Position numbers and translations under genes: made by a program. Under the pieces are notes generated by a model. That model saw only the letters and a program-made list of their open reading frames with translations. It did no database searches and was not told where the DNA came from. Shown one piece after another: positions 1-64,000 of a DNA stretch of 64,000 nucleotides (position 1 is its first letter; every line of letters begins with the position of its first letter). The DNA comes from Sulfuriferula multivorans (lineage in GTDB: Bacteria > Pseudomonadota > Gammaproteobacteria > Burkholderiales > Sulfuriferulaceae), in assembly GCF_003851125.1 (NCBI RefSeq), contig NZ_BGOW01000013.1:58067-122066 (forward strand), given 5' to 3'.

Positions 1-44
1 GACGAGCACGCGAATGCGAGGTGATTCGTCAGGAGATGCCGCGG

Positions 45-236
45 TCATTTGCCGCCGCCCTGGTCGCCGTCGGGGTTGCGATGGGGTTGCGCTTCTCCCA
101 ATTGCTCGCGGATGCGTCCGACCACCGGAGAGGGCAGACGCACGGTGAGGTAGTTCAACATCGCCGCGACGGCCAGCGCCGCCTGCGCTGAAGAGATACC
201 CGCCCGTTGCGCCACCAGTTGAATCAATTCGTCCAC
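45..236 (-). CDS. small conserved hypothetical protein (DUF2267-like helix bundle)
   Basis: Encodes about 63 residues. The start chosen is GTG at 236, because AAGGA lies 8 nt upstream; a TTG at 269 would add 11 residues without a better ribosome binding site. The protein begins VDELIQLVAQRAGIS and continues with a predicted amphipathic helix (about residues 15-45) of the kind seen in short DUF2267-like proteins, then a Gly/Asp-rich tail ending GGGK. No catalytic motif is visible. It is divergent from the sensor kinase at 379. The family suggestion rests on sequence flavour only; function unknown. Confidence 0.5.
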   Translation of the reverse strand: MDELIQLVAQRAGISSAQAALAVAAMLNYLTVRLPSPVVGRIREQLGEAQPHRNPDGDQGGGK

Positions 237-378
237 ATTGAAGATCCTTGCCGTTGGGGGCTTGCGCAAAAATGAGCAGGCTTCTTTTTCATGTAGGTGA
301 GTCTACTGAATTCCTTGCCGGCTCGCGAGTGCGACAGGTCATGAGTTTGCAGTTACTTTTGTCACTTGCAATAATGCC

Positions 379-2280
379 GTGATGCTTACCACGATATCAA
401 GCCGCCGAATGCCGCGCCTGCTACGCTATCTGGACCCTCGACGCAGCCTGGCTAGCGCACTCGGCTGGCTGATCATCGCACTGTCCCTGGTCTTCGCGCT
501 GGTCGCGGCGTGGTGGCTCGGGGGAATGGCCCGGACGAGCCTGATGCAACAACACAGCCGACAGTTGGTATTGAGCGCCGACCAATTAGGCGCCGGACTC
601 GACCAGGCCCTTGCTTCGCGGCTGCAGTCGGTACGCGCCACGGCCGCCATGCTGGGAACCGGCCTGGGTACCGATACACCGCGTGCGCAGCGCGCGGTGC
701 TCGACGAGTTGCAATCGGCTTACCCGGAATTTACATGGATCGGTCTTGCCGATGCAAAAGGTCGGGTCGTGGCTGCCAGCGATGGCCTGCTCGAGGGGAG
801 CAGCGTCGCCGAACGTGCCGGGTTCGCACAGGGGTTGAAAGAGTCCTGGATCGGCGACGTAGCAGTAGACAAGAAGCGACCTCCGCTGCCCGGCGGCGAA
901 GCGCAGCGCACTGTCGATATGACGACCCCTGTGCGAGATCCGCGCGGCCGCGCCGTGGGCGTGCTGGGCGCACAATTGAGTTTACGCTGGGCACGAAACT
1001 ACGCACAGGGCTTGCGTGAGACGCTGCATCTGCACGATGCCGCCCAGGCATTGGTGCTGGACAGGAAAGGCGTGGTTCTGATCGGCCCCGACGCGCTTCA
1101 AGGCAAGCGCTGGCACAGCACCCCGGTCAATGCTACCAACTTGATCGATGCGGCGCAGGTGGTTACAGGCGACGGGACTCACTCCCCCGTGCCCGCGTTT
1201 GAGCGTCTCGCGAGCGGTCAGGTCGTTCTGGTGACCCGCACCGAACCACGGGTGGGCAGCGCGCTGCACACCCTGGGCTGGCGCGTGCAACTCATTGAGC
1301 CGGCGGATCGGGCGGGGCAACGCGCCGATACCCTGTGGCTACGGATATTGTGGGGCTCTTTGGGGCTGGGCGGTACCGCCGCGCTGTTCGGCGTGCTGAT
1401 CACGCGCCGCCTGACCCGACGCTTGACGGATTTGACACGGGCCGTCCAGAACGTGGGCAGAGGCAAGGCGCAGCATGTCGAGGTGCCCTCCGGCATCGAC
1501 GAGGTCGCGCGGGTCGGGGCCGCTTTTGCGGAGGTGCTGGGCGCCTTGCAGCTTGAACGCGGCGAGTTGCGCACGCTCAGCTCAGAACTCGAACAACGCG
1601 TCGCCACCCGCACCCGCGAGGTCGAGCGGCTAGCCAAGGAAACACGCTACGCCGCGATGGTGCGCGAACGCCTGAAGATTGCGCGCGACCTGCACGATAC
1701 GCTCGCGCATTCGATGATGGCCATGCTCACCGAGATTCGCCTGCTCAAGAAACTGCATGTCCACGATCCCGCGGCATTGCCTGACGAATTGGTCCACGCG
1801 GAGCAAGCGGCCCATCAGGGGCTGAAAGAGGCGCGCGCCGCCATCACCCAATTGCGTTTCAACGCCGTACGCGATGTCGGACTGGGCGCGGCACTGGCCG
1901 ATGCCATCAAGCTCTTTTCCGAACGCACCGGCCTGGTCGTCGATTACAGCAGTGAACCCCGCGCCGCAAGCCTCGCGGACGAGCGTGCCGAAACACTGTT
2001 CCGCATCGTTGAAGAGGCGCTGCGCAATGTGGAGTGTCACGCCATGGCCAGCCTGGTGAGGGTGAGTCTGCGTGATGCTGCTGACCGGCGTCTGGAACTG
2101 AGCATCGAGGACGATGGCGTGGGGTTCGATTCAAGCGCGTCGCATCCCGGGCACTACGGCCTGGTGGGTCTACGCGAGCAGGCACAGTTGATCGGGGCAG
2201 AGCTGAGCGTCCAAAGCGCGCCGCACGCAGGCACGACCTTGCGGCTCGCATTGGATATGGGGCCTGATATATGGTCATGA
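379..2280 (+). CDS. membrane sensor histidine kinase, NarX/NarL-type (HisKA_3)
   Basis: A 633-residue sensor kinase. A first membrane helix lies at about residues 28-50, a periplasmic Cache-like sensor at about 51-318, and a second helix at about 319-342. These are followed by HAMP (about 343-395), a short coiled coil, a HisKA_3 dimerisation domain with phospho-acceptor His439 in the motif DLHDTLAH, and a HATPase domain (about 530-629) with DDGVGFD. The N-box reads EEALRNVECHA. Start GTG 379 is followed directly by ATG 382, and neither has a clear ribosome binding site. Kinases of this class normally pair with a LuxR-type response regulator, but none is encoded next to it here, so the partner is either left of the window or unlinked. 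The ligand cannot be told from sequence. Confidence 0.9.
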   Translation: MMLTTISSRRMPRLLRYLDPRRSLASALGWLIIALSLVFALVAAWWLGGMARTSLMQQHSRQLVLSADQLGAGLDQALASRLQSVRATAAMLGTGLGTDTPRAQRAVLDELQSAYPEFTWIGLADAKGRVVAASDGLLEGSSVAERAGFAQGLKESWIGDVAVDKKRPPLPGGEAQRTVDMTTPVRDPRGRAVGVLGAQLSLRWARNYAQGLRETLHLHDAAQALVLDRKGVVLIGPDALQGKRWHSTPVNATNLIDAAQVVTGDGTHSPVPAFERLASGQVVLVTRTEPRVGSALHTLGWRVQLIEPADRAGQRADTLWLRILWGSLGLGGTAALFGVLITRRLTRRLTDLTRAVQNVGRGKAQHVEVPSGIDEVARVGAAFAEVLGALQLERGELRTLSSELEQRVATRTREVERLAKETRYAAMVRERLKIARDLHDTLAHSMMAMLTEIRLLKKLHVHDPAALPDELVHAEQAAHQGLKEARAAITQLRFNAVRDVGLGAALADAIKLFSERTGLVVDYSSEPRAASLADERAETLFRIVEEALRNVECHAMASLVRVSLRDAADRRLELSIEDDGVGFDSSASHPGHYGLVGLREQAQLIGAELSVQSAPHAGTTLRLALDMGPDIWS

Positions 2281-2292
2281 CCAAAGCCCCAT
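2257..2292. other. inverted repeat at the 3' end of the sensor kinase gene
   Basis: Arms ATGGGGC (2257-2263) and GCCCCAT (2286-2292) flank a perfect inner palindrome TGGTCATGACCA (2272-2283). The structure spans the kinase stop codon at 2280. No T-run follows on either strand, so calling it a terminator is only a possibility; it lies between convergent transcription units. Confidence 0.35.
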
Positions 2293-2321
2293 GGAAGACT
2301 GGGCTTGCCCAGGAGCCTGTC

Positions 2322-2375
2322 TCATGCCCTTGCTCTCAAGAAACATCATGCCCTTGCTCTCAAGAAACATCATGC
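2322..2375. repeat. 24-bp tandem direct repeat, two copies plus 6 nt
   Basis: The unit beginning TCATGCCCTTGCTCTC occurs at 2322-2345 and is repeated exactly at 2346-2369, with the first 6 nt of a third copy following. It sits in the 241-nt gap between the convergent sensor kinase and ppk2 genes. The 24-nt period keeps reading frames open on both strands (SCPCSQET on the plus strand, MFLESKGM on the minus strand), but neither frame has a credible start or family resemblance. Identical copies suggest a recent slippage duplication. Confidence 0.75.
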
Positions 2376-2521
2376 ACCCCATTGATTCCGTATGGTGCGC
2401 CTCGGCCAGATACAGGAAGTCAGGAGACACCTGCTTTTGAAGCATCCATTCCTGCTGCGCCGAACTATGCCGACGGTTGCGAAATGCTGTCATATACCCC
2501 AGATTTGTTGCTGCATCAGTC

Positions 2522-3391
2522 TTACTTCGCAAGCTGTTTGCGGATAGCCTGCAATTCCTGCCGGCGCTTTGCGTCGGTTTTGGGGTAGTGCATTTTGAGC
2601 GCCTTGAAAGTATCGAGAATAATCCGGGAAATAATCAGCCGGGCGTTCTCCTTGTCGTCGGCGGGAACGACATACCAGGGCGCATTGCGCGTGCTGGTGG
2701 CGCTCAGGCATTCCTCATAGGCTTTCATGTAATCGTTCCAGAATTTCCTCTCGGTAATGTCGGCAAGGCTGAATTTCCAGTTCTTTTCCGGTTCATCGAT
2801 GCGATCAAGGAAGCGCTTGCGCTGTTCCTCCTTGGACAGGTGAAGAAAGAACTTGATGATGCGCGTGCCGTTACGGGTGAGATGGTTCTCCAGGTCAACA
2901 ATGGAACGATACCTCTCCTCCCAGACCGTCTTCTCGTCGAGCAACTCACCCGGCAGGCCTTCACCGCGAAGAATCTCGGGATGCACGCGAACAATCAGCA
3001 CCTCTTCGTAATAAGACCGGTTAAAGATGCCGATCCGGCCACGTTCCGGCAGACACTGGGTAGTGCGCCAGAGAAAATCGTGTTCCAATTCCGCAGCGCT
3101 CGGATGTTTGAAACTGAATACCTGGCAGCCTTGCGGGTTGATGCCGGACATCACATGTTTGATGGCGCCGTCTTTCCCGGCGGCGTCCATCGCCTGAAAA
3201 ATCAGCAGCACGGCATAACTATTGGCTGCGTATTGCAGTTGTTGCAACGCGCTCAATTGCTCAATGTGCTCTGCCAGGAGTGTTTGATACTGCGCCTTCG
3301 ACTGGTAAACGGGCTTCACCAGCGTCGGCCACTTCTTGAGCTTGACCTTGTCGCCCTCCTGCACCCGGAAATCCTCTGAATTGATTTTCAT
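2522..3391 (-). CDS. ppk2: polyphosphate kinase 2 (PPK2 family)
   Basis: A 289-residue cytosolic kinase that transfers phosphate between polyphosphate and nucleotides. The P-loop MDAAGKDG (about 68-75) and the Walker-B-like region [12 protein letters not shown] (about 121-132) are canonical for PPK2, followed by a lid region rich in Arg and Lys. The length fits one-domain PPK2 enzymes (class I or III); class III members act on AMP and ADP, but the subclass cannot be fixed by eye. The gene starts only 16 nt after the stop of atpG and is very probably the last cistron of the N-ATPase operon. The likely direction in the cell is ATP regeneration from polyphosphate (family knowledge plus inference). 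Confidence 0.93.
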
Positions 3392-3407
3392 CCTGATCCT
3401 TTCATCA

Positions 3408-4295
3408 TCATTTCGTCCCGGTCAGCGCTTCGAAGCCGGACACAACGTCGAATAATTCCTCGTCGATGCCGCTCTGACGCAGGCGGTGAAACGTCCTGTT
3501 CAGGTCCTCCAGCAATTCGTCGATGTTTTTTTCAGCGCGTTGCATCGCAGCCAGACGACTGGCGTTTTCGCTTGCCAGGGATTCAGCGCAGGCCCTGAAC
3601 AGCGAGACGAAAAGATATTCGCGAACCAACGCCAGCAGCGTCTGCTGCCCGCCCCCCATGACCTCGGGCAAATTTCCGGTCGGCCAGCGCAGCGTCGCCA
3701 GATCGCGCCGCCACACGGCGTCCAGCGGCAGCAGCCGTTGGCTCACGGGGGTATAAATCGCCCCGGACTGGGGGCGGTTATGAAACAGGTAAACCTGCGA
3801 TATTTCGCCCTTTTCACGCCGCGTTTCCATCTCGATCAGAATCTGTCCCACCAGTGGTGTAATCGCGCCAATGGAATTCGGCAGGATGAAACTTGCCCCC
3901 GGCAGCAAGTCAGTGTCCGCGAGACGCGACTGAATGCGCTCGCCGACCGTCCAGACCATCTTTTTACCCGGCAGCTTTCCCAGCGCATTCACGACAAACT
4001 CCGCCATCACCTCATTGAATTGGCCCACCAGTCCCTGGTCGGAACCAAACACCACCGCGCCAATCGACCCGCTTTCTTTCTGCGTCGCTGGCATCACGGC
4101 ACCCCAGGGTTCACCCTGGCGGAAACACGCAACCAGGCCCAGTTGCACCGTCCGATAATACTCATCCAGGGAGCGCACCGCGTTCTCGTATTGCCCAATG
4201 CTGGCTGCGGCCATGGCCTTCATCGTGCGTACCACGGCTTCGAGCTCGCCAGCGCTGGCGATCTTGTGGCGCAGGCTTGCGGCGGTTTCGCTCAC
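3408..4295 (-). CDS. atpG: N-ATPase gamma subunit (central stalk)
   Basis: A 295-residue F1 gamma subunit, the rotating shaft linking the alpha/beta hexamer to the c ring. The conserved N-terminal coiled-coil helix is seen in [20 protein letters not shown] and the C-terminal helix near residues 245-280. The start is GTG 4295, overlapping the atpA stop as GTGA, with AAGGA 7 nt upstream; an open frame extends further upstream but lies inside atpA and is not part of the protein. It is the last ATPase subunit gene in the operon, as is usual for N-ATPases. Confidence 0.93.
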
Positions 4296-5845
4296 TTTGT
4301 TTCCTTGCGTTCCGGCTGAGGTTGAAAGCGTGCGAGTGCGTTGCGGGCGATCTGGATAATCGTTGCACCATCTTCGTTGCTTAATTTTTCGGCAGTATCG
4401 AATCGCGCGCACACCTCGGCAGGGATGTCCGCCGCCGCCTCGCGCACGGCGTGCTCGGCATCGCTCATCCGGTCAAGCGGCACGTTGTCGAAGAGTTCCG
4501 CGGTCAACGCCAGCAGCACGGCGATTTGTGCGGCCACGGACACCGGGGCGAATGCCGGCTGCTTGAGGCAGGCACGAATGCGCCGTCCATGCTCGATGAT
4601 TTTGCGCGTATTTTCATCCAGCCGGGCGCCAAACCGGGCAAAAGTTTCCAACTCCTCGAACTGTGCATAGGCAAGCTTGAGATCGCCCGCCACCGCACGG
4701 TAAGCCGCGCGTTGCGCCTTGCCGCCGACGCGCGAGACGGATTTGCCGACATCGACCGCGGGCAGCACGCCCAATTCGAACAGCGACGGCGAAAGGTAAA
4801 TCTGTCCGTCCGTGATGGAAATCAGGTTGGTCGGAATATAGGCGGAAATGTCCTGCGCTTCGGTTTCGATAACCGGCAGCGCAGTCAGCGATCCGCCACC
4901 GAGTTCCGGGCGCAGGTGCGTTGCACGTTCCAGCAGCCGCGAGTGGATGTAAAAGATGTCGCCGGGAAAAGCTTCCCGTCCGGGCGGGCGGCGCAGCAAC
5001 AGTGACAGCTCGCGATAGGCGCGCGCATGATGCGTGAGGTCGTCGTAAACCACCAGCACGTCGCGGCCTTGTGCCATGAAATGCTCAGCGATGCTGGTCG
5101 CGGCATAGGGTGCGATGTAGGTAAGGCCGGGTGGATCGTTGCCTTCGGTGACGACCACGATGGTATATTCCAACGCGCCTTTTTCACGCAGGGTATCGAC
5201 CACTTTGGCCACGTCGGACGCGCGCTGGCCGATGGCGCAATATACGCACAGCACATTCTGTCCGCGTTGATTGAGTATCGTGTTGAGCGCGATCGCGGTC
5301 TTGCCGGTCTGGCGGTCGCCGATGATCAATTCGCGCTGGCCGCGCCCGATGGGAATGAGCGCATCGATGACCTTGATGCCGGTTTGCAACGGCACGGTGA
5401 CCGGCGCGCGGTCCATGATGTGCGGTGCCGTGCGTTCGATGGGCAGGCGCACGCTGGAAACCACCGGCCCCATGCCGTCCAGCGGGCGGCCCATTGGATT
5501 GATAATGCGTCCAATCAATTGGTCTCCCACCGGCACGTCCATCACGTGCCCCCTGCGTTCGACTTCATCACCGGCATGCAACTGCCAGTAGTCGCCCAGC
5601 AGAACAACGCCGATTTCGTCTTCATCGACGTTGAATGCGATGCCATACAAATCGCCGGGGAATTTCAGCACCTCCTCGAACCCCACGCCGGGGAGACCGG
5701 AAACTTTCGCGATGCCCGTCGCGATGCTGGTGATCGTGCCCACTTCCCGCGACGCCAGCTGCGGCGCAAAGGCCTCCCGCGCATGGCGCATTCCCGCAAA
5801 GGCGCTGTCGAATACCCGCTGCAGGCTGTCAGGCGCCATTTTCAT
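4292..5845 (-). CDS. atpA: N-ATPase alpha subunit
   Basis: A 517-residue F1 alpha subunit carrying the non-catalytic nucleotide site. The P-loop GDRQTGKT lies at about 176-183, and the hallmark [31 protein letters not shown] region is present in the middle. The start at ATG 5845 overlaps the end of atpF by 17 nt; a second in-frame ATG at 5839 is possible. It is translationally coupled to atpG by a GTGA overlap. The order F-A-G without an intervening atpH is typical of the N-type operon. Confidence 0.96.
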
Positions 5846-6635
5846 TGGCGTTTTGCCCGGTTTTTACTTCAGGTTTGGGTTGCGCTTTCAGCAATGCATC
5901 AACGCCCTTTCCCAGCGACGCGAGATAATCCGTGATACTCCACGCCAGCTTGTGTCCATTGCTGCCGATCTCGATGCCGCTGACCAGATCCGGCACGGTC
6001 TCGAACTGCACCTGCATCTTCCCGCCCAGGGTTTCCCTGAGCGCAGTTTCAATGGCGGCGCGCTGTGGTGGCGGCAGGGCAAAGGCAGTACGAACCAGCA
6101 GCGGGCTGGACGATGCGGCGAAGGCCGACTTCAGCCCGGCCATCGCCGCATCGTCCATCTCGCGCAACCGGCGCAGGAACACGTCGGCCATGCGCGCTTC
6201 CAAAGTTTCCCCGGCGAGATCGGCCAGCGTCTTGCGTGCAATGGCAAACACTTCCTCCCGTGCGCGACGGGTGAGCGCTTCGCTCAAACCCTGCTGTTCA
6301 CTGATCAGTGCTTCCTGCCGCTTGGCGCGCAAGCTGTCGGATTCCTGCCGCGCTGCGTCGAGCAGCCGCAGACGTTCGGCTTTCGCCTCGTCCGTCGCCT
6401 GGCTCAACAGCATGGCGCGCTGCTGGTCGAATGCCTCGTTCTTGTGCTGAAACGCGTCGCGCTCCTGTTCGGCTTCGGTTTTTTTCGCGTCGGCATCTGC
6501 CATGGCCGAAGCAATCCGCTTCTCGCGCGCGTCGATGGCGTCGAGAATGGGCCGGTACAGGAAGCGCTTCAACAACCACACCAGGATGAGGAAGTTGATG
6601 ACTTGCGCCAGAACGGTAAACCAGTCGATCAGCAT
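5829..6635 (-). CDS. atpF: N-ATPase b subunit with delta-like C-terminal extension
   Basis: A 268-residue protein, far longer than the roughly 156 residues of ordinary b subunits. An N-terminal membrane helix (about 5-24, [20 protein letters not shown] region) is followed by a long charged coiled coil (about 35-165). From about residue 175 to 245 there is a globular segment, [19 protein letters not shown] then a Gly-Gly-Lys turn and PDLVSGIEI, which resembles the C-terminal half of the delta subunit. No separate delta gene exists in the operon, so this tail probably supplies the link to F1. Known N-ATPases lack atpH and have an enlarged atpF; the delta homology here is by eye. Confidence 0.9.
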
Positions 6636-6649
6636 GAGGTATCCATGAG

Positions 6650-6931
6650 TTACTTTCCTGCAACCTGGGCGATGGCATGGCTCCAGAACGGGTTGGCGAA
6701 AATGAGGATCATCGACACCACGAAACAGTAGATCGCGATCGACTCGATCATGGCCAGGCCCACAAACAGGGTGCGGGTGATCGTCGCTGCGGCATCGGGC
6801 TGCTGCGCCAGCGAACTCAATGCCGTGGCGACCGCGCGCCCTTCGCCGAGCGCAGGTCCGATACTCCCCAGCGCGATGGTCAGTCCGGCAGTGACAATTG
6901 AAGCGATTGCGATCAGCGTCATGCTATCCAT
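6650..6931 (-). CDS. atpE: N-ATPase c subunit (rotor ring)
   Basis: A 93-residue two-helix proteolipid. Start ATG 6931 has AAAGGA 6 nt upstream; longer in-frame starts lack this. Helix 1 contains GSIGPALGEGRA with Glu30, and helix 2 contains LAMIESIAIYC with the ion-binding Glu63, Ser64 and Tyr68. The Glu in helix 1 occupies the position of Gln32 in sodium-type c subunits, so each site has two carboxylates. The Thr usually following Glu-Ser in sodium sites is Ile65 here. The c ring carries ions through the membrane against AtpB. Confidence 0.95.
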   Translation of the reverse strand: MDSMTLIAIASIVTAGLTIALGSIGPALGEGRAVATALSSLAQQPDAAATITRTLFVGLAMIESIAIYCFVVSMILIFANPFWSHAIAQVAGK

Positions 6932-6962
6932 GGCGTGTCCTTTCTTGGTTGACGTAGCGGTT

Positions 6963-7652
6963 TCATGATTCGGTTCCTGGCTCCGGCTTGCGGGCACGCG
7001 TGGCGGCCGCGATGTAAACCGTGGCCAGGATGCTGAAGATATAGGCTTGCACCATGCCGGTCAGCAGCCCGAGCGCACTCATGGCAATCGGGAAAACGAA
7101 GGGTGTGATGGTCAGCAGAATGGCGAGGATCATCGTCCCGCTCATCATGTTGCCGAACAGGCGGACGGCCAGGGCCAGCGTGCGCGAGAGTTCGCTGATG
7201 ATGTTGAACGGCAGCATGATAACCGTCGGTTTCAGGTAATCGCCCAAATATCCGCCCAGCCCCTGATCCTCGATGCCGAACAGCGGCACGGCCACGAACA
7301 CACAGATCGCCAGCGCCGCGGTAGTAGAGAGCGAACCGGTCGGCGGCTCGTAGCCGGGAATGATGGTGAACAGGCTCGCCATCGCGACAAACAGGAACAG
7401 GGTGCCGAGAAAGCCGAGATATTTCTGCGGCCGCCGCAGGCCGACCTCTGCGATTTGCTGGTTGATGCCGGTGACGATGATTTCCAGCAGATTCTGCCAG
7501 CGGGAACGCTGCGGCCCCGTGGAAAGCTTGCGCGTGACGAGTTTTGAACCGAGCGCCAGCACGACCATCAGCCCCCATGTATACGCGATCGTGGCGTTGA
7601 GTTTGAAAACCCCATGCTGCCAGTAAATGATCTCGTCCGGGCTAAGGTGCAT
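6963..7652 (-). CDS. atpB: N-ATPase a subunit
   Basis: A 229-residue membrane protein with about five or six hydrophobic helices. The conserved helix LALAVRLFGNMMSG carries Arg164, the equivalent of the essential stator arginine of F-type a subunits. The start ATG 7652 overlaps the atpR stop by 11 nt. It forms the two ion half-channels facing the c ring. It is followed 31 nt later by atpE. Confidence 0.95.
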   Translation of the reverse strand: MHLSPDEIIYWQHGVFKLNATIAYTWGLMVVLALGSKLVTRKLSTGPQRSRWQNLLEIIVTGINQQIAEVGLRRPQKYLGFLGTLFLFVAMASLFTIIPGYEPPTGSLSTTAALAICVFVAVPLFGIEDQGLGGYLGDYLKPTVIMLPFNIISELSRTLALAVRLFGNMMSGTMILAILLTITPFVFPIAMSALGLLTGMVQAYIFSILATVYIAAATRARKPEPGTES

Positions 7653-7953
7653 GACCGGCTTTCCGTGCCAGTTGACCTGGCAGTTGCGTTGGTCGGGCGA
7701 GCCGCGTCACGACCAGGCGCGCGATGATGAACCCGAGCAGGCTCGCCAGCAATCGCTTCCAGTCGCCCCCCGATACAAAATAAAACCCGGACAGAACAAT
7801 GCCGGTGCGCAGCAGCATGCTGCCGAGAAACCACAGTGCCGGTTGTCTGGATGAAACGGCTTTGCGAACCGTCCACCAGAGACCACCGAAAAAAAATCCT
7901 CCGAGCAAAGCGCCTGCAACCAGGGCGAACGCCAGACCCAAGCCTTCATTCAT
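7642..7953 (-). CDS. atpR: N-ATPase accessory membrane protein AtpR
   Basis: A 103-residue protein beginning MNEGLGLAFALVAGALLGGF, with three hydrophobic segments (about 6-25, 40-60, 68-85). The start at ATG 7953 overlaps atpQ by 8 nt. AtpR is found only in N-ATPase operons and has been proposed to help c-ring assembly or interact with the c subunit through conserved charged residues; here Arg30, Lys31 and Arg50 are candidates. The assignment rests on position between atpQ and atpB and on the membrane pattern. Confidence 0.85.
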   Translation of the reverse strand: MNEGLGLAFALVAGALLGGFFFGGLWWTVRKAVSSRQPALWFLGSMLLRTGIVLSGFYFVSGGDWKRLLASLLGFIIARLVVTRLARPTQLPGQLARKAGHAP

Positions 7954-8276
7954 TGTTATTCTCCTCCTGCTCGCGTATTTCCCTGCCTTCCTTGGCCACC
8001 CAGTGCCACGCATTAAAGCAACCGAGACCCAGGCCGATGGCCAGCAGCATGAGTGTCCAGGAATGCCCTCCCGGATAATGCCTGTCCAGCCAGACGCCGA
8101 GTGCCGCGCCGAGCAGCGTGGGCACCGCCACCGACCAGCCAACCAGGCCCATCATGCCCAGACCGGACCAGACAGTCTGCGTGACATGACGTTGCGCCTT
8201 GAGCTTGCGCGCCGCTTTCTCGCCCACCTGATGGCTGAATTCGGTCTCGCCCGCCGCGGATTTCGCTTTCGGCTTT

Positions 8277-8284
<8 letters not shown>
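7946..8284 (-). CDS. atpQ: N-ATPase accessory protein AtpQ (AtpI-like)
   Basis: A 112-residue protein with a charged N-terminus (MSEKPKAKSAAGETEF) and two membrane helices at about 41-64 and 73-95, the AtpI/gene1 pattern. It overlaps atpC (8 nt) and atpR (8 nt). AtpI-like proteins are linked to c-ring assembly and Mg2+ supply in F-type ATPases; AtpQ is the N-type counterpart. Confidence 0.85.
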
Positions 8285-10502
<2,218 letters not shown>

Positions 10503-11087
10503 TCACGCAACGCGAAGAGCTTGTTCTACCGACTTCTCAAGATGTTGCAGGCCGAAGGAAACATCCGTGAGTGTGCCATTAACATAGAATGTCGGCGTTA
10601 CGCGTATTCCCAGATGCCTTCCTCCTTCGGCGTGTTCCTGCACTCGCTGCAAGTAGACGTGATCGTTCATTTCATAGTCGTAACGCTCCAGATCCAAACC
10701 AATTTGCAGGGCATACTGCCGGAGATGCTTTTCCTTTAAATGTTCCTGGTGTTCGAACAGCACCTCGTAGAATGGCCAGAAGTATCCTTGAGCACCGGCT
10801 GCTTCGGCCGCTTCGGCCGCGAGTTCAGCATGGAGATGGGCCTCGACCTGCGGATAATGTCGAAACGCGAATCGCACACGCTCACCAAAATGATTGAGTA
10901 TGATTTTTATCGCCGCGTGCGCCTGACCGCACAACAGGCATTCAAAATCACCGTATTCGATGATGCTCACCGTTGCGGACGCAGGGCCAATGATGTGGTC
11001 GGTTGCCTCGTCCGGCGTCAGCACCGGGTCAGGATTTACGGTCGCCGGCTTCAGCTTGTGGCTATCGACCCGGTTTGGTGTTTTCAT
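10503..11087 (-). CDS. DsbA-like thioredoxin-fold protein (CLLC active site)
   Basis: A 194-residue thioredoxin-fold protein. The redox motif EYGDFECLLCGQAH gives Cys50-Leu-Leu-Cys53, and the cis-proline loop is RVTPTFYVNG. A helical insertion lies between them, as in DsbA/FrnE-type proteins. The start ATG 11087 has GGAG 8 nt upstream and overlaps the PRC-barrel gene by 26 nt. There is no signal peptide, so unlike classic DsbA it is probably cytosolic. The substrate is unknown; coupling with the PRC-barrel gene suggests a stress-related role (inference). Confidence 0.85.
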   Translation of the reverse strand: MKTPNRVDSHKLKPATVNPDPVLTPDEATDHIIGPASATVSIIEYGDFECLLCGQAHAAIKIILNHFGERVRFAFRHYPQVEAHLHAELAAEAAEAAGAQGYFWPFYEVLFEHQEHLKEKHLRQYALQIGLDLERYDYEMNDHVYLQRVQEHAEGGRHLGIRVTPTFYVNGTLTDVSFGLQHLEKSVEQALRVA

Positions 11088-11895
11088 GTTTCGTCTCCGT
11101 CGTCCAATAGCCGATACGCCCATAATGTTCATGGATGCCTATTTCCTGGTCGCGATCCAGTTGCGCCGCCGAGTCGTACGGCGGAGCATCTTTCACTGCT
11201 TGCCGTGTCAGGTTGACGGAGACCGTGGCGTCGGACCAGCTCACGTCCTGAATCCATTGCGGCGCGATGAGCACCTGGTGACCGAGCCACCAGTTGCTGG
11301 TGTTCACGATAATGTATCGAATGGCCCAGGTCTCCTCGTCGACGAGCATGCCCTGTACGTGGCCGATGTCCCCATCGGTCGCCTCAATGTGATAGTCCAT
11401 TACCTCTTTACAGCTGCGCAGATGGGGATCGTCATGCTGGTGCTGTGCCGTGTCAGCGCGCGCGTAAGCTTCGTCCGTTCCCGGACCTTCGCCAAGCGGT
11501 TTGGATTCGAAACCGGCGTAGTCCGGCATCATCATGTTCGGGTAAATTCCACCGCCCCAGATGCCGGCGCCACCCCAGTAAAACGGATAGCCGTAATACC
11601 CGAAGTAGTCGATTTCGTGCTGCCGCGAGACTGGCTTCTCGGTGTCAATGTCGGGACTGTTTTTCACCTGCTCTTTGGTAATTGAAACGGGCAACACCTT
11701 TTCGGTCCAGTCCGGGTGGCCGATCGCGATTGGCGAGATCAGCACTTTTCGACTCGAAAGCCAGCTACCCGTGTCGACAACAAGATAACGGATGACCCAC
11801 GCCTGGTCATCGAAATAGAAGTCTTTCACATGACCAATGGTGCCGTCGGTCGCGCGGATGGCGTAATCCTCTAGATCATTCATGCTGCGTAACAT
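11062..11895 (-). CDS. double PRC-barrel domain protein
   Basis: A 277-residue protein with two PRC-barrel repeats. The first (about 6-75) contains DGTIGHVKDFYFDDQAWVIR; the second (about 165-235) contains DGDIGHVQGMLVDEETWAIR. The linker is rich in Gly, Tyr and Trp (YYGYPFYWGGAGIWGGG), with Met and Pro. Start ATG 11895 has AAGGAG upstream. PRC barrels bind other proteins or RNA; proteins of this type are common stress-associated genes in Proteobacteria, but a function cannot be given. It is followed by the overlapping DsbA-like gene. Confidence 0.88.
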   Translation of the reverse strand: MLRSMNDLEDYAIRATDGTIGHVKDFYFDDQAWVIRYLVVDTGSWLSSRKVLISPIAIGHPDWTEKVLPVSITKEQVKNSPDIDTEKPVSRQHEIDYFGYYGYPFYWGGAGIWGGGIYPNMMMPDYAGFESKPLGEGPGTDEAYARADTAQHQHDDPHLRSCKEVMDYHIEATDGDIGHVQGMLVDEETWAIRYIIVNTSNWWLGHQVLIAPQWIQDVSWSDATVSVNLTRQAVKDAPPYDSAAQLDRDQEIGIHEHYGRIGYWTTETKHENTKPGR

Positions 11896-11968
11896 TTTTT
11901 TCTCCTTGGTGAAGGTCGAACAACGCTTGTCCAACGAATGGAAATCAGGCTGGAACTCGGTAACGAAA

Positions 11969-12260
11969 TCAGCTTAAGTGCAGATCCCGATTGGTTCTGT
12001 TCGGCAACGCACCCAGCCGGGCGGCCGCATTCCACAATACGATCACCGCTACGTCGGGCTGGTGGGGTCGAAGGCCAGTATGCTGAGCGATGCGATGCCA
12101 AGCGAGAAATGCCGTGCCGAATCAAGTACAGGCGCAGAGGGGCGGTTTGGCCGCCCGACCCAGACTGAGGCCGGGTGTCGTTACGTTCATCCATCGCCAG
12201 CCGCCGCTTATCGTCGGCAACCGGGGGCTGCGCGATGTCCCCAGGTGCTTGAATATTCAT
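11969..12260 (-). pseudogene. decayed histidine phosphatase (SixA/GpmB-like) gene
   Basis: An ATG at 12260 overlaps the xfp stop as ATGA and opens a frame whose residues 42-50 read LRLYLIRHG, the catalytic histidine motif of the phosphoglycerate-mutase/histidine phosphatase superfamily. Directly after RHG (near 12105-12113) the frame jumps to what looks like the C-terminal end of the same family, in another frame: FSLGIASLSILAFDP. After a second one-base shift it reads VAVIVLWNAAARLG down to a TGA at 11969-11971. Roughly 100-150 central codons are missing. The whole 361-nt gap between xfp and the PRC-barrel gene is thus mainly a remnant, not empty DNA. Confidence 0.7.
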
Positions 12261-14644
12261 TTTGCGTTGTGCCACTTCCAGTCGCGAATTTCCGGCATAT
12301 CCTGGCCGTGCTTGTCGATGTACTGCTTGTGCTCGATCAGCTTGTCCTGGAGTTGCTGCTTCAGATAGACACCCTTGTCGCCGGTTTGCGGCAGGCGGTC
12401 GATGGTATCCATCACCAGGTGGAAGCGATCCAGATCGTTCAGCACCGTCATGTCGAACGGCGTGGTGATGGTGCCTTCTTCCTTGTAGCCGCGCACGTGG
12501 ATGTTGGGGTGGTTGGTGCGACGGTAGGTCAGCCGGTGGATCAACCACGGGTAGGCGTGGTAGGCAAAGATGACCGGCTTGTCCCGGGTAAATAGTTCGT
12601 CGAAATCCGTGTCGCTCAAGCCGTGCGGGTGCTCGCTGGGCGGCTGCAGCTTCATCAGGTCGACGACGTTGACTACGCGGATTTTCAACTCGGGCAGATG
12701 CTCGCGCAGGATGGAAACAGCGGCCAGCGTTTCCAGCGTGGGCACGTCGCCACAGCAGACCATCACCACGTCGGGTGCGACGGCCTGGTCGTTGCTGGCC
12801 CACTGCCAGATGCCGATGCCCTGGGTGCAGTGCTTGACGGCGGCGTCCATGGTCAGCCACTGCGGCGCCGGGTGTTTGCCCGCGACCACAACGTTGACGT
12901 ATTGGCGGCTGCGCAGACAGTGGTCCATCACCGACAGCAGGCAGTTTGCATCCGGCGGAAAGTAAACCCGCACTACCTCGGCCTTCTTGTTCACCACATG
13001 GTCGATGAAACCGGGATCCTGGTGGGTAAAGCCGTTGTGATCCTGGCGCCACACGTGGGACGCCAGCAGGTAGTTGAGCGAGGCGATCTTGCGCCGCCAC
13101 GGCAACTGCGCGGTGACCTTCAGCCACTTGGCGTGCTGGTTGAACATCGAATCGACGATATGGATGAACGCCTCGTAACAGTTGAACAGCCCGTGCCGCC
13201 CGGTGAGCAGATAGCCCTCAAGCCAGCCCTCGCACTGGTGCTCGCTGAGCATCTCCATCACCCGACCGGCCGGCGCGAGAAATTCGTCGTTCGGCATGGT
13301 CGCAGCATCCCATTGACGTTGGGTCACTTCGAACAAGGCCTCGAGGCCGTTGGATATCGTCTCGTCCGGGCCAAACACGCGGAAATTGCGCTGCGCATCG
13401 TTCAGCTTCGCCACATCGCGCAGAAAAGGTCCGAGCACATGCGTGTCGCCGATGCCGGGTGCGCCCGGCATCGGCACATCGGCTGCGTAGTCGCGGAAAT
13501 CGGGCATGCGCAGATCGCGCAGCAGTATCCCACCGTTGGCGTGAGGATTCGCGCCCATGCGCCGTTCGCCTTTCGGCGCCAGTTCGGCGAGTTCCGGTTT
13601 CAGGCGACCGTGCTCATCGAAGAGTTGCTCGGGCCGATAGCTCTTGAGCCAATCTTCCAGCAGTTTTAGGTGTTCGGGATGGGTGTTCGGGTGGAGCGGC
13701 ACCTGGTGCGCACGGAAAGTGCCTTCCACCTGCAGCCCATCGACCACCTTCGGTCCGGTCCAGCCCTTGGGTGAGTTGAGGACGATCATCGGCCAGCGCG
13801 GACGCGTGAGGTCACCGTGCTCACGCGCGTTGTGCTGGATCGCTTTGATCTGCTGCACCGCCGTGTCGAGCGCTGCCGCCATCGCCGCGTGCATCAGCGC
13901 GGGCTCATCCCCTTCGACAAACAGCGGTGTCCAGCCATAGCCGCGCAGCAACTGCTCAAGCTCCTCGTGGGTAATGCGGGCGAGAACCGTCGGGTTGGAA
14001 ATCTTGTAGCCGTTGAGATGCAAGATCGGCAGCACCGCACCGTCGGTGGCCGGGTCGAGAAACTTGTTGGAATGCCAGGCCGTGGCCAACGGTCCGGTTT
14101 CCGCCTCACCGTCGCCGACAACGCAGGCCACAACCAGATCGGGATTGTCGAACACAGCTCCGAACGAATGGCTGAGCGAATAGCCCAGCTCGCCGCCCTC
14201 GTGGATCGAACCCGGGCATTCAGGCGAGGCGTGGCTGGGAATGCCGCCGGGAAACGAGAATTGCAGAAAGAGCTTCTGCAGCCCCGCTTCGTCCTGGCTG
14301 ATATTGGGATAGATTTCGCTATAGGTGCCTTCAAGATAGGTGTTGCCCACGACCGCCGGGCCGCCGTGTCCGGGGCCGGAAACATAAATCATGTTGAGGT
14401 CGTATTGCTTGATGACCCGGTTCAAGTGCACATAAATGAAGTTCTGCCCGGGCGTCGTACCCCAGTGTCCCAGCAGCATATGTTTCACATCTGCGAGCGT
14501 CAGTGGGCGCTTCAGCAAAGGGTTATCGTACAAATAAATCTGGCCGACCGACAGGTAATTGGCAGCGCGCCAGTAGGCATCCATTTTGTTCAGAACTTCA
14601 GGCGACAACGGGGTGTCCGCAGGCTTGGGCGGATTGGTTTTCAT
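12257..14644 (-). CDS. xfp: xylulose-5-phosphate/fructose-6-phosphate phosphoketolase
   Basis: A 795-residue thiamine-diphosphate enzyme, full length for the family. It splits xylulose-5-P (and often fructose-6-P) with phosphate to acetyl-P plus glyceraldehyde-3-P (or erythrose-4-P). Hallmarks include [30 protein letters not shown] and the ThDP motif [20 protein letters not shown]. The start ATG overlaps the ackA stop as ATGA, so acetyl-P formation and use are translationally coupled. The stop overlaps the start of a decayed phosphatase gene in the same way. Confidence 0.97.
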
Positions 14645-15855
14645 GACGCGATTCCTTCCTTTTCAATGGGTATATCCAAAACGTGACAAACTGATTTTGC
14701 GATCATCACTTCCTCGTCCGTATGCATGACGCGAACAGTGACCCGGCTGGTCGCCGCTGAAATCACGTCCGCATTCGTCGCGTTGCGCTTTTCCTCGATC
14801 TCGATGCCAAGAAATTCCAGCCCGTCGCAGATGCGCGCGCGGACTGCAGGCGCGTTCTCGCCGATCCCGCCCGCGAACACCAGCGTATCCAGCCCGCCCA
14901 GCGCCGCGGCGTAGGCCCCGATCCATTTTTTTACCTGGTAGCAAAACAGTTCGACCGCTTCCGCAGCGCGCACGTCGGTCGCCTCGTGTTCCATCAAATC
15001 GCGCATGTCGGAACTGGTCTCGGACACGCCGAGAAGTCCGGATTCATGATTGATGAGATGGTTGAACTGTTGGGGCGTCAGATTTTCACTCTGCATCAGG
15101 TACCAGGCCACGCCGGGATCCAGGTCGCCAGTCCGGGTGCCCATAGTCAAACCCCCGGTCGGGGTAAATCCCATGCTGGTATCGATGCTGCACCCGTCGC
15201 GCACCGCAGCCAGGCTCGCGCCGTTACCCAGGTGCGCCAGGATCACGCGGCCCTGGGCCGTTTGCTTGCCGGCAAGCTGCGCGAGTTCCCGCATCAGGTA
15301 AGCATAGGACAGCCCATGGAACCCGTAGCGCCGGATCCCCATGGCATCGAAACGACGCGGGATAGGCAACAGTTGCGCCACGCGCGGCAAGCTATGGTGG
15401 AACGCCGTGTCGAAGCACGCCACTTGCGGCAGTTGCGGATAACGCCGCTGGAACGCCTCGATCAGTTCAATCTCGCGCGGAAGATGGTCCGGGTCGTACG
15501 GACTGATGCGGTGCAGTTCATCCAGCAATGCCTGGGAGACCCGCTCCGGCTCGGTATGTTGCATGCCGTGCACCACGCGGTGGCCCACCCCCCGGATGTA
15601 GGTAAAACCGACCTGCTGTTCGAGCCAGTCGATCAGGAAATTCGCTGCCGAACCGTGATTGGCTGCTTCGATATTGCGACTGCCTGGCTCGGCTTGGGAC
15701 GAATCGTTGAAAGTCAGATTCGTCCCGGACAAGCCGATGCGGTCCACTTTTCCAACCAGCTTTCGCTCCAGCGCTTCGCCAATCTGATACAACGCGAACT
15801 TGATGCTCGACGAGCCGCCATTGATCGTCAGGATACTTGTGCTTGCGGGCAACAT
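14641..15855 (-). CDS. ackA: acetate kinase
   Basis: A 404-residue acetate kinase converting acetyl-P and ADP to acetate and ATP. It begins with the phosphate-binding [15 protein letters not shown] motif and contains [19 protein letters not shown] and [21 protein letters not shown]. Its partner xfp starts inside its stop codon (ATGA). Together they yield one ATP per pentose phosphate without glycolysis. Confidence 0.97.
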
Positions 15856-16030
15856 GGATGCATTCCTCAGCGTTGTGCGATTCGAACCGGACGTGTTGGC
15901 AACGACTGCTTCAGTCGCGCTGGAATAACAGCCTATTCACCGTGCATCCTCCACAACCACTTCAGCGTTTTACGAATAAGGCGCGGGCCCTGTGTTGGCA
16001 GGGGTGATCAGGCGCCAAACGCGAAGACAG

Positions 16031-16588
16031 CTATTTCTGAATCACCGGATTCGCGGCTATGTCAGGCCAATTCTGGACCTTCAGCCACGTCTGCTGTACC
16101 GCGGGCGGCAGTTTGTCCATGTGCTTCAGAAACAGCGCAAGCGTCCATATATCCTGGTCGCTCAGGGAGTATCCGAACGAAGGCATCCCGGTCAGGCGTA
16201 TGCCGTGCTTGATCTTCCAGAACGAATACCCTTCCGGGTCGTCTTCCACCCCATCGGTCGCCAATTGCGGAGGCGGCGGATACTCGCCTTTCGCTATCGG
16301 GGAAAGTGCGGCAACGCCCTTCGCGGAACCATGGCAAACGGCGCAATTCTGTGCGAACAGATGAACGCCATTCATGAGATTCTGATCGGTCAGCGCCACC
16401 GGATTCGGTCCTTTTGGAGCCTCGCGACGCAGTGTCGCGTTTAACGATGTATGGGCCATCCAGGTTTCCAGCCAAATGGGTTTCCCATCAGCGTTGGCCG
16501 GGATAAATCCGCTACTCACCAGCAGGTAGGCACCGATCAGTGCAACGGCAAGCGTTAAGGCAACGCCTGAAACAATACCTTTCAACAT
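16031..16588 (-). CDS. membrane-anchored c-type cytochrome (class I)
   Basis: A 185-residue monohaem cytochrome. An N-terminal hydrophobic segment (about 5-26) with no clear cleavage site suggests a periplasm-facing anchor. The haem motif is Cys82-Ala-Val-Cys85-His86, and Met135 in RLTGMPSFG is the probable sixth ligand. The fold matches CcoP/SoxX-like class I domains, but the redox partner is unknown. Gaps of 187 nt and 175 nt separate it from glgP and ackA, so it may be its own transcription unit. Confidence 0.88.
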   Translation of the reverse strand: MLKGIVSGVALTLAVALIGAYLLVSSGFIPANADGKPIWLETWMAHTSLNATLRREAPKGPNPVALTDQNLMNGVHLFAQNCAVCHGSAKGVAALSPIAKGEYPPPPQLATDGVEDDPEGYSFWKIKHGIRLTGMPSFGYSLSDQDIWTLALFLKHMDKLPPAVQQTWLKVQNWPDIAANPVIQK

Positions 16589-16709
16589 AAGACCTCCTCA
16601 AATTAGCGGCAAGACACCACCGATATCCAGACACAACGTCGCGATCGAAATCGCTCTTTTCAGTCGGCCTCCGTCAACCACGCCGACCCACCTTGACCAT
16701 GCGCTCATC

Positions 16710-16733
16710 GATCCGGAAGCATGGCACCGGATC
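16710..16733. other. perfect 7-bp hairpin between glgP and the cytochrome gene
   Basis: GATCCGG (16710-16716), a 10-nt loop, and CCGGATC (16727-16733). It lies 43 nt after the glgP stop on the minus strand. No T-run follows, so termination is uncertain; it could also be an operator for the cytochrome gene. Confidence 0.4.
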
Positions 16734-16775
16734 ATCATGGAGCAGGCGTTCAGGCATTTTCATACTCACATTCAA

Positions 16776-19322
16776 TCACTGCTGCCACAGGATATGCGCA
16801 TCTTCCAGCGGCACCGCCACGTTATCGCGATGCGCTATCAGGCGTACCGTATAGTCCGCCGCCGGGCGCACAGCGGGTACGCCTGCGCGGTAGGCGTAGC
16901 CGTTGGTTGCCCCCACCAGTTGCCGCACGCACTTCATCTCCACGCGCTCCGCCGCGCCATCGTTAACGCCATTGGCATAAAGTTCGACCCGCACGGCCTG
17001 CGGGTCGAGCTCATCGAGATATATTTGCACCTCGAATACATGCTGCTCAGCGTCGGTTTCAAGCTTCACTTCTCCGAAACGAAGTGTGTTCCATTTCTGT
17101 TCCAGCGCATGCCGCCAATTCACCAACTCCACACCGATTGCGCCCTGATCGGCAGCCCGCTGCCGGTAGGCAGACGCAGCCGGGAGGTAGTGCTGCTCGG
17201 TGTATTCACGCACCGAGCGGTTGGTGGAAAAGCGCGGCGTCAATTGCGCCATGCTTTCCCGCATGCGGGCCACCCAGGCGTTGGGAATACCTTGTTCATC
17301 ACGCGTATAAAACTCGGGAATCACTTCATGTTCGAGCAGGTCATACAGGGCTTCGGCTTCGCTGGCGTCCCAGGCGGGATCGCTATCATGTTCCTGCCCA
17401 TCCCCCAACGCCCAGCCTACTTCCGGCGTATAGGCTTCCGCCCACCAGCCGTCCAGTTCAGACAGGTTGATGCCGCCATTGACCAGCACCTTCATGCCGC
17501 TGGTGCCACACGCTTCCCAGGGGCGTTGCGGCGTGTTGAGCCAGACGTCCACGCCCTGCACCAACTGCTCAGTCAAATCCATATCGTAGTCGCTGAGGAA
17601 GACTGCGTGCGGGCGCACTTCGGGCCGCCGGATGAAATGCATCCATTGCTGAATCAGTGCCTGTCCTGCCCGGTCTGCGGGATGGGCCTTGCCAGCGATG
17701 ATGAGCTGTACCGGGCGACGCGGATTAGTCAGCAGGCGCAGCAACCGCTCAGGGTCGTGCAGCAGCAGATTCGGCCGCTTGTAACTGGCAAAACGGCGTG
17801 CAAAACCCAGCGTCAAGGTATTGCAATCAAACAGATTCTTCGCACCCTCGACCTCCTTGTGTAATGCACCGGCTGCAGCCAATTCCCGGGACAATCGTGT
17901 GCGCGCGTATTCGACCAGAGACTTGCTGGCGTCGGTACGAAATTTCCAGAGTCTGGCATCGGAGACACAGCGGATGTCCCGCTCCAGGTTTTCTGTTGCA
18001 CCCAGCCAGCGCCCCTTTCCACACAACTCGGTCCAGAGATCATCGGCCTCCACCGAATCCCAGGTCGGCATATGGACGCCGTTGGTCACGTGTCCAACCG
18101 GCACTTCATCGGTCGGCCAGTGCGGAAACAGCGGCTCGAACAGATGCCGGCTCACTTTTCCATGCAAGCGGCTCACGCCATTCACCGCCCCACTGCCGCG
18201 AATCGCCAGATAAGCCATGTTGAAAGGCTCCGACGCGTCGTTCGGGTTCTGACGGCCCAAGGCCAGCAAATCGTGGCGGGTGATACCGAGCTGCGTGTGT
18301 GCATAACCCGCAAGGTATTGCTCGATCAGCGCCGGCGCGAAACGATCAAAGCCGGCAGCCACCGCCGTGTGTGTGGTGAACAGGTTGCCTGCCCGGGTGA
18401 CGGCCAGCGCAGCCTCGAAGGTACGCCCGCTTTCCACCATAAAGCTGCGCGCGCGCTCCAGCACCGCGAAGGCCGCATGCCCTTCATTCAAGTGGCAGAC
18501 CTCCGGCTTGATGCCGAGCGCCGCGAGCAGCCGCCATCCGCCGATGCCGAGCAGCATTTCCTGTTTCAGGCGCAGCTCCGAGTCGCCGCCGTAGAGTTCG
18601 CTGGTAATGCCGCGATGAGCGGGGTAATTCGCGGCGTCATTGCTGTCCAGCAGGTACAGCTTCACGCGGCCGACCTGAACTTGCCAGGCGCGCAGCCAGA
18701 CCGAGTAACCGGGCAAGGCGATCTCCAGCCGTAACCACTCCCCGTCCGGTTTACGCAACGGCGTGATCGGCAACTGCCCGGGGTCGTTATACGGAAACAT
18801 GGCCTGTTGCGCGCCCTCCTTGTCGATCATCTGGCGAAAATAGCCTTGCTGGTAAAGCAGTCCCACGCCGATCACCGGGACGCCCAAATCGCTGGCGGCC
18901 TTGAGCTGATCGCCGGCCACGTTGCCCAGCCCGCCCGAGTAAATGGGCAAGGCCTCGCTCAACATGAATTCCATACAGAAATAGGCGACACAGTTGAGTG
19001 CAGATTGCGGGTAGGTCTGCTGAAACCACGCAGGCGCTTCCGCCGCTTCGCGCCTGGCTTGCACCAGATCGTCAATGTTTTTGCGGAAAGCCGGATCGGC
19101 CAAATCACGCTGGAGTTTCTCGCGTGATACCGTCTGCAATACCACCCACGGATTCCGGGTCAGATCCCAGAGCGCCGGATCAAGCTGGCGCCACACGTCA
19201 TCAGCGCCATGACTCCATGCCGAACGCATGTCCAGGGCCAGTTCGCTCAGGGAGTCGAATCCCTTGATGTCCCTGGATAAAAGACGCGCTTTCGGATGGC
19301 CGGCCCACGCTTGTTCGCTCAT
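16776..19322 (-). CDS. glgP: alpha-glucan (glycogen/maltodextrin) phosphorylase
   Basis: An 848-residue PLP enzyme releasing glucose-1-phosphate from alpha-1,4-glucans. The N-terminal 120 residues match the DUF3417 type of bacterial alpha-glucan phosphorylase rather than the MalP type. The PLP lysine is Lys611 in EACGTSGMKVLVNGG, and the glucan-site motif HLNEGHAAF is present. It follows pgm by 17 nt, so the two act as a phosphorylase-mutase pair feeding glucose-6-P to Zwf encoded nearby. Confidence 0.94.
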   Translation of the reverse strand: MSEQAWAGHPKARLLSRDIKGFDSLSELALDMRSAWSHGADDVWRQLDPALWDLTRNPWVVLQTVSREKLQRDLADPAFRKNIDDLVQARREAAEAPAWFQQTYPQSALNCVAYFCMEFMLSEALPIYSGGLGNVAGDQLKAASDLGVPVIGVGLLYQQGYFRQMIDKEGAQQAMFPYNDPGQLPITPLRKPDGEWLRLEIALPGYSVWLRAWQVQVGRVKLYLLDSNDAANYPAHRGITSELYGGDSELRLKQEMLLGIGGWRLLAALGIKPEVCHLNEGHAAFAVLERARSFMVESGRTFEAALAVTRAGNLFTTHTAVAAGFDRFAPALIEQYLAGYAHTQLGITRHDLLALGRQNPNDASEPFNMAYLAIRGSGAVNGVSRLHGKVSRHLFEPLFPHWPTDEVPVGHVTNGVHMPTWDSVEADDLWTELCGKGRWLGATENLERDIRCVSDARLWKFRTDASKSLVEYARTRLSRELAAAGALHKEVEGAKNLFDCNTLTLGFARRFASYKRPNLLLHDPERLLRLLTNPRRPVQLIIAGKAHPADRAGQALIQQWMHFIRRPEVRPHAVFLSDYDMDLTEQLVQGVDVWLNTPQRPWEACGTSGMKVLVNGGINLSELDGWWAEAYTPEVGWALGDGQEHDSDPAWDASEAEALYDLLEHEVIPEFYTRDEQGIPNAWVARMRESMAQLTPRFSTNRSVREYTEQHYLPAASAYRQRAADQGAIGVELVNWRHALEQKWNTLRFGEVKLETDAEQHVFEVQIYLDELDPQAVRVELYANGVNDGAAERVEMKCVRQLVGATNGYAYRAGVPAVRPAADYTVRLIAHRDNVAVPLEDAHILWQQ

Positions 19323-19339
19323 AAGCTTCCCTAAATTTG

Positions 19340-21010
19340 TTATGGCGGCAATCCCGCCGACTGCGCGGGCGCTGTCAGCGCCGCATCGACGATGGTTTGC
19401 GCTTCTGCCAGGATACGGCGCAGATGATCCTGGCCACGAAAGCTTTCAGCATAGACCTTGTAGACATCTTCGGTGCCGGACGGGCGCGCCGCAAACCAGC
19501 CGCTTTCCGTCATGACTTTCAGGCCGCCGATAGACGCAGCATTGCCCGGCGCGTTGGTGAGGATCGTTTCGATTTTTTCACCCGCCAATTCTGTCGACAC
19601 AATCTGCTGTGGCGAGAGCTGCGCCAGCCGTTGTTTTTGCTGCGGGCTTGCGGGTGCTTCAACCCGATCGTAAGCCGGCTCGCCGAACTCGCGCGTCAGT
19701 TCAAGGTAAATTTCGCCGGGGTCGCGGCCCATGCGCGCGGTGATCTCCGCCGCCAGCAAAGCCGGCACCATGCCGTCCTTGTCTGTGGTCCAGACGCTGC
19801 CATCCAGGCGTAGAAACGAGGCGCCGGCGCTTTCTTCGCCGCCAAAGCCGAGCGAACCGTCGAGCAGGCCATCCACGAACCACTTGAAACCGACCGGCAC
19901 CTCATAGAGTTTCCGGCCGAGCTTGGCCGTGACGCGATCGATCATCTGGCTGCTGACGACGGTCTTGCCCACCGCCGCATCCTTGCGCCACTTCGGCCGA
20001 TGCTGAAACAGGTAGTAAATGGCGGCGGAAAGATAATGGTTGGGCGGCAGCAAGCCCGCGTTGCGCGTGACGACCCCGTGGCGGTCATGATCGGTATCGC
20101 AAGCGAGGGCGATGTCGAAGCGATCCTTGAGGCCAATCAGACTTTGCATGGCGTAGGGCGAGGACGGGTCCATGCGTATCCGGCCGTCCCAGTCGACGCT
20201 CATGAAGCGGAAGGTCGGATCAACGGCTGTGTTCACCACCGTCAGGTTCAACCCATAGCGCTCGGCGATCGGGCCCCAATAATGCACCCCGGCGCCACCC
20301 AGCGGGTCCACGCCCAGACTGATGTCCGCGCCGCGAATCGCATCCATGTCGAGCACGTTGCCGAGATCGCTTACGTAAGCGTTGAGATAGTCGTTCCGGT
20401 GCGTCGTGGCGGCGTGCAGCGCCTGCTCGAAAGGCATTCTTTTCACGCCCTGCAAGCCGTTTTCCAGAAATGCGTTGGCGTGGGCTTCGATCCATCCCGT
20501 GACATTTTTATCCGCCGGTCCACCGTGGGACGGGTTGTACTTGAAGCCGCCATTATCGGGGGGATTGTGTGAAGGCGTGATGACAATGCCGTCCGACAGC
20601 CCGCTTTTGCGGCCGCGATTGTAAGCGAGGATGGCGTGCGAGATCACCGGCGTCGGCGTGTATTCATCCTTTTCCGCGAGCATGACTTCCACACCGTTGG
20701 CCGCCAGCACTTCGAGCGCGCTGGCATACGCCGGTTCGGACAACGCATGCGTGTCGATCCCCAGAAACAGCGGTCCGTTGATACCCTGCTGTTTGCGGTA
20801 CTGGCAGATGGCCTGGCTGATGGCAAGCACATGCCACTCGTTGAAGCTGTTTTCGAACGCGCAACCACGGTGCCCCGAGGTGCCGAATGCGACCCGTTGG
20901 GCCTGCACAGACGGGTCTGGCGCCTCGGTGTAGTAGGCCGTGATGAGTCTGGGCACGTTGATCAGCAACGCCGACGGGACGGGCTTACCCGCCAATGGAC
21001 TTGTTTTCAT
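19340..21010 (-). CDS. pgm: phosphoglucomutase (alpha-D-glucose phosphate-specific)
   Basis: A 556-residue mutase interconverting glucose-1-P and glucose-6-P. The phosphoserine loop is in [18 protein letters not shown], the metal-binding loop in [10 protein letters not shown], and the sugar-binding loop in [11 protein letters not shown]. The N-terminus has the expected FGTSGHRG. It is the first gene of the pgm-glgP pair and lies 48 nt after egtD, so read-through from the thiol operon is possible. Confidence 0.96.
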
Positions 21011-21058
21011 TTACGCATCGATAGCACTGTTCATTCGGTACCGGCAGAAGCAGGAAAT

Positions 21059-22018
21059 TTAACTCTCTGTTATCACGCCCAGGCTCACGGCAAACCAGCT
21101 TTGTGGATCGGTCCAGGTGTGTTCGACTTCGAAGCCGCCGCTACGCATCATGTTTTCCAAACGCCCGACTGTATATTTATAGCTATTTTCCGTATGTATG
21201 CGTTCGCCCCGGGAAAATGACCATGTCTGGTCAAGGGCATCGATTCTGACCTGTTGCGTGTGAGTGCTTTCCAGGTGCATTTCGACGCGTGCCGCGGACT
21301 CGTTCCATAAAGCGACATGCTGAAACGCGTCGGTATCAAAGTTGCCGCCCAGCTCACGATTAATGCGGGACAGAAGATTCTTGTTGAACGCTGCGGTGAT
21401 ACCCGCCTGATCATCGTAAGCAGCGACAAGGACATCGCGATCTTTTACCAGATCCACTCCAAGCAATAAATGGTCGCCGGGGGACAAATGCCGGGCAACG
21501 CTTTTAAGCAACGCAATGGCCTCGCTCTGCTCAAGATTGCCGATACTCGAACCAATATACAGAACGAGACGGGGCGAGGCGTGAGTACCGAGAAACGACA
21601 AATCTTCGAAATCGCCGACATGCGGGTAGACATTTACCGTCTCGAAGTCCGCATTCAATTCGTTTTTTGCCAGTTGCAAAGCGGCATGCGATACATCCAA
21701 AGGAAAATAGTCCACGCTGTGCTGGAGGCGCACCAACGAATTCAGCAGAATGCGCGTCTTGGTCGCAGTGCCGGCGCCGAGTTCACTCACGGAAACGTCA
21801 CTTCCGATCCGGGAACAGATTTCATCCGCGTTGGCCGTCAATATCGCCGCTTCGGTGCGGGTCGGATAATACTCCGGCAGGCAGGTAATCTGTTCGAATA
21901 GTGCAGAGCCCTGCTCGTCATAAAACAGCTTGGGCGGCAGCGCCCTGTGAGGGCGGGAGAGCCCTTCCAGCACCTCGGCTGCGATCCCGGACAGGCAGCT
22001 TTGCTCAAATGTTGTCAT
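21059..22018 (-). CDS. egtD: L-histidine N-alpha-methyltransferase (ergothioneine biosynthesis)
   Basis: A 319-residue SAM-dependent enzyme that trimethylates histidine to hercynine. Hallmarks are LPPKLFYDEQGSALFEQI, LPEYYPTRTEAAIL and the SAM loop SELGAGTATKTRILL. Start ATG 22018 overlaps the egtB stop by 14 nt; an open frame runs further upstream inside egtB and is not used. Length fits EgtD (about 320). Confidence 0.95.
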   Translation of the reverse strand: MTTFEQSCLSGIAAEVLEGLSRPHRALPPKLFYDEQGSALFEQITCLPEYYPTRTEAAILTANADEICSRIGSDVSVSELGAGTATKTRILLNSLVRLQHSVDYFPLDVSHAALQLAKNELNADFETVNVYPHVGDFEDLSFLGTHASPRLVLYIGSSIGNLEQSEAIALLKSVARHLSPGDHLLLGVDLVKDRDVLVAAYDDQAGITAAFNKNLLSRINRELGGNFDTDAFQHVALWNESAARVEMHLESTHTQQVRIDALDQTWSFSRGERIHTENSYKYTVGRLENMMRSGGFEVEHTWTDPQSWFAVSLGVITES

Positions 22019-23291
22019 CGGCCAACCTGATTCCGGAAAACTGCCAGCGCGCCTGGGCCGGAAAGAAATTACGATACGTTGCACGGAGATGCGACGCAGG
22101 CGTCACGCAGGAGCCGCCACGCAATACCATCTGGTTGCACATGAATTTACCGTTGTATTCGCCTACCGGGCCGGCTGGTGGGCGATACCCCGGATAGGCA
22201 ACATACGGACTCGCGGTCCATTCCCAAACATCCCCGAAAATTTGCTGCAGATTCGTATCGGCGTGCGCCGGACATGGGTGGAAAGCTTCGTTCTCCAGCA
22301 GATTCCCGCGAATTTTCACCGTGCTGGCCGCGACTTCCCATTCAAACTCCGTCGGTAACCGCGCCCCTGCCCAGCGTGCATAGGCATCGGCTTCGTAGAA
22401 ACTGACATGGCATACCGGTTCGTTCGGATTTAATGGCAGCCTGCCCCGGCTGGTGAACACATACCAGGCATCATCTTCATGCTCCCAATAGAGTGGCGCT
22501 GTCCAGCCGTTTGCATTGATGTGATCCCAGGCATCGGACAACCAGAATTCCGGACGCATGTAACCGCCATCGTCCATGAACTCCAGGTATTCGGCGTTGG
22601 TAACCAGCCGCGAAGCCAATCGAAACGATTTGATATAAGTGCGGTGACGCGGCAATTCATTATCGAATGCAAAGCTGTAGCCATCATGGCCTACCTCATG
22701 GACGTCTTCCTCGAAAGCGATCCACGACAATGGCACTATCAGGGAATCAAAGGCCTTGATCTGGGCCGGCTGATAGTTTGGCCGCAGCGGATTGGTCCAG
22801 AATGCATGCTTGATATCAGTAACGATCAGCTCCTGATGCTGTTGCTCGTGATTCAATCCCAGCTCAAGCATTTGCAAAATATCAGCCGGGGCTTCACCCT
22901 CGAACATCTTCTGCATGCAGTTATCCACATGGTTGCGATAGCGCAGAATCTCGTACAGTTCAGGGCGCGAAAAAACGCTGCGAATGGCGCGATCGGGATG
23001 GCGTCCCAACTGCTTGTAATAAGAGTTGAACAGAAATTTGTAGCTCGCATCGAACGGCACATAGTCGCGTACATGTGGCGCCAGAATGAAGGTCTCGAAG
23101 AACCATGTGGTGTGCGCCAGGTGCCATTTGGTGGGACTGGCTTCCGGCATGGACTGCACCATCTGATCCTCCGGACTCAATGGCTCCGCGAGTTTCAGGG
23201 TTTGAGTGCGTACCTCGACATAGCGCCTCAGCAGATCGTATTGCGCCTGCAATGGCAGGGGTTCGCGCGCCGCGGCAGTGGTTCTGGTCAT
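22005..23291 (-). CDS. egtB: ergothioneine biosynthesis sulfoxide synthase
   Basis: A 428-residue non-haem iron enzyme joining hercynine to a thiol. The N-terminal DinB-like domain has the iron ligands in KWHLAHTTW and LNHEQQHQEL, and the C-terminal FGE-sulfatase domain contains DVWEWTASPY and RGGSCVT. Start ATG 23291 has AAGGAGT 9 nt upstream. The thiol donor (gamma-glutamylcysteine or cysteine) cannot be read off; no egtA, egtC or egtE is in the window, so either direct cysteine use or unlinked genes must complete the pathway. Confidence 0.95.
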   Translation of the reverse strand: MTRTTAAAREPLPLQAQYDLLRRYVEVRTQTLKLAEPLSPEDQMVQSMPEASPTKWHLAHTTWFFETFILAPHVRDYVPFDASYKFLFNSYYKQLGRHPDRAIRSVFSRPELYEILRYRNHVDNCMQKMFEGEAPADILQMLELGLNHEQQHQELIVTDIKHAFWTNPLRPNYQPAQIKAFDSLIVPLSWIAFEEDVHEVGHDGYSFAFDNELPRHRTYIKSFRLASRLVTNAEYLEFMDDGGYMRPEFWLSDAWDHINANGWTAPLYWEHEDDAWYVFTSRGRLPLNPNEPVCHVSFYEADAYARWAGARLPTEFEWEVAASTVKIRGNLLENEAFHPCPAHADTNLQQIFGDVWEWTASPYVAYPGYRPPAGPVGEYNGKFMCNQMVLRGGSCVTPASHLRATYRNFFPAQARWQFSGIRLADDNI

Positions 23292-23343
23292 TGTTAACTG
23301 ACTCCTTCTGATATGGTTGGAATTACTGCGAATTGGTGACACT

Positions 23344-24696
23344 TCAAAGCATATATTTCATGTCGGATGCGTGGCTCGGATAGGCGAACAGAACCTGTTT
23401 CAGTTGTTCGGCATTGATATCGAAGCGCATCGCCAGCGTGAACAGATTGATGGTTTCCTCAGCCGCCGGGCCGAGCAGGTGCGCGCCCAATATTCGTTCG
23501 CTCCCTTCTTCAATCAGCACTTTGAACGCTGAGGTTTTATCAGCAACGCGGCGTGAGGAATACCAGCCGCCGGTGTCCATCATGTTTTTGCGGAAATGCA
23601 AGCCCTGCTGGGTTGCCGCCTGTTCGGACAAACCGACGGAAGCAAGCGGCGGGATGGTAAATACGACACTGGGGATCAAGTGATATTCAGCCTGAAGATG
23701 ATTGCCGTCGAGCAAATTGGCGGCGATAAGCTTGCCGTCGTATCCAGCCACAGGTGTAAGTGGCAGCCCATCGGTTGCGGCGGCGTCACCTCCCGCATAG
23801 ACAGCGGGGTTGGTGATGCTTTGCAGGTATTCATTGACTGCCACGCCGCGCTTTTCTGTTGATACTCCCGCCGCATCCAGTTCAAGTTCATCCAGGTCCG
23901 GTATACGGCCCGCCGCGTGCACGGCCAGGTCGCATTCGAACGACACGCTTACGCCGTGGTGTTTTGCAAGCACCGTTAAGCGGCCATTTGCTGCTTTTTC
24001 AATCGCTTCAACCGAGGTTGCCGTGTGAATAGACACACCCAGGGTGGTTGTTGCGCCGGCCAGCGTGGATACGAGGTCCGGGTCGAAGCCTTCGAGAACG
24101 CGATCGCCACGATGCAGCACGGTGACCCGGGAACCGGCACGCACTGCAACATGCGCGAACTCCATGGCAATGAATCCGCCGCCTACGAAAACGATGTCGT
24201 TCGGCAATTGCTCAAGTTCCATAAAGCGGGTGCTATCGATGAGGTAGTCTTCGCCGGGAATTTTCAGGCTGGCAGGCGTTGCTCCGGTGGCAATGAGGAA
24301 GTACCGGGCTTCAAGTTTCTCACCCTCGATTTCTATTGCTTTGTGGTCAATGAATTTGGCCCTTCCATGGAAGCACTTGATTCCCGCCTGTTCAAATGAC
24401 TGCTCTGCTTGTTTGGGAGCCGGGTCGGTGAAGGTGTGTTTGAATCGCATCAGCTCAGGCCAATCGATCTCCAGATCGCCTTTGACAGTGCGTTTCTCGT
24501 TCATCCTGCGCGACCAGTCGAGCAAGTCGGCGGCACCCACCAGCACTTTCTTGGGGTCGCAGCCGCGCAATGCGCAGGTTCCACCAAACGGTAGCGAATC
24601 GACCACGGCCACCGCCCAGCCCGCTGAGCGGCACGTCCTGGCGGCTACAGATCCGGCAGCACCGCTTCCAATCACAATCAAATCAAACGCTTGCAT
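23344..24696 (-). CDS. NAD(P)/FAD-dependent disulfide oxidoreductase (glutathione-reductase-like)
   Basis: A 450-residue flavoprotein with the FAD fold IVIGSGAAGSVAARTC, the redox-active disulfide in GGTCALRGCDPKK (Cys-x4-Cys), a NAD(P) fold at IVFVGGGFIAMEFAH, and the second FAD motif NPAVYAGGDAAAT. The C-terminus reads YPSHASDMKYML in place of the usual HPT-SE of glutathione or lipoamide reductases. The start chosen is ATG 24696, although an open frame runs to 24795. It is followed 52 nt later by egtB, so it may act on ergothioneine-related or another low-molecular-weight disulfide; the substrate is inference. Confidence 0.85.
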   Translation of the reverse strand: MQAFDLIVIGSGAAGSVAARTCRSAGWAVAVVDSLPFGGTCALRGCDPKKVLVGAADLLDWSRRMNEKRTVKGDLEIDWPELMRFKHTFTDPAPKQAEQSFEQAGIKCFHGRAKFIDHKAIEIEGEKLEARYFLIATGATPASLKIPGEDYLIDSTRFMELEQLPNDIVFVGGGFIAMEFAHVAVRAGSRVTVLHRGDRVLEGFDPDLVSTLAGATTTLGVSIHTATSVEAIEKAANGRLTVLAKHHGVSVSFECDLAVHAAGRIPDLDELELDAAGVSTEKRGVAVNEYLQSITNPAVYAGGDAAATDGLPLTPVAGYDGKLIAANLLDGNHLQAEYHLIPSVVFTIPPLASVGLSEQAATQQGLHFRKNMMDTGGWYSSRRVADKTSAFKVLIEEGSERILGAHLLGPAAEETINLFTLAMRFDINAEQLKQVLFAYPSHASDMKYML

Positions 24697-24830
24697 ATCG
24701 ACATTACCAATAATGATGCGGTTTCGGCACTGCATCAGCCATACGCAAGAATATCCACGGTAAAACGCAGTCAGAAACGCAAGACCTCCCATCACGTTTC
24801 GGTCTGTTTATGAGCTTTCAATCACCGTGG

Positions 24831-24855
24831 AAATTGTCCCTTGCACATAAAAAAT
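24831..24855 (-). promoter_or_regulatory. conserved 25-bp motif, copy A (upstream of the reductase-egtBD operon)
   Basis: On the minus strand the core reads TTATGTGCAAGGGACAATTT, preceded by ATTTT. It shares 22 of 25 positions with a second copy at 30340-30364. It lies 134 nt upstream of the reductase start. Two unrelated operons sharing such a sequence suggests a common promoter or regulator site; the factor is unknown. Confidence 0.6.
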
Positions 24856-24860
24856 TGTAT

Positions 24861-24874
24861 GTACGCTGGCGTAC
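24861..24874. promoter_or_regulatory. perfect palindrome GTACGC-TG-GCGTAC
   Basis: Six-base arms with a 2-nt centre. In the minus direction it is followed by ATACAATTTTTT, so it could terminate tkt transcription, but the loop is too short for a normal hairpin. It could equally be an operator beside motif copy A. Confidence 0.4.
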
Positions 24875-24934
24875 TTAAAGCGGAAAATCTGGCCGTCAGT
24901 CGAAACGTAGGGCCCCCGTGCGTGCAGACCAATC

Positions 24935-27049
24935 TCACTTCTTCGCGGCGTGGCGCGCCAGTTGTTCCCTGGCTGCGGCAACAACGTGTTCGGGCTCGAA
25001 CCCGAAGTGCTGCGCAACAACTTTCATCGGTGCAGATAATCCGAAGCTGTCCAAGCCAAGAATGCTTCCATCAAAGCCGGTATAGCGTTCCCAACCAAAT
25101 CTGGATGCCGCTTCGACGGCGACGCGCGCGATAATCTCCGGCGGCAGCACGCTGTCGCGGTATTCCCGGCCCTGGCTCTCGAACAGTTCCCACGACGGCA
25201 TGCTGACCACGCGCGCCTTGATTCCCTCCAGCTTCAGTTGCTCATAGGCTGCAATGCACAGCGCGACTTCGCTGCCGGTCGCTAGCAGCAGCACATCGGG
25301 GCGCTGGTGCGGGGCGTCGGCAAGCACATAGGCGCCGCGCGCCACGCCATTTGCCGATGCGTACTGGCTACGGTCCAGCGTCGCCAGCGCCTGCCGCGTC
25401 AACACCAGGCACACCGGGCGATCCTTGAGTTGCATGATCACCCGCCACGCTTCCACTACTTCGTTGGCATCCGCCGGGCGCAATACCATCATGCCGGGCA
25501 TTGCACGCAAGGAAGCAAGTTGTTCGACCGGCTGGTGGGTAGGGCCGTCCTCGCCCATGCTGATCGAATCGTGCGTCCAGATGGTGATGACCGGAATCTC
25601 CATCATCGCGGCCAGCCTCAGCGCACCGCGGCAGTAGTCGGTGAAAACCAGGAAACTCGCGGCATAGGGGCGCAGATTCGACAGGCTCAGCCCATTGGTG
25701 ATGGCGCACATCGCATGCTCGCGCACGCCGTAGTGGAAATTGCGTCCGCCGTAGTTGCCCCCCTCGCCCGCCTCACCAGGCGCCTGAAAATCGCCGGCAA
25801 ACTCGAAGTTCAAATGCGTCTTGGTCGACGGCGCCAAATCTGCCGAACCGCCCAACAGCCACGGCATCTTTGCGGCGATGGCGTTGAGCACCTTACCCGA
25901 CGAATCGCGCGTCGCCATGCCCTTCGCATCGGCCGGAAATACCGGCAGCGCGCTGTCCCAGCCTGCGGGCAAGTCACGGCGCTGCATACAATCGATCTGT
26001 TCTGCGAGATCCGGGTACTGCTTGCGATAGGCGGCGAACAGTTTCTCCCAGGCTGTGTGTAGCTTGGCACCGCGGCGGCCCATCTGCTCGCGGAAATGTT
26101 CCGGAACGCCGTCCGGCACATAAAACTGCGCATCAGGATCCCAGCCGTAGAATTGCTTCGCCAGCCGTACCTCTTCCGCGCCGAGCGGCTCGCCGTGTGC
26201 TTCATTGCTGTCCTGCTTGTGCGGTGCGCCATAGCCGATGTGACTCTGCACGATGATCAGGGTGGGACGGTCACGGGTATTGAGAAAAGTGTTGTAGGCG
26301 CGCGTCAACTGTTCCAGGTCGTTGGCATCGGCGACGCGCGTGACATTCCAGCCGTAGCCGAGAAAGCGCACCGCCACATCCTCGGTGAAAGCGATACCGG
26401 TCGTGCCTTCGATGCTGATGTGGTTGTCGTCGTAAATCCAGCACAGGTTGGCAAGCTGAAGGTGGCCGGCCAGGGACGCGGCCTCGCTGCTGACGCCTTC
26501 CATCATGTCGCCATCGCCGCTCAGGGCATACACCTTGTGCTCGAACAGATCGTAACCGGGACGGTTATACGTGGCCGCCAGCCAGCGTTCCGCGCTGGCC
26601 ATGCCGACGCTTGTCGCCACGCCTTGCCCAAGCGGCCCGGTGGTGGTTTCCACGCCGGAGGTCCAGCCATACTCGGGATGGCCGGTACAGCGGCTGCCGG
26701 CCTGACGAAAACGCTTGATATCGTCGAGCGTCACCGCCAGACCGCCGGCCTGTTCATAGCTTGGGCTCATCGCCTTGACCCCGCACAGATAAAGCAGGCT
26801 ATACAGCAGCATCGAGGCGTGACCGGACGACAGCACGAAGCGATCGCGGTTCGGCCAGTCGGGATCCTCCGGGTCGTAGCGCAGAAAACGCTGCCACAGA
26901 CAGTAGGCCGTCGGCGCTGCGTCCATGGGCGTACCGGGATGCCCGGACTGCGCCTGCTGCACGGCGTCGATGGAAAGCGTGCGCAGGGTATTGATGCACA
27001 GCTGGTCGAGTTGCGTTGCAAGATCATGCGATTGTTGTGTGGCTTTCAT
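24935..27049 (-). CDS. tkt: transketolase
   Basis: A 704-residue ThDP enzyme moving two-carbon units between pentose, tetrose and hexose phosphates. The ThDP motif GDGDMMEGVSSEAA is complete, with the substrate His in GHPGTPMDAAP and the C-terminal WTHDSISMGEDGPTHQPVEQL region. The start overlaps the stop of the HAD gene as ATGA. It supplies xylulose-5-P, which the phosphoketolase encoded 10 kb away can use. Confidence 0.97.
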   Translation of the reverse strand: MKATQQSHDLATQLDQLCINTLRTLSIDAVQQAQSGHPGTPMDAAPTAYCLWQRFLRYDPEDPDWPNRDRFVLSSGHASMLLYSLLYLCGVKAMSPSYEQAGGLAVTLDDIKRFRQAGSRCTGHPEYGWTSGVETTTGPLGQGVATSVGMASAERWLAATYNRPGYDLFEHKVYALSGDGDMMEGVSSEAASLAGHLQLANLCWIYDDNHISIEGTTGIAFTEDVAVRFLGYGWNVTRVADANDLEQLTRAYNTFLNTRDRPTLIIVQSHIGYGAPHKQDSNEAHGEPLGAEEVRLAKQFYGWDPDAQFYVPDGVPEHFREQMGRRGAKLHTAWEKLFAAYRKQYPDLAEQIDCMQRRDLPAGWDSALPVFPADAKGMATRDSSGKVLNAIAAKMPWLLGGSADLAPSTKTHLNFEFAGDFQAPGEAGEGGNYGGRNFHYGVREHAMCAITNGLSLSNLRPYAASFLVFTDYCRGALRLAAMMEIPVITIWTHDSISMGEDGPTHQPVEQLASLRAMPGMMVLRPADANEVVEAWRVIMQLKDRPVCLVLTRQALATLDRSQYASANGVARGAYVLADAPHQRPDVLLLATGSEVALCIAAYEQLKLEGIKARVVSMPSWELFESQGREYRDSVLPPEIIARVAVEAASRFGWERYTGFDGSILGLDSFGLSAPMKVVAQHFGFEPEHVVAAAREQLARHAAKK

Positions 27050-27753
27050 ATTGCCTCCTGTCGCGCACCATCCATTTTTTGGATGTCTGGCAAAGTGGAA
27101 AAATCGTGATTGATGAGCTCGCCGATACGCTCAATCGTGATGTCAGCGGGTGGATAGGCGGCGCTATTCCCGGGGTCGAGCGCGTAGTGTCCCTGGCGCG
27201 GGAAGACGCTGGTCAGGCGATCCCCCCAGAGCTTTTTCATCGCCGCCAGAATGCGCAGCTTGTCGTCCACCATGACGTAATGGCGGGCCGGGTAACGCTG
27301 CTCGACGACATCGAGCATTTGCTCCTTGTGCAGGTAAATCAGCACCCGGCCCTCGACCGCATCCCACAATCCTGATCGCAGTATCTTGCGCGGCTGGAAC
27401 ACCACGTCGCCATCCGTCAGAATCACCGTCGTTCCCCAATGGCGCAGATGGGCGATGACGTCGAGCGCGTCGGGATACAGGCGCGCTGCAAACGGATAGT
27501 CCACCAGAAATGAAGACATACTCAGCAAACGCGGATCGTTCATGGCGCCAACCCGGTAGCGTTGCAAGGCGCCCAGATAGTCCGCATAGCCAAGTTCAAC
27601 GCGCAGCGCTTCGAAAATTTCCCAATACCGGTCCCGGTTCTCGTCGCCGAACTCATGCGCAAGGTGACCATTCAGGTCGGCTATGATGCGATCGTTATCG
27701 AGCAGGGTATTGTCCACATCCAGCAGGAACACCACTTCGTTCGCCGCTGTCAT
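27046..27753 (-). CDS. HAD-superfamily hydrolase
   Basis: A 235-residue haloacid-dehalogenase fold protein. Motif I is [12 protein letters not shown], motif II is VILTDGD, and motif IV is the acidic MVDDK; a helical cap lies at about 20-90. It is overlapped as ATGA on both sides (zwf stop and tkt start), so it belongs functionally with the pentose phosphate enzymes. A sugar-phosphate phosphatase or metabolite-repair role is plausible but not shown. It is not the phosphoglycolate phosphatase of Calvin-cycle clusters by obvious sequence. Confidence 0.85.
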
Positions 27754-29162
27754 TTTGCCGCCTTTCCCGGTACCGGGTTGTGCCAGCTGCCGTCTGCCGC
27801 AATCAGCGCATCAGCCTGTTTCGGCCCCCAGCTGCCGGGCTTGTAGGGCTGCGCCCGGTGGTGCGTTTCAAGCACCGGATCGACCACCGCCCAGGCGGCT
27901 TCCACCGCGTCTTCACGGGTGAACAGCGCGCCGTCGCCGGCCATGGCATCGCCCAGCAGTCGCTCGTAGGGTGTCTCCTCTCCCAGCTGTTCATCCAGCA
28001 GGTAAAGCTCGCGCTGGTCGCCGACGAACTCATTGCCTGCGCGCTTGACGCGCGCGGCGAGGGCGACGGCAGCGTTGGGAGAGAGCCGGAAGCGCAGATA
28101 ATTGGCGCGCCCGGCCAGCGGCGCCGAATCGTCGAACAGCCTCTGCGGTGGGGGCTTCAGCTCCACCAGCACCTCGACCGCTGTGGCCGCCAGGCATTTT
28201 CCGGAACGCAGGTACCACGGCACACCTGCCCAGCGCCACGAGTCGATGTACAGCCGCACGGCGCAGAACGTCTCGACGTCCGATCCCTTCGCTACGCCAG
28301 GCTCCTTGCGGTAGCCGGCGTACTGGCCGCGCACCACGTCGTCCGGCTGCAGCGGGCGCATGGCCTGGAACACCTTGGCTTTCTCGCTGTGCACGGCGCC
28401 ATAGCCCTGATAAGCGGGCGGCTCCATGGCCAGCAGCGCGACAATCTGGAACAGATGGTTCTGGATGACGTCGCGCAGGCAACCGGCGCTTTCGTAAAAT
28501 GCGCCACGGCCCTTCACGCCGAAATCCTCGGCCAGCGTGATCTGCACGCTCGCTACGTGGTTGCGGTTCCAGATCGGTTCGAGGAAGGAATTGGCGAAAC
28601 GGAAATAGAGGATATTCATGATCGCCTCTTTCCCGAGATAGTGGTCGATACGGAAGATCGCATCTTCTGCGAACACCGACAGCGCGATGCGGTTGAGCTC
28701 ACGTGCCGACGCCAGGTCACGTCCGAACGGTTTTTCGACAATGACGCGCGCCTGATCAGCCAGGCCGGAAGCCCCGAGTCCTTTAATCACCGTGGCGAAA
28801 AGCGCGGGCGGGATGGCGAGGTAATGCGCCGGGCACCGGGCATCGCCCAACGCCTGCTTGAGCGCTTTGAACGTGCCCAGATCGTTGTAGTCACCGCCCA
28901 CATAGCGCAGCAGGGAAAGGAGATGGTCGAAGGCGGCGCGGTCATCGATCTTGCCGGCCTTCTTGATGCTGTCTGTTGCCTGTTTGCGCAGTTGCGCAAG
29001 GCTCCATTTCGAGCCGGCAACGCCGACTACCAGCACGTTGAGCACGCCGCGCTTCGCCATCGCATAGAGCGCCGGAAAAATCATCTTGTGGGCGAGGTCG
29101 CCGGTCACGCCGAAGATCACCAGCGCATCAGCCGGAGTGGTGCGGGTATGGGCATGGGCCAT
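27750..29162 (-). CDS. zwf: glucose-6-phosphate dehydrogenase
   Basis: A 470-residue NADP-linked enzyme converting glucose-6-P to 6-phosphogluconolactone. The coenzyme fold is [19 protein letters not shown] and the catalytic motif is [20 protein letters not shown] is also present. The start ATG 29162 lies 1 nt after the gnd stop; an open frame further upstream is inside gnd. No pgl (lactonase) gene is in the operon. Confidence 0.96.
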
Positions 29163-29163
29163 C

Positions 29164-30183
29164 TCAGTGCCCCGCTTTCTTCTCATCGTGCCCGCCAAAC
29201 TGCTTGCGCATTGCGGATAGCACCCGGTTGGCATAGTCGGCGTCGCCGCGCGAAGCAAAGCGTTCGAATAGCGCCGCGCTGATGACCGGTGTCGGCACGC
29301 CTTCGTCGATGGCTGCCAGTGCCGTCCAGCGCCCTTCGCCTGAATCCGACACACGCCCCGAGAATCCGGCGAGCTCGGCATCTTCAACCAGTGCTGCCGC
29401 GGTCAGATCGAGCAGCCATGACGCCACCACGCTGCCGCGCCGCCACACTTCCGTAATCTCGGGCAGGTCCAGCTCATACTGGTAATACTCCGGATTGCGC
29501 ATCGGCGTGGTCTCGGCATCGCTGTCGCGCGAGCGCTTGCCGGCGTTGGCATTGCGCAGGATATTCAGGCCCTCGGCATAGGCTGCCATCAGACCATATT
29601 CGATCCCGTTATGAACCATCTTGACGAAGTGTCCGGCGCCGTGCGGCCCGCAGTGCAGGTAGCCCTGTTCGGCGCTGGCGCCGGGCTTGTCCCGGCCGGG
29701 GGTAGGTGGGGCCGTGCCCACGCCGGGGGCAAGCGCGGCAAACACCGGATCAAGGTGCTGTACGATGTCTTTCTCGCCGCCGATCATCAGGCAGTAGCCG
29801 CGTTCCAGCCCGGCAACGCCGCCGCTGGTGCCCACATCCACATAATGCAGACCATGCTGCTGCAATTCGGCCGCGCGCCGGATATCGTCGCGGTAATACG
29901 AGTTGCCACCGTCAATGACGATGTCGTCCGCTTCAAGCAACGGCACCAGTTGCGCCAGCACCTCATCCACGACCGTCGCAGGCACCATCAGCCAGACCGC
30001 GCGCGGCCGGGTCAGGCGGGCGACAAAATCCTCCAGCGAAACCGTGCCGACAGCGCCCTGGCTGCGCAGTGCCTCGACGGCTTCGGCGTGACGGTTGTAC
30101 ACCACGCATTGCTGCCCTCCCTGCATCAGCCGCCGCACCATATTGCTGCCCATCCGTCCCAGGCCCATCATGCCGATCTGCAT
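29164..30183 (-). CDS. gnd: 6-phosphogluconate dehydrogenase, decarboxylating (short form)
   Basis: A 339-residue enzyme giving ribulose-5-P, CO2 and NAD(P)H. The coenzyme fold is [16 protein letters not shown], with [26 protein letters not shown] and the catalytic [19 protein letters not shown]. The length is that of the GndA/YqeC short type rather than the 470-residue E. coli type. It is the first gene of gnd-zwf-HAD-tkt. Confidence 0.96.
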
Positions 30184-30509
30184 CTTGTATCTCCTTCAAC
30201 TTTGAGAGGGGATGCCAGTCTCGCCTGCTGCGCTTCGCCGATATGATGCGCAACAGCCATTGCACCTTTGTGGCAGGCTGACTGCCTCGCATCACTTCTT
30301 CACCGGAAAATCATGCCAAGCCCTTACTATCCGCTGCAAAAATTGTTCCTGGCGCATAAAAAATAATAGCCATTAATAAACAATGCCATGCGGTAATACC
30401 GTTCTTGCGGAAAGGTTGAAAACACCCGCTGCCGGTGGTATTGCCCAAGGCTGATTAGAGTGCGGTGTGCTTGCAAAGACTGCGGAGCATCCGGTGGTGT
30501 TGGCCGTGT
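30184..30509. other. 326-nt intergenic region upstream of gnd
   Basis: Lies between the VIT-family gene and gnd, both on the minus strand. It contains motif copy B (30340-30364), which is the only recognisable signal, and an AT-rich stretch at about 30355-30385. No gene or RNA was found. Confidence 0.5.
30340..30364 (-). promoter_or_regulatory. conserved 25-bp motif, copy B (upstream of gnd-zwf-HAD-tkt)
   Basis: On the minus strand the core reads TTATGCGCCAGGAACAATTT, preceded by ATTTT, and matches copy A at 24831-24855 in 22 of 25 positions. It lies 156 nt upstream of the gnd start. Flanking sequence does not match, so the conservation is local. Role inferred. Confidence 0.6.
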
Positions 30510-31205
30510 TCACGCCACAGTACGGAGCATTGCCCCCACCCCTGCGGTCAGCCCCATGGCCAGTGCCCCCCAGAACGTGACGCGCAGGACGCCCGCCATC
30601 ACACGTGCACCGCCCACGTACGCTGCCAACCCACCCAGCAGCGCCAGCAACACCAGTGAAGCGCCCGAGACAAGCGGAATCAGACTCGCCGGGGGAGCGA
30701 ACGCAATGACCAGCAACGGCACGGCCGCACCACCAGAAAAAGAGCTAGCCGACGCCAGCGCAGCCGGTATTGGACGCGCTCTGAGCGTGTCGGTAATGCC
30801 CAGCTCGTCGCGGGCATGCGCACCGAGTGCGTCATGCGCCATGAGTTGCTGCGCGACCTGCTGCGCGAGCGCAGGGTCGAGGCCGCGGCCGATGTAGATC
30901 GCCGCCAGTTCCTTGTGCTCGCCCTTGTCGTCTGTTTCAAGCTCCTTGCGCTCCAGCTTGAGTTCGGCCTGTTCGATGTCTACCTGTGAATGGACCGATA
31001 CATATTCACCGGCTGCCATCGACATGGAACCCGCAACCAGACCCGCGACGCCGGCGACCAGGATGCTGCCATGCGTCGCATGGGCGGAAGCGACCCCGAG
31101 CACCAGGCTCGCTGTGGAAACGATACCGTCGTTCGCACCCAATACCGCGGCGCGCAACCAGCCGATGCGTTGTGTGCGATGTTGCTCCGTCTGGCGTACA
31201 GGCAT
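30510..31205 (-). CDS. VIT1/CCC1-family membrane transporter
   Basis: A 231-residue membrane protein of the vacuolar iron transporter family. The signature GANDGIVSTASLVLGVASA follows the start, then GSMSMAAGEYVSVHSQ and a charged cytosolic region (about 80-140) of the metal-binding type. Three C-terminal helices follow. Start ATG 31205 has AAGGAGG 8 nt upstream. Eukaryotic members export Fe2+ or Mn2+ from the cytosol; the bacterial substrate is unproven. It lies 59 nt after doxDA. Confidence 0.92.
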   Translation of the reverse strand: MPVRQTEQHRTQRIGWLRAAVLGANDGIVSTASLVLGVASAHATHGSILVAGVAGLVAGSMSMAAGEYVSVHSQVDIEQAELKLERKELETDDKGEHKELAAIYIGRGLDPALAQQVAQQLMAHDALGAHARDELGITDTLRARPIPAALASASSFSGGAAVPLLVIAFAPPASLIPLVSGASLVLLALLGGLAAYVGGARVMAGVLRVTFWGALAMGLTAGVGAMLRTVA

Positions 31206-31264
31206 GCTTGAAGCCTCCTTCGGTGACTACAAATATGGGCAAGGTGCGACCATCCGCCGGAGGC

Positions 31265-32356
31265 TCACGCGCCAACCGCCACATGGGTCTTCCACTGCTT
31301 CCCATCGATACCCTGGAATACCGCCTGGTAAGTCCCCGGCGCGAGTTTCAACGTCCCCTGATGCGGCAGCGAGATCGTGGCGCGCGCGCCAAGGACGCCG
31401 ACGAAACCATACTGCGTCGGTTTGAAAACCGAATATTTGTATTCGTTGGCAAAACCGGTTTTAGGCAATTCGCTCAGCGCCTTTCCGTCCCAGGTTTCCA
31501 GCGCTTGCCCGTGTTCGTCAACGACGGAGACCTGGATCACGTATGCGCCCTGAGTGTCAGGACCAGCGTCCACGTATGCGGGCAGCGTCAGGACACCGGA
31601 CGAGGAAAGTACCGGCTTGGTTAGTGCAAGGTGATGATGTTTCGGGTTAGTCCGTGCCACCAGCGGGCTGAACACGGCACCGCGCAGATATCCATAAAAA
31701 CCCACGGCAAAGACAATGGCGAGAATGCCGAACAGCTGTGCGAAACGCGTGACCGAAACGACTGGCAGCGGGCCGCTGAATAACCAGGGAAACCAGGAGC
31801 GGCGTGCGAGCCTGGGCCATTTTTTCGCCACCCAGTGATCCAGCGACCACCAGCTACCGCCTCCGGCAATCATGATGCCCAGGCCCATGGCAAAGCTGTT
31901 GGAAGCCATGGTCCATTCGTCGACACAGGTGGAACCCAGCCATCCGAACATCAGCATCAATGAAACCGCCAGACCGACGCTGATCAAGCCGAAAAATCGC
32001 GTCATGAAACCGAAAATCAGCCCCAGGCCGACCAACAACTCGACCAGCGTGAAGATAATGATCGATACATGCAGCAGGGTGGGATGGTGCAACAGGGCGC
32101 TGAGCGCATCGCCGCTACCAAAAATGGCACCGGGTATCGCTTCGTTCATTTTGTGCGCCATGTAGCCGCTTGAACCGGGATCCAGCTTGCCCGTACTATA
32201 GATCAGCCGCCTGGTGGCGCCGGCCCAGTAAACCCAGCCTTGAACCAGTCGCACGCCAAGCATGGCGAGCCCCAGCAGAGTCCAGATGTCAGCATTTGGA
32301 GAGGAAGGAGCCGACACAGGCACGGCTTCCTTGGTTGCAACGGATGAAACAGACAT
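31265..32356 (-). CDS. doxDA: DoxDA-type thiosulfate:quinone oxidoreductase (fused DoxD-DoxA)
   Basis: A 363-residue membrane protein. Residues about 25-185 are a DoxX/DoxD-like four-helix domain (LGLAMLGVRLVQGWVYWAGA, and VGLGLIFGFMTRFFG); a further membrane helix at about 205-225 leads to a periplasmic C-terminal domain (about 235-363) resembling DoxA (PAYVDAGPDTQGAYVIQVSVVD). In Acidianus the two are separate subunits of thiosulfate:quinone oxidoreductase; bacterial fusions are known. Start ATG 32356 has AGGAG 6 nt upstream. Two palindromes lie just upstream. Confidence 0.82.
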   Translation of the reverse strand: MSVSSVATKEAVPVSAPSSPNADIWTLLGLAMLGVRLVQGWVYWAGATRRLIYSTGKLDPGSSGYMAHKMNEAIPGAIFGSGDALSALLHHPTLLHVSIIIFTLVELLVGLGLIFGFMTRFFGLISVGLAVSLMLMFGWLGSTCVDEWTMASNSFAMGLGIMIAGGGSWWSLDHWVAKKWPRLARRSWFPWLFSGPLPVVSVTRFAQLFGILAIVFAVGFYGYLRGAVFSPLVARTNPKHHHLALTKPVLSSSGVLTLPAYVDAGPDTQGAYVIQVSVVDEHGQALETWDGKALSELPKTGFANEYKYSVFKPTQYGFVGVLGARATISLPHQGTLKLAPGTYQAVFQGIDGKQWKTHVAVGA

Positions 32357-32386
32357 TTCGAATCTCCTGGATGAACAGCTTGCGTG

Positions 32387-32402
32387 GACTATTCAAATAG
32401 TC
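32387..32402. promoter_or_regulatory. palindrome upstream of doxDA (GACTATT-CA-AATAGTC)
   Basis: Perfect 7-base arms with a 2-nt centre, 30 nt upstream of the doxDA start. The size and symmetry suit a dimeric repressor or activator site. Confidence 0.5.
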
Positions 32403-32411
32403 TGTCCTTCC

Positions 32412-32454
32412 TTCCCGGGATGTGCAGTGCGCTATCGCACATAGAACCCGGGAA
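32412..32454. promoter_or_regulatory. nested inverted repeat upstream of doxDA
   Basis: Outer arms TTCCCGGG (32412-32419) and CCCGGGAA (32447-32454) enclose an inner hairpin GTGCG-CTAT-CGCAC. It could be an operator or an RNA hairpin in a long leader. Confidence 0.5.
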
Positions 32455-32487
32455 ACGACACTGTTAATCCTATAAATCGCAATTCAA

Positions 32488-32616
32488 GCCACAGAGATCT
32501 CAGAGGACACGGAGAAGAAGCGGCCTTCGGCGTGATTTGCTTTTCTCCCGATGGGTGAGCCGAAAACAGCAATTAAAGCGTTGCCTTTTCTCTGTGTTCT
32601 CTGTGCCCTCTGTGGC
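32488..32616. repeat. MITE-like element with imperfect terminal inverted repeats
   Basis: A left arm of about 30 nt starting AGCCACAGAG (32488) and a right arm ending CTCTGTGGCT (32616) are inverted copies, about 24 of 30 bases matching, around a 70-nt centre. Purine-rich CACAGAG/CTCTGTG arms of this type are widely dispersed in environmental proteobacterial genomes. It lies in the 408-nt gene-free stretch 32357-32764, which otherwise holds the two doxDA palindromes and the start region of the next operon. Confidence 0.6.
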
Positions 32617-32764
32617 TAACTGATTTTTTCAGGTTCACTGCTCTGCTTGCTGCCACAAATCCGGTTGGCAAACCAGGACGCGCCAACGCACACCCTGCGC
32701 CGCTTCATGGGGCATTTGAGGTAACCTATGCCTTCCGTCCGGATCAGAATTTTCTTAACTCACC

Positions 32765-34222
32765 ATGAACGAAGATAGCCACGGGGCTGCTCCACACTCG
32801 CTTGACCCGTCAGATTGGCAAACACTCCGCGCCCAGGGGCATCGCATGCTCGACGACATGCTGGACTACCTGGAGCACATCCGGGAGCGTCCGGTATGGC
32901 AACCGATTCCGCAGCCAGTGCGCGATCTGTTCCACGAAACGCTCCCCGCGCAACCGGCCGATCTCGCCACGGTGCATGCACACTTCATGCACGATGTGCT
33001 GCCGTATGCCGTGGGCAACGCGCATCCCGGCTTTATGGGCTGGGTGCATGGCGGCGGCACGCCGGTGGGCATGCTGGCGGAAATGCTGGCGGCGGGGCTG
33101 AACGCCAATCTGGGCGGACGCGACCAGATGCCCATCGAGGTGGAACGCCAGATATTGCAGTGGATGCGCGAGCTGTTCGGCTTTCCCGAAAGCGCCAGCG
33201 GCCTGTTTGTGACCGGCACCTCCATGGCCAACCTGATCGGCGTGCTGGTGGCGCGTACCGCAGCGCTGGGCACTGAGGTGCGTCAGAGCGGCGTCGCTGC
33301 CAGCGGCAAGCGCCTCACCGCTTATACTTCCGCCGGGGCTCACGGCTGTATCGCGCAGGCAATGGACCTTGCCGGTCTCGGCATGGACGCCTTGCGCATC
33401 ATCCCGGTGAACGACCAGTACCAGATAGACAGCGCAGCACTCGAACGGGCCATCGCAGCGGATCGCAGCGCCGGTTTCACGCCGTTTTTCATTGCCGCGA
33501 CGGCGGGTACGGTCGATGTTGGCGCCATCGATGATCTCGCCGTGCTGGCAGACATCGCTCAGCGGGAGGCGCTGTGGTTTCATGTCGACGGGGCGTACGG
33601 GGCGCTGGCCATGCTCGCCCCGGATATTGCACCGCGCCTGCGCGGCATCGAGCGTGCCGACTCGATCGCCTTCGATTTTCATAAATGGGGGCAGGTGCCC
33701 TACGATGCCGGATTCATCCTGGTGCGGGACGGTACCCTGCACTACGACACCTTCGCCTCACCTGCGGCCTACCTGCGCCGCGAAGCCTGCGGCATGGCGG
33801 GCGGATCGCCCTGGCCGTGCGATTTCGGGCCGGATCTTTCGCGCGGTTTCAGGGCTCTGAAAACCTGGTTCACCATCAAGGTCTACGGTGCGGAGCAGAT
33901 TGGCCAGGTGATTTCCGGCACCTGCGCGCTGGCCCAGTACATGAAGCAGCGTATCGAGGCCATGCCGATGCTGGAGCTGATGGCGCCGGTGGGACTGAAC
34001 ATCGTCTGTTTCCGTTACCGCAGCGACCATGCCGACACGGTTAATACGCGGCTCGCTGCTGCATTACAGGAATCCGGCATTGCCGCGCCGTCTACCACCA
34101 CCCTCAACGGCCATGTCGCGATTCGCGCAGCGATTGTCAATCACCGCACCGATACCCGCGCCATCGACGCGCTGCTACAAGCAACCCTTGTACTCGGCAA
34201 GGAACTTACCCAGACGCCATGA
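32765..34222 (+). CDS. group II PLP-dependent amino acid decarboxylase
   Basis: A 485-residue fold-type-I PLP enzyme of the aromatic-L-amino-acid decarboxylase family. The PLP lysine is Lys307 in DFHKWGQVPYDAG, the cofactor aspartate is in WFHVDGAYGALAML, and the family motif NAHPGFMGWVHGGGTPVG is near residue 85. The substrate is unknown; the Trp-rich N-terminal motif does not decide it. It is the first of three closely spaced genes (12-nt and 2-nt gaps) that have no recognised pathway, implying that the amine it makes is used by the ATP-grasp protein. Confidence 0.92.
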   Translation: MNEDSHGAAPHSLDPSDWQTLRAQGHRMLDDMLDYLEHIRERPVWQPIPQPVRDLFHETLPAQPADLATVHAHFMHDVLPYAVGNAHPGFMGWVHGGGTPVGMLAEMLAAGLNANLGGRDQMPIEVERQILQWMRELFGFPESASGLFVTGTSMANLIGVLVARTAALGTEVRQSGVAASGKRLTAYTSAGAHGCIAQAMDLAGLGMDALRIIPVNDQYQIDSAALERAIAADRSAGFTPFFIAATAGTVDVGAIDDLAVLADIAQREALWFHVDGAYGALAMLAPDIAPRLRGIERADSIAFDFHKWGQVPYDAGFILVRDGTLHYDTFASPAAYLRREACGMAGGSPWPCDFGPDLSRGFRALKTWFTIKVYGAEQIGQVISGTCALAQYMKQRIEAMPMLELMAPVGLNIVCFRYRSDHADTVNTRLAAALQESGIAAPSTTTLNGHVAIRAAIVNHRTDTRAIDALLQATLVLGKELTQTP

Positions 34223-34234
34223 CTCAGGATCAGA

Positions 34235-35473
34235 ATGAATAACGAATCTCCGCAACCATCCCCTAATCATGGCGAAAGCTGCGAACCGCTCATTGGTCTG
34301 GCCACTTTAATGCAAATGGCTTTTTCCGGCGCTGATCTGGGTCCGCTGGGCACGCGTTTGCTGAAGCGCGCAGAAACGCATCCGCACGATGCGAATACCT
34401 TGCTGGACCTGTCGACGATCCTGCAACTCAAAGGCAATCGCGCCGCCGCGCTCGCCGTACAGTCTCAGGCGCTGGAGATGCAACAGCTGTATCACATGCC
34501 GGCAGCGAAGGATGCGACAGCTATCCGTCTGCTTGCCATCATGGGGCCGGGCGATTTGATGGCCAATACGCCGCTGGAATTTCTGCTGGAAGGCTCCGAT
34601 ATCGCGCTCGATATGCTGTATGTGGCGCCGCACCTGCCCTTGCCTGCAGCGCTGCCGGAACACGACGTGGCGTTCGTCGCCGTCGGTGAATCCGATCAGA
34701 ATCGCCCCTTGCTGCAATATGTTGCCGAGCTGATCCAGGACTGGCCGCGTCCGCTGCTGAATACGCCTGATCGCATCGCCGGCGTATCGCGTGACGGCGC
34801 CTGCGCGCTGCTGGCCTCGGCGCCAGGGGTCGTCATTCCAGCTACGGTACGCATCGACCGGCAAACCCTGGAACAGGTCGGACGCGGGCAACTGGCGCTG
34901 GCCGGCATCCTTGAAGACGGCGATTTCCCGATTATTGTGCGTCCGGTTGATTCGCATGCCGGGCAAGGGCTGGACAAGCTCGATGCGCCGGCCGCGATCG
35001 GCGATTATCTGCAGTCACAACCGATGAACACGTTTTATGTGTCCCGCTTTGTCGACTACCGCGGGCCGGATGGTTTATTCAGAAAATCACGCATTATCCT
35101 CATCCACGGCCGTCCGTACGTTTGCCATATGGCGATATCCGAGCACTGGATGATCCATTACCTGAATGCCGGCATGACTGACAGTGCAGAAAAACGCGCC
35201 GAGGAAGCGCGCTTCATGACCCGCTTCGACGACGACTTCGCAAGCCGGCATGCCACTGCTTTCCGCGCCATCCACGAACACATGGGACTGGACTATCTCG
35301 GCATCGACTGCGGGGAAACACCAACGGGCGAATTGCTGATTTTTGAAGTGGACAGCAATATGATTGTTCATGCGATGGATCCAGTCGATCTGTTTCCCTA
35401 TAAACAGCCACAGATGCATAAAGTGTTCGATGCCTTTCGCGCGATGTTGATCGATGCAAGCTCTCAGCCCTGA
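34235..35473 (+). CDS. TPR-containing ATP-grasp ligase-like protein
   Basis: A 412-residue protein. Residues about 20-90 form one or two TPR-like helix pairs (RAETHPHDANTLLDLSTILQ). The C-terminal half is an ATP-grasp fold: FPIIVRPVDSHAGQGL at about 230, a substrate loop HMAISEHWMIHYLNAG, and a Mg2+-binding FEVDSNMIVHAMDP near residue 375. The first ATP-binding Lys is replaced by Arg (IVRP). ATP-grasp enzymes join a carboxylate to an amine through acyl-phosphate. Product unknown. AGGA lies 6 nt before the start. Confidence 0.8.
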   Translation: MNNESPQPSPNHGESCEPLIGLATLMQMAFSGADLGPLGTRLLKRAETHPHDANTLLDLSTILQLKGNRAAALAVQSQALEMQQLYHMPAAKDATAIRLLAIMGPGDLMANTPLEFLLEGSDIALDMLYVAPHLPLPAALPEHDVAFVAVGESDQNRPLLQYVAELIQDWPRPLLNTPDRIAGVSRDGACALLASAPGVVIPATVRIDRQTLEQVGRGQLALAGILEDGDFPIIVRPVDSHAGQGLDKLDAPAAIGDYLQSQPMNTFYVSRFVDYRGPDGLFRKSRIILIHGRPYVCHMAISEHWMIHYLNAGMTDSAEKRAEEARFMTRFDDDFASRHATAFRAIHEHMGLDYLGIDCGETPTGELLIFEVDSNMIVHAMDPVDLFPYKQPQMHKVFDAFRAMLIDASSQP

Positions 35474-35475
35474 TT

Positions 35476-37113
35476 TTGACAGTGAATAATCGCCATGACC
35501 GGCTCCCGTTTCCCTCTACCCAACAGCTTCTGGTAGAAGGCGGCGATGCCCGTATCATCCTGGCGCCCGGCCATGCTTTAAACAAATACGGTTGCGCGCC
35601 GCAGCCCGATCCGGATCTGATGGGTTTTGGATCCGCCACGGCATCGACCATCTCCGAGATGGGATTTGGCGCAGCGAACGAACTGCGTAGCCGTCTCCTC
35701 CGCACTGCCGATAAGCAGCCGCCGGCCACCCTCTATGCCCGCGAACTGAATCGGCTGCGCCGGGAACTGATCCAGTTGTGTGGCGCAGGCGATCTGCCCG
35801 GCCTCGACATTGTTTTCGCCGCATCAGGCACGGACTTGCACTTGATTGCGGCTCAGCTCATCAGCAGCGGCGCCTCTGCATCCACGCTTGCGCTGATGCT
35901 GAACCCGGAAGAAACCGGTAGCGGGGTACCGGCAGCGCTGGCTGGCCGCCACTTCAGCGTTCATACTGCACTGGGAGATTCAGTCAGCGCAGGGACGACC
36001 ATCACCGGCACCGGTGCCATTGAAGTGGTGGCTGTGCCGATTCGTCAAACCGACGGCATTCCGCGTCCGGCAACAGCAGTCGATGCAGAGATCGAAGCAC
36101 TGGTGACCAGTGCGATCGAGCAGGGACGACGCGTGCTGCTGATCCTCACCGATGTTTCCAAAACCGGTCTGATCGCGCCGAGTGTTGCCTGCATTTCCGC
36201 ACTGCAGCGCCGCTGGCCGGATAAGCTCGATATCCTGGTCGACGCATGCCAGTTCCGCCTCGCACCTGCAACCCTGCGCGCCTATCTGGCGCATGGCTTC
36301 ATGGTAGCCTTGACCGGCTCAAAATTTCTGAGCGGACCGACTTTCTCCGGCGCGCTGCTTATCCCGTCTGCAGCCGCACAACGTTTGCGTAGTCGTCCGT
36401 TGCCACGTGCCTTGCAGGCTTATTCCGCCGCAGCGGACTGGCCGGATGATTGGGATAGCGCCGGTATCCTCGATCACAGCGCAAGCAATTTTGGATTGTT
36501 ACTGCGTTGGGAAGCCGCCCTGGCTGAATTAAGGATGTTTCGCACCATACCGGAAGCAGCGGTCAAACGCTTCCTGCTGTCCTTTGCAGAGGCTGTTCAG
36601 CATCGGCTGAGCCGAGATCCGAACTTTGAGCTCATCCCTGTTCCGCTAATCGATCGCCGCCCCCTGATTGAGGCGGCAAGCTGGGATCATATCCCGACGA
36701 TTTTTCCGTTCCTGCTTCATCGCCCTGCTAGCGCGGCTCGCAGCGGGCCGTTAAACCGGGAAGAAACCGCCCTGGTCTATCGGCGCCTGCAAGACAAGCT
36801 CAGCGACCATCCCGATCTGAATAGCAACGACGCCACGGCGGCATTACGCTATCAACTGGGGCAACCCGTAGCATTCGGCCAGCGTAATGGCGTGCCGGTA
36901 AGCGCGTTGCGCCTGTGCGCCAGCGCGCGCCTGGTGGTCGAAGCGACAAGCGGGTGGCCGGGACAACAGCGCCGTGGTCATTCAACGGGCGTTGGCGGCA
37001 CTGGACAAAGCGGCCCTGCTGGTGCGCTGCCTGCCGGCCTAGATAAACATCGATTTATCGGGTTAAACCCTGAAATGGCGAAGATTTTAGCCACTAATCG
37101 CCTGATTGGTTAA
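35476..37113 (+). CDS. fold-type-I PLP-dependent enzyme of unknown function, 3' end frameshifted
   Basis: The main fold is a PLP transferase: Lys283 in ALTGSKFLSGPTFSGALLIP is the likely cofactor lysine and VDACQFRL carries the aspartate. Start is TTG 35476 or GTG 35482. The reading frame as given runs to 37113, but the last 50 residues are low-complexity and Gly-rich. Removing one G from the GGG at 36952-36954 restores a normal helical end, GGRDNSAVVIQRALAALDKA and on to a TAG at 37040-37042 (about 521 residues). Either the gene is mutated or the read has a one-base error. It completes a three-gene cluster with the decarboxylase and ATP-grasp genes. Confidence 0.75.
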   Translation: MTVNNRHDRLPFPSTQQLLVEGGDARIILAPGHALNKYGCAPQPDPDLMGFGSATASTISEMGFGAANELRSRLLRTADKQPPATLYARELNRLRRELIQLCGAGDLPGLDIVFAASGTDLHLIAAQLISSGASASTLALMLNPEETGSGVPAALAGRHFSVHTALGDSVSAGTTITGTGAIEVVAVPIRQTDGIPRPATAVDAEIEALVTSAIEQGRRVLLILTDVSKTGLIAPSVACISALQRRWPDKLDILVDACQFRLAPATLRAYLAHGFMVALTGSKFLSGPTFSGALLIPSAAAQRLRSRPLPRALQAYSAAADWPDDWDSAGILDHSASNFGLLLRWEAALAELRMFRTIPEAAVKRFLLSFAEAVQHRLSRDPNFELIPVPLIDRRPLIEAASWDHIPTIFPFLLHRPASAARSGPLNREETALVYRRLQDKLSDHPDLNSNDATAALRYQLGQPVAFGQRNGVPVSALRLCASARLVVEATSGWPGQQRRGHSTGVGGTGQSGPAGALPAGLDKHRFIGLNPEMAKILATNRLIG

Positions 37114-37174
37114 AGTTGAACGCGCCTAATATGCTCAGAATCAGCAACCATCCCGCACCAACGCCGGCGACCCC

Positions 37175-38728
37175 ATGAAAGACTCCTCCGCACCGCCACA
37201 GAATGCCCCCGATATTGCCCGGGAAGCCTTCCGTCGCCTGGCGTTGCAACGTACAGCGCCGACTCCGGATGCTTATCGCACTGCCTACAATGAAATCGCC
37301 GGCGCCTCGGCAAACCCTGATGCGGAAGCCGTTCTCACCGATTTTGCCAGGAATCTGGTGCGCGCACACGGCGAGGCAGCTGAATTCGGCACCCGCTTTA
37401 ATCGCGCCCTGGAGACCCGTAATTGGCAGGATTATGGGGAAGGTCTCTCACAACTCATAGAAAAACGCATCAAGAAGTCTCCTCCGATCGCCAGCGCGCC
37501 GGTGTATTTACCCGCTGACGACAATCAACAAGTCCGGCTCCTACGTGAGTTACTCACGCGCACCCTGACTTTGGGAGTCGCTTCCCTTCTCGCCGGCACG
37601 CCGGAACTGGCTGCCGAATCCGAATCTCTGGCCAGTGCAATAAAAGAAGCGCAAACCGAAGAGGCACTCAACGATGCCGCAAGCCGTCTGAAACAATTGT
37701 GTTTCCGTATCGAACTGCGCAGCGGCGACGTCGCCGAACAACAGGAATTGCTGCTGCGTCTGTTCCGGCTCCTGCTCGATAACGTGCGCGATCTGCTGGA
37801 AGAAGACAGCTGGATGCGCGGCCAGGTCGATGTGGTGAACAAGCTCATCGCCGGTCCGATCAATCACCATGCGCTGGAGGACGCCACGCGCAGCCTCAAG
37901 GAAGTCATTTATAAACAGGGCACGCTGAAGAGCAGTCTGGCTGAAGCCAAGATTACAGTCAGAAACATGGTCACCATTTTCATTGATCGCTTGAATGCGG
38001 TCGCCGCCAGCACCGGCGATTACCATGAAAAGATGGATACCTATTCACAAAAAATCGCCCAGGCCGGCAGCATCAACGAACTCAATTCAGTATTGGACGA
38101 TGTCATGCGCGATACGCGCACGGTACAGACAGACGCACTGAATTCGCGCGATGAAATGCTGGCGGCGCGCCAGAAGGCACTGGATGCCGAGGCAAAAATC
38201 CACGAACTGGAATCCCAACTCGCGCAAATGAGCGAACTCGCGCGCGAAGACCAGTTGACCGGCAGCCTCAACCGGCGCGGACTGGATGACGTGTTCGAAC
38301 GCGAGCAGGCGCGCGCCAAACGTCGCAATTCCCCGCTTTGCGTCGCACTCTTGGATATGGATGATTTCAAGCAGCTCAATGATGCCCATGGTCATGTCGC
38401 GGGCGACGAGGCGTTAATACATGTAGTGAGAATCGTCAAAGAGACACTGCGCACCATGGATGTCATCGGCCGCTTTGGCGGCGAGGAGTTTCTGGTCGTA
38501 CTGCCAGACACTTCCATCGAGGATGCCATGCTGGTCGTGGCGCGCCTGAAAAAAGAACTCACCAAGCGCATCTTTATCCACAACAACCAGCGCCTGCTGA
38601 TCACTTTCAGCGCCGGTGTCGCATTAAGCGCCCCCGATGAAGATCCAAAAGCGGTGTTAAAGCGTGCCGACGCAGCACTGTATCAAGCCAAGAAAGCCGG
38701 CAAGAATCGGGCTGTTGCCGCAGATTAG
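37175..38728 (+). CDS. diguanylate cyclase (GGDEF) with long N-terminal helical sensor
   Basis: A 517-residue cytosolic protein. Residues about 1-330 are mostly helical, with no membrane segment, and end in a coiled coil. The GGDEF domain (about 355-515) has the active motif GRFGGEEF and an inhibitory RxxD site (RTMD) five residues before it, so it is likely an active, feedback-inhibited c-di-GMP synthase. It sits directly before fliC and may set c-di-GMP for flagellar control through the nearby PilZ protein (inference). Confidence 0.92.
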   Translation: MKDSSAPPQNAPDIAREAFRRLALQRTAPTPDAYRTAYNEIAGASANPDAEAVLTDFARNLVRAHGEAAEFGTRFNRALETRNWQDYGEGLSQLIEKRIKKSPPIASAPVYLPADDNQQVRLLRELLTRTLTLGVASLLAGTPELAAESESLASAIKEAQTEEALNDAASRLKQLCFRIELRSGDVAEQQELLLRLFRLLLDNVRDLLEEDSWMRGQVDVVNKLIAGPINHHALEDATRSLKEVIYKQGTLKSSLAEAKITVRNMVTIFIDRLNAVAASTGDYHEKMDTYSQKIAQAGSINELNSVLDDVMRDTRTVQTDALNSRDEMLAARQKALDAEAKIHELESQLAQMSELAREDQLTGSLNRRGLDDVFEREQARAKRRNSPLCVALLDMDDFKQLNDAHGHVAGDEALIHVVRIVKETLRTMDVIGRFGGEEFLVVLPDTSIEDAMLVVARLKKELTKRIFIHNNQRLLITFSAGVALSAPDEDPKAVLKRADAALYQAKKAGKNRAVAAD

Positions 38729-38844
38729 CCGGGTGGCATCACTTATCCAGCTTTCAGATTAAAGATTTTTTTGATTCCTGCCGAAACGTGGAAAGGCGGT
38801 TCAAGTTCGGGCAATGCCGGCGAAATAAATATTTTGTTTTACCC

Positions 38845-38872
38845 TAAATATTTCGCAGACGCGTCCCGATAA
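38845..38872 (+). promoter_or_regulatory. sigma-28-like promoter of fliC
   Basis: TAAA at 38845 and CCCGATAA at 38865-38872 with 16 nt between, close to the flagellar sigma factor consensus TAAA-N15-GCCGATAA. It gives a leader of about 95 nt before the flagellin start. Confidence 0.6.
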
Positions 38873-38975
38873 GTTAAATAACGGCGGTTTGAATGCCTGG
38901 CCTTACCAAGGTCAAACCAAAGTTGACGGCACTTGAGCCGGATCCATCAAACCACAGGAATTAAGGAGATCTAAA

Positions 38976-40388
38976 ATGGCTTCATATATCAACACCAACA
39001 TCGCTTCACTGAATGCTCAGCGCAACCTGACCACTTCACAATCTTCGCTGGCTACTTCCTTGCAGCGCCTGTCTTCGGGCTTGCGCATCAACAGCGCCAA
39101 GGACGACGCTGCCGGTCTCGCCATCAGCCAACGGATGACCTCGCAGATTAACGGCTCCAACCAGGCGGCCCGCAACGCCAACGACGGCATTTCCCTGGCC
39201 CAGACCGCTGAAGGCGACTTGTCCCAGATCACTAATAACCTGCAGCGCATGCGTGATCTGTCCGTGCAATCAGCCAACGCGACCAACTCCACTTCAGATC
39301 GTGCTGCGCTGAATAGCGAATTTCAGCAACTGTCTGCTGAAAATGATCGTATTGCGCAAACCTCTTCTTTCAACGGCGTGAAATTGCTGAATGGCTCCTT
39401 TACCGCCCAGAATTTCCAGGTGGGTGCGAACAACTCCACCAACGACCAGATTACCATCGCATCGATTTCGAGTGCCCGTACCTCTGCGCTGGGTGCTCAA
39501 ACTGCAACTTCAGGTGTCACCACGACTGCACTGGCAGCCGGCGATTTGACCCTGAATGGCACATCGATAGGTGCATCTACTGCCACTACAGTCGCCGGCC
39601 AGACCGCCGCCAGCGCTTTCTCGATTGCAGCTGCGATTAATGCCGCTTCGTCCGGCGTGAATGCCACGGCAAATGCCACCTCTGTTACTGGTATTGCTGC
39701 TACTGCATTTACCGCAGTTACTGATAATATTACGGCAGGCGATCTTAAGATTAATGGTGTAAGTGTCGGCGCTATTACTGCGGGTGGCAGTGCGGCAGCG
39801 CAAGGTACAGCCGTAGCTGCAGCCATTAATTTGGTCTCAAGCACTTCAGGAGTAACCGCAACGGCGGATGCTGCTGGTTTAGTTACCCTGAACGCAGCTG
39901 ATGGTCGTGAAATAACAGTCGCGCAAACAGGAACAGCGACTACTGCGCGTACTGGATTAACGGCGGCAACAACACAGAGCACCATAACGCTTAGTTCTTC
40001 TGCAAGTATCGTTGTCGGCGGTGCTCATCCAGCATACGCGGGTTTAACAGCGGGTACGCTGGCAACTACCACATTGGCAGTAAGCAGCGTCGATTTGACT
40101 ACTGCGGCCAGCTCCCTCACTGCCTTGACCGCAATTGATGGCGCCATTGCTACCGTGAACAGTTCACGCGCTTCCTTAGGTGCTTATCAGAATCGTTTTG
40201 CTTCCGCAGTAAGCAGCTTGCAGACTTCTTCAGAAAATCTGTCCGCTGCACGCAGCCGTATTCAGGACACCGACTTTGCTGCAGAAACCGCCAACCTGAC
40301 CCGCGGCCAGATCCTGCAACAAGCTGGTACGGCAATGCTGGCACAAGCCAACGCGCTGCCGAACGGCGTGCTGGCACTGTTGCGTTAA
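38976..40388 (+). CDS. fliC: flagellin
   Basis: A 470-residue filament protein. The N-terminal D0/D1 region ([18 protein letters not shown], then [20 protein letters not shown]) and the C-terminal region ([19 protein letters not shown] to the LLR end) are canonical. The central variable part holds two related modules, [13 protein letters not shown] and [13 protein letters not shown], of the flagellin_IN type. Strong AAGGAG lies 8 nt before the ATG. It is exported by the type III system encoded downstream, with FliS as chaperone. Confidence 0.97.
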
Positions 40389-40399
40389 TCAGTAAAAGG

Positions 40400-40417
40400 C
40401 AACCCTACCGGGTTGCT
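40400..40417 (+). terminator. hairpin downstream of fliC
   Basis: GCAACCC-TACC-GGGTTGC, a perfect 7-bp stem with a 4-nt loop, begins 12 nt after the flagellin stop. No T-run follows, so it may be an attenuator or an RNA-stabilising 3' structure rather than a full terminator. Confidence 0.55.
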
Positions 40418-40427
40418 GTAAACCCGG

Positions 40428-40454
40428 ATGGAAGGCGGGAGACCGCTTTCCATC
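40428..40454 (+). terminator. second, stronger hairpin between fliC and flaG
   Basis: GATGGAAGGCGG (40428-40439) pairs with CCGCTTTCCATC (40443-40454) over a 3-nt loop, 12 bp with one G-U pair. It ends 24 nt before the flaG start. Confidence 0.6.
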
Positions 40455-40478
40455 TTCCCACTTAAAATGGAAATAGAC

Positions 40479-40865
40479 ATGGACATCAGTCAAATATCGA
40501 GTACTACGCAGGTGACCATCACACCACCGGCAAGCCGGCAAGCGGCATCAGCTCAGACTGGCGCAACATCAGCTATTCCCGCTGTACCAAACAACGCCGC
40601 CTCTGTCGCAATACAGTCGCCAACCAAAGCAGACGCTGTCGATGCAGTCGAATTGAAACGCTCAGTCGACGCGATTAACAAATTTCTTAAACCAGTCGCC
40701 AGCAATATTGAATTCAGTATTGATCAGGATAGCGGTAGAACCCTGGTCAAGGTTGTGGATACAGAGACCAATACCGTCATACGGCAAACGCCTTCCAGGG
40801 AAGTGCTCGCCATTGCCAAGGAACTCGACAAGTTGCAAGGCCTCCTGATCCGGGAAAAGGCCTGA
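40479..40865 (+). CDS. flaG: FlaG family protein
   Basis: A 128-residue protein. The N-terminal half is low-complexity (Ala/Thr/Pro-rich); the C-terminal half from about residue 60 is the FlaG domain (INKFLKPVASNIEFSIDQD, then VKVVDTETNTVIRQTPSREVL). FlaG affects filament length in polar flagellates. Start ATG 40479 is preferred over in-frame ATG 40467 because GGA lies upstream of it; neither site is strong. Confidence 0.88.
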   Translation: MDISQISSTTQVTITPPASRQAASAQTGATSAIPAVPNNAASVAIQSPTKADAVDAVELKRSVDAINKFLKPVASNIEFSIDQDSGRTLVKVVDTETNTVIRQTPSREVLAIAKELDKLQGLLIREKA

Positions 40866-40893
40866 GCTTCAGGCTCACACAAGGAAACACATT

Positions 40894-42909
40894 ATGGGAA
40901 TCTCTACACCAGGCATAGGTTCAGGACTCGACGTTAACGGTATCGTTACCAAATTGATGTCCATCGAACAACAGCCGCTCACTGCGATTAACAACGAAGT
41001 GGCGAGCTATCAGGCCCAGCTTTCCGGATATGCCCAGATCAAGAGCGCGCTATCGCAGTTTCAGAGCGCGGTGCAGGGATTATCCAGTCCTACCCAGTTT
41101 CAGGCTGTAACCGCCACCCTGGCGGATGCCACCATTGCCACGGCCAGCGCCAGTTCCGGTGCCACACCCGGTACCTATGCGCTGGAAGTATCCAGTCTCG
41201 CCCAAGCGCAAAAACTGGTTGCTGCAGGCCAGGCCAGCACCAGCGCAACCATTGGCAGCGGTTCGGTCACCACATTGAGCTTTGATTTCGGCACGATTGC
41301 CGGCGGCACGCTCAGCAATGGCACCTACACCGGCGCCAGCTTCACCAGCAATGGCGCGGGCACCAAGACCGTCACCATTGATGCCAGCAATAATTCGCTG
41401 TCCGGAATCCGTGATGCCATCAACAGCGCCAATATCGGCGTATCGGCCACCATCGTGAACGATGGCAGCACCGCGCCCAATCGTCTGGTGCTGACCGACA
41501 ATACCACCGGGATCAGCAACAGCATGAAAATTTCGGTATCCGGCGATGCGACACTTTCCAGCCTGCTCAGCCAGGATCCGGCCAATAACACCGGACAGGC
41601 GCTGGCTGAAACCGTCACCGCCCAGAATGCCAATTTCAAGCTGGATGGCGTTGCTGTCACTAAAACCACCAATACCGTCACGGATGCGATCCAGGACGTT
41701 ACTCTCAACCTGACCAAGACCAATGTGGGCACGCCCACCAACATTACGGTGGCGCAAGACACCGCCTCGGTCACCAAAGCAGTGAACGCTTTTGTCACGG
41801 CTTACAACAGCATCACGCAGACCCTGGCATCTGCAACCGCTTACAACCCCACCACCAAACAGGGTGCGCTATTCAATGGTGATGCCTCGGTATCTCTGAT
41901 GCAAAATCAGATCCGCAATGTATTGTCCACTCCGGTTGCGGGCGGGGGCAGCGCGTACACGCTATTGTCACAGATCGGCGTGACCTTCCAAAAAGACGGC
42001 ACGCTTGCTGTTGACAGTACCAAGCTGCAAAGTGCGCTCACCAGCAATTTCAGTGATATCGCCGGGTTGTTCGCGGCCGTAGGTAAAACCTCGGACAGCC
42101 TGGTTGGCTATTCAAGCGCTAGTGCGCTGACAGCACCGGGCGCATACAGCGTAAATGTCACACAACTCGCCACGCAAGGTAACGCCACGGCTTCAGCTGC
42201 CGCCGGACTCACTATCACGGCCGGCACAAATGACACCTTGCAGGTATTGGTCGACGGCGTCACCGCCAACGTGACGATAGCTCCGGGCAGCTATGCCAGT
42301 GCCGCGGCATTGGCAACGCAAATACAGTCGCAAATCAATGGCACAAACGCGTTCTCGTCCTTAGGCTCAACGGTGACTGTGACGCAATCGGCCGGTGTGT
42401 TGAAGATCACCTCCAATCGCTATGGCTCGGCGTCCGTCGCCAATATTACTGGCGGAAACGGTCAAGCCAACCTCAACTTTGGCGGCACTGCCGTGGTCAG
42501 CAATGGCGTGGATACCGCAGGCACTATCAACGGCGTGGCAGCCATCGGTTCCGGGCAATATCTCACCGGCGCCACCGGCGACGCTTCGCAAGGCCTGCAA
42601 ATCAAGATCAACGGGGGCGCAACTGGCGCGCGCGGCACGGTCAATTACTCGCGCGGTTATGCCTATCAGTTTAATTCGCTCGCGACCTCAATGCTTGCCT
42701 CGAATGGCTCCATTTCGTCGAGCACTGATGGCATCAATGCATCGATCAAACGCCTGAATGTCGACCAACAGGCGTGGGCTGCGCGATTAACAGTTATTGA
42801 AGCGCGCTATCGCGCGCAATTCACAGCACTGGACACCATGATCAGCAGCATGAATACCACCAGTACCTTTTTAACGCAGCAACTCGCAAATTTACCTAAG
42901 ATCGCATAA
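40894..42909 (+). CDS. fliD: flagellar filament cap protein
   Basis: A 671-residue cap protein (FliD, HAP2). The N-terminal domain begins GIGSGLDVNGIVTKLMSIEQQPL; the C-terminal coiled region ends LTVIEARYRAQFTALDTM and LTQQLANLPKIA. The middle is long and Thr/Ala/Gly-rich with flagellin hook-IN-type motifs. It folds exported flagellin at the filament tip. AAGGA lies 10 nt before the start. Confidence 0.96.
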   Translation: MGISTPGIGSGLDVNGIVTKLMSIEQQPLTAINNEVASYQAQLSGYAQIKSALSQFQSAVQGLSSPTQFQAVTATLADATIATASASSGATPGTYALEVSSLAQAQKLVAAGQASTSATIGSGSVTTLSFDFGTIAGGTLSNGTYTGASFTSNGAGTKTVTIDASNNSLSGIRDAINSANIGVSATIVNDGSTAPNRLVLTDNTTGISNSMKISVSGDATLSSLLSQDPANNTGQALAETVTAQNANFKLDGVAVTKTTNTVTDAIQDVTLNLTKTNVGTPTNITVAQDTASVTKAVNAFVTAYNSITQTLASATAYNPTTKQGALFNGDASVSLMQNQIRNVLSTPVAGGGSAYTLLSQIGVTFQKDGTLAVDSTKLQSALTSNFSDIAGLFAAVGKTSDSLVGYSSASALTAPGAYSVNVTQLATQGNATASAAAGLTITAGTNDTLQVLVDGVTANVTIAPGSYASAAALATQIQSQINGTNAFSSLGSTVTVTQSAGVLKITSNRYGSASVANITGGNGQANLNFGGTAVVSNGVDTAGTINGVAAIGSGQYLTGATGDASQGLQIKINGGATGARGTVNYSRGYAYQFNSLATSMLASNGSISSSTDGINASIKRLNVDQQAWAARLTVIEARYRAQFTALDTMISSMNTTSTFLTQQLANLPKIA

Positions 42910-42921
42910 GGGAGAACTGAC

Positions 42922-43389
42922 ATGTTTGGAACAGCACGCAACGGTGCAAACACTTATGCAAAAGTCGGCATTGAAACCGGCGTGGTAGCGGCCAACCCGC
43001 ACAAGCTCATTGTCATGCTGTTTGACGGCGCTAAAACCGCCGTGGCCAGCGCCATGCAACTAATGAAGAATGGCGAAATCGAAGCAAAGGGAAAGGCCAT
43101 TTCCCAGGCAATCTCGATTATCGACAGCGGCTTGCGCGCAAGCCTGGACAAATCTGCCGGCGGTGAAATCGCGACCAGCCTGGATGCGCTGTATGAGTAC
43201 ATGAGCAACCGCCTGCTGCTGGCTAACCTCAATAACGACCCTGCGATCCTTGATGAAGTGGATGGCCTGCTCGGGCAGTTACGCGAAGCCTGGGAGGCCA
43301 TCGGAACCACAACCGCTACTGAAGCCGCGCCAGTCGCAACGGTCCAGGACAATTTCATGCCGCGTGTTAATTCTTTTGTGAGAGCGTAA
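42922..43389 (+). CDS. fliS: flagellin export chaperone
   Basis: A 155-residue FliS with the typical helices: YAKVGIETGVVAANPHKLIV, MLFDGAKTAV and LLANLNNDPAILDEVDGLL. It binds the C-terminal end of flagellin in the cytosol and prevents premature assembly. It lies 12 nt after fliD and 6 nt before fliT. Confidence 0.95.
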   Translation: MFGTARNGANTYAKVGIETGVVAANPHKLIVMLFDGAKTAVASAMQLMKNGEIEAKGKAISQAISIIDSGLRASLDKSAGGEIATSLDALYEYMSNRLLLANLNNDPAILDEVDGLLGQLREAWEAIGTTTATEAAPVATVQDNFMPRVNSFVRA

Positions 43390-43395
43390 CTCTTA

Positions 43396-43734
43396 ATGAT
43401 GAATAGTGAAGAAATCATTTCTGTGTATGAATCGGTGGCGAACATCACGGAACAAATGCTGACTGCCGCGCGCAGCAGCGATTGGGAACGCCTGGCAGCG
43501 CTGGAATCGAACTGCGCCAGCCATGTGCGCACGCTTGAAAAAAGCGAACCGCGTTCTGCACTGAGCGGGGAAATGCGTGAACGCAAATTTAATATCATTC
43601 AAAAAATTCTCGCGGATGATCGCGAGATACGCAACATCACCGAGCCGTGGATGGCGCAATTGTCGTCGCTGATGAACAACACCAGCACCGAACGCAAGCT
43701 TTCCATGACTTACGGCAGGAATCAGGCGGGCTGA
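43396..43734 (+). CDS. fliT: FliT-like flagellar chaperone
   Basis: A 112-residue all-helical protein in the fliT position after fliS. Recognition is by length, helical pattern and context (MMNSEEIISVYESVANI, then CASHVRTLEKSE, and IIQKILADDREIRN). FliT is the chaperone of FliD and in enterobacteria also an FlhDC regulator; that second role is not assumed here. Confidence 0.85.
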   Translation: MMNSEEIISVYESVANITEQMLTAARSSDWERLAALESNCASHVRTLEKSEPRSALSGEMRERKFNIIQKILADDREIRNITEPWMAQLSSLMNNTSTERKLSMTYGRNQAG

Positions 43735-43736
43735 GC

Positions 43737-44720
43737 ATGATCCCCGTGCGGCCGGAAATGGCAGGCGCGCGAGCGATCGTACCGATCGAAGCGCTGATGC
43801 CGGTGTTGCCGCTCGCGGATACGCGCGAGGAAGCATCCCACCGCTTCGCACAAAGTACATTAGGCCAGATCTTTCAGGGCAAGGTTCTATCGCGCCTGGA
43901 CGACGGCAGCTTTCTGGTACGCATTGCCGATACCATGGCACGCATGGTCTTGCCAGCCGGCACTCACACGGGCGATTTACTGCATCTCACTCTGATGAGC
44001 CGGGAGCCGCAGCTCACCTTCCTGCTGGGGCCGCAGCCAGGCGCTGCACCGACTTCACTCAGCGCCACCGGCCGGCTCATCGACAATCTGCTGCAGACCG
44101 CGCAGCAGAATGGCGCGCCCAACACGGTACTCGGCAAAACGGCATTGATCCCGACTCCAGCCATGAACACTGAACAGATCGCTGTTGCGTTACACGACAC
44201 AATCAGTACCAGCGGTCTGTTCTACGAGGCGCATGTCCGCGAGTGGGCCAACGGTAATCGTGCCTTATCCGACCTGATGCGCGAACCGCAAGCGCAGGCT
44301 GCACCTACCCAGCCGGCAGACCCTGCTGCTGCCCAGCCAAGGTCCGACACAAACAATACCGTAGTGTCGCAACTGATTCATCAGCAATTGAATACGCTGG
44401 AACAGCAGCGTGTGCTATGGCGCGGTGAAGCGTGGCCCGGCCAAACCATGGAATGGGAAGTAGGCGAAGACACGCCAGAAGGCAGCAACCGGGAGATGCA
44501 GCCGTCCTGGCGTAGCGAGGTGCGTTTCGAGCTGCCGACTCTGGGCACTGTATCGGCGACTATCCGACTCACCGGAGAACACGTGCAGGTTCAGATCCAC
44601 GCCGACTCGGAAGCCGCGGCGGCCTCGCTCCGTGCACATGGCACACTACTTTCCAATGCCATGAATGCTGCCGGTATTCCACTCGATTCCCTGATTGTGA
44701 AACAGGATGAGCGCGCCTAA
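43737..44720 (+). CDS. FliK-like hook-length control protein (accessory)
   Basis: A 327-residue protein starting 2 nt after the fliT stop. The C-terminal part (about 225-320) is a Flg_hook/FliK C-terminal domain (VRFELPTLGTVSATIRL, then VQIHADSEAAAASLRAH). The N-terminal region has a small beta-rich domain (GQIFQGKVLSRLDDGSFLV). It is distinct from the main fliK at 51680 and overlaps the following FhlB-like gene by 14 nt, suggesting the two proteins interact. Confidence 0.8.
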   Translation: MIPVRPEMAGARAIVPIEALMPVLPLADTREEASHRFAQSTLGQIFQGKVLSRLDDGSFLVRIADTMARMVLPAGTHTGDLLHLTLMSREPQLTFLLGPQPGAAPTSLSATGRLIDNLLQTAQQNGAPNTVLGKTALIPTPAMNTEQIAVALHDTISTSGLFYEAHVREWANGNRALSDLMREPQAQAAPTQPADPAAAQPRSDTNNTVVSQLIHQQLNTLEQQRVLWRGEAWPGQTMEWEVGEDTPEGSNREMQPSWRSEVRFELPTLGTVSATIRLTGEHVQVQIHADSEAAAASLRAHGTLLSNAMNAAGIPLDSLIVKQDERA

Positions 44721-44997
44721 TACACCATTGCAGAGTGCTGTCGCCCTCGCCTATCAGACCGGTTCTGCGGCGCCCAGGGTCGTCGCCAAAGGCAATGGAC
44801 TGATCGCCCAGGAAATCATCGCACGCGCTAAAGAGCACGGTGTTTTTGTGCATGAATCCAAAGAACTGGTCGCCTTGCTGATGCAGGTTGAACTCGACCA
44901 GCACATTCCGCCAGCCTTGTATCGGGCCGTTGCCGAGTTACTTGCCTGGTTATACCGGATTGAGACGGAACGCAAAAATAGCGATACATCGTACTAA
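44707..44997 (+). CDS. FhlB-like protein (stand-alone FlhB C-terminal domain)
   Basis: A 96-residue protein matching the cytosolic tail of FlhB: SAVALAYQ, APRVVAKGNGLIAQEIIARA, and VELDQHIPPALYRAVAELL. The membrane domain is absent and the autocleavage motif NPTH is replaced (NTPLQSAV), so it cannot self-cleave. Such proteins can stand in for FlhB-C. Its gene overlaps the accessory FliK-like gene, which fits a substrate-switch partnership (inference). Confidence 0.85.
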   Translation: MSAPNTPLQSAVALAYQTGSAAPRVVAKGNGLIAQEIIARAKEHGVFVHESKELVALLMQVELDQHIPPALYRAVAELLAWLYRIETERKNSDTSY

Positions 44998-45057
44998 TTG
45001 GCATACTGCAAGCTATCCGCTTACGCTTATTTATTATTTTTCAGGCCGATCACCATA

Positions 45058-45819
45058 ATGCCTATCGACAACCCAGACTTCGGCACTGAGAATCAGAGCC
45101 CTTATCTTGTCCATTCCCATCGTGAAATCGTGTCCTTGTTACGCGCCATAGGCGGCCAGCATCAACTCATCACCATGCTGGTCAATGGTGGCGCGGATGC
45201 GGTCGTTACCTCGATACTGGAAGTGGACGATGCGAGCAATACGGTGGTTATTGACTGTGCGCCGAGTGCATTATTGAATCAGCGGATTATCCAATCGGAC
45301 GACCTCGCCTTCGAGGCCTCGCTCGACAAGGTACGCATCCTGTTTTCCGTTGCGAAGGCAGACACTGCGATCCATGAGAATCGCCCTGCCCTGCGCATTC
45401 CCATTCCGGCTAATCTCATTCGGCTGCAGCGGCGCGAGTACTATCGCGTCAATACCCCAGTCATCAATCCTATCCTGTGCAGGATTCCGCTTCCCGCTGA
45501 TGCCGGTGGGGGCATCTACACGACACCGCTGGTGGATATCAGTTGTGGCGGGATTGCGATACTGGATGACAAGAAAGTACTGGATACCACGATCGGGCGC
45601 GAATATGAAAACTGCCATATCGACCTGCCTGGCCTCGGTATCGTTACGGTCACGCTGCAAATCAGGAATTCACAGGAATTGACGCTATTCAACGGCAAAA
45701 CCAATCGCCGCCTGGGGTGCCAGTTCGTCGATTTGTCCAAGGCCATGCTGGCGGCAGTACAACGCTACATCATGCACCTGGAGCGGGAACGCAACGCGAA
45801 AATTACCGGATTGGGGTGA
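45058..45819 (+). CDS. ycgR: YcgR-like PilZ c-di-GMP-binding flagellar brake
   Basis: A 253-residue protein. The N-terminal YcgR domain (about 10-115) is followed by PilZ (about 120-240) with the c-di-GMP ligands in QRREYYR and in DISCGGIAI. In enteric bacteria YcgR slows the motor on c-di-GMP binding. Start ATG 45058 was preferred; the open frame upstream to 44998 has no good start. Two diguanylate cyclases lie in the window. Confidence 0.9.
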   Translation: MPIDNPDFGTENQSPYLVHSHREIVSLLRAIGGQHQLITMLVNGGADAVVTSILEVDDASNTVVIDCAPSALLNQRIIQSDDLAFEASLDKVRILFSVAKADTAIHENRPALRIPIPANLIRLQRREYYRVNTPVINPILCRIPLPADAGGGIYTTPLVDISCGGIAILDDKKVLDTTIGREYENCHIDLPGLGIVTVTLQIRNSQELTLFNGKTNRRLGCQFVDLSKAMLAAVQRYIMHLERERNAKITGLG

Positions 45820-45826
45820 GATTTAA

Positions 45827-45889
45827 AGCAAGGTAAAATGCAAAATTCAAGTCGCTTCCTTGGGCTTGATTTTTGCCTTTTTCCTTGCT
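45827..45889. terminator. bidirectional terminator between ycgR and fliE
   Basis: Two 25-nt arms (45827-45851 and 45865-45889) pair at 22 of 25 positions around a 13-nt loop. A-rich and T-rich tracts in the arms give T-runs on both strands. It begins 7 nt after the ycgR stop and ends 7 nt before the fliE stop, serving both convergent genes. Confidence 0.8.
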
Positions 45890-45896
45890 GTGCAGA

Positions 45897-46238
45897 TCAA
45901 ATCTGCATGTTCATTATCTCATGGTATGCAGAGATCAGTTTATTGCGCACCTGGATCGTTGCCTGAAACGAAATATTGGCTTTCTGCATGGAAATCATCA
46001 CGTCCGACAGGTTCACCTTGTCGTCGCCGGCGGCGAAACGCTGGCCCAGTTGTTCTGATTGCTGCTGCACATTGTTGACCTGATCGAGCGACGATTTCAG
46101 GGCATCGGCAAAATCCACCTTGCCCACACCCTTGCCGACTGCGAGGGTAGTGTCCACTCCCTCAGGACGCGTGGCGGCGGCTTTCAGCTGTACCATCATC
46201 GCCTCTATCCTGCTGGTATCGATCATCCCGGTTTTCAT
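45897..46238 (-). CDS. fliE: flagellar hook-basal body protein FliE
   Basis: A 113-residue FliE (MS-ring/rod junction). The C-terminal motif VNLSDVMISMQKANISFQA, then IQVRNKLISAYHEIMNMQI, is diagnostic. Start ATG 46238 has GGAG 7 nt upstream; an open frame to 46271 is not needed. It is transcribed away from fliF, so the 261-nt gap 46239-46499 must hold divergent promoters. No clear sigma-54 site could be picked there by eye. Confidence 0.95.
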   Translation of the reverse strand: MKTGMIDTSRIEAMMVQLKAAATRPEGVDTTLAVGKGVGKVDFADALKSSLDQVNNVQQQSEQLGQRFAAGDDKVNLSDVMISMQKANISFQATIQVRNKLISAYHEIMNMQI

Positions 46239-46499
46239 CGCGCACTCCATCAAGTCTTGGCTTCTGCCCATTCTCAGGCAGAGGTTTATGGTTCTCTACA
46301 CCGCCACGTTATCACTTGACCGCCGCGGCCTCAGCGGAATAAGCGCTGGAAATAGTCCTCTATTCAATCAATTGAAATGTTGCGCCATGCTGATAATCGA
46401 TGCTGAGGCAAGCACCCCGAATTGGTGAGGAAGCAACATGAATCAAAACATCCAGAGCACCCAGATTTTCCATCACGCCAACGATTGCGGAGATGCATC

Positions 46500-48164
46500 A
46501 TGTCAGTAGCAGGCGAAGTCGCACTCGCGCCAAAACTCATGGGACTGACGCAGGGTCCAGGCGGACGCAAGTTTTTGCAGATGCTTGCCATTGCTGCGGT
46601 CGTCGCCATCATGGCCGGTGTGTGGATGTGGGGCCAGCAGCCGGATTACCGCGTGCTGTTCTCCAATTTCAGCGACCGCGATGGCGGCGCCATCGTGGCT
46701 TCCCTGCAGCAGATGAATGTGCCCTACAAATTTGCCGAAGGCGGCGGAGCTATTCTGGTACCGGCCAATCAGGTCTACGAGGCGCGTCTAAAACTGGCTT
46801 CGCAAGGCTTGCCGAAAGGCGGTAATGTCGGTTTCGAGTTGATGGAAAACCAGAAGCTCGGCGTGTCTCAATTTCTGGAACAGGTCAACTTCCAGCGCGC
46901 GCTGGAAGGAGAACTCGCGCGTTCGATCGAATCTATCTCGGCGGTACTGTCAGCACGCGTGCTGCTCGCTCTGCCGAAATCATCGGTATTCGTGCGCGAA
47001 CAACAGAAACCCACCGCATCGGTGTTGCTCAATCTGCAACCCGGCCGGGTGCTGGATCAACAGCAAGTCAGCGCGATTGTGCACCTGGTTGCCAGCAGCG
47101 TGCCGGAACTGCCGACAAAGAATGTGACCATTGTTGACCAGAACGGCAATCTGCTCTCCGATACCAGTGCGAGCGTCGGCGCAAACGGCCTCGACCCCAG
47201 CCAGCTCAAATATATCCATGACCTCCAGCGCAGCATCGTCAAACGCGTTGAATCAATCATTACACCGATTGTGGGTGCCAGCAATGTGCACGCCGAAGCC
47301 ACTGCCGATGTGGATTTTTCCCATAGCGAGCAGGCTGCTGAAACCTACAAACCCAACCAGACTCCCGACGCGGCGTCGATACGCAGCCAGCAGACCAGTG
47401 AAACGCTGAATGGTGGCAGCGCCAATGCAACGGGCGTTCCGGGCGCGCTGTCCAATCAACCCCCTGCTCCGGCAACCGCGCCACTTACTGCGCCTGCTGC
47501 CAACACTACAGCACCAGGCGCTGCCCCCACTACACCAGCCACCAACACACAAAAAGAGTCTACGGTTAATTACGAACTCGATAAAACCGTGCGTTACGTA
47601 CAACAGCCTATGGGAGGCCTGAAGCGCCTTTCGGTTGCGGTCGTCGTCAACTACCGGGACACTGTCGACAAATCGGGCAAAGTCATCAGCCGGCCACTCT
47701 CGGCTGCTGAAAAAACCCAGATTACCGATCTGGTTAAAGAGGCGATGGGCTACAACCAGCAACGCGGCGATACGCTGAATGTGGTCAACAGTCCATTTGC
47801 CGGTGCTGAAAAGGAAGTCATTCCCGATGTGCCTTTGTGGAAGCAGCCTGAAAATATTCAGCTCGCCAAGGATACCGGTAAATACCTGATCGCCATCGCA
47901 GTACTGCTTTACCTGTTTTTCGGTGTGCTCAAGCCGATGCTGCGCAAGTTATCCGCAGATGCGGATGCTCGTGCAGCGCTGCGGGCTCCGGGGGATGATG
48001 TGGTGCACCTATCTCATATGTCTGCCAGCGGCGAACTCACCGAGATGACTTCGCATGGTGCTCTCGCTTACCAGCAGAACCTGGAAATAGCCAAGAGCCT
48101 GGCTAAACAGGATCCGAAAATCGTAGCAAACGTGGTCAAGGCCTGGGTGAACGGCAATGAGTAA
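46500..48164 (+). CDS. fliF: flagellar MS-ring protein
   Basis: A 554-residue MS-ring protein with membrane helices at about 33-53 and 460-480. The ring-building motifs (YRVLFSNFSDRDGGAIVASL and GGAILVPANQVYEARLKLASQG) are present. The region at about 305-360 is a Pro/Ala/Thr-rich linker. The start ATG 46500 has GGAG 8 nt upstream; an open frame 78 nt further upstream is not supported. The end overlaps fliG by 8 nt. Confidence 0.96.
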   Translation: MSVAGEVALAPKLMGLTQGPGGRKFLQMLAIAAVVAIMAGVWMWGQQPDYRVLFSNFSDRDGGAIVASLQQMNVPYKFAEGGGAILVPANQVYEARLKLASQGLPKGGNVGFELMENQKLGVSQFLEQVNFQRALEGELARSIESISAVLSARVLLALPKSSVFVREQQKPTASVLLNLQPGRVLDQQQVSAIVHLVASSVPELPTKNVTIVDQNGNLLSDTSASVGANGLDPSQLKYIHDLQRSIVKRVESIITPIVGASNVHAEATADVDFSHSEQAAETYKPNQTPDAASIRSQQTSETLNGGSANATGVPGALSNQPPAPATAPLTAPAANTTAPGAAPTTPATNTQKESTVNYELDKTVRYVQQPMGGLKRLSVAVVVNYRDTVDKSGKVISRPLSAAEKTQITDLVKEAMGYNQQRGDTLNVVNSPFAGAEKEVIPDVPLWKQPENIQLAKDTGKYLIAIAVLLYLFFGVLKPMLRKLSADADARAALRAPGDDVVHLSHMSASGELTEMTSHGALAYQQNLEIAKSLAKQDPKIVANVVKAWVNGNE

Positions 48165-49155
48165 TGATGTCGGCATAGAAAATGGGGCGATCCTGATGCT
48201 GGCACTGGGTCAGGACGAGGCGGCGGAAGTGATGAAATACCTCGGCCCGCGCGAAGTGCAGAAACTGGGACAGGCCATGTCCATGATGAAAACCATCGGC
48301 CACGAACGGGTCGCCTCAGTCCTCGGTGATTTCTGCCAGGAAGCGGAGCGCAGTTCATCGCTGGGCATCGACTCGGACGACTACATCCGCAGCGTACTAA
48401 CCAAAGCCCTGGGCGATGATAAAGCCGCCTCACTGCTCAACCGCATCCTCGGCGCCAGGGATGCCAGCGGCATCGAGAGCCTGAAATGGATGGACGCTCA
48501 ATCAGTCGCGGAACTCATCCACAACGAGCATCCGCAGATCATTGCCACGATCCTGGTTCATCTGGAACGGGATCAGTCCTCTGAAATACTCAGGAATTTC
48601 ACCGAACGCTTGCGCAACGACGTGATGCTGCGTATTGCGACGCTGGATGGCGTACAACCGGCAGCGTTGCGCGAGCTCAACGACGTGCTCACCAAACTGC
48701 TCTCCGGCAACGAAAACCTCAAGAAGAAACCGATGGGAGGCATCCGCGTCGCTGCGGAAATCCTCAACTTCATGAACGGTGAAACCGAAATCTCCGTCAT
48801 GGAAAGCCTGAAAAACTACGACGATGACATGGCGCAAAAGATCATGGACGAGATGTTTGTGTTCGACAACATCATGGATATCGACGATCGCGGCATCCAG
48901 TTGCTGTTGCGCGAAGTCCAGTCGGACGCGCTGATTGTCGCGCTCAAAGGCGCGATCCCGGAACTGCGCGAAAAAATATTCAAGAACATGTCGCAACGTG
49001 CCGCCGAAATGATGCGTGAAGACCTTGAAGCCAAGGGCCCGGTGCGTTTGTCGGAAGTCGAGGCTCAGCAAAAAGAAATCCTGCTGATCGTGCGGCGCCT
49101 CGCCGACGAAGGCCAGCTGATGCTTGGCGCAAAAGGCGAGGACGCGTATGTCTAA
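48157..49155 (+). CDS. fliG: flagellar motor switch protein FliG
   Basis: A 332-residue switch protein. The C-terminal torque helix region (EVQSDALIVALKGA, REKIFKNMSQRAAEMMREDL) is conserved, with charged residues for stator contact. The middle EHPQIIATILVHLERDQ matches the EHPQ motif that binds FliM. It overlaps fliF and fliH by 8 nt each. Confidence 0.97.
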   Translation: MSNDVGIENGAILMLALGQDEAAEVMKYLGPREVQKLGQAMSMMKTIGHERVASVLGDFCQEAERSSSLGIDSDDYIRSVLTKALGDDKAASLLNRILGARDASGIESLKWMDAQSVAELIHNEHPQIIATILVHLERDQSSEILRNFTERLRNDVMLRIATLDGVQPAALRELNDVLTKLLSGNENLKKKPMGGIRVAAEILNFMNGETEISVMESLKNYDDDMAQKIMDEMFVFDNIMDIDDRGIQLLLREVQSDALIVALKGAIPELREKIFKNMSQRAAEMMREDLEAKGPVRLSEVEAQQKEILLIVRRLADEGQLMLGAKGEDAYV

Positions 49156-49798
49156 TGTGGTCCCCAAGGAGCAGCAATCGGCTTATCAGCGCTGGGAAAT
49201 GGCGTCTTTCGACGAAGATCGGAGGACACCGGGAGCAGCCAATTCACCCGCCATTTCCCTGCCCACCGTCGATGAGATCGTCAAAATTCGCGAACACGCC
49301 CGGCTCGAAGCTTATGCAGCAGGTCTGGAAGAAGGGCGCGCTGCCGGCTTAGCAGCTGGTCGCAGCGAGGCCTCCGAAGAACAAGCGCGCCTGCACAGCA
49401 TCGCCGCAAGTTTTGCTGCCGAAGTGGCGCAGGCAGACGAGTTGATCGCCAATGAGGTATTGGATCTGGCGCTGGATCTCGCCAAGGCCATGCTCAAGAC
49501 GGCACTGGACGTGCGCCCGGAACTCATCAACACCATTGTCAGCGAAGCCATTCATTATCTCCCAACCTTGCACCCGCCAGCTCGGCTCTACCTCAATCCA
49601 AACGACCTGCTGCTGGTCAGAAATCATATGGGGGGCGAACTCGACAAGACCGGCTGGTATTTGGCCGAAGATTCCCAACTGGAACCGGGCGGTTGCCGCG
49701 TGGAAACTGCCAACAACCAGATCGACGCCTCGCTGTCGACGCGTTGGCAACGCATTGCAGCTGCCTTGGGCAAGGAATCAGACTGGCTTGCCTCATGA
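49148..49798 (+). CDS. fliH: flagellar assembly protein FliH
   Basis: A 216-residue FliH, the regulator of the FliI ATPase. It has a middle Ala/Gly/Glu-rich helix ([20 protein letters not shown], the GxxxG-type repeat typical of FliH) and a C-terminal FliI-binding domain. Start ATG 49148 overlaps the fliG end by 8 nt, and the stop overlaps the fliI start as ATGA. Confidence 0.93.
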
Positions 49799-51198
49799 TG
49801 CAAGCCAAGCCGCACAGCCAGCGCTGGAAAGCCTATCTGCGCGACTGCAGCGAGTTGCTGGCGATCGCTGAACCGATGCAGGTATCGGGACGCGTCACCC
49901 GTGTTGCCGGGCTGGTGATGGAGGCCGTAGGCCTGAAGCTGGCGGTAGGGAGTGCCTGTACCGTGCCATTGCCCAATGGCTCCAAACTGGAAGCCGAAGT
50001 CGTTGGATTCGAAGGTGAGCGGCTGTTTCTGATGCCGCAAAGCGATGTCGAAGGCCTGGTTCCAGGGACGCGCGTATTCCCCGTTGAAGTTGTGCAAAGC
50101 CTGCCTCGCCCCGGCCAGGTCAACCACCCCAGACGGCGCCCCAGCGACCGCACGCGCCACTTGCCGGTGGGTGATGAATTGTTGGGCCGCGTTCTGGACG
50201 GCGCCGGCCGCCCGCTCGACAGCCTTGGCCCCCTCCATGCCCAACACACTGCGCCATTGAATGTACGCGCCGCCAATCCGCTGTCCCGCGCACCCATTAC
50301 CGACATACTCGATGTCGGCGTACGCGCCATCAACAGCATGCTGACCGTCGGGCGCGGCCAGCGCATGGGCTTGTTTGCCGGATCCGGCGTGGGCAAGAGC
50401 GTGCTGCTGGGAATGATGGCTCGCTATACCAGCGCAGACGTGATTGTGGTGGGTTTGATTGGCGAACGCGGCCGCGAGGTCAAGGAATTCATCGAACAGA
50501 TTCTGGGTGCGGTAGGCCTGGCGCGCGCCGTCGTCGTCGCCGCACCTGCCGACACGCCACCGCTGATGCGCCTGCAGGGCGCAGCCTACGCCACCGCCAT
50601 TGCCGAACATTTTCGCGATCAGGGCAAACACGTGCTGCTGATCATGGATTCACTCACCCGCTACGCCATGGCGCAACGCGAGATCGCGCTGGCCATCGGC
50701 GAACCGCCCGCCACCAAGGGCTACCCGCCGTCCGTATTCGCCAAGTTGCCGGCACTGGTGGAGCGCGCCGGTAACGGCAAGGACGGCGGTGGTTCGATTA
50801 CCGCCTTCTATACCGTGCTCACCGAAGGCGACGACCAGCAGGACCCGATTGCCGATGCCGCACGCGCGATACTCGATGGCCATATCGTGCTCAGCCGCAC
50901 TCTGGCTGAAGGCGGGCACTACCCCGCCATCGATATCGAGCAATCCATCAGCCGGGCCATGCACACCATCACCTCTCCGGAGCACCAGCAGCTCACCCGC
51001 CGTTTGAAACAGCTCTACTCCCGTTATGAACGCAACCGCGATCTGATCAGCGTGGGGGCCTACACCGCCGGCACCGATCCGGTGCTGGACGAGGCAATTG
51101 CGCTGCATCCACGGATCGAGTCATTTCTCCAGCAAAACATTCCCGAACGCGCCGGCATTACCGAGAGCTTGGGGAAACTTACGGCTCTATTCGAGTGA
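49795..51198 (+). CDS. fliI: flagellum-specific ATPase FliI
   Basis: A 467-residue ATPase of the export apparatus. The P-loop AGSGVGKS is at about 195-202, with [12 protein letters not shown] and [21 protein letters not shown] following, all typical of type III ATPases. Start ATG 49795 overlaps the fliH stop (ATGA); the next codon is also ATG. Confidence 0.97.
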
Positions 51199-51232
51199 TT
51201 GACCGGACGCAGACAAAAATATAATCCCTACC

Positions 51233-51673
51233 ATGGCTACCCATTCCACAATCAATACGCTCATTGAGTTGGCCACGAAAGACAGTGATGAGGCTGCGAA
51301 ACGTCTGGGTATGGCTATTCGCGCCTGCGAGGAAGCCGAACAGAAGCTCGCGCTACTGCTGCAATACCGCGACGACTACGCGGCCCGCTGCCAGTCCGAT
51401 CTGTCGGCAGGTTTAACAGCAGCCGGATACCATAATTTCCGCGTGTTTCTGGAAAAACTGGACAGTGCCATCGCAGGACAACGTGAAGTCATACGCGAAG
51501 CACAAAAACTTGCCGATAAGGCACGTAGCGTCTGGCAGGAATGCGAACGCAAACGCATGTCGTTCGGTGCGCTGGACAACCGTGCCAAGAAGCAGGCTCA
51601 ACAGTACGAAACACGGCGTGATCAGAAGCTCACAGACGAACATGCCACCCGGAAAACGCTCTACAAACGGTAG
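51233..51673 (+). CDS. fliJ: flagellar export protein FliJ
   Basis: A 146-residue coiled-coil protein, almost entirely helical (RLGMAIRACEEAEQKLALLL, LDSAIAGQREVIREAQKLAD). FliJ inserts into the FliI ring and links it to FlhA. It is identified by position and helical character. Confidence 0.9.
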   Translation: MATHSTINTLIELATKDSDEAAKRLGMAIRACEEAEQKLALLLQYRDDYAARCQSDLSAGLTAAGYHNFRVFLEKLDSAIAGQREVIREAQKLADKARSVWQECERKRMSFGALDNRAKKQAQQYETRRDQKLTDEHATRKTLYKR

Positions 51674-51679
51674 GACAAG

Positions 51680-52810
51680 ATGACCATGACTCCGACAAGC
51701 TCCGTGCAAGCCCAGACCAGTTCTGCACCCGCAGCCAAACAAGCCGGTAACGCCCCTGCAGAAGTCCCTTTTAACCAGGTGCTCTCGGGCGAAATGGCGA
51801 ACCGGCGGGACTCTGCCAGCGCGGACAATTCGGGTAATCAAACAACCGACAACAAGGGCGTCCCGGACCAACAGGCCACGACCACAACCGTAACTCCTGG
51901 CACCAAAGAAACCAAACCGGCAGAAACAGCGGATGCTCAACTCAAGGACGGCAAAGATAACAAAGACAGTAATGCTGCACCGGCAGTATCCGTTGACCTG
52001 ATGGCGCTGGTGGGCAATCTCAGCCAGGCGCCGGCAAAATCAGTCAACACAGGTGTATCCCAGCCCGAACCGGATGCCCCCGCTGCTATCGGCATTGGCA
52101 AAGGCACCGGATCTGCACAGAGCATCCTGCAGAAATCCAGGATTGCTGCGCAGCTGGACGGATCGACAGAAAATACACCCGCACTCAAGCCAGAGATTGC
52201 TTTGACTGCTCCGGCCAAACAGGCAGGCGAAATAAAACCGACGCTTGATCCGGCGACCTTAAAACTCGAGCCCGCCAAACTGCAGGATATTCCGCCGAAT
52301 ACGACTCCCGCTGGGTTGGCGCCATTACAACAGGCTTCGGTCAATATCGCACAGGCGATCACCGGACTGCCAGGTGAGAAGCTGACGCCTAAAGTAGGCA
52401 CACCCGCATGGGATCAAGCACTCGGACAAAAAATCGTCTGGATGGCGGCTGGCTCCCAGCAAAGCGCATCGCTCACCCTCAATCCGCCAGATCTGGGACC
52501 GTTGCAAGTGGTATTGCATGTCACCAATGACCAAGCCAATGCAACGTTTATTTCGGCACACCCTGATGTTCGTCACGCCCTCGAAGCTGCTTTGCCGAAA
52601 CTGCGCGAAATGATGGGGGATGCCGGGATTCAGTTAGGCCAAAGCACAGTGAGCGCCGGCATGCCCAATCAACATGATGCTCGCGGCGGATCGTCCCGGC
52701 ATACGTCACCGGGTTTCCGCGATGCAGACGGCGCAATCGACAGCGCGATCCAGTCCGGGCACGCTCAAATACGGGTGACCGGTCTGGGCACGGTCGATAC
52801 TTTCGCATAA
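51680..52810 (+). CDS. fliK: flagellar hook-length control protein FliK
   Basis: A 376-residue FliK. The N-terminal two thirds is low-complexity (Ala/Thr/Pro/Lys); the C-terminal domain (about 250-345) contains ASLTLNPPDLGPLQVVLHV, the hallmark of FliK. It measures hook length and switches FlhB specificity. A 131-nt gap to fliL follows, with no clear terminator. Confidence 0.94.
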   Translation: MTMTPTSSVQAQTSSAPAAKQAGNAPAEVPFNQVLSGEMANRRDSASADNSGNQTTDNKGVPDQQATTTTVTPGTKETKPAETADAQLKDGKDNKDSNAAPAVSVDLMALVGNLSQAPAKSVNTGVSQPEPDAPAAIGIGKGTGSAQSILQKSRIAAQLDGSTENTPALKPEIALTAPAKQAGEIKPTLDPATLKLEPAKLQDIPPNTTPAGLAPLQQASVNIAQAITGLPGEKLTPKVGTPAWDQALGQKIVWMAAGSQQSASLTLNPPDLGPLQVVLHVTNDQANATFISAHPDVRHALEAALPKLREMMGDAGIQLGQSTVSAGMPNQHDARGGSSRHTSPGFRDADGAIDSAIQSGHAQIRVTGLGTVDTFA

Positions 52811-52941
52811 GCGCATCAACGCACAAGACAAAAGACACGGATATGCGCCCACTTCCCCCCTCTTTTCTTCGCATCTAAATTTGTATTTTTTCTCAATAAT
52901 GAACACACCCGATATATTCATGCAGGACTAGAGGAACGAGA

Positions 52942-53445
52942 ATGGCAAAAGCACCACCCAAACCCGAGCCGAAAGCTGAAGTAAATGCCGAAGCCCCTGC
53001 GGTCAAATCGAAGAAACCACTGTTTCTGATACTGGGCATTGCCGTGCTCGTATTGGGCGGTGGTGGTGCTGGCGCCTGGTATTTCACCCAGCCGAAAAGC
53101 GCCCAACACGCCAAAGCCGAGCCACCCAAGCCGCCTGTATTCGTCAACATGGAGGCATTCACCGTCAACCTGCAGTCGGAAGACAGCGATAAGTTCCTGC
53201 AGACTGCCTTTACCCTGCAGGTAAAGGATGATGCTCAGGTTGAAATTATCAAATCGCATTTACCGCAAGTACGCAGCCGCCTGCTATTACTGCTTTCCAG
53301 CCAGAAAGCCGCTGACATCCTGACCCCGGAAGGCAAGAACAAGCTTGCCCAGGAAATCATCGCGCAGGTGAACAAACCCTTTGAACCCAAAGGCACGCCC
53401 CAGACGGTTACCGGCGTGTTTTTCACTTCATTCGTGATTCAGTAA
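52942..53445 (+). CDS. fliL: flagellar basal body-associated protein FliL
   Basis: A 167-residue single-pass membrane protein. The helix (about 21-42, PLFLILGIAVLVLGGGGAGA) follows a charged N-terminus, and the periplasmic part holds FVNMEAFTVNLQ and ends GVFFTSFVIQ. It supports stator function. Confidence 0.94.
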   Translation: MAKAPPKPEPKAEVNAEAPAVKSKKPLFLILGIAVLVLGGGGAGAWYFTQPKSAQHAKAEPPKPPVFVNMEAFTVNLQSEDSDKFLQTAFTLQVKDDAQVEIIKSHLPQVRSRLLLLLSSQKAADILTPEGKNKLAQEIIAQVNKPFEPKGTPQTVTGVFFTSFVIQ

Positions 53446-53449
53446 AATC

Positions 53450-54451
53450 ATGTCGGATAGCTTTCTTTCCCAGGAAGAAGTTGATGCCTTGCTCAAGGGC
53501 GTCACCGGCGAACAGGATGAGGTCCAGGTAGCGGACGATCCCTCGGCAGTACGCCCTTACAACCTGGCGACCCAGGAACGCATCGTTCGCGGCAGGATGC
53601 CGACGCTGGAAATCATCAACGAACGTTTTGCGCGGCTGTTCCGGATCGGTCTGTTCAGCTTCCTGCGGCGCAGCGCCGAAGTGTCGGTGGGCCCGGTACG
53701 TGTTTCCAAGTACAGCGAATTCATTCGCAATCTGATGGTGCCCACCAACCTTAATCTGGTGCAGATGAAACCATTGCGCGGCACCGCCCTGATGGTGTTT
53801 GATCCGGGCCTGGTGTTTCTCCTGGTAGACAATCTGTTTGGCGGTGATGGGCGCTTTCACACACGTGTCGAAGGGCGCGATTTCACGCAGACCGAACAGC
53901 GCATCATTCAGCGCATCCTGAATATCGTGTTTGAAACTTATGCCAAATCCTGGGAATTTGTTTACCCGGTTGAATTCGAGTTCATCCGTTCGGAAATGAA
54001 CACCCAGTTTGCCAACATCGCCACTCCCAATGAAGTGGTGGTGGCGACCACCTTCACCGTAGAGCTTGGTCCGGCCAGCGGCGAAATGCATTTTTGCACA
54101 CCTTACTCGATGATCGAGCCCATCCGCGACATCCTCACCAGCAGCTTGCAAGGCGAGACGATGGAAGTAGACAAGCGCTGGACGCGCCTGATGACGCAAC
54201 AGATCCAGATCGCGGAAGTCGAGATCGTCACCGATCTGGGTACATCGAGGGTGACATTGGGCGACATTCTGAACATGCGGGCAGGAGACGTGATTCCGTT
54301 CAACATGCCAGACACTGTCATCGCAAAAGTCGACGATGTTCCGGTAATGGATTGCAGTTACGGAATACTCAACGGCCAGTATGCATTGCGCGTCGAGAAG
54401 CTTCTGACCCAGGGCACAAACGAATCCAATCAAGGAGAACAGCATGGCTGA
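53450..54451 (+). CDS. fliM: flagellar motor switch protein FliM
   Basis: A 333-residue FliM. The N-terminal CheY-binding peptide is MSDSFLSQEEVDALLKGV (standard LSQ.EIDALL motif), followed by the CheC-like middle domain and a SpoA C-terminal domain. It is the CheY-P target in the C-ring. Confidence 0.97.
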   Translation: MSDSFLSQEEVDALLKGVTGEQDEVQVADDPSAVRPYNLATQERIVRGRMPTLEIINERFARLFRIGLFSFLRRSAEVSVGPVRVSKYSEFIRNLMVPTNLNLVQMKPLRGTALMVFDPGLVFLLVDNLFGGDGRFHTRVEGRDFTQTEQRIIQRILNIVFETYAKSWEFVYPVEFEFIRSEMNTQFANIATPNEVVVATTFTVELGPASGEMHFCTPYSMIEPIRDILTSSLQGETMEVDKRWTRLMTQQIQIAEVEIVTDLGTSRVTLGDILNMRAGDVIPFNMPDTVIAKVDDVPVMDCSYGILNGQYALRVEKLLTQGTNESNQGEQHG

Positions 54452-54869
54452 CAATGCAGATACCCAGACGATAGTCGAAGACGATTGGGGTGCGGCCATG
54501 GCTGAGCAGGCCGTGGCCGAAACGGAAGCCGCCGCATTGCAAGCACAGCCTGCAAGCCCGACCATTTTCAAGGAATTCTCCGGCCAGGGCATCAAGGGCG
54601 AAACCCACAACGATATCGACTTCATTCTCGATATTCCGGTCCAGCTCACTGTGGAACTGGGGCGCACCAAGATTGCAATTAAAAACCTGCTGCAACTGGC
54701 GCAAGGTTCGGTGGTTGAGCTGGATGGACTCGCGGGCGAGCCCATGGATGTGCTGGTCAACGGCTGCCTGATCGCGCAAGGCGAAGTCGTCGTGGTAAAC
54801 GACAAATTCGGTATCCGCCTGACCGATATCATCACCCCGTCCGAGCGAATTCGTAAACTCAACAAATGA
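54444..54869 (+). CDS. fliN: flagellar motor switch protein FliN
   Basis: A 141-residue FliN with an acidic N-terminal extension and a SpoA domain (DIPVQLTVELGRTKIAIKNL, then GSVVELDGLAGEPMDVLVNG). It overlaps fliM by 8 nt and the fliO start by 4 nt. Confidence 0.96.
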   Translation: MADNADTQTIVEDDWGAAMAEQAVAETEAAALQAQPASPTIFKEFSGQGIKGETHNDIDFILDIPVQLTVELGRTKIAIKNLLQLAQGSVVELDGLAGEPMDVLVNGCLIAQGEVVVVNDKFGIRLTDIITPSERIRKLNK

Positions 54870-55279
54870 AACGTATCGCGTTCATTCCAGCCGCCAGCTT
54901 GTGGCTATCCTCCAACGCCAACGCAGCTGTAGAAACCGGCGCAGCCCCGGCGGGCAGTCTATTTCAGGTATTGCTGGGACTGGTTCTGGTACTTGGCCTG
55001 ATGGCCGCCCTGGCCTGGGCACTCAAGCGCTTCGGCGCGACGCGCGCGGCCGGTAGTGCAGTAATCAGAGTCGTGGGCGGCGTCAGCGTAGGCGGACGCG
55101 AGCGGGTGCTCGTCGTGGAAGCCGGGGATCAGTGGATCGTCATTGGCGTAGCTCCCGGACGTGTCAATGCCCTCGCCACCATGGCGCGCCAGGAAAACTC
55201 TGCACCCATGGCCGGCCCAGCCGCGAAAAATTTCGCCGGCTGGCTCAAGCAAACCATGGAAAAACGCAATGCCCAGTAA
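54866..55279 (+). CDS. fliO: flagellar biosynthetic protein FliO
   Basis: A 137-residue FliO. An N-terminal signal-like segment is followed by a membrane helix (about 31-53, [20 protein letters not shown]) and a cytosolic SpoA-like part ([19 protein letters not shown]). It assists FliP assembly. Confidence 0.92.
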
Positions 55280-56072
55280 CTCCCGGCACACCCACAACAC
55301 CATGCGACAGCTTGCCCATACCGCTTTACGTATTCTGAAATACCTGTTGCCAGTGCTTTTGCTGGGCGTACCCATGCTGGCGGTTGCGGCAGATCCCGCC
55401 GGCTTACAGGCATTCACCAGCACACCCATCGCCGGTGGCGGACAGGCCTACACGCTGAGCCTGCAAACCCTGCTGCTGCTGACAGCGTTGTCTTTCCTGC
55501 CGGCCGCTTTGCTGATGATGACCAGCTTCACACGCATCATTATCGTGCTGTCCTTGCTGCGCCAGGCGCTAGGCACCCAGTCTGCCCCCCCCAATCAGGT
55601 GATGGTGGGGCTCGCGCTGTTTCTTACGCTGTTCGTGATGGGTCCGGTATTTGACAAGATTTATACCGATGCATACCAGCCCTTGTCAGAGAACAAAATC
55701 ACCATGACCCAGGCGCTGGACAAAGGCGTGGCGCCATTGAAAACTTTCATGCTGAAGCAGACGCGCCAGGCCGATCTGGCCTTGTTCGTCAAACTCTCCA
55801 ATGGGCCGGCTTTGCAAGGTCCGGAAGACGTGCCGCTGCGCGTGCTGATCCCCTCATTCATCACCAGCGAATTGAAAACCGCCTTCCAGATTGGCTTCGC
55901 CATTTTCATTCCATTCCTGATCATCGACATGGTCGTGGCGAGCGTACTCATGTCCATGGGCATGATGATGGTGTCGCCGGCGATTGTCGCGTTACCGTTC
56001 AAACTGATGCTGTTTGTTCTGGTGGACGGCTGGCAACTGTTGCTGGGCTCGCTCGCCCAAAGTTTTTACTAA
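55269..56072 (+). CDS. fliP: flagellar export gate protein FliP
   Basis: FliP, a core of the export gate, with a cleaved signal peptide ([20 protein letters not shown]) and four membrane helices; [18 protein letters not shown] is canonical. ATG 55269 overlaps fliO by 11 nt and has GGAAAA upstream (267 residues); ATG 55302 gives 256 residues, nearer the usual length, without a ribosome site. Either is possible. Confidence 0.95.
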
Positions 56073-56082
56073 GGAAAAAAAG

Positions 56083-56352
56083 ATGACCCCGGAAAGTGTC
56101 ATGGCCCTAGGCCACCATGCCATGGAAGTCACCCTCATGGTTGCTGCACCCATGCTGCTGGTGGCACTCAGTATCGGTCTGGTCGTCAGTATTTTTCAGG
56201 CCGCGACGCAGATCAACGAAATGACGCTGTCGTTCATTCCAAAACTGGTAGGAATTTTCCTGGCGCTGATCGTAGCCGGGCCGTGGATGCTGTCCGTCAT
56301 GCTCGATTACATGCGTGAAATATTTACCAGCATACCCACTCTGGCGGGATAG
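56083..56352 (+). CDS. fliQ: flagellar export gate protein FliQ
   Basis: An 89-residue protein with two membrane helices; SVMALGHHAMEVTLMVAAPM and QINEMTLSFIPKLVGIF are typical. AAGGA lies 7 nt before ATG 56083. Confidence 0.96.
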   Translation: MTPESVMALGHHAMEVTLMVAAPMLLVALSIGLVVSIFQAATQINEMTLSFIPKLVGIFLALIVAGPWMLSVMLDYMREIFTSIPTLAG

Positions 56353-56396
56353 CCGAAATTACCTGCATTCAGGCTGCACATTTTCCAATTTAAACA

Positions 56397-57188
56397 GTGA
56401 TTACTCTTACCAGCGCCGAGCTAAATACCTGGATTGCGGCATTGCTATGGCCGCTTACCCGGATTCTCGGGTTGATTGCCGTAGCCCCGGTGTTTGGAAA
56501 TACCAGCGTACCGGTGCAGGTAAAGATCGGTATCGGTGTCATGCTCACGTTGATTGTAGCGCCAACCCTGCCAGCATTGCCCACCGTTGACCCGATGTCT
56601 TTCCCGGGTCTTCTGATTCTCGTGCAGCAACTCATCATCGGCCTCGGTATGGGCTTCGCGATGCGTATCATTTTTGCCGGTGTGGAAATGGCCGGGGCAA
56701 TTACCGGCATGACCATGGGTCTGAGCTTTGCCAGTTTTTTCGACCCGCAGTCGCAAGGACAATCAAACTTCATCAGTCAATTCATGTCATTATTGGCAAC
56801 GCTGGCTTTTCTGGCGGTAAACGGTCATTTGCTTTTATTGTCAGTGCTGGCACACAGCTTCTCAACTTTTCCCATTTCCGCTTCGCCCATGGGCGGTCAG
56901 ATATTCAAGCAGATAGCTGACTGGGGGGGGATCATTTTCAGCGCCGGTGTGCAGCTCTCACTACCCATGGTGGCGGCTCTGCTTATCACCAATATTGCAC
57001 TGGGGATACTGACCCGCGCTGCGCCTCAACTCAATCTGTTCGGTATCGGATTCCCTATCACCCTGACTATCGGATTTGTCGTCATCGGTCTTGCCTTGCC
57101 TTATCTTGCCACCCCGCTTGAGCGCCTGTTTCAGCAGGGCATAGAGATGGCCGGCCAGATTACAATGCCTGCAGTCAAAGTCCCATAA
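56397..57188 (+). CDS. fliR: flagellar export gate protein FliR
   Basis: A 263-residue multi-pass membrane protein. Motifs include LWPLTRILGLIAVAPVFGN and GMGFAMRIIFAGVEMAGAI. The start is GTG 56397, with no strong ribosome site. It is the last gene of the fliL-R set and converges with the diguanylate cyclase gene 12 nt later. Confidence 0.95.
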   Translation: MITLTSAELNTWIAALLWPLTRILGLIAVAPVFGNTSVPVQVKIGIGVMLTLIVAPTLPALPTVDPMSFPGLLILVQQLIIGLGMGFAMRIIFAGVEMAGAITGMTMGLSFASFFDPQSQGQSNFISQFMSLLATLAFLAVNGHLLLLSVLAHSFSTFPISASPMGGQIFKQIADWGGIIFSAGVQLSLPMVAALLITNIALGILTRAAPQLNLFGIGFPITLTIGFVVIGLALPYLATPLERLFQQGIEMAGQITMPAVKVP

Positions 57189-57200
57189 GGAGTAGTCAGG

Positions 57201-58220
57201 TCAAAACAATTCGATGTCGCCTTCGGCAGGCGCCACGCTGGTCAACTTGCCTGCCTGCAACAATTTCTCGTATGCGCATACCTGGTTGCGTCCGTTTTCC
57301 TTTGCAAAGTAGAGCGCCTGATCCGCCTGACCAATAATAGTGGTCGGCAAATCTTGTTCACTGATGGCCACTACGCCCACACTGGCCGTGATATTCCCTA
57401 CCTGGGGAAAATGATAGGCCTCCACCATTTTCCTGAAACGTTCCAGTACCGTCACGCCGAGGTCCAAACCGACATTTTTAAGCACCACTACAAATTCTTC
57501 TCCTCCATAGCGGAAAAGCTGATCGTCATCGCGAAAGGTACGAGTCATGATTTGCGCGAACAGCAGCAACACTTCATCGCCGTACAGATGGCCGAACTGA
57601 TCATTCACTTTCTTGAAGTGATCGATATCAAGAATGGCCAGGCAACACTGCTCTTCCTTGCTATCCGACGCGCGGCGACCGGCGCGGCGCGCTGACATGA
57701 CCGCCATGATGCGCTCGTCAAAGGTTTTTCGGTTCAACAACCCGGTCAGGGTATCGTGCTCGTTGTCATTGATCAGTTGCAGATAATTTTGATAAATATG
57801 CAGAAAGCTGGCCGCCACGGCCTGGTCTTTTTCAACATAGACCCCATTCCGGACTGTCAAAAATCCGATGACGCCATTCAAACCGGTTATCGGGTGCACA
57901 ACTCTCACCCCACTTCCATCATCGGCGGATACCTGTTTTTCCCCTGTGCTATAGCATTTCATCAAATCAGCATCATCTTCGACGCAATGCGGGAGCGTAT
58001 TTTCTGTTTCCGACTCCAAGCTTCGCTTGGCGTCTAACTCGACCAGCAGCTTGAGTGTTTTTTTGCCGGATTCGATGGATATCTCGAACAATCTGATTTG
58101 ACCTGCAGAAATGAGTTCCTGCAAAGTCTTGATCAGGCAGATTTCCAGTGAATGTTGGTCGCGCAGTGAAGTCAGCCTGACCACTGACTCAAGTAAATTT
58201 GAAGTGTTGTATTTCGCCAT
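57201..58220 (-). CDS. diguanylate cyclase with N-terminal GAF-like domain
   Basis: A 339-residue cytosolic protein. Residues about 1-155 look like a GAF sensor (VRLTSLRDQHSLEICLIKTL and VRVVHPITGLNGVIGFLTV). The GGDEF domain (about 165-330) has RYGGEEF and an RxxD inhibitory site (RDDD). It should make c-di-GMP. It is isolated by a 12-nt gap from fliR and 155 nt from the next gene. Confidence 0.93.
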   Translation of the reverse strand: MAKYNTSNLLESVVRLTSLRDQHSLEICLIKTLQELISAGQIRLFEISIESGKKTLKLLVELDAKRSLESETENTLPHCVEDDADLMKCYSTGEKQVSADDGSGVRVVHPITGLNGVIGFLTVRNGVYVEKDQAVAASFLHIYQNYLQLINDNEHDTLTGLLNRKTFDERIMAVMSARRAGRRASDSKEEQCCLAILDIDHFKKVNDQFGHLYGDEVLLLFAQIMTRTFRDDDQLFRYGGEEFVVVLKNVGLDLGVTVLERFRKMVEAYHFPQVGNITASVGVVAISEQDLPTTIIGQADQALYFAKENGRNQVCAYEKLLQAGKLTSVAPAEGDIELF

Positions 58221-58375
58221 GCGCCGACTCCTTGAGCCTCTTGGAAATACCGGGAATTTTGCAATGATTCCTCGATTGTCCTTTTTTTGATTAAGCCAGT
58301 TCTTGTCTATTTTGGCTGCCCAGGACTAAATGGGTCTATCGTCCGCCATGCCAGACATCACTGAAAATACTTTGC

Positions 58376-59590
58376 CTACATTTCCATATTTTTCGCCCAC
58401 GCGAGTGCTTGCAGATGTTTCTGACTGACCTGTGTGGCGTCAATCTGTAACGAGGCTGCCAGCCTCCCGGCGCATCCTGCCCCTCGTTCACAGGCCTCGG
58501 CCAGAGCCAGAAAATCGCCATAGACTCCTTCACGGGTCAGCAACGCCTGCGACATTGCTTCAGGCAGCTGAATTTTATCGAGCACTTCTCCCATCGGCAT
58601 GTTAAGCAATCGATCCAGCAAAGAGAACAGGCCCGCAACAAACAGATTCTCTGTCTCGGACTTGGGCAGAAAAGTGTCGCCAAGCAATTCGGCAAATCGG
58701 CCTCGGATAATGGCTGTCTGCATCAACAGCTGCGCAGATTTGCTCGTACCGGCAGTTGCCAGCAAAACTGAAAGCCATCGATACAGCGGAGTATAGCCAA
58801 GCACCTGTACTGCATGACGCAGGGACTCTATCTCACAACCCAGGCCAAAACCTGCCGAATTGATATAGCGCAATAATTTGTAGGAAATGACGGGGTCACG
58901 TTTTAGCACCAGTTCTATCTGTCGAACATCTGCGTTCTTCCTGACCATTTCCAGCAGCTGTACGATCAATATCTGTGAGGTATTCAGTCCTTTAGATGCG
59001 CTGTCCGGCCGGGACATCAACTGGAAAGGACCGGTTAGAAAATTAAAGCCCAGCGATACGCAAGCGTCGTAATCCTGCCAGCTAGCAATATTCCGCGCCA
59101 CTTTTTGCACAGGCAGGTTTTTGATCAGCGCATATTGCTTGGCCTGCACGGCAAAATCCGCCTTGCTACTCGATATATCGACGTGGGTAGCTAGGGAAAA
59201 GAGCGTTTTGTCTGGTTCAATCGCGTCCGGCCAGTGTAATGAAATGCCAAAACCGCGCTTGCGCAGTGCCTGTAACGCGGCAAATACCCCAGGCTCTGCG
59301 CAATCGCCCGCGCCCACTCCAAGCACAATATTTTCAGCGGGCAAAGCAGAGAGCACATCGGAAAGAATGAGTGCCGGTACGGCTTCCAGAAACAGAATTT
59401 GATTGCCGAGACGCCACGCAACCTGCTCGTTATTGATTATTTCGGCAACCAATCCAGCCAGTTTTTCAGGGTTTTCTGCAGCGAACCTGCAAGCATCGAT
59501 TTCGGCCTGCTGCCACGCAAGCATGTATCCCACTACGCACTGCTGGGCGTCCAGCAGCGGTTCGCGCACGACAATATTCATTTCAGACAT
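58376..59590 (-). CDS. EAL-HDOD (YuxH-type) signalling protein, EAL degenerate
   Basis: A 404-residue protein. The N-terminal half is an EAL-like fold without the catalytic EAL signature; the C-terminal half is an HDOD domain (VQLLEMVRKNADVRQIELVL, DPVISYKLLRYINSAGFG). Such proteins bind rather than cleave c-di-GMP or act through protein contact. Start ATG 59590 is preferred; an open frame reaches 59710. It follows cheZ on the same strand after 225 nt with no gene. Confidence 0.88.
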   Translation of the reverse strand: MSEMNIVVREPLLDAQQCVVGYMLAWQQAEIDACRFAAENPEKLAGLVAEIINNEQVAWRLGNQILFLEAVPALILSDVLSALPAENIVLGVGAGDCAEPGVFAALQALRKRGFGISLHWPDAIEPDKTLFSLATHVDISSSKADFAVQAKQYALIKNLPVQKVARNIASWQDYDACVSLGFNFLTGPFQLMSRPDSASKGLNTSQILIVQLLEMVRKNADVRQIELVLKRDPVISYKLLRYINSAGFGLGCEIESLRHAVQVLGYTPLYRWLSVLLATAGTSKSAQLLMQTAIIRGRFAELLGDTFLPKSETENLFVAGLFSLLDRLLNMPMGEVLDKIQLPEAMSQALLTREGVYGDFLALAEACERGAGCAGRLAASLQIDATQVSQKHLQALAWAKNMEM

Positions 59591-59815
59591 GGATAGTAAA
59601 CATCGTATTGGGTAACAAAAGACCCAGACAGGGTATAGCCCGCAATTGGTCTTTGCTAAAAGGATACAATCTAACCGCGATGCAACAAGAAAGCAAAAAA
59701 CACCATTCAAGACTTTTCATTGATGCATTTCCTGCCTTGTGTATTTCTGCTTTTCTTTCTTGCCTTGTCTATACTCAATGTGACTTCTGTGGGTTAAAAA
59801 ACTTTTTTTGCCTGG

Positions 59816-60496
59816 TCAAAAGCCCAGGCTATCCAGCAGATCGTCCACCTGGCTTTGGTCAGCAACTACGTCGCTATTCCCGACAGGATTGATTTGCGGG
59901 CCATTCAGTAGTCCGTTTCCAGCATCGCGTCGCACCTCAGCGGAAGGCGGAGCATAGTCAATAAGCAGCTGCACGAGTTGCTGCTCCAGGTGATGCGCGA
60001 GCTCGGTCACTTTGCGAATCACCTGTCCGGTAAGATCCTGGAAATCCTGTGCCATCATGATATCCAGAAGTTGTTGCTTGGTTGCGCTGGTATCGTGGCG
60101 CATGTCAACCAGGCACTGCATGGTGAGTGTGGCCATGTCGCGATAGTTTGACTCCGAGAAAGGCGCCTTGAGGATCGATTGCCAGCCATCCAGAACTTCG
60201 TTGGCACCCGCATCTATCCTCTCCTGCATGGGTATTGCAGCATCGGTGGCATTCAGGACACGTTGCGCTGCCTGTTCGGTCATGCGTGCCACATAGTTCA
60301 GTCGTTCCCTGACATCGGGAATATCATGCGTCGCCTTTTCCAGAACCTTGTCGAAACCAAGTTCACGCAAATTCTCGTGCAGGCTGCGCGTCATCTGGCC
60401 GATACGCGCCATGACCTCATCATGCGCGCCAGGGCCGGCATTGGTGGCGTGACAAGCCACAGCATCCATTGCCACGTGTGGGAGCGGGGTCGTCAC
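59816..60496 (-). CDS. cheZ: chemotaxis phosphatase CheZ
   Basis: A 226-residue CheZ that dephosphorylates CheY-P. The catalytic motif AQDFQDLTGQVIRKV (Gln) and the C-terminal CheY-binding tail VDDLLDSLGF are conserved. The start is GTG 60496, 1 nt after the cheY stop, with GGAG upstream; an open frame further upstream lies in cheY. Confidence 0.95.
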   Translation of the reverse strand: MTTPLPHVAMDAVACHATNAGPGAHDEVMARIGQMTRSLHENLRELGFDKVLEKATHDIPDVRERLNYVARMTEQAAQRVLNATDAAIPMQERIDAGANEVLDGWQSILKAPFSESNYRDMATLTMQCLVDMRHDTSATKQQLLDIMMAQDFQDLTGQVIRKVTELAHHLEQQLVQLLIDYAPPSAEVRRDAGNGLLNGPQINPVGNSDVVADQSQVDDLLDSLGF

Positions 60497-60497
60497 A

Positions 60498-60896
60498 TCA
60501 GGCTCCCACTTTTTCGAGTTTCTCGAAAATCTTGGAGAGTTTCTCATCCAGCGTAGCGGCGGTGAAAGGCTTGACCACATAACCGTTTGCCCCAGCTTGC
60601 GCCGCAGCAATAATGTTTTCCTTCTTTGCCTCGGCCGTGACCATCAGCACCGGCAGCTTTGATAGCGCCGCATCTGCACGGATATTCTGCAACATGGTGA
60701 GACCATCCATGTTGGGCATATTCCAGTCGGACACTACGAAATCAAAATTGCCAGCCCTTAATTTGGCCAGTCCATCAACGCCGTCTTCGGCCTCTTCAAC
60801 ATTGGAATAGCCAAGCTCTTTGAGCAGGTTGCGCACGATGCGACGCATGGTTGAAAAATCATCAACAACCAGAAATTTGGTATTCGGATCAGCCAT
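60498..60896 (-). CDS. cheY: chemotaxis response regulator CheY
   Basis: A 132-residue single-domain receiver: acidic pocket [11 protein letters not shown], phospho-Asp57 in [12 protein letters not shown], and conserved MVTAEAK and VVKPF. Start ATG 60896 has GGAG 7 nt upstream. A strong sigma-28 promoter lies 38 nt upstream. Confidence 0.97.
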
Positions 60897-60933
60897 GAAA
60901 TGCTCCATTAATTCTCATAAATCGTTTAAACGG

Positions 60934-60960
60934 TTATCGGCAGTTGTTTATCAAACTTGA
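60934..60960 (-). promoter_or_regulatory. sigma-28 promoter of cheYZ
   Basis: On the minus strand TCAAGTTT, 11 nt, then GCCGATAA (60941-60934). The -10 is identical to the flagellar consensus TAAAGTTT-N11-GCCGATAA and the spacing is exact; the -35 differs at the first two bases only. Confidence 0.85.
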
Positions 60961-60984
60961 ACGGAACTCAGGTTTTGATGCGGA

Positions 60985-62055
60985 TCAGACTCGCAACGCG
61001 CGGCTCGAATGCGCTGCAAAATAAGTCATCATTCTGCCTGGCAACTCATGCAGCGGCCCCACCTCATGCGTGGCACCCATGGCAATGGCCTCTCGCGGCA
61101 TGCCGAATACCACGCAGCTTGATTCATCCTGTGCAAAGTTATAGGCGCCGGCATTTCTCATTTCCAGCATGCCTGCTGCGCCATCCTTGCCCATGCCGGT
61201 GAGGATGACGCCCACCGCATTTTTTCCGGCACTGATGGCTGCGGACCTGAATAGTACATCCACCGAAGGCCTGTGCCGGTTCACCGGCGGCCCCTGATCG
61301 AGCTTGGTGATGTAGTTTGCGCCGCTACGTGCAAGCAGCAAATGAGAATGTCCCGGTGCGATATAGGCATGCCCCGGCAGGATCCGTTCGTCTCCCTCTG
61401 CCTCCTTGACGGATATCTTGCACAGCTTGTCGAGCCGGTTTGCAAATGAGCGGGTGAATCCCTCCGGCATGTGCTGGGTGATCAGGATGCCGGGGCAGTC
61501 CGAGGGCATCTGCATGAGGAATTCCTTGATGGCCTCCGTGCCGCCTGTAGACGCACCAATAATAATGAGTTTTTCGCTACTGGTCAGAGGGTTGCGAATC
61601 GGTGCCAGCGGCCCTTCTGAGGCATGCACCCCAGAAATAAGCGAACGGGGTTTGATCTTGGCGCGTGACGCAGTGCGAATTTTTTCCGCGATCAGGTCCG
61701 TATACTCGCGCATGCCACTCTGGATGGATAGCTTCGGTTTGGTCACGAAATCCACCGCACCCAGTTCCAGCGCACGCATGGTGATTTCCGATCCGTTTTC
61801 GGTCAGCGACGACACCATGACTACCGGCATGGGGCGCAGCCGCATGAGTTTTTCGAGGAAATCCAGGCCGTCCATTTTCGGCATTTCCACGTCCAGCGTG
61901 AGCACATCGGGATTGGTCAATTTGATCAGGTCACGCGCGACTATGGGGTCTGGTGCCACGCCCACCACTTCCATATCCCACTGGCTATTGATGATCTCGC
62001 TCATCACGCTGCGAATCAGTGCCGAATCATCGACGATCAGAACTTTTATTTTCAT
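60985..62055 (-). CDS. cheB: chemotaxis methylesterase/deamidase CheB
   Basis: A 356-residue CheB: receiver domain (about 1-120, [16 protein letters not shown], Asp in [12 protein letters not shown]) and methylesterase domain (about 160-350) with [15 protein letters not shown] (catalytic Ser), [18 protein letters not shown] (His) and [12 protein letters not shown] (Asp). It removes methyl groups from receptors. It ends 24 nt from the sigma-28 promoter of cheYZ. Confidence 0.97.
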
Positions 62056-62101
62056 GCTGCCTGCTTTCCGGGCATCGCCCTGCTGGGTTCACGCATGGCG
62101 A

Positions 62102-62710
62102 TCAGAAAAGATCGACATCGCCACTTACCTCACTGGTTTTGAGACGACTTGCATAGTCCTGCTCGCGCTTCACCAGCGTGTAGTTGTTGAGTTGTTTGAG
62201 TTTCTTGACCAGCACCTTGCCGGTACGCGGAAAGTAGTACACCTTGCGCGGATGGACATCGTTCAGATCCTCGGCCGTGATTCGCACATTCTCGGCACGC
62301 AGATAGTCGCGTACAAACTGGGCATTGCGTTCTCCCACGTTGATGGTGGTAAAACCGCGCAGCACATTGCCACCGCCGAACACCTTGGCTTCCAGGTTTT
62401 CGCGTCGTGCACCCGCTTTGAGCAGCTCGTTGATCAGCACTTCCATGGCATAGGCACCATAACGCATCGATGCGGACAATGGACTGTCTGCGTCATTCCC
62501 GCTGTCCGGCAACATGAAGTGGTTCATGCCGCCCACGCCCGAAACCCGATCACGAATACACGCCGACACACAGGACCCCAGCACCGTGACAATCAGCATC
62601 TCCTTGCGGGTAAAGTAGTATTCGCCCGGCAATATCTTGGCGGCCTCACAATCGAATGTCCGGTCGTAATAAACATTCGTGGCCAACTGCTCTTCAAGCG
62701 CAGGATTCAT
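62102..62710 (-). CDS. cheD: chemoreceptor glutamine deamidase CheD
   Basis: A 202-residue CheD. The active-site Cys is in [12 protein letters not shown] and the His in [10 protein letters not shown], with KVFGGGNVL and [10 protein letters not shown] following. It deamidates MCPs. Start ATG overlaps the cheR stop as ATGA. Confidence 0.96.
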
Positions 62711-63582
62711 GTGTCATTTCTCATGCCAACTGCGTTGCGACGATGATCCAGCTCGTAAACGGTCTTGCCGCGCAGTCTGAACGCATCGGTTGCGTACAGA
62801 AAATTTTCGGAGTGCCCAGCAAATAATAAACCTTGCGGCTTCATCAGAGGCGCAAAACGCGCAAGAATTTTCCCCTGGGTAGGCTTATCGAAATAAATCA
62901 TTACATTACGGCAGAAAATAACGTCAAATGGCCCGGTGATCGGCCATGCATTTCCCAAAAGATTGAGCTGCTTGAACGATACCAGCTGGCGCAGCTCGGG
63001 TCGAACTCTGACCAGCCCAGCCCGCTCGCCTTTGCCTTTCTGAAAAAACCGTCGGGCGCGCTCCTTCGGCATCTTGTCCAGCCTGTCGAGGGTATAAACC
63101 CCACGTGCCGCGGTCTCCAGCACGTTGGTATCGATATCCGTCGCCACGATCGTCACGGGGGGGATGAGGGTATCAAAGGCTTCGCACAACGTCATGGCGA
63201 TCGAATAGGGTTCTTCCCCGGTCGAGCTGGCCGAACACCAGATCGTCAGAGGCCCCTGCATTTTTAGCGCATGCTCGGCCAGTATCGGGAAATGGTGCGC
63301 CTCACGAAAGAATGACGTCAGATTGGTGGTCAGGGCATTGGTGAACGCCTCCCATTCGTCGGCGTTGCGCCCGCTTTCCAGCGCATCGAGGTATTCCGTG
63401 AAGGAGGTCATCCCCTTTGCCCGCAGGCGTCGCGCCAGACGGCTGTAGACCATCTCCTGCTTGCTTTCGCTCAGCGATATCCCGGCTTTCCGGTGAATCA
63501 TGGCGCGCACTCTGGCGAAATCGCGGGGCGTGAATTCGAATATCTTGTCGGGGTCCGACTTGTTTTGCAATGCAGCCTTCAT
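62707..63582 (-). CDS. cheR: chemotaxis methyltransferase CheR
   Basis: A 291-residue CheR: N-terminal helical domain ([20 protein letters not shown]), SAM domain with [15 protein letters not shown], and [14 protein letters not shown]. It methylates receptor glutamates; the MCP just upstream carries a tether pentapeptide for it. Confidence 0.97.
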
Positions 63583-63719
63583 GCTGAGATTATCCTTAAT
63601 GCCATGCCGGTTGCACCGAACAATGATTTACCAGAGAACACGGTTCGGCGCGAACGCCGGTCGGGTATCCACACTATGACCTGCTTGTATTCACAGACAA
63701 AACAGGACGGCTTCGAGAT

Positions 63720-64000
63720 TCAGAACTCTTCCCACTCATCACTGCTGCTCCCGCCACCGGCAGCCAGCTTCTTCGGCTTGGTCGCTGCTCTGGCCGGCGC
63801 TGCCTTGGGCTTGGGTTTGACCCGGTCGTGCAATACCGGGATGTCTCTCGGTTCATGACGCGCTTGCTGGCTTCCCTCACCCAGATTGAACACGCTCACC
63901 GCCTGCGCCAGTTTGCCCGCCTGGTCTTGCAGGCTTTCGGCTGCAGCCGCAGCCTGTTCCACTAACGCGGCGTTCTGCTGGGTGGCTTCGTCCATCTGGC
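63720..64000 (-). CDS. methyl-accepting chemotaxis protein, C-terminal end (partial)
   Basis: Only the last 93 codons are in the window; the gene continues beyond 64000. MDEATQQNAALVEQAAAAAE is the highly conserved end of the signalling and adaptation domain. A Lys/Pro/Ala-rich linker (about 60 residues) leads to a terminal EWEEF, which resembles the CheR-docking pentapeptide NWETF. The 137-nt gap to cheR shows nothing clear. Confidence 0.95.
   Translation of the reverse strand, partial: QMDEATQQNAALVEQAAAAAESLQDQAGKLAQAVSVFNLGEGSQQARHEPRDIPVLHDRVKPKPKAAPARAATKPKKLAAGGGSSSDEWEEF

What the first reader, a model, noticed from the sequence alone, without database searches (positions are those of the whole stretch)
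32765..37113. Unassigned three-gene cluster: PLP decarboxylase, TPR/ATP-grasp, second PLP enzyme
Gaps of 12 and 2 nt show one operon. A group II amino acid decarboxylase makes an amine, an ATP-grasp fold with Mg2+-binding ExDxN could ligate it, and a fold-type-I PLP enzyme of no recognised family could transform it further. I know of no named pathway with this set. Its position just before flagellar genes could mean flagellin or surface modification, or coincidence.
Basis: partly seen in the sequence, partly recalled or inferred. Interest (0 to 1): 0.7.

Follow-up and report, generated by a model that had tools for sequence, protein, structure and literature searches.

The report
Flagellum-linked amine-tagging gene operon
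Three adjacent genes that recur in the same order in bacteria of several phyla, mostly bacteria carrying flagellar genes, encode a decarboxylase-family protein, an ATP-grasp-fold protein and an aminotransferase-fold protein, and are predicted to make an amine and attach it to a carboxyl group on a flagellar component, which would be a new chemical modification of the flagellum.

Summary
In detail: three genes, gaps of 12 and 2 nt, all on the + strand. Gene 1 is a group II PLP decarboxylase-family protein. Gene 2 is a RimK/LysX-fold ATP-grasp protein with a TPR-like N-terminus. Gene 3 matches no Pfam or NCBIfam model, but an orthologue folds as a class-V-aminotransferase-like PLP protein. The window's gene 3 carries one extra base near its 3' end.

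The set is conserved: 62 of 80 loci have all three genes in this order. Genes 1-2 occur fused (Methylobacter), also as one decarboxylase-TPR-ATP-grasp chain (Acidobacteria); 2-3 occur fused.

The flagellar position is probably not coincidence. Flagellar genes lie within 6.5 kb in 24 of 42 well-covered loci, in several arrangements. Of 18 genomes whose locus shows no flagellar neighbour, 17 encode FlhA. In three acidobacterial loci a sigma-28-like site precedes gene 1; that pattern precedes fliM and fliD in two such genomes.

Best model: an amine made by gene 1 is ligated by gene 2 onto a carboxylate of a flagellar protein; gene 3 tailors substrate or product. Chemistry and target are inferred. 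Seven literature searches listed no paper on this set. Flagellar linkage is well supported; the exact modification is not.

The parts
32765..34222 (+). Gene 1 (P1): group II PLP-dependent decarboxylase-family protein, 485 aa; Lys307 in FDFHKW, Asp275 in FHVDGAYG
   Evidence: PF00282 3.7e-69; 38 distinct PDB sequences at 28.7-218.9 bits, incl. tryptophan, DOPA and tyrosine decarboxylases; 73 of 80 loci carry it
34235..35473 (+). Gene 2 (P2): short TPR-like helical N-terminus plus RimK/LysX-fold ATP-grasp domain, 412 aa
35476..37113 (+). Gene 3 (P3): fold-type-I class-V-aminotransferase-like PLP protein; Asp256 (DACQFR) and Lys283 (TGSKF); 3' end out of frame relative to relatives
32487..32617 (.). 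35-nt imperfect inverted repeat (arms 32487-32521 and 32583-32617) between doxDA and gene 1, possibly a repeat element or terminator
37175..38728 (+). GGDEF diguanylate cyclase gene, 61 nt after gene 3; its family recurs near the cluster in other loci
   Evidence: PF00990 1.8e-40; family F11 in 10 loci
38976..40388 (+). Flagellin, first gene of the flagellar cluster that continues downstream
   Evidence: PF00669/PF00700; further flagellar-like ORFs (named by eye)
40428..40865 (+). FlaG
   Evidence: PF03646 1.1e-22

Best explanation
The three genes form a conserved operon linked to flagellar genes that is predicted to modify a flagellar component: gene 1 would decarboxylate an amino acid to an amine, and gene 2, a RimK/LysX-fold ATP-grasp protein with a TPR-like N-terminus, would likely ligate that amine to a carboxyl group of a flagellar protein. 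Steps: (1) gene 1 and gene 2 are the core pair, and related pairs occur as a single decarboxylase-TPR-ATP-grasp chain (shown); (2) the amine of step 1 is the ligase's substrate (inferred from fusion and operon order); (3) the TPR part holds a protein acceptor, as TPR parts of protein-modifying enzymes do (inferred; recalled general knowledge); (4) the acceptor is flagellin or another filament or hook protein (inferred from gene context); (5) gene 3, an optional PLP protein, supplies or tailors the amine or the attached group, sometimes together with a methyltransferase (fusion shown, role inferred).
For: Conserved set: 62 of 80 genome loci have all three genes in the same order; 73 have gene 1, 80 gene 2, 65 gene 3. 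Fusions: 1+2 in a Methylobacter MAG (L020), 2+3 in a Sterolibacterium MAG (L040); decarboxylase-TPR-ATP-grasp chains of 976-1020 aa in 4 of 5 acidobacterial regions fetched; gene 3 + methyltransferase in 4 of 120 listed homologues, e.g. Sulfuricella. Flagellar context: 24 of 42 loci with at least 6 kb on both sides have a flagellar gene within 6.5 kb, in different arrangements: FlgN/FlgA, FliF-FliG, FliS-FliD-FlaG-FliC, FlaG alone. 17 of 18 genomes whose held locus shows no such neighbour encode FlhA. Co-occurrence with FlhA: 8 of 8 against 155 of 276, 19 of 20 against 43 of 61, 13 of 14 against 129 of 250; leaving out the centre genomes, chosen for carrying the cluster, 7 of 7, 18 of 19 and 12 of 13, hypergeometric p 0.016, 0.0033, 0.0019 without correction for kinship. 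Sigma-28-like sites precede gene 1 in L024, L055 and L058, and the pattern also precedes fliM and fliD in two such genomes; reversed control 0. Ligase fold closest to protein- or carrier-modifying RimK, LysX, ArgX. Longer TPR-ATP-grasp paralogues sit just upstream of flhB-flhA in L127.
Confidence: 0.45

Rival explanations
1. The operon makes a free small molecule (an amide of an amine, dipeptide-like) that is secreted or acts as a signal in the motile state, rather than modifying a protein.
Against: Closest folds are RimK, LysX and ArgX, and TPR arrays are expanded in paralogues and fusions; no transporter ORF lies inside the three-gene stretch.
Confidence: 0.25
2. The cluster decorates a flagellar glycan (for example amidating a sugar acid) instead of the protein itself, comparable to the Shewanella sfm operon, which has an ATP-grasp member and is needed for a carbohydrate-type flagellin modification.
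For: Shewanella sfmABCDE includes a 412-aa ATP-grasp protein whose loss shifts flagellin mass (PMC3765264, passages read); some gene 3 forms are fused to a methyltransferase, and sfm also has one; 5 of 20 gene 2-positive relatives (G011, G013, G014, G050, G053) have a strong NeuB match, 4.5e-39 or better.
Against: No Maf-type transferase (PF01973) match in any of the 20 gene 2-positive relatives; the own genome has only a 2.7e-11 NeuB hit over profile 59-239, which I read as a related synthase (recalled); no glycosyltransferase among the three genes.
Confidence: 0.15
3. Carrier-protein biosynthesis: the ATP-grasp protein loads an amino acid on a protein's acidic residue and the two PLP proteins then work on the bound residue, as in LysW-based lysine/arginine synthesis.
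For: LysX and ArgX are among the best fold matches; two PLP proteins share the operon.
Against: No small carrier-protein ORF fits in gaps of 12, 2 and 61 nt; flagellar linkage is unexplained. The rest of the genome was not searched for a carrier.
Confidence: 0.1
4. Ordinary amino-acid metabolism that merely sits near motility genes by chance or shared ancestry.
For: Automatic names are generic (aromatic-L-amino-acid decarboxylase, aspartate aminotransferase family, RimK family); p-values are not corrected for phylogeny.
Against: Several different flagellar arrangements across lineages, FlhA in 17 of 18 genomes without a flagellar neighbour in held DNA and sigma-28-like sites in Acidobacteria.
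Confidence: 0.05

Closest known systems
RimK (adds glutamate to ribosomal protein S6) and LysX/ArgX (load LysW)
   Different: 12-19% identity in those rows; extra TPR-like N-terminus; paired or fused with a decarboxylase; NCBIfam rimK_fam score 19.9 against a cut-off of 143.4.
Shewanella oneidensis sfmABCDE flagellin-modification operon
   Same: A cytoplasmic operon with an ATP-grasp protein of 412 aa and a methyltransferase that alters flagellin mass (PMC3765264, passages read).
   Different: sfm has a NeuB-domain protein, a TPP enzyme and a predicted reductase; this operon has two PLP proteins and no NeuB. Gene 2 was not compared with SfmE itself.
Flagellin glycosylation/modification islands of Enterobacteriaceae
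   Same: Accessory genes inserted beside flagellin genes, with aminotransferases and methyltransferases.
   Different: The words ATP-grasp and decarboxylase occur 0 times in that survey's main text (PMC4875605, term passages only); no glycosyltransferase among the three genes here.
Group II PLP decarboxylases (R. gnavus tryptophan decarboxylase 4obu, P. putida DOPA decarboxylase 7xin, DfoJ)
   Same: Same family, PLP lysine and aspartate kept.
   Different: Own conserved loop GSPWPCDFGPDLSRGFRALK (70 sequences); well below the NCBIfam equivalog cut-offs.
Class-V aminotransferase fold (NifS, AGXT, PhnW)
   Different: 9-17% identity in those rows; no Pfam hit at E<=1, no PDB sequence hit at E<=1; 519 residues against mostly 350-390.

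Membership tests
Group II PLP decarboxylase (PF00282) | Score over Pfam gathering cut-off across the whole domain | tested here: met
   233.7 bits against 27, profile 1-375 of 375
Group II PLP decarboxylase (PF00282) | Schiff-base lysine and PLP aspartate | tested here: met
   Lys307 and Asp275 in window numbering, aligned with solved decarboxylases; the roles are recalled
Group II PLP decarboxylase (PF00282) | Catalytic-loop tyrosine | tested here: inconclusive
   Proline in SPWPCDF aligns with Tyr of tyrosine decarboxylase; DfoJ lacks the Tyr too
Group II PLP decarboxylase (PF00282) | Amine-forming activity on an amino acid | not testable with these tools
   needs enzyme assay
RimK/LysX ATP-grasp ligases | ATP-grasp fold of this branch | tested here: met
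RimK/LysX ATP-grasp ligases | NCBIfam rimK_fam (TIGR00768) cut-off | tested here: not met
   19.9 bits against 143.4: works like, not filed as RimK family
RimK/LysX ATP-grasp ligases | Acidic metal-binding pair E-x-[ND] | tested here: met
   E371 and D373 in 34 of 34 sequences; that these bind metal is recalled
Class-V aminotransferase (PF00266) | Pfam model hit | tested here: not met
   no family at E<=1
Class-V aminotransferase (PF00266) | Fold-type-I class-V fold with PLP Lys and Asp | tested here: met
Nonulosonate flagellin glycosylation | Maf transferase PF01973 in the genome | tested here: not met
   0 of 20 gene 2-positive relatives, own genome included
Nonulosonate flagellin glycosylation | NeuB synthase in the genome | tested here: inconclusive
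   own genome: one hit, 44.0 bits, over Pfam's cut-off of 22.1 but only profile 59-239 at 2.7e-11, against 4.5e-39 to 3.3e-97 for the strong matches, which 5 of 20 gene 2-positive relatives have
LysW-type carrier biosynthesis | Small carrier-protein gene in the cluster | tested here: not met
   gaps of 12, 2 and 61 nt; elsewhere in the genome not searched
Flagellar gene set | Occurs with flagellar genes in genomes | tested here: met
   FlhA in 17 of 18, 8 of 8, 19 of 20, 13 of 14
Flagellar gene set | Flagellar sigma-28 promoter | tested here: inconclusive
   like sites in acidobacterial loci L024, L055, L058; not in the window

The most novel reading that the evidence does not exclude
A flagellum-dedicated amine-tagging system: a decarboxylase makes an amine that a TPR-guided, RimK-like ligase couples as an amide to acidic residues or the C-terminus of flagellin or another filament protein, neutralising charge on the filament; it occurs as a three-gene operon in Proteobacteria and as a one-chain enzyme in Acidobacteria.
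Probability: 0.3. Interest if true: 0.8.

Novelty: new variant of a known kind. Interest (0 to 1): 0.62.

Why it matters
Flagellin modification is known mainly as glycosylation and lysine methylation (recalled). A conserved enzyme set without a glycosyltransferase, tied to flagellar genes in several phyla, would be another chemistry for the filament surface, with an enzyme that conjugates amines to proteins. It also gives generic, sometimes misleadingly named database entries (aromatic amino acid decarboxylase, RimK family, even cytochrome d oxidase) a testable role.

Tried and rejected
Named pathway: Pfam, NCBIfam and PADLOC scans gave no system. Literature: seven full-text searches (three of them returned no paper) listed none that describes this gene set; I saw listings and abstract starts, and passages of two papers only. 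The amidoligase survey cited by the Shewanella paper (Iyer 2009) is not held, so prior mention there cannot be excluded. Nonulosonate glycosylation: no Maf match, NeuB unclear. Sigma-28/sigma-54 sites in proteobacterial loci: not above shuffles; a sigma-28-like pattern has 0 matches in the whole window, so it is uninformative there. Sigma-70 scan: 1 site found against 2.9 expected. Sequence hits in PDB for genes 2 and 3 at E<=1: none.

Counting choices: the 26 'flagellar' families were named by reading representatives; ten were checked with Pfam, the rest are by eye. The 18 genomes are 18 of the 45 loci without flagellar genes in held DNA; 15 have at least 6 kb on both sides, three (L045, L055, L058) less. 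Class search: 16 of 276 matched; I counted the 8 with at least 40% identity over most of gene 2 and dropped 8 weaker ones, of which 5 have FlhA. Relatives: 21 of 61 matched; I dropped G009 (partial match, 64% complete genome, no FlhA). Acidobacterial class: all 14 matches counted, 12 of them distant or fused. The first p-values included the centre genomes; one search leaves them out.

Full report
Setting. The window lies in a 3.6-Mb genome. Its closest named relatives in the hit lists are Sulfuriferula (gene 1 93% to a Sulfuriferula sp.; genes 2 and 3 84% and 79% to S. plumbiphila), so the host is likely a Sulfuriferula-like betaproteobacterium (inferred). The finding sits directly before a flagellar cluster that begins with flagellin and FlaG and continues with flagellar and chemotaxis-like ORFs named by eye.

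The observation. The three ORFs, strands and gaps (12 and 2 nt) are as described. Gene 1 is a full-length PF00282 member. Gene 2 is only weakly seen by HMMs, but its model (pLDDT 89) shows a short helical N-terminus, TPR-like by a sub-threshold Pfam hit, and an ATP-grasp domain closest to RimK, LysX and ArgX. Gene 3 is invisible to Pfam, NCBIfam and PDB sequence search at E<=1; the model of its relative P0001 (pLDDT 90) is a class-V-aminotransferase-like fold-type-I protein with the expected Asp and Lys in 40 of 40 sequences. The 'N' of ExDxN is not conserved (10 of 34), and gene 3's last ~50 residues in the window are out of frame with relatives because of one extra base near 36950; whether this is a mutation or an assembly error cannot be told.

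Is the set real? A scan of one genome per species with a gene 2 alignment found 249 relatives, of which the best 80 loci were kept. In tblastn, 80 carry gene 2, 73 gene 1, 65 gene 3; 62 carry all three and all 62 have them in the order 1-2-3. Some misses are contig ends. Loci come from Beta-, Gamma- and Deltaproteobacteria, Acidobacteria and a Riflebacteria MAG (record titles). Gene 2 is present by the choice of query; gene 1 is its usual partner and gene 3 is missing more often. Fusions point the same way: gene 1+2 (L020), gene 2+3 (L040), gene 3+methyltransferase in 4 of 120 listed homologues, and in Acidobacteria chains of decarboxylase (62-67% identical to gene 1), TPRs and an ATP-grasp part (27-35% to gene 2) in 4 of 5 regions fetched.

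Is the flagellar position coincidence? Of 42 loci with at least 6 kb on both sides, 24 have a flagellar gene within 6.5 kb; over all 80 loci 35 have one in the DNA held. No random-position control was computed. The arrangements differ: between FlgN and FlgA in Gallionella-type loci, beside FliF-FliG, beside FliS-FliD-FlaG-FliC, or next to FlaG alone, which speaks against one inherited accident. One database protein carries a later part of FlaG in frame before gene 1 (P0350), either a fusion or a read-through start. Of the 45 loci without flagellar genes in held DNA I tested 18 genomes: 17 encode FlhA. Drawn genomes agree: 8 of 8 gene 2 carriers have FlhA against 155 of 276 in the class, 19 of 20 against 43 of 61 among relatives, 13 of 14 against 129 of 250 in the acidobacterial class. 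Each set includes its centre genome, which was chosen because it carries the cluster; without it the counts are 7 of 7, 18 of 19 and 12 of 13, with hypergeometric p 0.016, 0.0033 and 0.0019. These overstate the evidence because species are related. Exceptions are G015 (77% complete), G353, G594 and the dropped G009 (64% complete).

Regulation. Upstream of gene 1 most of 68 loci score like shuffles for sigma-28 and sigma-54 sites. Three acidobacterial loci stand out with TGAAGTTT-N12-GCCGATAG-like sites at the same place in otherwise diverged DNA. A genome search with TNAAGTTTN{11,13}GMCGATA in four such genomes gave 12 hits and 0 for the reversed control; two are the gene 1 sites of L024 and L055 (that of L058 differs by one base from the pattern), and others precede FliM, FliD, an MCP-like protein and a PilZ protein, while several precede unrelated or unclear genes. 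In those genomes the pair therefore probably belongs to the flagellar regulon although it lies away from flagellar genes.

How it likely works. The operon order and the single-chain form tie the decarboxylase to the ligase. The ligase's nearest folds are enzymes that put amino acids on proteins (RimK on S6, LysX/ArgX on LysW; recalled), and its TPR-like part and the larger TPR arrays of its paralogues, two of which lie just upstream of flhB-flhA in L127 (neighbours named by eye), point to a protein acceptor. The simplest model is that an amine from gene 1 becomes an amide on a flagellar protein, with gene 3 and sometimes a methyltransferase tailoring it. Shown: genes, predicted folds, fusions, order, flagellar linkage. 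Inferred: amine formation, ligation, acceptor, role of gene 3. A caution is that the loop tyrosine of tyrosine decarboxylase is a proline here, though DfoJ lacks it too.

Comparison. Shewanella's sfm operon also places a 412-aa ATP-grasp protein in flagellin modification; its loss shifts flagellin mass, slightly less than loss of the other genes (PMC3765264, passages). But sfm has NeuB and no PLP enzyme was named in the passages read. No Maf match is found in any of the 20 gene 2-positive relatives. NeuB is unclear: the own genome has a hit over Pfam's cut-off but short and weak (2.7e-11), and 5 of 20 gene 2-positive relatives have strong matches. The Enterobacteriaceae survey mentions neither ATP-grasp nor decarboxylase in its main text (PMC4875605, term search). 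None of seven literature searches listed a paper on this set; the Iyer 2009 amidoligase survey could not be read.

Verdict. Real, conserved, undescribed in what I could search, and flagellum-linked (about 0.8). That it tags a flagellar protein with an amine is the best single mechanism (about 0.45); a free metabolite or a glycan decoration remain open.

Noticed in passing
window 36945-36955: One extra base in gene 3 relative to two close relatives puts its C-terminal ~50 residues out of frame; mutation or assembly error.
   Followed up: partly
window 31265-32356 (-): Fused DoxD-DoxA thiosulfate:quinone oxidoreductase-like protein just upstream of the operon, on the other strand (PF04173, PF07680).
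   Followed up: no
window 32487-32617: 35-nt imperfect inverted repeat with CACAGAG-type units between doxDA and gene 1.
   Followed up: no
L127:4052-6547 and 7721-9349; L129:2191-4680; L130:5306-7879: A wider family of TPR-array proteins, most with an N-terminal SEC-C-like motif, ending in a gene 2-like ATP-grasp domain; in L127 two lie just upstream of flhB-flhA.
   Followed up: partly
L153:6892-9837, L154:9276-12257, L156:7115-10042, L157:5866-8925: One-chain decarboxylase-TPR-ATP-grasp proteins of 976-1020 aa in the acidobacterial class.
   Followed up: partly
P0350: Database protein with a later part of FlaG in frame before gene 1; fusion or read-through start.
   Followed up: partly
P0246, P0254, P0281, P0336: Several gene 1 orthologues are named cytochrome d ubiquinol oxidase subunit I in databases, probably a propagated misannotation.
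   Followed up: no
L012:11274-13280, L033:11212-13227: A divergent ~670-aa version of gene 3 with extra length, about 30% identical, in loci with fliF; in L033 followed by a free-standing methyltransferase.
   Followed up: partly
L052: Record titled Klebsiella pneumoniae MAG but carrying a gene 2 orthologue otherwise seen in environmental genomes; possibly mislabelled, and the one genome of 18 without FlhA.
   Followed up: no
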